Shown: positions 1 through 22,048 of the stretch, piece by piece
How the letters are laid out: each line of letters starts with the position of its first letter
Numbering within the stretch: the stretch's first letter is position 1
The notes under the pieces: model-generated
Databases searched by the model: none
Told to the model about the DNA's origin: nothing
What the model saw: only the letters and a program-made list of their open reading frames with translations
Position numbers and translations under genes: made by a program
Source of the DNA: a virus
IMG/VR virus record: IMGVR_UViG_3300008108_005188
Coordinates: 1 to 22,048 of that record
Reading direction: 5' to 3' (one strand)
Length of the DNA stretch: 22,048 bases

Positions 1-1
1 G

Positions 2-64
2 CTTTGGAATTACTGTCGATTGGTGCGCGAACCACTCCCACCCGACCCGCGGTACCCAGCTTAA
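2..64 (+). CDS. Possible C-terminal end of an upstream gene (partial)
   Basis: The first 60 bases are more GC-rich than the following leader. One frame (codons starting at base 2) is open from the window edge to a TAA at 62-64 and ends in a proline/arginine-rich tail (...EPLPPDPRYPA). Frame 1 is also open, to base 90, so the reading frame is not certain. This may be the tail of a gene that begins outside the window. No function can be read from 20 residues. Confidence 0.25.
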   Translation, partial: LWNYCRLVREPLPPDPRYPA

Positions 65-100
65 TAGTAACTGTGACACAAGCATAATAAAGGAATCACA

Positions 101-538
101 ATGTCAAAACTCTTTGTTTTTTTAGCACTAATCATCGCCATGCCGGCCTGGGCGCAGAAACAGCCCCAATCAAAACTCCATGACTGGTCAGTTACCCGAG
201 TGGTAGACGGAGACACAGTTGAGTTTGCTGCTCCTTGGTTGCCTGACCCGCTGAAGAAAAAACTCAGCGTGAGAGTGTATGGTGTGGATACTCCAGAAAA
301 AGGACATCGTGCCAAATGCGAATCTGAAGCCAAGCGCGGAGCCGCTGCCACTGAGTTTACCAAGGCATTTGTGGCATCTGCCAAAAAAACACAGATAGCA
401 TTGATCGACTGGGACAAGTTTGGTGGCCGTGTGTTGGGTGATGTCATCGTGGATGGTCGTAGCCTGCGTGCCGAATTGATCAAAAACGGTTTTGCCAGAG
501 AATACTATGGTGAAGCCAAACAAAGTTGGTGTAACTGA
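101..538 (+). CDS. Exported thermonuclease-like (SNase family) protein
   Basis: 145 aa. Residues 1-18 form a signal peptide (short Lys-bearing N-end, hydrophobic core, AWA cleavage site before QKQ), so the product should act in the periplasm or outside the cell. The rest matches a staphylococcal nuclease OB-fold: VVDGDT holds the first catalytic Asp, VRVYGVDTPE supplies the Arg, Asp and Glu of the active site, and FGGRVLG the second catalytic Arg. Family members cut DNA and RNA with Ca2+. The ATG has an AAAGGAA Shine-Dalgarno at about 90-96, and a weak promoter-like CATAAT lies at 83-88. In a phage it could degrade extracellular or competing phage DNA, or be cargo from a host; both are inference. 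Domain assignment is secure, role is not. Confidence 0.85.
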   Translation: MSKLFVFLALIIAMPAWAQKQPQSKLHDWSVTRVVDGDTVEFAAPWLPDPLKKKLSVRVYGVDTPEKGHRAKCESEAKRGAAATEFTKAFVASAKKTQIALIDWDKFGGRVLGDVIVDGRSLRAELIKNGFAREYYGEAKQSWCN

Positions 539-550
539 ACAAAATAATCG

Positions 551-595
551 TTGACACGCCGAGGACACTAAGTTAATATTGTATCATTAACTTAG
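551..595 (+). promoter_or_regulatory. Sigma70-type promoter with a perfect 10-bp inverted repeat
   Basis: A consensus -35 TTGACA (551-556) is followed by a 17-nt spacer and TAATAT (574-579). CTAAGTTAAT (568-577) and ATTAACTTAG (586-595) form a perfect 10-bp inverted repeat with an 8-nt centre. The repeat covers the -10 and runs into the Shine-Dalgarno (TTAGGAG, 592-598) of the next gene. It could be a repressor operator, or, if transcription starts upstream, an RNA hairpin that masks the ribosome site. Confidence 0.65.
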
Positions 596-604
596 GAGTC
601 TCAG

Positions 605-868
605 ATGTCACAATCCCGTAATTTTTCCTCGGAACAAAAAGCCAAACTCACACAACTGTTCAACGAAGGCAGCCAGGTCATGCACGAAATTGAAACCTTG
701 ACCGAAGGTCTCAACGACACAGTCAAAGCCATTGCCGAGGAAATGGAAATCAAACCCTCAATCCTCAAAAAGGCCATCAAGATCGCCCACAAGGCCGAGT
801 TTGGTAAAGAGCAACAAGATCACGAACTGTTGGAAAATATTCTGACCACAGTTGGCAAGACTCTGTGA
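605..868 (+). CDS. dsbA: DsbA-like small double-stranded DNA-binding protein
   Basis: 87 aa, helical, highly charged, no membrane segment. Size (T4 DsbA is 89 aa), the layout of a helical N-terminal part (LTQLFNEGSQVMHEIETL), a central KAIAEEMEIKPSILKKAIKIAHK segment resembling a helix-turn-helix, and an acidic C-terminus all recall the T4 dsDNA-binding protein, which binds near late promoters. The match is by pattern, not alignment. ATG at 605 has an AGGAG Shine-Dalgarno at 594-598. It is first in a transcription unit with its own promoter and probable operator, and its TGA overlaps the GTG of the next gene. A basal regulator of phage transcription is likely; another small helical DNA-binding protein is the alternative. 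Confidence 0.55.
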   Translation: MSQSRNFSSEQKAKLTQLFNEGSQVMHEIETLTEGLNDTVKAIAEEMEIKPSILKKAIKIAHKAEFGKEQQDHELLENILTTVGKTL

Positions 869-1173
869 CCAGTACATATGCCCAGTGGCGAAACAGCATT
901 GGGGACTATGTCAAAAACGACTGGAGAGAAAATCCCTTTCGCTTTTGCTTAGAAATGACCGGTTGGGCCATCAGCATAGGCTGTAGTGTTACCTATGCTT
1001 GGACTGTGCCTAACTTGCCGTTCATCCCATTGTACTCTGCTTTTATTACCGGCTGCTTGATTATGGCATGGTGTGCCTACACTCGTGGCAGTTTTGGTAT
1101 CCTGGGAAATTATTTGTTGCTGAGTATTATTGACAGCATAGGACTGATCAAGCTAATTATACAGCAGTCATAA
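865..1173 (+). CDS. Membrane protein of unknown function, GTG start
   Basis: 102 aa. The GTG at 865 overlaps the TGA of the preceding gene (GTGA), so translation is probably coupled. A hydrophilic N-terminal stretch of about 28 residues (rich in Trp, Asn and Arg) is followed by three hydrophobic segments, roughly residues 31-52, 54-72 and 78-98. No enzyme motif is visible. Its place between a DsbA-like gene and the DNA polymerase suggests expression with the replication genes. I do not recognise the family. Confidence 0.65.
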   Translation: MTSTYAQWRNSIGDYVKNDWRENPFRFCLEMTGWAISIGCSVTYAWTVPNLPFIPLYSAFITGCLIMAWCAYTRGSFGILGNYLLLSIIDSIGLIKLIIQQS

Positions 1174-1203
1174 GGTTCGCCGCCTCAAGGCAAGATTGGT
1201 ATT

Positions 1204-1230
1204 TGCACAGCCCAAAGTGTGCATAGGAGA
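1204..1230 (+). promoter_or_regulatory. Hairpin directly ahead of the DNA polymerase ribosome site (candidate translational operator)
   Basis: TGCACA (1204-1209) and TGTGCA (1218-1223) form a 6-bp stem closing an 8-nt loop (GCCCAAAG), and the Shine-Dalgarno AGGAGA follows at 1225-1230. In T4 and RB69 the polymerase gp43 represses its own translation by binding a short hairpin with an 8-nt loop that abuts its Shine-Dalgarno. The geometry here is alike; the loop sequence differs. Autoregulation is inferred. Confidence 0.5.
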
Positions 1231-1236
1231 ACGAAT

Positions 1237-3897
1237 TTGAGTTATGTTGATGCACTACACAGCCGCGATGAAGATCGTATCTATGTAGTAGAGCGTGTAG
1301 CAGGTGCAAGGAGATACGAAGAGTATCCAGCCAACTATATCTTTTACTATGATGATCCGCGTGGCAAATTCCGCAGTGTGTATGACACGCCTGTTGCAAG
1401 ATTCAGCACACGCAACTTTAAAGAATTCCAAAAAGAAATACGCATACAGTCGGGCAAGACCTTGTATGAGCAGGACATCAAGCCTGTGTTGCGATGCCTG
1501 GAAGAAAACTACAAAGGCAAAAAGTCTCCCGAATTGCACGTGGCATTCTTTGACATCGAAACAGGTTTCGATCAAGACAAAGGCTTTGCTGATCCATCAG
1601 ATCCATTCAATCCCATCACAGCCATCAGTGTGTATTTAGACTGGATGGACAAACTGGTCACCTTGGTGGTGCCTCCTGCAGGCATGAGCGATGAAACTGC
1701 TGCCGAGATCGCACAACACTTTGACAACACATTTGTGTTCCGTGATGAAGGTCAGTTGCTGGAAACATTCCTTGATCTCATAGAAGACGCTGATGTGCTG
1801 TCAGGTTGGAACTCAGAAGGCTATGATATCCCTTACACTGTGAATCGTGTGACACGCATACTCAGCCGAGATGACACACGCAAGTTCTGTTTATGGAGCC
1901 AGTTTCCTAAACAGCGCACCTTTGAACGTTTTGGCAAAGAGTCAGAGACCTTTGACTTGATAGGTCGTGTGCATATGGACTATATGCAACTGTACAGGAA
2001 ATACACCTATGAAGAACGGCACAGTTATTCCCTGGACGCCATTGGCGAATATGAACTGGGCGAGCGCAAGTTGGCCTATGAAGGCACGCTGGACAGTTTG
2101 TACAACAAAGATTGGCGTGTGTTCATAGACTACAACAGGCAAGACGTGGCCCTGCTGGCCAAACTGGACAAGAAACTTAAATTCCTAGACTTGGCCAATG
2201 AAATCGCACATGAGAACACGGTGTTACTGCCTACCACAGCAGGCGCAGTGGCTGTGACAGAACAGGCCATCATCAACGAAGCACACGAGCGTGGCCTGGT
2301 GGTGCCCAGCCGCAAACAGCGCCTCACCGACGATGACACAGCAGCCGCAGGTGCGTATGTGGCCTATCCCAAAAAAGGCTTGCACGACTACATTGGTGCG
2401 GTGGACATCAACAGTCTGTATCCTTCGGCCATCCAAGCACTGAACATGGCTCCTGAGACCATTGTTGGTCAATTGAGACCTACCATGACCGACGCACATC
2501 TCAAAAGCAAGATGCTGGCTGGCAATTCATTTGCTGCTGCCTGGGAGAATGTGTTTGGTTCCTTGGAATACACTGCTGTGATGAATCGTGAGCGCGGCAC
2601 AGTGCTCACGGTGGACTGGGAAGATGGCACCAGTCAAGACCTGTCGGCAGCAGAAATTTGGAGCATGATCTTTGACAGCCACACGCCTTACTGCTTGTCA
2701 GCCAATGGCACTATCTTTACCTACGAGCGCGAAGGTGTGGTACCAGGACTGCTGGCACGCTGGTACAAAGAGCGTAAAGAACTGCAGAAGAATCTCAAAG
2801 AAGCCAAAACCAAAGAAGACATTGAGTTCTGGGACAAGAGACAGTTGGTAAAAAAGATCAACTTGAATTCACTGTACGGTGCTATTCTCAATCCTGGCTG
2901 TAGGTTTTTTGACAAACGCATTGGGCAGTCAACCACACTGGTAGGTCGGCAAATTGCACGCCACATGGCTGCGTTTATCAACGAAGCAGTCACAGGCCGG
3001 TATGATCACGTGGGCGATGCCATTATCTACGGTGACACTGATTCCTGTTACTTTTCTGCGTATTCTACACTGAAGCCGCAGATTGATGCCGGAGACATAG
3101 CCTGGGACAAAGACACTGCCATACAGATCTATGATACCATCGCTGATCAACTGAATGATTCATTTCCTGGCTTCATGGAACAGGCATTCCACTGTCGCAG
3201 AGATCACGGTGAGATCATACGTGGTGGTAGAGAACTGGTGGCCATCAAGGGACTTTACATCACCAAAAAGCGTTATGCGGTCATGATCTATGACAAAGAA
3301 GGCAAGCGCAAGGATGTCAACGGTGAACCCGGACAGATCAAAGCCATGGGCCTGGATCTCAAACGTGCTGACACTCCCAAGGTCATACAAGAGTTCTTGC
3401 TACATCTGCTGACTCACGTGTTGCAGGGTTCGGACAAGGACTGGGTGATCAACGAAGTCAAAGAGTTCAAAATCAAGTTCACAGAAAGACCTGCCTGGGA
3501 AAAAGGGTCGCCCAAGCGTGTGAACAACTTGACCAAGTTCGTCAAAGAAGAAGAGCGACTGGGTCGAGCTAATATGCCAGGCCACGTGCGTGCTTCAATG
3601 AATTGGAATAACCTCAGACGAATGCATAGCGACAAGTACAGTCTACAGATCGTGGACGGTATGAAAGTGATTGTGTGCAAACTCAAAAGCAATCCGCTAA
3701 ACTTCACATCTGTGGCCTATCCCACTGACCAACTGCATTTGCCGCAGTGGTTTCGAGATTTGCCTTTTGATGATGCTGCCATGGAGACCACTGTGATCGA
3801 CGAAAAGGTGGAAAACCTGCTGGGTGTGATGAATTGGGACTTGGCCAGTAACACGCAGATCAATTCAACCTTTGATAATCTTTTTAGTTTTGATTAA
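1237..3897 (+). CDS. 43: Family B DNA polymerase, T4 gp43 type
   Basis: 886 aa from a TTG start at 1237, chosen because AGGAGA lies 6 nt upstream; an in-frame GTG at 1219 falls inside the upstream hairpin. The 3'-5' exonuclease motifs are intact: DIE (residues 106-108), N192...D197 in GWNSEGYD, and Y299NRQD303. Polymerase motifs follow in order: A DINSLYPS (390-397), B KKINLNSLYG (about 539-548), C YGDTDS (598-603). The last residues, FDNLFSFD, resemble the clamp-binding tail of T4/RB69 gp43 (LFDMFDF). It copies the phage genome with proofreading, working with the clamp encoded just downstream. No intein or frameshift is seen. Confidence 0.97.
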   Translation: MSYVDALHSRDEDRIYVVERVAGARRYEEYPANYIFYYDDPRGKFRSVYDTPVARFSTRNFKEFQKEIRIQSGKTLYEQDIKPVLRCLEENYKGKKSPELHVAFFDIETGFDQDKGFADPSDPFNPITAISVYLDWMDKLVTLVVPPAGMSDETAAEIAQHFDNTFVFRDEGQLLETFLDLIEDADVLSGWNSEGYDIPYTVNRVTRILSRDDTRKFCLWSQFPKQRTFERFGKESETFDLIGRVHMDYMQLYRKYTYEERHSYSLDAIGEYELGERKLAYEGTLDSLYNKDWRVFIDYNRQDVALLAKLDKKLKFLDLANEIAHENTVLLPTTAGAVAVTEQAIINEAHERGLVVPSRKQRLTDDDTAAAGAYVAYPKKGLHDYIGAVDINSLYPSAIQALNMAPETIVGQLRPTMTDAHLKSKMLAGNSFAAAWENVFGSLEYTAVMNRERGTVLTVDWEDGTSQDLSAAEIWSMIFDSHTPYCLSANGTIFTYEREGVVPGLLARWYKERKELQKNLKEAKTKEDIEFWDKRQLVKKINLNSLYGAILNPGCRFFDKRIGQSTTLVGRQIARHMAAFINEAVTGRYDHVGDAIIYGDTDSCYFSAYSTLKPQIDAGDIAWDKDTAIQIYDTIADQLNDSFPGFMEQAFHCRRDHGEIIRGGRELVAIKGLYITKKRYAVMIYDKEGKRKDVNGEPGQIKAMGLDLKRADTPKVIQEFLLHLLTHVLQGSDKDWVINEVKEFKIKFTERPAWEKGSPKRVNNLTKFVKEEERLGRANMPGHVRASMNWNNLRRMHSDKYSLQIVDGMKVIVCKLKSNPLNFTSVAYPTDQLHLPQWFRDLPFDDAAMETTVIDEKVENLLGVMNWDLASNTQINSTFDNLFSFD

Positions 3898-3905
3898 AAA
3901 AGTCA

Positions 3906-3939
3906 TTGAAATCTATCATTTTTTGCTGTACAATCTAAA
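3906..3939 (+). promoter_or_regulatory. Promoter of the clamp gene: sigma70-type plus overlapping TAAATA element
   Basis: TTGAAA (3906-3911), a 17-nt spacer, and TACAAT (3929-3934) make a good sigma70 promoter. A TAAATA element at about 3935-3940, like the core of T4-type late promoters (TATAAATA), directly abuts it. The clamp ATG at 3961 keeps a clear AAGGAG Shine-Dalgarno (about 3950-3955), so this unit has a normal leader. Confidence 0.6.
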
Positions 3940-3960
3940 TATACCTCACAAGGAGAAGCA

Positions 3961-4698
3961 ATGAGCATCAAAGACACACTACAAGACATCGTGGAGCATA
4001 CGCACAAGCTAGGCAACATTGATGTGGTAAAAATCACAGGCACAGACAAATCCACTGATTTGGAAGGACTCAGCGAAGACAAATCCGTGGTATTGCAGGC
4101 CGCTTTCAAAACGCCGGTGGCCGAGTTTATTGGCACACTGGGTATGCCCAATCTTGGCAAACTCAGCACACTGTTAAATCTGGAAGTGTATCGCGAGCAC
4201 GCCAAGATCACTATCACACAGCGTGATCGCAACGGCGAAAAGATCCTAGACAGCATACACTTTGAAAACAAAGACAGCGACTTCAAAAATGACTATCGCT
4301 TCATGGCGCCGGAACTGGCCAATGAGAAGCTCAAAAAGGTCACGTTCAAAGAGCCTGTTTGGGATCTGGCATTCGAACCCACCATCGCCGGAGTGCAAAG
4401 ACTCAAAATGCAAGCATCGGCCAACTCCGAAGAGCCGCTGTTCACTGCCAAAACTGAAAAAGAAGATTTGATGTTTTACTTTGGCGATCACTCAACACAC
4501 GCTGGTAACTTTGTGTTCCATCCTGGCTGCGGCAACAAACTCAGCCGCGCCTGGAGTTTTCCTGTGAAACAGGTTATTTCCATCTTGGACCTGGTAGGCG
4601 ACAAGAAAGTGCATATCGCATCCGCAGGTGCTGCCATGATCACAGTTGATTCAGGTATCGCTGTGTACAAATACATTTTGCCGGCACAGACCAAATGA
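3961..4698 (+). CDS. 45: Sliding clamp, gp45-like processivity factor
   Basis: 245 aa, close to T4 gp45 (228 aa). There are no catalytic motifs. Alternating beta-strand pattern, the FKTPVAEFIGTLGMPNLGKLSTLL segment near residues 48-71 (compare the 'YDLNGFLGILSLV' helix of gp45), and the closing VDSGIAVYKYILPA strand fit a two-domain trimeric clamp subunit. It should encircle DNA and tether the polymerase, and in T4 also activates late transcription. The gene directly follows the polymerase, whose tail looks like a clamp-binding peptide. ATG 3961 has AAGGAG 5-6 nt upstream. No clamp-loader genes are in the window. Assignment rests on pattern and position. Confidence 0.75.
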   Translation: MSIKDTLQDIVEHTHKLGNIDVVKITGTDKSTDLEGLSEDKSVVLQAAFKTPVAEFIGTLGMPNLGKLSTLLNLEVYREHAKITITQRDRNGEKILDSIHFENKDSDFKNDYRFMAPELANEKLKKVTFKEPVWDLAFEPTIAGVQRLKMQASANSEEPLFTAKTEKEDLMFYFGDHSTHAGNFVFHPGCGNKLSRAWSFPVKQVISILDLVGDKKVHIASAGAAMITVDSGIAVYKYILPAQTK

Positions 4699-4814
4699 CA
4701 GACTTAATCTACGGTTTGATATTGTCCGGTGTGACGTTTGTTGGCATCATGGCACTGGTCATCGTGATTGGTAGAACCATTGGACGACTGTTTGGCCCTA
4801 GAGAAGATAGATGA
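4695..4814 (+). CDS. 39-aa single-pass membrane peptide
   Basis: A 40-codon ORF (39 aa) that exactly fills the space between clamp and dpdA. Its ATG overlaps the clamp TGA (ATGA, 4695-4698) and its TGA overlaps the dpdA ATG (4811-4814). Residues 4-27 are one hydrophobic helix (LIYGLILSGVTFVGIMALVI), followed by a basic tail (GRTIGRLFGPREDR). The precise double overlap makes it very likely translated. Function unknown; it sits in the replication/DNA-modification run. Confidence 0.7.
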   Translation: MTDLIYGLILSGVTFVGIMALVIVIGRTIGRLFGPREDR

Positions 4815-6304
4815 CTGAGCGTGATGATTTAACTGCCAAGCAAAAGGACTATGCGGTTTTCTTGCCGGCTATCTCGGGATTCTATGCCACATTCATAGGC
4901 AAGCAAAGAGATCCTGCAAATGGTCCTTATGTGGATCCTGCTAGGTTTCCACCTGGCATGACTGACATGGAGCAGTTGAACTGGCTCAATGCCAAGAAAA
5001 GCATATTCCCTTATCGTTACAGTCTTTACTCCGGAGGACACGCCAATCTTGATCTGGCCAAACAGGACTGGTCCGAAGACATGGTTAGGAATCGCATCGA
5101 CTCAGATCCTGATACTGTGATACTGGGCGACTCCGGAGGATTCCAGATTGCCAAGGGAAAGTGGGAAGGTGATTGGCGTGCCGGATCCGGCTGTGCGCGG
5201 GCACAAAAATACAGAGAATCCAGTCTGCGTTGGTTGGATAATATTTCTAACTATGCCATGACCTTGGATATTCCCACTTGGGTCATACACGATCGCGAAG
5301 CCAACAGCAAGGTTGGAAACTTCCAGTCAGGGCAAGAACTGGTAGATGCCACCAAGTACAACAACGACTTCTTTATGGCCAATCGCCGCGGCATCAACAA
5401 CGGTGGCACACGCATATTGAATGTGTTGCAAGGTGACAATCATCGTGCTGCCGATGATTGGTATGATACCATGAAACATTACTCGGATCCTGGTCGCTAT
5501 CCCACAACACATTTCAATGGCTGGGCCATGGGTGGACAAAACATGGCCGATATGGAACTGATACTGCGCCGATTGGTTACCTTACGCTATGACGGATTGT
5601 TACAACAAGGCGTTCATGATTGGATGCACTTTTTAGGCATCAGTAAACTAGAGTGGAGTTGCCTACTCACAGACATACAGCGTGCCATCAGGCGCCATGT
5701 CAATGCCAACTTTACCATCAGTTATGACTGTGCAAGCCCATTCCTGGCCACTGCCAACGGTCAGGTCTATTACGAAAGTATTTTCGAGCACGATGGCAGA
5801 TTCAGTTATCGTATGGCTCCTTCAGCCGATGACAAGAAATATTCCACAGATACCAGACCCTGGGGCACAGGTGTCATAGCCGATGGCATCTATGAACGTT
5901 GGGAAGATTCGCCGGTGAGCCAAATGCTTCGTATGCGAGATATTTGCATATACCGACCGGGCGATCTAAATAAAGTAGGCAAGGAAGGCAACACATCGTG
6001 GGACAGTTTCAGTTACGCACTTCTCATGGCACATAATGTTTGGACACATATCCGCGCCACGCAGGAAGCCAACCGGCGTTATGATTCAGGTGTGATACCA
6101 GAGATGTTGCGCAATCAGATCAGCGGAGACACTTTCCGTGACATAGTAGAAAGGATTTTTTCTGCGCCCACCCAAGATGATAGCCTGGCCATCATTGATC
6201 ATTATCACAGTTACTGGATGGAGATCATTGGTGTAAGGGGATTCAAAGGCAAAAAGGCCAAAAACGCCAACACTAAATTTAATGAACTTTTTACCATTAG
6301 TTAG
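4811..6304 (+). CDS. dpdA: DpdA-like DNA 7-deazaguanine transglycosylase (TGT superfamily)
   Basis: 497 aa. Core tRNA-guanine-transglycosylase features appear in order: GDSGGFQ with the catalytic-type Asp107, LDIP at 152-155, NVLQGD (204-209) in the position of VQGG, GWAMGG (237-242) like the GYAIGG turn, and SYDCASP with Asp306 where TGTs carry the second catalytic Asp. The usual CxCxxC zinc site is not evident, unlike tRNA TGTs. Phage DpdA proteins belong to this superfamily and swap guanine in DNA for a 7-deazaguanine base. FolE, QueD, QueE and a YhhQ-like transporter in the same window support a DNA role rather than tRNA. The start overlaps the preceding peptide (ATGA). Substrate base and sequence specificity cannot be read. 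Confidence 0.85.
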   Translation: MTERDDLTAKQKDYAVFLPAISGFYATFIGKQRDPANGPYVDPARFPPGMTDMEQLNWLNAKKSIFPYRYSLYSGGHANLDLAKQDWSEDMVRNRIDSDPDTVILGDSGGFQIAKGKWEGDWRAGSGCARAQKYRESSLRWLDNISNYAMTLDIPTWVIHDREANSKVGNFQSGQELVDATKYNNDFFMANRRGINNGGTRILNVLQGDNHRAADDWYDTMKHYSDPGRYPTTHFNGWAMGGQNMADMELILRRLVTLRYDGLLQQGVHDWMHFLGISKLEWSCLLTDIQRAIRRHVNANFTISYDCASPFLATANGQVYYESIFEHDGRFSYRMAPSADDKKYSTDTRPWGTGVIADGIYERWEDSPVSQMLRMRDICIYRPGDLNKVGKEGNTSWDSFSYALLMAHNVWTHIRATQEANRRYDSGVIPEMLRNQISGDTFRDIVERIFSAPTQDDSLAIIDHYHSYWMEIIGVRGFKGKKAKNANTKFNELFTIS

Positions 6305-6313
6305 GAGATAGAG

Positions 6314-6514
6314 GTGTACGAAAATCGTATCAAACATTTGGAAGAGATGCACAGGATCCTGGACAAAAAGATTGATGTAATGGAAAAAACTGGTACCTTC
6401 GAAGACAATCAATTGCACGAAATGAAGAAACAAAGGTTGCTATACAGAGACGAACTTGCTAAACTAAGAAGATTACAACACGACATAGATCAAGAGGTTG
6501 GTCACGATGATTAG
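6314..6514 (+). CDS. DUF465 (YdcH)-like small coiled-coil protein
   Basis: 66 aa from a GTG with AGGAG 6 nt upstream; the Shine-Dalgarno overlaps the dpdA stop. The sequence RIKHLEEMHRILDKKIDVMEK ... LHEMKKQRLLYRDELAKLRR is a two-helix coiled-coil hairpin with the pattern of the DUF465/YdcH family, common in proteobacteria and some of their phages. No catalytic residues. Function unknown; an adaptor or structural role is guessed from the fold. Confidence 0.65.
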   Translation: MYENRIKHLEEMHRILDKKIDVMEKTGTFEDNQLHEMKKQRLLYRDELAKLRRLQHDIDQEVGHDD

Positions 6515-7013
6515 ACAAGGCCACGAATCGGCTGATTTCTTCTTTGGCGAAGAAGTTGAACACACTCCTGCACTGGGCCGGCCGACTTTGTTTGTTATAG
6601 GCTATCGCACTGTGGAAGAGATCGAAGCCAAATTGGACATACCTCGCACAGTGGATCATATCTTCTTTGGTGCCAATGATAGTTATCGGCCCAAGACCAC
6701 ACAGGATTATGTGGCATGGGAAACGGTCATTGAAACATTTTTAGATCGCGGCTTTTGGTGCAGTCTGGACATACCCTTTGAATATGTACAGCAGTTTCAC
6801 GAAGGTGGTCTGTGCGAGCGTGATCGATTCATTCCCATTATCAAAGTACCGGTTCCTCGCATCAGACTTTGGAACTACAATACCTGCGTTAAAATCGACG
6901 ACGAAGATTTTGCAGCCACCAATCCAGGTGTATGGGTGCATCCTTTACACGATCTCATGCGTAGATCACGATTCACCGACTGGAGCAAATACGAAAAGGA
7001 CGAAATAGTATGA
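6507..7013 (+). CDS. Uncharacterised phage protein
   Basis: 168 aa. ATG 6507 lies inside the end of the preceding gene with GAGG 9 nt upstream; a TTG at 6498 is possible but has no better site. The protein is mixed alpha/beta with many aromatics (FFFGEE, HIFFGANDSY, FWCSLDIPFEYV, WVHPLHDLM). Repeated aspartates and a VPRIRLWNYNTCVKIDDEDF segment are visible, but no motif I can assign. It is tightly coupled on both sides (its TGA overlaps the next ATG), between dpdA and the glycosyltransferase, so a role in DNA modification is possible but unproven. Confidence 0.6.
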   Translation: MIRQGHESADFFFGEEVEHTPALGRPTLFVIGYRTVEEIEAKLDIPRTVDHIFFGANDSYRPKTTQDYVAWETVIETFLDRGFWCSLDIPFEYVQQFHEGGLCERDRFIPIIKVPVPRIRLWNYNTCVKIDDEDFAATNPGVWVHPLHDLMRRSRFTDWSKYEKDEIV

Positions 7014-7540
7014 ACACACAAAGACAACTCAGCCTCATAGAACAACAACAGCGCATAAGTAATCATGCACAGCGAATGATCTGGGTCACTTTCACACGTG
7101 AAGGTATCCACCGCTACCCAGCAGCGGCCACTGATCCCAAGTTGGCCACAGGTGATGAATATGATGTATCGTTTCTTGCTAGTCCTCATCGTCACATTTT
7201 CCATTTCCGGGTGTCAATCGCTGTTATGCACGACGACCGCGATATCGAGTTCATCCAGTTCAAACGCTGGCTCTTGTCAATGTACTCGCCATCCGGATCC
7301 CTGGGTTCAGAGTTGTCTGATCGGGCCGTTTCCCGTGATCCGGATGGAACTGAACTGGCACGAACCTCTCAACTGGAACTCAACAACCGAAGCTGCGAAA
7401 TGATCGCAGAAGAGTTGTATCATAAAATAGCCCAAAGATATCCCGACCGAGACATTGAAATTGAAGTCTCGGAGGATAATGAGAACGGATGCAGAATCCG
7501 TTATAACACCACCATGCCACATCAATCAGTGAGGATCTAA
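7010..7540 (+). CDS. Uncharacterised protein
   Basis: 176 aa, ATGA overlap with the preceding gene. Soluble and mixed charge; the N-terminal helix is Gln-rich (RQLSLIEQQQRIS), the middle contains FHFRVSIAVMHDDRDIEFIQFKRWL, and the C-terminal part has a helix-strand-strand run (ELYHKIAQRYPDRDIEIEVSEDNENGCRIRY). No signal peptide, membrane segment or recognised catalytic motif. Operon position suggests co-expression with dpdA. Confidence 0.6.
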   Translation: MNTQRQLSLIEQQQRISNHAQRMIWVTFTREGIHRYPAAATDPKLATGDEYDVSFLASPHRHIFHFRVSIAVMHDDRDIEFIQFKRWLLSMYSPSGSLGSELSDRAVSRDPDGTELARTSQLELNNRSCEMIAEELYHKIAQRYPDRDIEIEVSEDNENGCRIRYNTTMPHQSVRI

Positions 7541-7541
7541 A

Positions 7542-7763
7542 ATGGCAAAGTTCACAATCAAACATAATCCGCGTACTACACAGGTCTTGGACGACCTTGA
7601 ACTATATCTGGATTTTTGCCGCAAGGCTGGATACAAGTTTGACGAAAAGGACTTGTACAACTACAAGGCCTATCCATATCAACAGTATTTGAAATGTCAG
7701 CAGGGTAAGAATTACAAAGACCAGTGGTCCGAAGATGCTCGTAGACTAGGGTGTGCCATCTGA
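7542..7763 (+). CDS. Small tyrosine- and lysine-rich protein, unknown
   Basis: 73 aa, ATG at 7542 one base after the previous stop, with GAGGATC as ribosome site. Contains LDDLELYLDFCRKAGYKFDEKDLYNYKAYPYQQYLKCQQGKN; two Cys residues but no paired Cys motif. Its TGA (7761-7763) shares one base with the next ATG. Function unknown. Confidence 0.55.
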   Translation: MAKFTIKHNPRTTQVLDDLELYLDFCRKAGYKFDEKDLYNYKAYPYQQYLKCQQGKNYKDQWSEDARRLGCAI

Positions 7764-8950
7764 TGCGACGACTTTACTACATGGGCCTGGAGCCTTACAA
7801 GGCTCGTTATACCTTGCAACTACAGGACTGGAACGAGCGTGTGTTTCAACAGCGTGGCATAGATTATGTGCTGGTTCCCGGTGATACTCTCACCACAGAT
7901 CAAGCCATCGTCACTGGACAGGTGCTAGATGCACACGGTCGATCATATTTTGGCATGAGCCAGATAATGAATCTAGTCAAACTCATGAAAGAAGGAGAAG
8001 TCACCAATGAAGATGTCATCTACTTCGAAGATATGTTCCAGCCCGGAATCGAAAGCCTCCCGTATATCATGGATCAAGTTGATCCCGCTATGCGTCCTCG
8101 TGTGTATGTGCGGTGTCTTGCTCAAAGCATCGACCCTGATGACTTTGTACACGTCTGGGATATGCAGAAGTGGATGGGCCTGTATGAAAAGATGGTGGAC
8201 TCGTGGGTGACTGGTGTGTTGGCCAGTAATGAAGAAATGGTAGCACACATGAAGATCGCAGGTTGGACTGCGCCTATCTACAACATTTCTGGCCTGGCCT
8301 TTGGCAAGGAAGAAGTGCGTGGTCGTGTTGCAGGTGAGTTGAAGCCATTCAAACAGCGCAGCCAACGCATAGGTTTTGCCGCACGCTGGGATCAAGAAAA
8401 GCAACCAGACTTTTACATGGATCTCATTGAAGCATGGTATGACGAAGCCCGTGGTGGACCTTGCACCACAGTGGAGTTTGCTGTGTTCTCAGGCAGTAAG
8501 TTACGCAGTAACAACGATGACTACATGGCCAGAACCAGAGATCTACAGCGCCGTGGTTTGTTGCGAGTCTACGAAGACTTGGACAAAAACGATTACTATG
8601 CCTTGCTCAACGACACTCGTGTGCTGTTCAACTGTGCGTTGCAGGACTGGGTATCCAACACAGTTTCCGAAGCAGACACACTGGGATCCAATGTGTTGTA
8701 TCCTGCCTACAGATCATTTCCTGAAACATTTGCCAATGATCCCGACCGGCTGTACATTCCTTGGAGCATAGATGATGCGCTGGCCAAACTCAAGAAGTTG
8801 ATGGCCGCACCGCATCCACTGCAAGGCCGGATTTCCAACTACACTGACAAGACCATTGATCGTATCTGCGATGTGTTACAAGGCAAAGGTGAACATTTGT
8901 TGCGTCAGAGTCGAGACTATAGGAAACACTGTGCCCAAAGCAAGTACTAA
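7763..8950 (+). CDS. GT-B type glycosyltransferase-like protein
   Basis: 395 aa from ATG 7763 (a GTG at 7751 is the alternative). The C-terminal half carries GT-B features: IGFAARWDQEKQPDFYMDLIEA resembles the start of the sugar-nucleotide domain in GT1/GT4 enzymes (R...K), and VLFNCALQDWVSNTVSEADTLGSNVLYPAY occupies the place of the E-x7-E donor-binding region, with Glu/Ser variation. Length is close to T4 alpha-glucosyltransferase (400 aa), but I see no specific similarity. The next gene, overlapping by 20 nt, is a GalE-like epimerase that would supply UDP-galactose or similar. Targets could be DNA bases, a virion protein, or host surface sugars; the sequence does not decide. Confidence 0.65.
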   Translation: MRRLYYMGLEPYKARYTLQLQDWNERVFQQRGIDYVLVPGDTLTTDQAIVTGQVLDAHGRSYFGMSQIMNLVKLMKEGEVTNEDVIYFEDMFQPGIESLPYIMDQVDPAMRPRVYVRCLAQSIDPDDFVHVWDMQKWMGLYEKMVDSWVTGVLASNEEMVAHMKIAGWTAPIYNISGLAFGKEEVRGRVAGELKPFKQRSQRIGFAARWDQEKQPDFYMDLIEAWYDEARGGPCTTVEFAVFSGSKLRSNNDDYMARTRDLQRRGLLRVYEDLDKNDYYALLNDTRVLFNCALQDWVSNTVSEADTLGSNVLYPAYRSFPETFANDPDRLYIPWSIDDALAKLKKLMAAPHPLQGRISNYTDKTIDRICDVLQGKGEHLLRQSRDYRKHCAQSKY

Positions 8951-9941
8951 ACGATACATAATCACTGGCGGGTCGGGCTACATTGGCAGTCATACGGCCA
9001 GAGCCTTGCGGCTCCACGATCCCGACTGCAGTATCTGGATCATTGATCGCCAGTTGAGACCGCACACGCTAAAGGGTGTGGATCTGCATACCGAAAGTTG
9101 TTTTGCTGATGCCATGACTTTGGAATGCATAGTTGATTATCAGCCCACGGCTGTGATACATTGTGCTGCGGATCATGTGGTGCCCCACAGCGTGACTGAT
9201 CCTGATCGATTTTATCTCAACAATGTTGTCAAAACACACAGTTTGTTGAGCGTGCTACGGCGTATCAAGCAGCCTCCTCGAGTACTGTTCAGTAGCACAG
9301 CAGCGGTATATGGCAACAATGAAAACGTGCCCATCGAAGAAACTGAACCGGTGGCTCCCATCAATGCCTATGGCAATACCAAAGTTGCCATAGAAAATAT
9401 GCTGGCAGATTACAACCGCGCATATGGTCTGGACTCGGTATGTTTTAGATATTTCAATGCAGCCGGTGCCGAACCCAATGATCATGATCTGGGACAGCCC
9501 TGGGGCGCTAGCCACATAATCGCAAGGATACTGGAAAGCTATCTTGCACACCAACTGTTTACCTTGTATGGTCAGGACTATGACACACCCGACGGAACCT
9601 GCATCAGAGATTATGTACACGTCTGGGACATAGCACAAGCACACATCTTGGCTTTGGATTATCTCGATCGCTGTCCTGGACATCATGTGTTTAATCTTGG
9701 CACAGCACAAGGGATCAGCAACCAGGAAATCATCCAAACTGTGGCTGAAAAATATGGTGCATTTGATCTCATGGTAGATAACCGTAGAGCCGGTGATCCT
9801 GCGAGATTGGTAGCCAGCAACAGCCGAGCCCGAAAACTACTGGGCTGGGTGCCACGCTACAGCGACCTAGATACCATAATTGAATCAGCGTATGAATGGT
9901 ATCACCAAAACTATTGCGAAAACATCAAAGAAAGTGTATAA
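8931..9941 (+). CDS. galE: UDP-glucose 4-epimerase-like NAD-dependent sugar epimerase
   Basis: 336 aa from GTG 8931 (AGGA 6 nt upstream), within the end of the glycosyltransferase gene; E. coli GalE is 338 aa. The extended SDR fold is clear: TGGSGYIGSH (12-21) binds NAD, the catalytic SST lies at 121-123, and the Y-x3-K pair is Tyr147/Lys151 (YGNTK). RYFNAAGAEP and DGTCIRDYVHV are diagnostic for GalE. It interconverts UDP-glucose and UDP-galactose (or N-acetyl forms) in the cytoplasm. Coupling to the glycosyltransferase suggests it provides the donor sugar. Interior ATGs further upstream are inside the neighbouring gene and were not used. Confidence 0.92.
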   Translation: MPKASTKRYIITGGSGYIGSHTARALRLHDPDCSIWIIDRQLRPHTLKGVDLHTESCFADAMTLECIVDYQPTAVIHCAADHVVPHSVTDPDRFYLNNVVKTHSLLSVLRRIKQPPRVLFSSTAAVYGNNENVPIEETEPVAPINAYGNTKVAIENMLADYNRAYGLDSVCFRYFNAAGAEPNDHDLGQPWGASHIIARILESYLAHQLFTLYGQDYDTPDGTCIRDYVHVWDIAQAHILALDYLDRCPGHHVFNLGTAQGISNQEIIQTVAEKYGAFDLMVDNRRAGDPARLVASNSRARKLLGWVPRYSDLDTIIESAYEWYHQNYCENIKESV

Positions 9942-9942
9942 T
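9914..9942 (+). promoter_or_regulatory. folE promoter placed for a leaderless mRNA
   Basis: TTGCGA (9914-9919), 17-nt spacer, and a perfect TATAAT (9937-9942) inside the 3' end of galE. The folE ATG begins 7 nt later (9950) with no Shine-Dalgarno, so transcription should start at or next to the start codon. Confidence 0.6.
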
Positions 9943-9949
9943 ACAAAGT

Positions 9950-10645
9950 ATGAGTGAAAAAACCCTAGCACAAGCACTGAGAGAAAAGATGCAGTCCGAT
10001 GGCAAAAGATTCTGGGCCGGAGACAACATCTCTGACTATATCCATTGGAGTGATCGCGAGCGCCTGATCAATGAAACCACTGCGGCATTTGAACAGGTGC
10101 TAGACAGTTTGTTGATCGATCGCGAAACTGATCCCAACAGTCGAGGCACAGCGCGACGCCTGGCCAAGATGTACTTCAATGAGATCATGGCCGGACGCTA
10201 TGATCCTGCTCCTGACTGTACTGCGTTTCCCAATGACTCTGCGGATCGTTATGAAGGTATGTTGGTAGTGCGGTCAGAGATTCGCAGTATGTGCAGCCAT
10301 CATCACCAACCTGTGACAGGTGTGGCCTATATTGGCATCCTTGCGGCACAGAAACTGATCGGACTTTCTAAGTACACACGCATCGCACAATGGTGTAGCC
10401 GCCGTGGCACACTGCAAGAAGAACTGTGCAACGATATTGCCAGAGAGATTATGAAAGCCACCGATTCAAAGGATGTGGGTGTTTACATACAGGCCACACA
10501 CGGTTGCTGTGAGAATCGTGGCATCATGGCCCATTCTAGCCTTACACAAACCACAGTTCTGCATGGTGCGTTCCGCACAGATCCTGCTGTGAAAAAAGAG
10601 TTTACTGACAATATCAAACTGCAACAGGACTTTGCACCCAGATAA
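9950..10645 (+). CDS. folE: GTP cyclohydrolase I
   Basis: 231 aa; turns GTP into 7,8-dihydroneopterin triphosphate, the first step to both folate and 7-deazaguanines. Zinc ligands match the E. coli enzyme: Cys115 and His118 in CSHHHQPVTG, and Cys186 in HGCCENRGI. IGLSKYTRI is the usual substrate-binding loop and the C-terminal QTTVLHGAF strand is present. ATG 9950 is used because the family begins here; it has no ribosome site and follows a promoter by 7 nt. Together with QueD, QueE and DpdA it most likely serves synthesis of the modified DNA base. Confidence 0.95.
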   Translation: MSEKTLAQALREKMQSDGKRFWAGDNISDYIHWSDRERLINETTAAFEQVLDSLLIDRETDPNSRGTARRLAKMYFNEIMAGRYDPAPDCTAFPNDSADRYEGMLVVRSEIRSMCSHHHQPVTGVAYIGILAAQKLIGLSKYTRIAQWCSRRGTLQEELCNDIAREIMKATDSKDVGVYIQATHGCCENRGIMAHSSLTQTTVLHGAFRTDPAVKKEFTDNIKLQQDFAPR

Positions 10646-10655
10646 GGATTGTTGA

Positions 10656-10862
10656 ATGCAGGTACGAGTTAAAGAAAACAACGAAGACTTTGGTAAATGT
10701 GGGTGCGGCCGTAGTCCCACAGGATTCTGTATTGGTTGGCACAATCTTTCAGAATCTGACTACCAGGAAAAATTATCTGATTATCAATTTAAAGAATGGC
10801 AACGTCAAGCCCAAGAAACTTGGAATGACAGTTGTACTAGTGACCGTGCTGACAAAATTTAG
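10656..10862 (+). CDS. CDGSH-like iron-sulfur protein (variant motif)
   Basis: 68 aa; AAGGA ribosome site at 10643-10647. Residues 15-29 read CGCGRSPTGFCIGWH. The CDGSH (mitoNEET) family uses C-x-C-x2-S/T-x3-P-x-C-D-G-S/T-H to hold a 2Fe-2S cluster with three Cys and one His. Here all three Cys and the His are present, but one residue is missing between Ser and the last Cys, Pro is absent, and CDG is CIG. The rest is a charged helix (QEKLSDYQFKEWQRQAQETW). Cluster binding is likely but unproven. A redox role beside folE and radical-SAM QueE is a guess. Confidence 0.55.
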   Translation: MQVRVKENNEDFGKCGCGRSPTGFCIGWHNLSESDYQEKLSDYQFKEWQRQAQETWNDSCTSDRADKI

Positions 10863-10959
10863 ACTGTGGCTGGCCCGAAAAATACTGGGCCAGCACTGTG
10901 CCTGCTATGCAATGGGTTATCATAAACTCTACGATTTCCGCAAGCGCAAAACTAAATAG
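10825..10959 (+). CDS. Possible 44-aa protein overlapping the CDGSH-like gene
   Basis: An ORF from ATG 10825 to TAG 10957-10959: hydrophobic N-terminal half (MTVVLVTVLTKFRLWLARKI), then HCACYAMGYHKLYDFRKRKTK with a basic end. It overlaps the preceding gene by 38 nt and fills an otherwise 100-nt gap. There is no good ribosome site, and an 8-bp hairpin lies within it, so it could be chance. Reported at low confidence as a small membrane-associated candidate. Confidence 0.35.
   Translation: MTVVLVTVLTKFRLWLARKILGQHCACYAMGYHKLYDFRKRKTK
10869..10894 (+). other. Strong 8-bp stem-loop after the CDGSH-like gene
   Basis: GCTGGCCC (10869-10876) and GGGCCAGC (10887-10894) form a perfect GC-rich 8-bp stem with a 10-nt loop. 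No T run follows, so it is not a standard intrinsic terminator. It may mark an mRNA 3' end, protect the mRNA, or be incidental within the overlapping 44-aa ORF. Confidence 0.5.
10953..10958 (+). promoter_or_regulatory. TAAATA late-promoter-like element
   Basis: CTAAATA in a short gap, 5 nt ahead of the ATG at 10964. T4-like late promoters have TATAAATA centred near -10. No sigma70 -35 is visible at the right distance. Confidence 0.4.
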
Positions 10960-10963
10960 TCAT

Positions 10964-11137
10964 ATGAAACCTGTGCCAGAATATTATTTTAGCAAAACAG
11001 AATGGGATAGACTTGGATGCGGTCCATTGCCGCCCGAGCGAGACAAAGACAATCCAGCAAATCAGGACAAAATTACACAAAGTCTAGAGTCCATGCAACA
11101 TTGGTTCAAAGATGATGCAACTAGTCAAGTATCGTGA
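10964..11137 (+). CDS. 57-aa acidic protein, unknown
   Basis: 57 aa from ATG 10964: MKPVPEYYFSKTEWDRLGCGPL, then a charged, Asn/Asp-rich part ending in QSLESMQHWFKDDATSQVS. No Shine-Dalgarno; TAAATA sits 5 nt upstream. A longer in-frame start at 10898 lies in the neighbouring ORF and lacks support. It overlaps the next gene by 26 nt. Function unknown. Confidence 0.5.
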   Translation: MKPVPEYYFSKTEWDRLGCGPLPPERDKDNPANQDKITQSLESMQHWFKDDATSQVS

Positions 11138-11264
11138 TGCTGGCTTGCCCACGCACACTTATTTTTGGGTCGACCAAGAAAATCGTGTGATTGGGCCTTA
11201 TTTCAACTCTGAGCAAGAAGCACAAGATTGGTTGGCACAGAATAGTAGCAGTGAAGAATTGTAG
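11112..11264 (+). CDS. 50-aa protein, unknown
   Basis: An ORF of 50 codons with tandem ATGs (11112, 11115): MMQLVKYRDAGLPTHTYFWV, then DQENRVIGPYFNSEQEAQDW and an acidic end. The pattern of a 'Y/F-W-V-D ... I-G-P-Y-F-x-S-E-x-E-A-x-x-W' mini-domain looks like a genuine beta-beta-alpha fold, and codon use matches neighbours. It lies directly ahead of the tmRNA. Function unknown. Confidence 0.5.
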   Translation: MMQLVKYRDAGLPTHTYFWVDQENRVIGPYFNSEQEAQDWLAQNSSSEEL

Positions 11265-11267
11265 TTT

Positions 11268-11570
11268 AATGCCTTGACAGAAAGGTGTTGCGGACTCGGG
11301 TTCGATTCCCGACACCTCCACCAAAAGCATATTGTAAGAACGCATGAGCAGGTTCTATACTACCGCTGGTTACGCCAATCGTAAGTGAGTGTAGGCAGTA
11401 TGCTTTTGATGGGGGTGACTTGGTTTCGACGTGACAAAAAGTATGAACAGGATCTACACGGTAGGCGATGACCGTAAATCAAGCAAAACCTATAAACGCC
11501 AACGACGACGTTTACGCAATGGCCGCTTAAGGCCTGCTGAGGGTGGAAGCCCAAGAAACAGAACTTCCAA
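11268..11570 (+). ncRNA. ssrA: Circularly permuted two-piece tmRNA
   Basis: The 3' acceptor piece comes first: T arm with stems 11296-11300/11308-11312 around TTCGATT, acceptor strand CACCTCC (11313-11319), A, and encoded CCA (11321-11323). The 5' coding piece starts at 11411 with GGGGGTG, which pairs with CACCTCC including the G3-U pair needed for alanine charging, then the conserved GGTTTCGACG. P2 forms between 11430-11436 (CGTGACA) and 11286-11292 (TGTTGCG). The tag reading frame 11498-11530 encodes ANDDVYAMAA and TAA. An H-type pseudoknot follows (GGG 11541-11543 with CCC 11550-11552; TGGAAG 11544-11549 with CTTCCA 11564-11569). The 11324-11410 insert is bounded by AAAAGCATA (11323-11331) and TATGCTTTT (11399-11407), which would extend the acceptor helix and be cut out. 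tmRNA with SmpB frees stalled ribosomes and tags the peptides. The 5' edge is approximate. Confidence 0.93.
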
Positions 11571-11571
11571 A

Positions 11572-11595
11572 AAGGCTGCTTCGGCAGCCTTTTTT
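11572..11595 (+). terminator. Intrinsic terminator of the tmRNA gene
   Basis: AAGGCTGC and GCAGCCTT form an 8-bp stem closed by the very stable C(TTCG)G tetraloop, followed by a T run (11590-11595). It lies 2 nt after the last tmRNA pseudoknot. Confidence 0.92.
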
Positions 11596-11620
11596 GTCAA
11601 CTGTAGCGTGTCTAAGGCGT

Positions 11621-11626
11621 TAAATA
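11621..11626 (+). promoter_or_regulatory. TAAATA late-promoter-like element
   Basis: TTAAATA between the tmRNA terminator and the exported AKP-rich gene, 49 nt before its ATG. Only a short hairpin (AGGG...CCCT, about 11632-11646) and a Shine-Dalgarno lie between, so this is a plausible promoter with a normal leader. Confidence 0.35.
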
Positions 11627-11675
11627 AGTGTAGGGATAGAAACCCTGCATAACTTAACCAAAGAAAGGTATTATC

Positions 11676-11867
11676 ATGAAATCAGTCGTTATCGCTGTTG
11701 CATCGTTGTTTGCCGTTTCTGCTTTTGCTCAGGCTCCGGCCCCTGCAAAGAAAGATGAAAAGAAAGCTGCTCCTGCCGCTGCTGCTGCTCCTGCTAAGAA
11801 AGAGGAAGCCAAGCCTGCTGCTCCTGCTGCCAAGAAAGACGAAAAGAAAGCTGAAGCAAAAAAGTAA
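11676..11867 (+). CDS. Exported Ala/Lys/Pro-rich low-complexity protein
   Basis: 63 aa. A signal peptide (residues 1-18, ending AFA before QA) is followed by a tail of alternating (A/P)-rich and KKDEKK/KKEE blocks without hydrophobic core, so the mature part is a charged, disordered periplasmic peptide. AAGAAAGG at about 11661-11668 serves the ATG. Similar short AKP-rich exported proteins are common in betaproteobacteria. The stop TAA follows directly on A AAA AAG (11858-11864), a strong bacterial -1 slippery heptamer, and the -1 frame stays open for 77 codons (separate entry). Role unknown; it may be host-derived cargo together with the porin. Confidence 0.75.
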   Translation: MKSVVIAVASLFAVSAFAQAPAPAKKDEKKAAPAAAAAPAKKEEAKPAAPAAKKDEKKAEAKK

Positions 11868-12097
11868 GAGCCAGATCTCGGGTCTGGGGCGGCAGAGTTG
11901 TTGTCAAGTTCAAGCCCGCAGATTTGGAAGATGGCGGTGGAGATCTAATTCAGTATTTGGATATCCATCAGGGTTATAAAAAGCCTAAAATTGCAAGATC
12001 GCAGGGGTTGATCCAATCCCACGCAGATTACATCAAATTTAGGCTGTCCCTAGCCCGTGCTTTAGCAGTAGAATCTGTAGAACAAAAGGTAACCTAA
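11864..12097 (+). CDS. Open -1 frame downstream of a slippery heptamer (possible frameshift extension)
   Basis: Read in the -1 frame from GTA at 11864, 77 codons are open to TAA at 12095-12097, in the loop of a terminator. There is no ATG or GTG start in the frame, only an internal TTG (near 11917) without ribosome site. The sequence looks protein-like: GGRVVVKFKPADLEDGGGDL, LDIHQGYKKPK, then a helical DYIKFRLSLARALAVESVEQ tail. A stem (11871-11875 with 11883-11887) begins 6 nt after the heptamer, the spacing used in dnaX. A -1 slip would fuse this to the signal peptide and AKP linker. Alternatives are a decayed gene fragment or a sequencing indel. Confidence 0.4.
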   Translation, partial: VRARSRVWGGRVVVKFKPADLEDGGGDLIQYLDIHQGYKKPKIARSQGLIQSHADYIKFRLSLARALAVESVEQKVT

Positions 12098-12113
12098 GGG
12101 TTACCTTTTTTTT
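12084..12113 (+). terminator. Intrinsic terminator ahead of the porin
   Basis: AAAAGGTAACC (12084-12094) and GGTTACCTTTT (12099-12109) pair perfectly around TAAG, followed by an eight-T run. The stop codon of the -1 frame is in the loop. Confidence 0.92.
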
Positions 12114-12186
12114 GCGGTGCAGTTAAAACAGGCATACATACTAGTTGACTGGGGCAACCCTATCATTAACCTTATAAGGAAATACA

Positions 12187-13200
12187 ATGAAAAAACTACT
12201 AACAGCAGTACTTTTGGCCGGTGCTACCACAGTATCTGCACAAAATGTCACAGTGTACGGTGTTATCGACACAGGTGTACAGAACTACAACACCGGTGCC
12301 GCTAGTTTGACCCGCGCCACTGATGGCATCCTGGCTACCAGCCGTTTGGGTTTTCGTGGAACAGAGGACCTGGGTGGTGGACTTACAGCAGGTTTTGTAT
12401 TAGAAGGCAAAGTTGTTCCTTCCGCAGGAACTCTTGGTTCTACAGCAACAACAGGACAGGCATTTGACCGTGAGTCATCCATATTTGTTGCAGGCAAGTT
12501 CGGAGAGATCCGTGCAGGCAAAACTGACATTTCTGCGGCTGAAGGTGTAGACACCTTGACCACGCAGGCCGGCAACTTGGGTTTCCACGCCAGCAACGGT
12601 ACAGCAGTTGAGCTAGGTGGCGATGCTGCCAGCACAGTTCGTTATACCACGCCCAAGTTCAGCAACTTCTCTGCACAGATTGGTCGTTCAACCAATGCCA
12701 ACGGCGCTACCACAGACGCTGGCACAGAGCTCACAGGTTACAGCGTGACCTATGACGACGGCAAGTTGAAACTGATCGCAGGTCAGGTAAAATTAAACGC
12801 AGCTACAACAGTGGCCGAGCGTGATTTCACTGCCTACGGTGCAGCCTATGACTTTGGTGTTGCCAGCGTTGGTGCATCATATGCATCAGGTGACGTATCT
12901 ACCACAGGCGATGTCAAGAACACAGTGAAACAAGCTTCCATCCGTGTTCCTCTCGGAGCAGGTTTGGCAGCACACGGTGTTTATGCAATTACCAAAGATG
13001 GTACACAGGCATCAGCAGGTGAAGGCAAAGGTTATACCGTTGCTGTTACCAAAGCACTGAGCAAGCGTACTTCGGTATATGCTGCTTACACAGCCGTCAC
13101 CAACGAAGCCAATGCCACAATGAGCATGGTAGGAACCACAGCAGGTACAGCAGGTCTTGATCCCAAGGCAACAACTGTTGGTATCAGCCACACGTTCTAA
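12187..13200 (+). CDS. Outer-membrane porin, betaproteobacterial general-porin type
   Basis: 337 aa. Signal peptide 1-18 (cleavage TVSA before QNVTVYG). The mature N-terminus VTVYGVIDTGVQNYN, the SRLGFRGTEDLGGGLTAGFVLEGK strand-turn-strand, the GKFGEIRAGK segment and the final GISHTF with C-terminal Phe (BAM signal) are hallmarks of 16-stranded porins of Burkholderiales and relatives. Length is normal and no break is visible, so it should make a trimeric diffusion channel. AAGGAAA precedes the ATG. It is bounded by terminators on both sides, which suggests an autonomously expressed cargo gene. Porins occur in lambdoid prophages (for example Lc of PA-2); one in a T4-like genome is unusual. It may replace a receptor porin or change nutrient uptake. 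Confidence 0.93.
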   Translation: MKKLLTAVLLAGATTVSAQNVTVYGVIDTGVQNYNTGAASLTRATDGILATSRLGFRGTEDLGGGLTAGFVLEGKVVPSAGTLGSTATTGQAFDRESSIFVAGKFGEIRAGKTDISAAEGVDTLTTQAGNLGFHASNGTAVELGGDAASTVRYTTPKFSNFSAQIGRSTNANGATTDAGTELTGYSVTYDDGKLKLIAGQVKLNAATTVAERDFTAYGAAYDFGVASVGASYASGDVSTTGDVKNTVKQASIRVPLGAGLAAHGVYAITKDGTQASAGEGKGYTVAVTKALSKRTSVYAAYTAVTNEANATMSMVGTTAGTAGLDPKATTVGISHTF

Positions 13201-13216
13201 TCTTTATTGTTCCAAT

Positions 13217-13242
13217 AAAAACCCGCCTGGTGCGGGTTTTTT
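13217..13242 (+). terminator. Intrinsic terminator of the porin gene
   Basis: AAAACCCGC and GCGGGTTTT pair around CTGGT, followed by six Ts. It lies 17 nt after the porin stop. Confidence 0.92.
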
Positions 13243-13244
13243 AT

Positions 13245-13250
13245 TAAATA
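13245..13250 (+). promoter_or_regulatory. TAAATA late-promoter-like element of the cupin gene
   Basis: TTAAATA immediately after the porin terminator and 7 nt before the cupin ATG (13258). Nothing else that could drive the gene lies between the terminator and the start codon, and no Shine-Dalgarno exists. Confidence 0.5.
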
Positions 13251-13257
13251 CACAATC

Positions 13258-13605
13258 ATGACACAATTACGATACAACCAATTTGACATCGGCGGAGAAG
13301 TGATCAAGGACAATGAAACATATCGTTTGACAGATAACAAGAGTCTAAAAAATCTTGTGTTGAGTCAAACTGTGCTGCATCGCGATCAACACACTCGTGG
13401 GCATCGCCACCCTGGACAAGAAGAAGTCTATTTCTTTATCAGAGGAAATGGTAAAATGATTGTGGGAGAAGAGACCGATCAGCCTTTTCCTGTGAGTGCA
13501 GGAGATGTTATACTGATAGAAGATGGTGTGTTCCATCGTGTGATCAACGACGGTGACACAGACTTGATTTTCAATTGTGTGTTTGATGGCAAAAGAAATC
13601 ATTAA
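13258..13605 (+). CDS. Single-domain cupin
   Basis: 115 aa. One cupin barrel: motif 1 is GHRHPGQEEVYFFIRGNG with His, His and Glu metal ligands; motif 2 is SAGDVILIEDGVFHRVIN with the last His. Such small cupins bind Fe, Mn, Zn or Ni and include sugar isomerases, dioxygenases, decarboxylases and pure binding proteins, so the reaction is unknown. There is no ribosome site and a TAAATA lies 7 nt ahead, so it may be a leaderless message. It stands just before the QueD/YhhQ run; a role in trimming the 7-deazaguanine base or in sugar nucleotide metabolism is possible but unsupported by residues. Confidence 0.8.
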   Translation: MTQLRYNQFDIGGEVIKDNETYRLTDNKSLKNLVLSQTVLHRDQHTRGHRHPGQEEVYFFIRGNGKMIVGEETDQPFPVSAGDVILIEDGVFHRVINDGDTDLIFNCVFDGKRNH

Positions 13606-13648
13606 CTAATACAATCAAACAGCGGCCTTTATTTGGCTATCAACCCGC

Positions 13649-13678
13649 TTTACAAATTCTGCTAGCCTATGCTAAACT
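13649..13678 (+). promoter_or_regulatory. Promoter of the queD operon
   Basis: TTTACA (13649-13654), 18-nt spacer, and an extended -10 TGCTAAACT with TAAACT at 13673-13678. A normal leader follows with AGGGAG (about 13684-13689) before the ATG at 13698. The TGC before the -10 recurs at the promoters near 21210 and 21466. Confidence 0.5.
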
Positions 13679-13697
13679 TACATAGGGAGAATTTGTT

Positions 13698-14201
13698 ATG
13701 TCAAAGCAATCACGCATCTATCAGTATGTCAGTACCAAAGAGTATCACAATGCCTTTCCCTGCGCTTATAGACAATGGCGTGCCGACAGCCATTGTAACT
13801 TGATACATGGTTATGCCTTTTCAATGAAGTTTTATTTTGGCACAGATGAGTTGGATACCAGGAACTGGGCCGCCGACTACGGTGGACTCAAAGAACTAAA
13901 AGGCATATTAGAAGATCAGTTTGACCATACATTGTTGGTGGCACAGGACGATCCCGAATTGGCCACATTCAAACTGTTGCAAGAAAAGAAGATGGCCAAA
14001 CTTACCATCCTGCCTAGGCTGGGCTGCGAAGGATTGGCCGATATGCTTTACAAATATATCAATGGAGTGTATATTCCAGATATGTGGGGACCAGGCGAAG
14101 CCGAAAGATTGTGGTGCTATCGCGTGGAAGTTCGTGAAACACAGTCCAACATGGCTTTCCGTGAAGGGCATCGCGAATGGAACGAAGATCTATTTCTATA
14201 A
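13698..14201 (+). CDS. queD: QueD-like 6-carboxytetrahydropterin synthase
   Basis: 167 aa. Converts dihydroneopterin triphosphate (FolE product) to 6-carboxy-tetrahydropterin in 7-deazaguanine synthesis. Seen: the CNLIHGY block with catalytic-type Cys33 and zinc-type His37, DYGGLKELKGILEDQFDHTLL (the DFG-L...DH segment, His77), and a VEVRET strand with the substrate-binding Glu. The canonical HGH is HGY (Tyr39), and the His of the usual F-x-A-A-H-R is Tyr24 (FPCAYRQW), so two of three usual zinc ligands seem replaced, perhaps by His32. It may be a divergent QueD or a related enzyme with another reaction. It starts a run that continues into the YhhQ gene 9 nt later. Confidence 0.8.
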   Translation: MSKQSRIYQYVSTKEYHNAFPCAYRQWRADSHCNLIHGYAFSMKFYFGTDELDTRNWAADYGGLKELKGILEDQFDHTLLVAQDDPELATFKLLQEKKMAKLTILPRLGCEGLADMLYKYINGVYIPDMWGPGEAERLWCYRVEVRETQSNMAFREGHREWNEDLFL

Positions 14202-14210
14202 GGAGAAATC

Positions 14211-14831
14211 ATGTTAGATCGAATACTATCAGGCGTTGATCGTGCGCTGGCCTACAAGCTGATGCTGGCCCACATCATTATTATCGCAGTCAGCAATTAT
14301 ATCGTACAGTTCAAATTCAACATTTTTGGTCATCCCTTGGCCGCTGCCGCATTTACCTTTCCCTTGGTAGTGGTCTTGACAGATCTCACAGTAAGGCTTA
14401 TTGGCAAGGACACTGGTCGCGCTGTGATCAACCTGGCATTTATTCCTGCTATCCTTGTGAGTATGCTGGTGGTAAAACTAGGTGGTGCTCCAGACTCTGT
14501 GGCATTCCGTATTGGTCTGGGTTCTGGCGTGGCATACTTTATCAGTAACCTGTTGGATGTGTATGTGTTCCAGTACATCAGAGAAAAATTTGCCACTTGG
14601 TGGTATGCACCAGCACTGAGCGCAGTGGCATCAACATTTATTGATACCTATGTGTTTTTCTTCACAGCATTTTACAAAGGCGCCAATGAGTTCATGGCTG
14701 CCAACTGGTTCACTGTGGCCACCAACAACAGTTGGGCCAAGATCTTGGTAAGCCTGTTGGTCATACTGCCTTTTTATGGCATCCTGCTCAACAGACTGCA
14801 GAAACGTTTTGAACCTTCTAAGTCTGCATGA
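14211..14831 (+). CDS. yhhQ: YhhQ-family queuosine-precursor transporter
   Basis: 206 aa (E. coli YhhQ 221 aa), with about six membrane helices. The family signature AAAFTFPLVVVLTDLTVRLIGKDTGRAVI lies near residues 43-71, and SGVAYFISNLLDVYVFQYIREK and STFIDTYVFFFTAFYKG follow. Known members import preQ0/preQ1 across the inner membrane; related genes are known beside dpdA in some phages. Here it coexists with folE, queD and queE, so the phage may combine synthesis with uptake. AAGGAG precedes the ATG, and the stop overlaps the next ATG. Confidence 0.88.
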   Translation: MLDRILSGVDRALAYKLMLAHIIIIAVSNYIVQFKFNIFGHPLAAAAFTFPLVVVLTDLTVRLIGKDTGRAVINLAFIPAILVSMLVVKLGGAPDSVAFRIGLGSGVAYFISNLLDVYVFQYIREKFATWWYAPALSAVASTFIDTYVFFFTAFYKGANEFMAANWFTVATNNSWAKILVSLLVILPFYGILLNRLQKRFEPSKSA

Positions 14832-15019
14832 ACAGTGTAGTAAAAATATGGGCTCGGGCCACAGGTCATCTCATGGGCAATACCGATGATGACCGGCCCG
14901 ATGTTCCTATACTGACTTTACGAGAAGCAAAGATAGCCCTGTTCCTTAAAACGTTCTGGGTGATCATACACGTGGTAACCTGTTTTTTCATCATGGCAAA
15001 CATCATTAGACATTGGTAA
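14828..15019 (+). CDS. Small membrane protein, unknown
   Basis: 63 aa, ATGA overlap with the transporter. Residues 1-36 are hydrophilic (WARATGHLMGNTDDDRPDVP), and 37-60 form one membrane helix (ALFLKTFWVIIHVVTCFFIM). Coupled translation with the YhhQ gene suggests an accessory membrane partner, without proof. Confidence 0.6.
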   Translation: MNSVVKIWARATGHLMGNTDDDRPDVPILTLREAKIALFLKTFWVIIHVVTCFFIMANIIRHW

Positions 15020-15027
15020 AATCTATC

Positions 15028-15396
15028 ATGAGCGAACTTGAATCTGCATTAGACTCTAAACTGGCACCTTGGACCGAGATTGAATACCGCACTCGGCACT
15101 ACTGGGTATTTCTGGATGCTTATCCTGTTACCGAAGGACATCTGTTGTTTGTGCCTGTGTCGCAAGGTGCCGAAGATCTATGGGAATGTTATCGCGCAGC
15201 TTATAAGTTTGGGTTTGATGGCATCGAGTCCGGTCGCTGGCAGGGTTTCAATGTGGGCCAGAATGTGGGCCAGGCCGCAGGTCAAACAGTGATGTATCCA
15301 CACGTACACATGATTCCACGCCGGCATGGAGACATGCCTGATCCACGCGGCGGAGTGCGTCACGTGATTCCAGAAAAAGGAAACTATAAAAAATGA
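15028..15396 (+). CDS. HIT-family nucleotide hydrolase
   Basis: 122 aa from ATG 15028 (a TTG at 15013 is possible). The C-terminal signature GQTVMYPHVHMIPRRHGDMPDP matches the HIT branch with GQTV-P-H-x-H-x-H-L-I-P-R-R and PRGGVRHVIPEK; members cut Ap4A-type dinucleotides or nucleotidyl phosphoramidates. The first His of the triad is Tyr here, while the middle His (nucleophile) and the last are kept. The N-terminal part has the usual FLDAYPVTEGHLLFVP strand pair. It sits in a coupled run with a phosphoribosyltransferase, pointing to nucleotide metabolism, perhaps of the 7-deazaguanine or of damage alarmones. Confidence 0.85.
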   Translation: MSELESALDSKLAPWTEIEYRTRHYWVFLDAYPVTEGHLLFVPVSQGAEDLWECYRAAYKFGFDGIESGRWQGFNVGQNVGQAAGQTVMYPHVHMIPRRHGDMPDPRGGVRHVIPEKGNYKK

Positions 15397-15935
15397 CCGA
15401 AAAAATCTATGTGAACCACACAGCCAATCTGGTGAGAGAGATCCTGCGCCAGATGCATCAAGATTCCTGGAAACCCGACTACATCGTAGGCATCACACGC
15501 GGCGGACTAGAACCTGCCAACATGATAAGCCAGTATTTGGAAATACCCATGCAGGCCTTGAACATCAGTCTGCGTGACTCAACCATGGGGCCAGAAAGCA
15601 ATCTTTGGATGGCGGAAGATGCCTACGGGTATTTTCGCACAGACGATTTGCCCGGCTGCAGTAACGTACATCATCGCAAAAACATCTTGATAGTGGACGA
15701 CATCAATGATTCGGGTGCAACCATGCAGTGGATCCGAGATGATTGGCAAGCAAATTGTATGCCCACGGATCCGGTATGGTCGGAAGTTTGGAATCACAAT
15801 GTGAAATTTGCTGTGTTGGTTGATAACCAAAGCAGTGAGTTCAAAAACATAGACTATTCGGGCATGAAGATTGACAAAAGCCGCGATCCGCGCTGGATCG
15901 TTTTTCCCTGGGAAGAATGGTGGATCAAAAGTTGA
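15393..15935 (+). CDS. Type I phosphoribosyltransferase
   Basis: 180 aa, ATGA overlap with the HIT gene. The PRPP-binding loop ILIVDDINDSGATM is at about 98-111, and the DYIVGITRGGLEPANMISQYL segment (29-49) is the N-terminal strand and helix of hypoxanthine/xanthine-type enzymes. These transfer ribose-5-phosphate from PRPP to a purine base. Base specificity cannot be told. A salvage role for guanine released by DpdA exchange, or for a deazaguanine base, is a reasonable inference from the operon. No regulatory (PyrR-like) extension is seen. Confidence 0.88.
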   Translation: MTEKIYVNHTANLVREILRQMHQDSWKPDYIVGITRGGLEPANMISQYLEIPMQALNISLRDSTMGPESNLWMAEDAYGYFRTDDLPGCSNVHHRKNILIVDDINDSGATMQWIRDDWQANCMPTDPVWSEVWNHNVKFAVLVDNQSSEFKNIDYSGMKIDKSRDPRWIVFPWEEWWIKS

Positions 15936-16018
15936 CAAAGCGACAGATTCGTTATATTATCATAGCAGTGCTGTATATGGCTGGCTTTGCTGGCGCAATT
16001 TGGATAAATCTTCAATGA
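15932..16018 (+). CDS. 28-aa membrane peptide
   Basis: TTG at 15932 overlaps the preceding TGA (TTGA) with GGTGGA 7 nt upstream; an in-frame ATG at 15917 would give 33 aa. The product, MTKRQIRYIIIAVLYMAGFA followed by GAIWINLQ, is a basic start plus one membrane helix. Its TGA overlaps the next ATG (16015-16018). The double overlap, as with the 39-aa peptide before dpdA, argues that it is made. Confidence 0.55.
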   Translation: MTKRQIRYIIIAVLYMAGFAGAIWINLQ

Positions 16019-16185
16019 CACACTGGAAACTGCCTGTAGAAGAACTTGAAGGAGACTTGGTGATAACATTGCCACAAGACTTGTTGGATGCTGCTGAATT
16101 GCAGATCGGAGACACACTGACCTGGCACATTGACGAGCAAGGTCGTGTGACCTTAAACAAAAAGGAAGCAGATGGAAAAGATTAA
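16015..16185 (+). CDS. SpoVT/AbrB-like (MazE-type) small DNA-binding protein
   Basis: 56 aa. GDLVITLPQDLLDAAELQIGDTLTWHIDEQGRVTLNKKE has the swapped-hairpin AbrB pattern (I-T-L/I-P-x-x-L-L-x-x-x-x-L-x-x-G-D-x-L-x-W). Such proteins are transition regulators or antitoxins. No toxin gene stands next to it; the neighbours are a membrane peptide and QueE. The last residues overlap the queE start by 14 nt. A phage regulator or orphan antitoxin is likely. Confidence 0.65.
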   Translation: MTHWKLPVEELEGDLVITLPQDLLDAAELQIGDTLTWHIDEQGRVTLNKKEADGKD

Positions 16186-17047
16186 AATAGCAGAACTGTT
16201 TTATAGCGTACAAGGCGAAGGTAGATACATGGGTGTGCCCAGTGTGTTTATGCGCACATTTGGTTGTAACTTTCGTTGCAAGAAGTTTGGCAGGCCCAGG
16301 GACGAAGAGATAGAAGGTGCCAATCCTGAAGTGGCTGCTGTGATGACTCGCATATCCGAATTCAAAAGTTATAACGAACTGCCCTTGGTTTCCACCGGCT
16401 GCGATACCTATGCTGCCATCTATCCCGAGTTCAAGGATCTCAGTCCTTATCGTTCACCCGAAGAAATCGTCACAGACACCATGGCCATGCTACCTTATCG
16501 ACAGTGGCGCGATGAACACTTGGTGATCACTGGCGGTGAACCTTTGCTGGCCTGGCAACAGATCTATCCTGTGTTATTGAGCAGACCCGAGATGCTGAGG
16601 CTCAAAGAAATCACGTTTGAAACCAATGGTACCCAACTGCTGTATCCAGAATTCAGACACTTTCTATTGAACTGGACTCTGAATCCCACATTTGGTCGTA
16701 GAGGACCCAATGCGCTGACTTTCAGTGTGAGTGCCAAACTTACGTGTTCTGGCGAGTCGCGCGAAGATGCCATACGACCCGATGTGGTCATGCAGTATCA
16801 AGAAATAGGGCATACATATCTTAAATTTGTCATTGCCCAGGAACAAGATGCAGAAGAAGCATTAGAAGTATTGGAGATCTATCGCCGTGAAGGATTCACA
16901 GGCGATGTTTATCTCATGCCTGTGGGCGGTGTGGAAAGTGTGTACAGTCTAAACAATCGCCGCGTGGCAGAGTTGGCCATGCAACACGGCTTGCGCTACA
17001 GTGATAGACTACAGGTGCCACTGTTTAAAAATGAGTGGGGCACCTAG
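16172..17047 (+). CDS. queE: QueE-like 7-carboxy-7-deazaguanine synthase (radical SAM) with an insertion
   Basis: 291 aa; AAGGAAG lies 5 nt before the ATG. QueE turns 6-carboxy-tetrahydropterin into 7-carboxy-7-deazaguanine. ELFYSVQGEGRYMGVPSVFMR is the family start, followed by FGCNFRC (Cys32, Cys36). The third Cys, normally two residues on in C-x2-C-DT, is here in GCDTYAA at Cys77, after about 40 inserted residues. VITGGEPLL (SAM-binding GGEP) and FETNGTQ are intact, and the C-terminal VYLMPVGG strand is present. The enzyme is about 70 residues longer than compact QueEs. It likely still holds the cluster through Cys32/36/77. Confidence 0.85.
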   Translation: MEKIKIAELFYSVQGEGRYMGVPSVFMRTFGCNFRCKKFGRPRDEEIEGANPEVAAVMTRISEFKSYNELPLVSTGCDTYAAIYPEFKDLSPYRSPEEIVTDTMAMLPYRQWRDEHLVITGGEPLLAWQQIYPVLLSRPEMLRLKEITFETNGTQLLYPEFRHFLLNWTLNPTFGRRGPNALTFSVSAKLTCSGESREDAIRPDVVMQYQEIGHTYLKFVIAQEQDAEEALEVLEIYRREGFTGDVYLMPVGGVESVYSLNNRRVAELAMQHGLRYSDRLQVPLFKNEWGT

Positions 17048-17259
17048 TGATTCTTGAAAATGACAATATGCCCACTGACTTTTATCAGCCGGGCGATGCT
17101 GGTGTTGTCCAACGAAGAATCGAGTGTTTAGATCTCACTGTGTTACACTTTAATCTCACACCCAGAGAATTGAAAATAATTAAAAATGTGCGTGCCCAAT
17201 GGGTGGCACATCTGTCGTTGGCACAGCAGTTGCTTGTCAATGACACTGACGAGGAATGA
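17047..17259 (+). CDS. 70-aa protein, unknown
   Basis: GTG 17047 shares a base with the queE TAG; a GTG at 17035 or ATG at 17068 are alternatives. The protein has a beta-like start (TDFYQPGDAGVVQRRIECLD) and helical end (PRELKIIKNVRAQWVAHLSL, then AQQLLV). No recognised motif. Co-transcribed with queE. Confidence 0.5.
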   Translation: MILENDNMPTDFYQPGDAGVVQRRIECLDLTVLHFNLTPRELKIIKNVRAQWVAHLSLAQQLLVNDTDEE

Positions 17260-17261
17260 AC

Positions 17262-17648
17262 ATGGGCTTATTTGATCGCTTTAAGAAAAAAACTCCTGCA
17301 CCCGCTAGTGCAGAAAAACCTGCCAAGGTTTCAAAAAAATCTGCCAAAGATATTGCCACCGAGAAAGGTGAGCCGTATGTGGCCATCCTTTCCATGGATG
17401 TGGATCCCAACAATCTATCTGCTGGTAGTTTTGAATTGGATTGGAATGACAAGTTTATTCTGCAACTACAGCGATTTGGTTATCAAGGCAAGTCCGATGC
17501 TGATCTAGTGGATCAATGGTTCACCAGTGTTTGCCGTAATGTGGTATTGGAAACCTTTGAACAGGAACAGGCTGATCCCGAAAATCGCAATCCCAACCGT
17601 TTTGTACAAAACACCAAGATGGAAGATGGCAAAAGGGAATATCGTTAG
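17262..17648 (+). CDS. Uncharacterised phage protein with a basic N-terminal tail
   Basis: 128 aa from ATG 17262 (GAGGAA 5 nt upstream; the ATG at 17256 lacks room for that site). MGLFDRFKKKTPAPASAEKP is followed by a Lys/Ala/Pro linker to about residue 40, then a compact domain: EPYVAILSMDVDPNNLSAGS, FELDWNDKFILQLQRFGYQG, LVDQWFTSVCRNVVLETFEQ. No catalytic motif. It ends the + strand run, overlapping tail to tail by 3 nt with the - strand gene. Confidence 0.6.
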   Translation: MGLFDRFKKKTPAPASAEKPAKVSKKSAKDIATEKGEPYVAILSMDVDPNNLSAGSFELDWNDKFILQLQRFGYQGKSDADLVDQWFTSVCRNVVLETFEQEQADPENRNPNRFVQNTKMEDGKREYR

Positions 17649-18163
17649 AAAGATGACTTTAATTTATCGACTGTAAGTTTTGCGGAAGCGGCCTGACCAA
17701 TTAATCTAGCAATAATTATTCTTAATTCTCGAATTTCAGCAAAGCGACTTGCTTCTCTACTTTGAAATAAAATATTAAGTCGATTTCGTGCTGCGACTAA
17801 CTCGCGATTGATATTTTCTAGATTAGTTACTGCTGCATCATATTGTTGCCTGGTCAGTAAACCTGCAGCAGGTGTAGTCGATACAGAGGCTATGTCTGTC
17901 TTAGCCGAGATAGCAGAAGCAATTGAAGTATTATTTTCTTCAGAAAGAGTTGGTTTGGGAGCATCAGTGTCAACTGAAATTAATTCAAGTGTGGTGCTTT
18001 GATTTTCTTGTACTCTAGTGATTTGAGTTGACACACTTATCGCTTCGGCTCTGGCTTGATCTTTCAAACCCGGATCTTTCAAAGTTTTAATACCGACTTT
18101 TTGGACTAGTACCGGGCTACCGTTAATATTACTGACTAATTTTGGTGATCTTTGAATTCTCAT
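17645..18163 (-). CDS. Lone reverse-strand gene: helical protein, possibly structural
   Basis: 172 aa; ATG complement at 18161-18163 with GGAGG (18171-18175) 8 nt upstream. N-terminal part basic (MRIQRSPKLVSNINGSPVLV), middle Thr/Ser-rich and low-complexity (VSTQITRVQENQSTTLELIS, NNTSIASAISAKTDIASVST), C-terminal 65 residues a probable coiled coil (NLENINRELVAARNRLNILF ... IRELRIIIARLIGQAASAKL). The only - strand gene, visibly more AT-rich with different codon choice (ATT, TTA, AGA) than neighbours, so probably acquired separately. A TAAATA on the - strand 24 nt before the Shine-Dalgarno region suggests late expression. A virion fibre-like or membrane-facing protein is a guess. Confidence 0.65.
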   Translation of the reverse strand: MRIQRSPKLVSNINGSPVLVQKVGIKTLKDPGLKDQARAEAISVSTQITRVQENQSTTLELISVDTDAPKPTLSEENNTSIASAISAKTDIASVSTTPAAGLLTRQQYDAAVTNLENINRELVAARNRLNILFQSREASRFAEIRELRIIIARLIGQAASAKLTVDKLKSSF

Positions 18164-18181
18164 TTTTCTTGCCTCCAATAC

Positions 18182-18187
18182 TATTTA
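18182..18187 (-). promoter_or_regulatory. TAAATA late-promoter-like element for the - strand gene
   Basis: TAAATA on the - strand (TATTTA at 18182-18187), 18 nt ahead of the ATG at 18163 and just before GGAGG. It is the only such element seen in that orientation in the short divergent gap. Confidence 0.4.
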
Positions 18188-18204
18188 CACCAAAGTTCTC
18201 CAAA

Positions 18205-18238
18205 TTCACTTGACAACATTAAGTGAACATATTATTAT
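18205..18238 (+). promoter_or_regulatory. Promoter of the exonuclease gene with an inverted repeat
   Basis: TTGACA (18210-18215), 17-nt spacer, TATTAT (18233-18238). TTCACTT (18205-18211) and AAGTGAA (18221-18227) form a 7-bp inverted repeat across the -35, a possible operator. The ATG is 6 nt after the -10, so the message should be leaderless. Confidence 0.65.
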
Positions 18239-18244
18239 TAACCT

Positions 18245-19246
18245 ATGAACTATCTAATCGTAGACACGGCCAATACCTTTTTCCGCGCTCGCCACGCGGC
18301 ACACCGTGCTGCCGATGATTGGCAGCGACTGGGCTATGCCCTTCACGTTACTCTAGCCAGCGTCAACAAGTGTGTGCGCCAGTTTGGCGCTGATCACGTG
18401 GTGTTTGCCCTGGAGGGACGCTCCTGGCGCAAGGACTTCTACGAACCCTACAAAAAGAACCGTGCAGTGGCTCGTGCGGCACTGACCGAAGCCGAAGCCG
18501 AGCAAGATCGCCTTTTTTGGGACACCTATGATGAATTCACTAAATACATAGCAGCCAAGACTAACTGCTCTGTAATTAGGCATCCTGAAGCGGAAGCGGA
18601 TGATATCATCGCCCGGTGGATTGCGCTACACCCCACAGACCAGCACACCATAGTCTCCTCAGACACTGATTTCGTACAGTTAGTGGCAGCCAATGTTCGT
18701 CAATACAACGGTATCACGGACGAGGTCATTACACTAGAGGGGATTTTTGATTCAAAAATGAAACCTGTGATAGACAAAAAGACCAAAGCGGCCAAACTGC
18801 CTCCTGATCCTCAATGGTTGTTGTTCGAAAAGTGTATGCGCGGTGATCCCACTGACAACATCTTTAGTGCCTATCCTGGTGTCAGGACCAAGGGTACAAA
18901 AAACAAAGTAGGCCTACAAGAGGCCTATGCTGATCGAGACAAGAAAGGTTTCAACTGGAACAATCTCATGCTACAACGCTGGACTGATCACAACGGACAG
19001 GAACATCGTGTGCTGGACTGTTATGAGCGCAACTGTACTCTAGTGGATCTCACAGCACAGCCTCGAGAAATCCGAGATGCGGTAGATTGCGCCATCGTAG
19101 AACAGCGCAGCCACAAGGATGTGGGACAGGTGGGCATACACTTCATGAAGTTCTGTGGCAAGTATGAACTAGTGAAAATATCCGAGCAGGCCGAACAATA
19201 CAGCCGTTGGCTCAACGAAACCTACAGCGGAGTGCTCAATGATTGA
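18245..19246 (+). CDS. rnh: 5'-3' exonuclease/flap nuclease, T4 RNase H-like
   Basis: 333 aa (T4 RNase H 305 aa). FEN-family acidic centres are all visible: Asp7 (YLIVDTAN), the WRKDFYEPYKKNR arch-type basic helix (61-73), EAEADDII (115-122), SSDTDF (138-143) and GDPTDN (200-205). It should remove RNA primers and flaps from lagging-strand fragments, serving the polymerase and clamp at 1-5 kb. It starts a new run behind a strong promoter, with no Shine-Dalgarno. Family assignment is firm; the gene symbol is by analogy with T4. Confidence 0.9.
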   Translation: MNYLIVDTANTFFRARHAAHRAADDWQRLGYALHVTLASVNKCVRQFGADHVVFALEGRSWRKDFYEPYKKNRAVARAALTEAEAEQDRLFWDTYDEFTKYIAAKTNCSVIRHPEAEADDIIARWIALHPTDQHTIVSSDTDFVQLVAANVRQYNGITDEVITLEGIFDSKMKPVIDKKTKAAKLPPDPQWLLFEKCMRGDPTDNIFSAYPGVRTKGTKNKVGLQEAYADRDKKGFNWNNLMLQRWTDHNGQEHRVLDCYERNCTLVDLTAQPREIRDAVDCAIVEQRSHKDVGQVGIHFMKFCGKYELVKISEQAEQYSRWLNETYSGVLND

Positions 19247-19838
19247 CCACAATGTTGAACACACTGTGTTCCAGGCCAAGTACCCCAAAATGGTAGATGA
19301 AACTTTTTACTTGGAAACTGGACCTGGATGGGCACGGATCATTGATCAAGTTACCGCTGAGATTTATTCCACTGTGAGTGAACGCAGACTGCAACGTGCC
19401 AATGTGCTGAGATACAATCGCGCACTGGCTCGTGGCCTGGCCGGAGACAGTCGTGGGTTGGAATATTATTTTACCCGAATCTACTACAATCGCATACGCC
19501 CTGGTACAGAAATGATCGAAAGAAAAGTGGTACAGTCTTTGTTGGATGCCGAATATCAACCTGTGCCCGAGGCCTATGTGTATCCACACTTGGTGCAGGT
19601 CAAAGAAAAGTTTGGTGATCTCAGATACTATGCAGACCATTTACACAATGACTTGACACCCTTGGTCAACCTAGCAGAAAGGCTGTGCAGATATACCTGC
19701 GAACACTGCGGCACACCCGGGCACAAGAGAGAAAACATAGGATGGCTTCGTGTGTTGTGCGACCATCACTACGAGATAGCAGAAAAGAATTTCAAGACAC
19801 AACAAGAAAAAACAAATCAAGCAAAGGAGACAGCGTGA
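19239..19838 (+). CDS. Zinc-finger-like phage protein, unknown
   Basis: 199 aa, overlapping the exonuclease end by 8 nt. The first half is basic and aromatic (GPGWARIIDQV; LEYYFTRIYYNRIRPG). The second half has VKEKFGDLRYYAD (a pattern seen in a family of small phage/bacterial proteins of unknown role) and a Cys/His set CEHCGTPGHKRENIGWLRVL then CDHHYEIAE, fit to bind one zinc. The Lys/Gln-rich tail is disordered. Nucleic-acid binding is likely, nothing more can be said. Confidence 0.6.
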   Translation: MIDHNVEHTVFQAKYPKMVDETFYLETGPGWARIIDQVTAEIYSTVSERRLQRANVLRYNRALARGLAGDSRGLEYYFTRIYYNRIRPGTEMIERKVVQSLLDAEYQPVPEAYVYPHLVQVKEKFGDLRYYADHLHNDLTPLVNLAERLCRYTCEHCGTPGHKRENIGWLRVLCDHHYEIAEKNFKTQQEKTNQAKETA

Positions 19839-20296
19839 CCAACCTAATAGCCAAACCCATCATTGATAAAAAGTTTTGGATCTTGACCGACGAGTCAGGC
19901 AAACGTGGCAACATCGAACAAGAAAACGATGGACAGTATCGTGTGTTGTTTGACAACGCCTATACCATACACAAGAACATAGCCAGCATCAGGAAAAGCA
20001 TTCCGTTTCAATTCGCGGACAAGATCAAACCAGCCCGGGTCAAGAAAAATACACGTGAAGTGTATGGCTTTGATGTTGGCTGCCGAGCATACAATCCTGT
20101 GTGGGACGTCAAACGGTCACTGCCAATCTTTACCAAGACAGACAAAAGCCGATCATGGTATGCCGCAGGTTGGTATGCTGTGAGACAGACTGCAGACTTT
20201 GAAGTGATACGCAATCCCAAAGTAATCTTGATACAGCGTTACGAATATCAAGGACCATTCCATAGCCAGCAAGAAGCCGAGTCTGCTTGTGGCTGA
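19835..20296 (+). CDS. Uncharacterised phage protein, GTG start
   Basis: 153 aa. GTG 19835 overlaps the preceding TGA (GTGA), with AAGGAGA 4-5 nt upstream deciding this start over longer in-frame ones. Begins KPIIDKKFWILTDESGKRGN; ends KSRSWYAAGWYAVRQTADFE and VILIQRYEYQGPFHSQQEAE. Two repeated beta-rich halves with Trp/Tyr suggest a compact beta fold. No catalytic motif. The gene belongs to a coupled series of small proteins after the exonuclease. Confidence 0.6.
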   Translation: MTNLIAKPIIDKKFWILTDESGKRGNIEQENDGQYRVLFDNAYTIHKNIASIRKSIPFQFADKIKPARVKKNTREVYGFDVGCRAYNPVWDVKRSLPIFTKTDKSRSWYAAGWYAVRQTADFEVIRNPKVILIQRYEYQGPFHSQQEAESACG

Positions 20297-20507
20297 TGAT
20301 ACCAGGTACCTACACATACGCAGATTCATGGATCGTGTTCGTAGCACAGACATGACTTCAGGAAGGCCAGTGGTGTTTACCGCACAAGAAGTACAAAACC
20401 TTGCCTCGGACATTACCAAACTGTTGTTAGACAGCCAACAAACCATACCAGCTGTGACCACTGTGGAGTTTCCCACAGCCATATCAGGTGGCGGGTTTAA
20501 AAAATAG
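20289..20507 (+). CDS. 72-aa protein, unknown
   Basis: GTG 20289, 8-nt overlap with the previous gene. A charged helix (YLHIRRFMDRVRSTD), a second helix (FTAQEVQNLASDITKLLLDS), and a Thr/Gly-rich tail. No known motif. A hairpin with terminator character follows 5 nt after the stop. Confidence 0.5.
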   Translation: MADDTRYLHIRRFMDRVRSTDMTSGRPVVFTAQEVQNLASDITKLLLDSQQTIPAVTTVEFPTAISGGGFKK

Positions 20508-20512
20508 CAAAG

Positions 20513-20533
20513 AATAAACCGCACGGTTTATTT
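20513..20533 (+). terminator. Probable intrinsic terminator
   Basis: AATAAACC (20513-20520) and GGTTTATT (20525-20532) pair around GCAC; only TTT follows. It is weaker than the other terminators here but lies exactly between two transcription units, with a late-type element 3 nt further. Confidence 0.6.
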
Positions 20534-20535
20534 GA

Positions 20536-20541
20536 TAAATA
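20536..20541 (+). promoter_or_regulatory. TAAATA late-promoter-like element
   Basis: ATAAATA directly after the terminator and 5 nt ahead of the ATG at 20547. No sigma70 -35 in place and no Shine-Dalgarno. Confidence 0.5.
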
Positions 20542-20546
20542 AACAT

Positions 20547-20843
20547 ATGAGCAGACCCAAACCCAAAGTCTTGTTAGAACAGACCAGCAAATCTACCTAC
20601 AAATGCGATCAGGTACTCAGCAGCGAAGGTATCTGGGCTGTGTTCTATGATGGCAAACCTATCAGTCTCAAAAGCAGTCACAGTCTCACCAACGATGTTG
20701 GTCCAAGATATCGCAAAACAAGTTTTCCCAACTCAGGTCACGCCATCAATTTGGCCAAGAAACTGAATCAACAGTTTCACACAGACAAGTTCACAGTGGT
20801 ACTCATGAACTCAGGTGATCTCATCTTTAGAGATGAAAAATAA
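20547..20843 (+). CDS. 98-aa basic protein, unknown
   Basis: 98 aa, Lys/Ser-rich: MSRPKPKVLLEQTSKSTYKC, a beta pair GIWAVFYDGKPISLKSSHSL, then a helix-strand GHAINLAKKLNQQFHTDKFT followed by VVLM. The layout looks like a small single domain found in phage operons, but I do not know its role. No ribosome site; TAAATA 5 nt upstream. It overlaps the next gene by 11 nt. Confidence 0.55.
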   Translation: MSRPKPKVLLEQTSKSTYKCDQVLSSEGIWAVFYDGKPISLKSSHSLTNDVGPRYRKTSFPNSGHAINLAKKLNQQFHTDKFTVVLMNSGDLIFRDEK

Positions 20844-21186
20844 AGATCTACTGACTCAAACGCTGTACGAAAAAATCCCAGAACCCGGTTATAACCTTGA
20901 GCAGGCACAACTGATTTGGTGGTGCAATGTGCGTGCCACGGGTGGACTCCGGCTCACACAAGAAGGTTGGAAAGTGCTCAAACGAGATCTTGAACTGGAA
21001 AGCTACAGCATCAACTTGGATAAAAAAGAAATCAACAAACAGTTTATCCTTGACCTAGATCGCAAGTTGACCACTCCTTATTTCATCGAGCGAGATCGCA
21101 TACATCTGTTTGGCAGTCGAGAAGCAGTAATGGCCTTGCTACACGGCAACATGAGCCGATACCTAGAAAGTCTTGCCCGCAGTTAG
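20833..21186 (+). CDS. 117-aa uncharacterised phage protein
   Basis: ATG 20833 inside the end of the previous gene (an in-frame GTG at 20815 is the alternative). Mostly helical: LTQTLYEKIPEPGYNLEQAQ, IWWCNVRATGGLRLTQEGWK, then NKQFILDLDRKLTTPYFIER, and RIHLFGSREAVMALLHGNMS. The 'WW.NVR.TGGLRLT..G' segment followed by 'LDRKL.TPY' resembles a conserved family of T4-like marine phages in my memory, function unknown. Confidence 0.6.
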   Translation: MKNKDLLTQTLYEKIPEPGYNLEQAQLIWWCNVRATGGLRLTQEGWKVLKRDLELESYSINLDKKEINKQFILDLDRKLTTPYFIERDRIHLFGSREAVMALLHGNMSRYLESLARS

Positions 21187-21189
21187 CGG

Positions 21190-21218
21190 TTGACCAAAAA
21201 ATACCATTTTGCTATACT
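21190..21218 (+). promoter_or_regulatory. Strong sigma70 promoter of the ncRNA
   Basis: TTGACC (21190-21195), 17-nt spacer ending TTTTGC, TATACT (21213-21218), an extended -10. Its spacer begins AAAAAAT and ends TTTTGC exactly as in the promoter at 21446. Confidence 0.8.
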
Positions 21219-21224
21219 AATGGT

Positions 21225-21441
21225 AACAATAGCGCACCGGGGTCATTGGAACCAGCGTGAGTGATGTTGAAGGGTCAAGACTTTCGAGTCCCGAGTAGCC
21301 CGGTGTTTGTGACTGTTTTCTACTCGCCCACTTTCTGCGGTCCTGCTAGATGGGCCGACGAATCACTTGATCTAGCCCAGGTAAGTGTGCGCTAACCACT
21401 GTATTTTTGCTAGGTTAGCGCTCACTTACCTTTAGTTTTTT
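21225..21441 (+). ncRNA. Unrecognised structured ncRNA with two predicted H-type pseudoknots
   Basis: No protein-like reading frame fills this 290-nt gap. From the predicted start near 21225: helix A pairs GCACCGGG (21234-21241) with CCCGGTGT (21299-21306). Helix B pairs CGAGTAG (21292-21298) with CTACTCG (21320-21326), interleaved with A and directly abutting it, giving an H-type pseudoknot with coaxial stems. A hairpin GACT-TTCG-AGTC (21279-21290) lies in the first loop. Helix D pairs GCTAGAT (21345-21351) with ATCTAGC (21370-21376), and GGGC in its loop (21352-21355) can pair with GCCC (21326-21329), a second interleaved pair. A strong terminator ends the unit. No tRNA, RNase P, 6S or tmRNA landmark is present. 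Independent transcription is well supported, function is unknown. Confidence 0.75.
21380..21441 (+). terminator. Long intrinsic terminator of the ncRNA
   Basis: GGTAAGTG (21380-21387) plus GCGCTAACC (21389-21397) pair with GGTTAGCGC (21413-21421) plus CACTTACC (21423-21430), 17 bp with one central T-T mismatch and a 15-nt loop, followed by TTTAGTTTTTT. Confidence 0.9.
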
Positions 21442-21445
21442 GTAC

Positions 21446-21474
21446 TTGACCAAAAAATCGTGTTTTGCTATAAT
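21446..21474 (+). promoter_or_regulatory. Consensus promoter of the GIY-YIG gene (leaderless start)
   Basis: TTGACC, 17-nt spacer ending TTTTGC, perfect TATAAT (21469-21474). The ATG at 21481 is 6 nt later, about where transcription should begin; no ribosome site exists. Confidence 0.8.
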
Positions 21475-21480
21475 ATGCTT

Positions 21481-21825
21481 ATGGACAGTAAAAAAGCACC
21501 CCGCAAAAAACGCTCAGATCGCACCCACATCGTTTACAAGATCGTGTCGGGCACAGACTTCTACATTGGTGTCACTGCCAAGACTGAGTCAACTGTGCTC
21601 AAGAGTGTGCGTGTTCGTATGAACAAGCATCTGTATCGTAGCCGAAGTGAAGACAAATCCTGGGCCTTGTACGAAGCCTTGCGTGATCGTGGCCCTGGTG
21701 CTTTTGCTTACTCGATCGTGGCAGTGGTGCGTGGCAAGAGTGAAGCACATTCGGTAGAGCGTGCTTTGATACGCGAACTGCGTCCTAACCTGAATACTGA
21801 TACTCGTGAAAGGAAAACACAATGA
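21481..21825 (+). CDS. GIY-YIG nuclease-domain protein
   Basis: 114 aa from ATG 21481; an ATG at 21475 overlaps the expected +1 boundary and is less likely. After a basic N-terminus (MDSKKAPRKKRSDR) comes a single GIY-YIG domain: THIVYKIVSG and FYIGVTAK are the two signature strands, RVRMNKHLYRS carries the catalytic-type Arg, EAHSVERALIREL the metal-binding Glu and PNLNTD the closing Asn. Stand-alone GIY-YIG proteins include homing endonucleases and repair or restriction enzymes. There is no DNA-binding extension and no intron in sight. Its TGA overlaps the next ATG. Confidence 0.85.
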   Translation: MDSKKAPRKKRSDRTHIVYKIVSGTDFYIGVTAKTESTVLKSVRVRMNKHLYRSRSEDKSWALYEALRDRGPGAFAYSIVAVVRGKSEAHSVERALIRELRPNLNTDTRERKTQ

Positions 21826-22046
21826 ACCAAACTTTAACACAATACGACACCCGCCACGGCGGAGCCTATGACCGTGGATCAGCCGATGCTTACTATCGCA
21901 GATCCTACGATCCTCACTATTTCAAAGGTGATACTTACTCCAGCGATCGTGTGGAACTGAAAGATATGACCGCAGACGAGATCACGGCCTATACAGCAGG
22001 CTATCGTGATCAAGAGGAGTCGGGTGATTTCAAGGACTGGGGTTGA
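21822..22046 (+). CDS. 74-aa tyrosine-rich protein, unknown
   Basis: ATGA overlap with the GIY-YIG gene; complete, ending 2 nt before the window edge. HGGAYDRGSADAYYRRSYDP, then HYFKGDTYSSDRVELKDMTA and DEITAYTAGYRDQEESGDFK. The first half is a Tyr/Gly/Asp-rich low-complexity stretch, the second a helix. The G-x-Y-D-R-G-S-A-D-A-Y-Y block followed by P-H-Y recurs in my memory in small bacterial and phage proteins of unknown role. Confidence 0.6.
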   Translation: MNQTLTQYDTRHGGAYDRGSADAYYRRSYDPHYFKGDTYSSDRVELKDMTADEITAYTAGYRDQEESGDFKDWG

Positions 22047-22048
22047 TT

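Follow-up and report, generated by a model that had tools for sequence, protein, structure and literature searches.

The 22,048-base stretch of DNA analysed here (the window), an IMG/VR virus record, contains at positions 11260-11595 of the plus strand a complete circularly permuted (two-piece) tmRNA gene. The gene is carried by a phage, belongs to the betaproteobacterial class and was very probably built by recombination among phage tmRNAs. Permuted tmRNAs of phages, T4-like phages included, are already known from published work; what is new in this gene is its mosaic structure.

ARAGORN identifies a single permuted tmRNA at 11231-11621, with the tag ANDDVYAMAA. A cmscan search reveals matches to two Rfam families at the same locus, namely RF01850, beta_tmRNA (positions 11201-11595, 152.1 bits, E = 2.9e-47, cut-off 84 bits), and RF04321, tmRNA_permuted (positions 11260-11530, 151.4 bits, E = 1.7e-30, cut-off 47 bits). 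The low E-values of both models exclude a chance match; each model is matched along its whole length, and for RF01850 (model positions 1-331) the score lies above the gathering cut-off. Thus, the complete permuted tmRNA of betaproteobacterial type that had been proposed in a sequence-only reading of this DNA is borne out by ARAGORN and by both Rfam models, including the covariance-model check of the permuted form that was suggested there. The pseudoknot noted in the same reading lies within the covariance-model match, which is the sole cover for that part of the molecule. The start at 11268 given there is about 8 bases late, given that the outer P2 bases TGTAG (11260-11264) pair with CTACA downstream; the gene itself stands. 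In a permissive scan, no other RNA family in the window scores above its cut-off.

Table 1. Features of the permuted tmRNA gene in the window
Feature	Position	Strand	Basis
Acceptor piece (P2 5' strand, T arm, acceptor 3' strand, ACCA)	11260-11323	+	RF04321 match from 11260
P2 5' strand	from about 11260	+	sequence
T arm, TTCGATT loop	11296-11312	+	sequence
Acceptor 3' strand CACCTCC	11313-11319	+	sequence
Encoded ACCA	11320-11323	+	sequence
Intervening transcribed spacer, 87 nt, closed by AAAGCATA/TATGCTTT	11324-11410	+	
Coding piece (acceptor 5' strand, D loop, P2 3' strand, P5, tag, post-tag region)	11411-11572	+	
Acceptor 5' strand GGGGGTG, G3-U70 pair kept	11411-11417	+	sequence
D-loop region TTGGTTTCGAC		+	read from sequence
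Tag reading frame ANDDVYAMAA, resume codon GCC, stop TAA	11498-11530	+	ARAGORN and sequence
Intrinsic terminator-like hairpin GGCTGC-TTCG-GCAGCC and T6	about 11573-11595	+	sequence; inside RF01850 match
164-bp cassette (T arm, acceptor 3', spacer, acceptor 5', D loop)	11280-11443	+	identity to L125/L132

The acceptor piece is located 5' of the coding piece with the spacer in between (Table 1), and the tRNA-like domain is complete, with a 7-bp acceptor stem that includes G3-U70, a T arm, CCA, and a D loop without a D stem. The tag frame opens with an Ala resume codon and ends in AA followed by a stop codon. A closed hairpin (-25.9 kcal/mol) is predicted for the spacer region 11324-11420, and P2 contains three non-standard pairs in each of the Rfam model alignments. 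The stop codon of a small upstream ORF (11115-11264) overlaps the acceptor piece, inside the P2 strand. Promoter-like sites are no more numerous than expected by chance, and the terminator-like hairpin is absent from the list produced by a simple terminator scan. The gene agrees from end to end with the RF01850 model of betaproteobacterial two-piece tmRNAs, which includes the order of its parts, both loops (T and D), P2, the start of the tag and the terminator. It differs in being phage-encoded, in a spacer longer than that of the model, and in being a mosaic with modules of other phages.

The window encodes a T4-type DNA polymerase (phrog_262, E = 1e-189), with the jumbo phages Phosso and Atu_ph07 as its nearest relatives (46-49% identity), together with other replication genes, in agreement, at the level of replication genes, with the T4-like phage that the sequence-only reading had proposed. 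The other genes include those for a 5'-3' exonuclease (phrog_107), GTP cyclohydrolase, QueD and QueE. A further gene encodes a phrog_12062 protein, which could be a sliding clamp judging from its location and length. Capsid or tail genes are absent among the proteins searched, and the 22-kb record is a fragment. A plasmid search yields two short matches only. The tmRNA gene lies in the middle of the contig, with phage genes on either side, and occupies the same place in the sibling phages L002, L003 and L010; this location marks it as a phage gene, with no chromosome edge. Prophages often integrate in ssrA, which speaks for an alternative where the locus is a host ssrA at a prophage edge (attachment site) and no phage gene at all; however, given the position between phage genes, shared with L002 and L003, and the lack of an integrase among the proteins searched, this is extremely improbable.

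In the window, L002 and L003, the tmRNA is followed by a gene for a small Lys/Ala-rich protein (11676-11867, plus strand, directly 3' of the tmRNA, with a signal-like N-terminus) and then by a porin gene. Genes similar to the former also follow the tmRNA in the phage contigs L125 and L132, where the counterpart is divergent in sequence and the phages are otherwise dissimilar. The porin (12187-13200, plus strand) is complete and of the Gram-negative kind (Pfam Porin_4, E = 2.5e-40), and the nearest solved structure is Omp32. Porins 89-99% similar to it are encoded in eight other viral contigs; isolate phages encode no close relative, with one weak match (38% over 28%), and none of the 74 candidate stretches from GTDB genomes encodes one. 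This porin may serve to replace or to mask a receptor. GTP cyclohydrolase, QueD and QueE, along with a transporter of the vitamin uptake type (Vut_1), form a deazaguanine (preQ0) set (9896-17047, plus strand), perhaps for DNA modification. Neither PHROG nor Pfam yields a match for a 497-aa protein (4811-6304); our guess is that it could be a transferase of the preQ0 pathway. Near the end of the window (21460-21825, plus strand), there is an ORF similar to GIY-YIG homing endonucleases (phrog_19446, E = 7.7e-07; phrog_5123, E = 6e-05).

The notion that phage tmRNAs are one-piece, from which the sequence-only reading started, does not hold. A two-piece tmRNA has been described in the T4-like phage Melnitz, and of the 133 unique tmRNAs in a phage survey, 53 have a two-piece structure (PMC9004378). 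Furthermore, deposited genomes of four phage isolates score above the cut-off of beta_tmRNA (XacN1, 107.8 bits; UF_RH6, 104.4; Marzo, 94.6; QDWS595, 93.8). Melnitz, like the window, combines a two-piece permuted tmRNA with a T4-like myophage genome, and its host OM43 belongs to the former Betaproteobacteria; in contrast to the window, its tmRNA clusters with the ssrA of alphaproteobacteria and has a glutamine riboswitch linked to it (PMC9004378). No riboswitch was found beside the window tmRNA, the only candidate being a sub-threshold Trp_leader elsewhere. The T4-like Stenotrophomonas myophage Marzo (MZ326868) has a tmRNA that its authors termed Betaproteobacteria-class (PMC8928761) but that is located among tRNA genes and carries a different tag (VAANDDSYTVRIAA, ARAGORN). 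XacN1, UF_RH6 and QDWS595 also possess beta-type permuted tmRNAs, unannotated in their records, but represent other phage types and have other tags (ANANTFDYALAA, ANDTSFDVRLAA and ANDNVYAAAA).

A simple structural filter retains 152 permuted tRNA-like domains, 87 of them distinct, at pattern-selected loci that come nearly all from viral contigs; the presence of G3-U70 in all of them is partly built in, given that the search patterns fixed TCC and GGG, and loci found with covariance models are freer in this respect. Permuted tmRNAs are present in 9 of the 50 records fetched via the porin or the phrog_12062 protein and in 5 of the 50 fetched via the cyclohydrolase, many of these records being fragments. 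Two permuted phage tmRNAs (L377 and L380) have a TGCGAAT T loop that is neither of the alpha nor of the beta type. In Ruegeria phage vB_RpoS-V10, a GOLLD RNA is located just upstream of the tmRNA (L294, 44-477; 151.4 bits against a cut-off of 150), and both are unannotated in the record.

The sibling phages are closely related to the window (L002, 95% identity over 6.7 kb; L003, about 89%; L010, 97% over 10 kb), and yet, despite 89-97% identity around the gene, sharp differences appear inside the tmRNA. The T loop is TTCGATT in the window and GGCAGTR in all three siblings, so that the class, beta-type or alpha-type, switches between close relatives; decay as the source of GGCAGTR was considered and rejected because this loop is similar to GGCGGUA, the consensus of alphaproteobacteria, and occurs in many viral contigs. 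The acceptor helix comes in three versions, GGGGGTG/CACCTCC (the window), GGGGACG/CGTCTCC and GGGCCAT/ATGGTCC, all of which are fully paired and keep G3-U70. The acceptor stem of L003 is the same as that of L010, whereas in both strands of P2 the window resembles L003, and L002 resembles L010; the third version of the acceptor stem is found with both P2 types, which requires recombination or parallel change. The spacer together with ACCA is identical in the window and L002 (91/91), and the tag is alike in the window, L002 and L010 but is ANASNDEVFALAA in L003. In a cofold matrix, the matched acceptor and coding pieces are not always the best pair (e.g., -7.5 for L003 matched against -8.6 with the coding piece of L010, which has the same acceptor stem). 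Sliding identity along the window gene points successively to L003 (11260-11300), L125 (11280-11420), L003 again (11440-11460), L002, L286 and L287 (11460-11520), and L287 (11520-11580).

The L125-like segment is part of a cassette that is 95.7% identical to the tmRNA of L125 and L132, which represent another phage type and both have the tag ANDEQFALAA, and in the DNA stretches compared blastn detects no further match between these contigs and the window. L125 encodes PhoH-like, exonuclease and endolysin genes. The possibility that contigs with the tags ANDERFALAA or ANDEQFALAA carry bacterial ssrA was rejected, as the gene lists and the PHROG hits of L104 and L125 indicate phages. In the cassette, the spacer is flanked by the two strands of the acceptor stem, so that the stem stays paired when the cassette is moved whole. 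More generally, the permuted order nests the acceptor stem and P2 about the spacer, which places both strands of each helix in one segment and would make swaps easy; the permuted order might be a driver of the swaps. It is about as likely as not that these environmental phages draw on a common, recombining pool of permuted tmRNAs, with modules that contain whole helices being exchanged between unrelated phages.

Given that every sibling contig was assembled from a metagenome, chimeras of strains could contribute to the mosaic, with short conserved words (CCACCAAAAGCAT, TTTTGATGGG) as possible bridges between strains. However, the contigs come from different metagenome datasets, the helices are paired in all four phages, and the same cassette occurs in two contigs from different datasets, L125 and L132, which makes a mosaic produced solely by assembly of mixed strains unlikely. 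Somewhat less likely still is a direct recent capture of a host ssrA by the window phage, with the gene kept whole. The beta_tmRNA class speaks for such an event, as does the nearby porin of the Omp32/PorB kind, which suggests a betaproteobacterial host; but separate parts of the gene match separate phages, the siblings have a tmRNA gene built from other modules at the same location, and the exact 34-nt word from the T arm and acceptor is found in no GTDB contig scanned. Thus, of the betaproteobacterial host capture invoked in the sequence-only reading, an original capture behind the phage tmRNA is plausible, whereas the present gene is a patchwork that matches other phages. The window tmRNA is best read as a member of a recombining phage tmRNA family.

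The compensated helices speak for a working tmRNA, as do the intact tag, G3-U70, T loop and D loop. A decoy or inhibitory tmRNA in place of a working one is very unlikely given the intact tag frame, resume codon, stop and G3-U70. By analogy with known permuted tmRNAs, cleavage of the transcript would occur after the acceptor 3' end and again where the coding piece begins, with loss of the 87-nt spacer, and the two RNAs would then be joined through the acceptor and P2 helices. The host alanyl-tRNA synthetase would presumably charge the molecule via G3-U70, and stalled ribosomes would be rescued with host EF-Tu and SmpB. No SmpB was detected in any of 18 phage records, the window and 17 others, that bear a tmRNA or come from siblings and that include fragments, whereas control genomes gave matches; host SmpB is therefore assumed. 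The added ANDDVYAMAA tag would mark the products for host proteases. A benefit to the phage late in infection, as put forward in the sequence-only reading, may exist.

The window tmRNA corrects the one-piece idea of phage tmRNAs and is a further example of the beta class. Together, the siblings represent a natural swap experiment which shows which tmRNA parts change as units. These observations suggest that whole-gene trees of phage tmRNAs, which have been used to argue for host jumps, may mix several histories, and for a mosaic gene a single tree would mislead.

Follow-up and report, generated by a model that had tools for sequence, protein, structure and literature searches.

The stretch of DNA analysed here, referred to as the window, is a virus fragment of 22,048 bp in IMG/VR that comes from a large lake-water phage. 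Its DNA polymerase shares 46–49% identity with the versions of the jumbo phages Sinorhizobium Phosso and Agrobacterium Atu_ph07, and related contigs are up to 353 kb in size. A gap in the window, flanked by a 116-aa ORF (which ends at 21186) and a GIY-YIG ORF (21484–21825), contains the gene of a structured RNA, and the features of this locus are the following.

21190–21218, plus strand: promoter, TTGACC-17-TATACT, extended -10 (TG before the -10), 10/12 consensus
21225–21440, plus strand: predicted ncRNA transcript unit, placed from promoter and terminator; covariance models R1 and R2
21234–21241, plus strand: P1 5' strand, GCACCGGG, partner 21299–21306
21253–21269, plus strand: P2 hairpin, CAGC-(GTGAGTGAT)-GTTG, strands 21253–21256 and 21266–21269
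21259–21265, plus strand: P5 5' strand, GAGTGAT, part of the P2 loop, proposed partner 21362–21368
21272–21274, plus strand: GGG of the proposed helix P8, with CCC at 21327–21329
21279–21290, plus strand: P3 hairpin, GACT-loop-AGTC, strands 21279–21282 and 21287–21290
21292–21298, plus strand: P4 5' strand, CGAGTAG, partner 21320–21326
21299–21306, plus strand: P1 3' strand, CCCGGTGT, adjoining P4 with zero linker in all members
21320–21326, plus strand: P4 3' strand, CTACTCG, partner 21292–21298
21338–21343, plus strand: P6 5' strand, CGGTCC, partner 21352–21357
21346–21351, plus strand: P7 5' strand, CTAGAT, in the P6 loop, partner 21370–21375
21352–21357, plus strand: P6 3' strand, GGGCCG, partner 21338–21343
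21362–21368, plus strand: P5 3' strand, ATCACTT, within the pseudoknot 2 linker and invariant
21370–21375, plus strand: P7 3' strand, ATCTAG, partner 21346–21351
21379–21431, plus strand: terminator hairpin, 18 bp (9+9) around a single T/T mismatch, then a T-rich tail
21446–21474, plus strand: the GIY-YIG gene's own promoter, 11/12 consensus

The first-pass annotation had assigned to this RNA an extended -10 promoter and a terminator of its own, and both are confirmed. The TTGACC promoter lies immediately 5' of the RNA in every member of the family, and the terminator lies 3' of it in all of them, with a weak T tract in L016. The predicted +1 is located at approximately 21225 and the predicted 3' end is the end of the T tract, which defines an RNA of approximately 200 nt. 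In all members the next gene has a separate promoter; the one found in the window makes the GIY-YIG gene independent of read-through from the RNA gene. The promoter of the RNA is strong and host-type, and belongs to a class (GGTTGACC-N-TATAAT, also GGTTGACC[A/G]RAAAT..TATAAT) that precedes many short one-gene units, mostly on one strand, in the contigs surveyed for it (G050, G051, G011 and G038). By analogy with other large phages, the units under these promoters would be accessory genes, presumably early ones. The spacers of the RNA vary by 1–2 nt among members, which argues that the gene is non-coding, and a short frame within it (GTG AGT GAT ... TAG) was dismissed given a stop in L028 and 1-nt indels elsewhere. 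As judged from the sequences, an independent ncRNA gene that has its own promoter and terminator, a predicted transcript and no conserved frame, and that moves as a unit, is well supported.

The search for relatives started from the GIY-YIG protein, with which 80 viral loci were retrieved, and full-length members were called with covariance models R1/R2. The RNA was found in seven distinct phage lineages, that is, in 11 contigs besides the window, with one copy per RNA-bearing contig. In five of them (L002, L003, L004, L005 and L010) it is approximately 96–98% identical to that of the window; identity is 82% in L016 and approximately 72% in L028, L031 and L033. The remaining two, L107 (a 222,775-bp contig) and L108 (95,020 bp), were added by DNA patterns derived from conserved blocks and are full-length matches of model R1 (E of approximately 1e-42 to 1e-47). 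In L019, L034, L039 and L018 the covariance model also hits the DNA upstream of GIY-YIG, but what matches is mainly the terminator hairpin, of a kind that these phages have at other places too, and the four are not counted as members; the pattern hits L109–L114 and L115–L131 were set aside as well, since they do not match the covariance model. No relative was obtained by blastn against 50,697 records of cultured phages or against plasmid records, nor by exact pattern against 84,980 bacterial and archaeal genomes. Several of the group's large contigs (316, 344, 347 and 353 kb) carry no copy, which implies that the RNA is dispensable in that group, and among the compared contigs, which are partial, no protein convincingly tracks its presence or absence.

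Two genome sites with different neighbours are occupied by the RNA. It is present upstream of the GIY-YIG gene in 9 of the 80 loci and absent from the other 71, while in L107 and L108, contigs in which no GIY-YIG relative was found, it sits between a tail-like ORF of 400–738 aa and an ORF of 132 aa, beyond which a DNA ligase-like gene follows (the names tail-like and ligase-like were given by eye). A special link to GIY-YIG genes, upstream of which the first-pass annotation had suggested looking for homologues, is not supported by these counts, and the RNA gene proves to be independent of its neighbouring genes.

The site upstream of GIY-YIG has other occupants. In L021 (5403–5575) it holds another, unlike structured RNA that is preceded by a promoter of its own and whose terminator is formed by pairing of the 5' end with the 3' end (fold z = -5.2); this RNA has no Rfam match and, among the loci searched, its relatives appear only as a terminator hairpin in L015 and L017. 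The site seems to exchange RNA genes. In L066 / G038 (approximately 179870–180030) a promoter is followed, a few tens of bases on, by a terminator-like hairpin and there is no ORF, so that a very short transcript is predicted.

The body of the RNA begins with an H-type pseudoknot made of P1 and P4, two helices that no nucleotide separates in any member. P1 has 8 bp, one of them G-U, and reads GCACCGGG/CCCGGTGT in the window, with compensatory versions in L033 and L107 (GATATCGGG/CCCGATATC) and in L108 (GATATCAGG/CCTGATATC). P4 has 7 bp and appears as CGAGCAG/CTGCTCG in other lineages. Dinucleotide shuffling rarely yields a zero-junction pseudoknot of this length (15 bp): 4 shuffles out of 2000 contained one. 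This is exactly the first pair of interleaved helices drawn by the first-pass annotation, and both helices show compensatory changes.

Two hairpins, absent from that earlier drawing, stand between the strands of P1 and P4. P2 is compensated in L028 (AAGC/GTTT) and its 9-nt loop, GTGAGTGAT, is nearly invariant, while P3 is compensated in L031 (GCCT/AGGC) and in L107 and L108 (GACC/GGTC). Further downstream, P6 and P7 form a second H-type pseudoknot, which is kept by compensatory changes. Each helix has three pairs altered on both sides: P6 occurs as CGGTCC/GGGCCG, CAGTCC/GGGCTG and TGGTGC/GCGCCA, and P7, with 100% of its cells paired, as CTAGAT/ATCTAG, CTGGAC/GTCCAG and CCGGAT/ATCCGG. Only 3 nt separate P7 from the terminator stem. 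A second pseudoknot had also been proposed at first reading, and its 3' helix (21345–21351/21370–21376) was right and covaries; its first helix (21326–21329/21352–21355, GCCC/GGGC) was mis-registered, is lost in relatives (GGGC to GCGC) and gives way to P6 at 21338–21343/21352–21357.

The helices P1–P4, P6 and P7 were delimited by manual division of the members into structural blocks. In a MAFFT alignment (A2), 95.7% of the cells are paired, compared with 30–39% when the partners are slid by 1–3 columns, and 15 pairs are altered on both sides, compared with 4.8 in shuffles. In the hand-aligned strands of the seven distinct members there are 14 two-side-changed pairs and 31 two-side-changed cells, as opposed to 7.7 and 11.1 in strand-swapped controls, and 0 of 2000 swaps between members reach that level. 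The distinct solutions found in P1, P6 and P7 point to several separate changes, though the controls, both shuffles and strand swaps, do not model the family tree. In addition, shuffled versions of the RNA fold less well than the RNA itself (z = -3.1, terminator included). Compensatory changes among relatives, the check that the first-pass annotation had named for its proposal, are thus found; they back six helices (P1, P4, P2, P3, P6 and P7), and a conserved pseudoknotted fold can be regarded as well supported.

Other contacts are invariant and therefore stay at the level of proposals. The P2 loop can form 7 bp (P5) with the linker of pseudoknot 2 in all members, and this pairing, also new with respect to the earlier drawing, is constant save for one change from G-U to A-U; P5 may be a third interleaved contact that ties both pseudoknots. 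In the same way, P8 joins two segments that do not vary on either side. An alternative helix, GGGTCAA (21272–21278) with TTGATCT (21367–21373), is also possible in all members; it is incompatible with P7 and with part of P5, and RNAalifold ranks it above P5/P7. P7 is favoured because it varies on both sides and the alternative on one only, and the RNA may switch between the two forms.

The first-pass annotation could not match the RNA to tmRNA, 6S, RNase P or tRNA and took it for an orphan, and this is borne out by Rfam 15: the RNA of the window has a single hit, to a microRNA precursor, which falls on the terminator's minus strand and is put down to chance, and the other members scanned find only chance microRNA and snoRNA-type hits. 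It is not described either in the literature on structured RNAs of phages, huge phages and jumbo phages that was searched, a set that leaves most subscription papers and preprints outside. The RNA is a new family of a known general kind, the phage-encoded structured RNAs. A group I intron or a GIY-YIG-associated element was rejected, as there is no Rfam intron match and the RNA also occurs where GIY-YIG is absent; its longest runs of similarity and complementarity to E. coli 16S rRNA, 7 and 8 nt, were judged to be chance.

Comparison with known systems shows partial likeness in each case. Like tmRNA (RF01850 / RF04321), which the same phage encodes, the RNA is a stable molecule with a chain of pseudoknots, but it has neither a tRNA-like part nor a tag frame, and no Rfam or ARAGORN hit falls on its gene. 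The tmRNA family is above the cut-off in 7 of the 12 phage contigs searched (window included) and is hence common in this phage group; the window and the RNA-bearing contigs G013, G015 and G050 carry both RNAs, so the present RNA is not a substitute for tmRNA. ROOL and GOLLD are ornate, pseudoknotted RNAs of phages and prophages whose partner and function are not known; they measure several hundred nt, often lie close to tRNA islands and form cages (PMC12286853); the present RNA is likewise a phage-encoded, structured and pseudoknotted orphan, but it is shorter, has a different fold and matches neither family in Rfam. Non-coding RNAs of the jumbo phage phiKZ have been seen by Grad-seq (PMC8545117), and they resemble the present one in coming from the intergenic space of a jumbo phage; the example considered differs in that it has approximately 100 nt and is defined by expression and not by covariation (PMC8545117).

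As for the tmRNA of the window (11201–11621), it is a phage tmRNA of the betaproteobacterial permuted type with the tag ANDDVYAMAA, found by ARAGORN only at 11231–11621 and by covariance hits only at 11201–11595. The window also has an outer-membrane porin gene (12187–13200; Pfam Porin_4, E 2.5e-40), an element for which no close bacterial relative was confirmed, and between 4811 and 17047 a set of genes that resemble the 7-deazaguanine pathway. Within this set, the Vut_1/YhhQ-like transporter (14211–14831) was confirmed by family search, and the others were judged by eye: TGT-like (4811–6304), FolE-like (9896–10645), QueD-like (13698–14201) and QueE-like (16172–17047).

With regard to function, we infer that the RNA is expressed, and early, and that it acts in trans by binding a factor. 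Transcription would start at the strong host-type promoter and stop at the RNA's own terminator, the body would fold into the two H-type pseudoknots, P1/P4 and P6/P7, and pairing of the P2 loop with the linker of pseudoknot 2 (P5) may lock both together; the finished RNA would then work in trans, its most likely role in the infected cell being to bind, as a rigid scaffold or as a decoy, a protein or ribonucleoprotein of either the host or the phage. That the locus is a single-copy structured RNA gene acting in trans, likeliest as such a scaffold or decoy for a host or phage factor, is given roughly even chances, and with about the same confidence this reading is preferred to its four rivals, namely a switch in cis, antisense pairing, catalysis and mere insulation. 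The proposal that it is a viral RNA machine, in which two H-type pseudoknots are locked by a loop-linker contact and act in trans against host machinery as ligand, decoy or catalyst, is more tentative and falls somewhat short of even chances.

The first alternative is a cis-acting riboswitch or attenuator, whose pseudoknotted domain would sense a ligand while the terminator gates read-through into the next gene. The RNA shares with some riboswitch aptamers the presence of H-type pseudoknots followed by a terminator, the aptamer-like fold lies directly before the terminator stem, and a pairing between GTGAGTG of the P2 loop and CACTTAC of the terminator 3' strand can be drawn by eye. Nevertheless, a 7-bp alternative would hardly open an 18-bp terminator hairpin, and in L016 the terminator strand, CACTAAC, breaks the pairing. 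The next gene, moreover, is GIY-YIG at one site and the 132-aa ORF at the other, and in either case a separate promoter serves it past the terminator, unlike in riboswitch aptamers, none of which is matched in Rfam. This explanation is considered unlikely.

The next in probability, and also unlikely, is a base-pairing regulatory RNA (antisense or sponge), for which the P2 loop would be the seed, directed at an RNA of the host or of the phage. The near invariance of its 9 nt is what is expected of a seed, and such RNAs typically have a long terminator. Yet the complement of the loop, ATCACTT, is kept within the same RNA, which offers a simpler cause of conservation, the other conserved unpaired stretches do not exceed approximately 4 nt, and such a role would not call for the costly pseudoknots. 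Among the targets that the first-pass annotation had put forward as possible, namely host ribosomes, RNA polymerase and mRNA, base pairing with an mRNA looks less likely, since the P2 loop is the only long conserved unpaired stretch that could act as a seed; binding of a factor by the folded molecule is more probable.

Catalysis by the RNA, with the invariant segments as the active core of a ribozyme or the like, is rather improbable and comes after these two; a nuclease that works in trans and an RNA that processes itself would be examples. The compact core of interleaved helices is comparable in complexity to known small ribozymes, and several segments outside the proven helices (CATT, GTGAGTGAT, TCAA and ACGA/ACCA) are invariant or nearly so. 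HDV-like ribozymes fold as a nested double pseudoknot with its own strand order and inserted hairpins; the present RNA shares with them the interleaved helices and the coaxial stacking of P1, but differs in strand order, lacks a hairpin between the P4 5' and P1 3' strands as well as inside the second loop, and matches no Rfam ribozyme family. Least probable of all is a mere insulator, that is, a terminator module with a relict body that only separates neighbouring transcription units: some relatives do have only promoter and terminator at the same site, and L021 a different structured RNA, but a hairpin alone would suffice for that task, whereas compensatory changes keep the body in six helices and the RNA is also found at a second genome site.

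The scaffold or decoy reading thus remains the preferred one. To our knowledge, complex tertiary folds have been described in only a few phage RNAs, most of which are much larger or have no known function. The present RNA is small enough for crystallography, cryo-electron microscopy and probing in the test tube, and its natural variants are ready-made compensatory mutants with which the fold can be tested. If it does bind a host factor, it would be a case in which large phages control the cell by means of an RNA rather than a protein.
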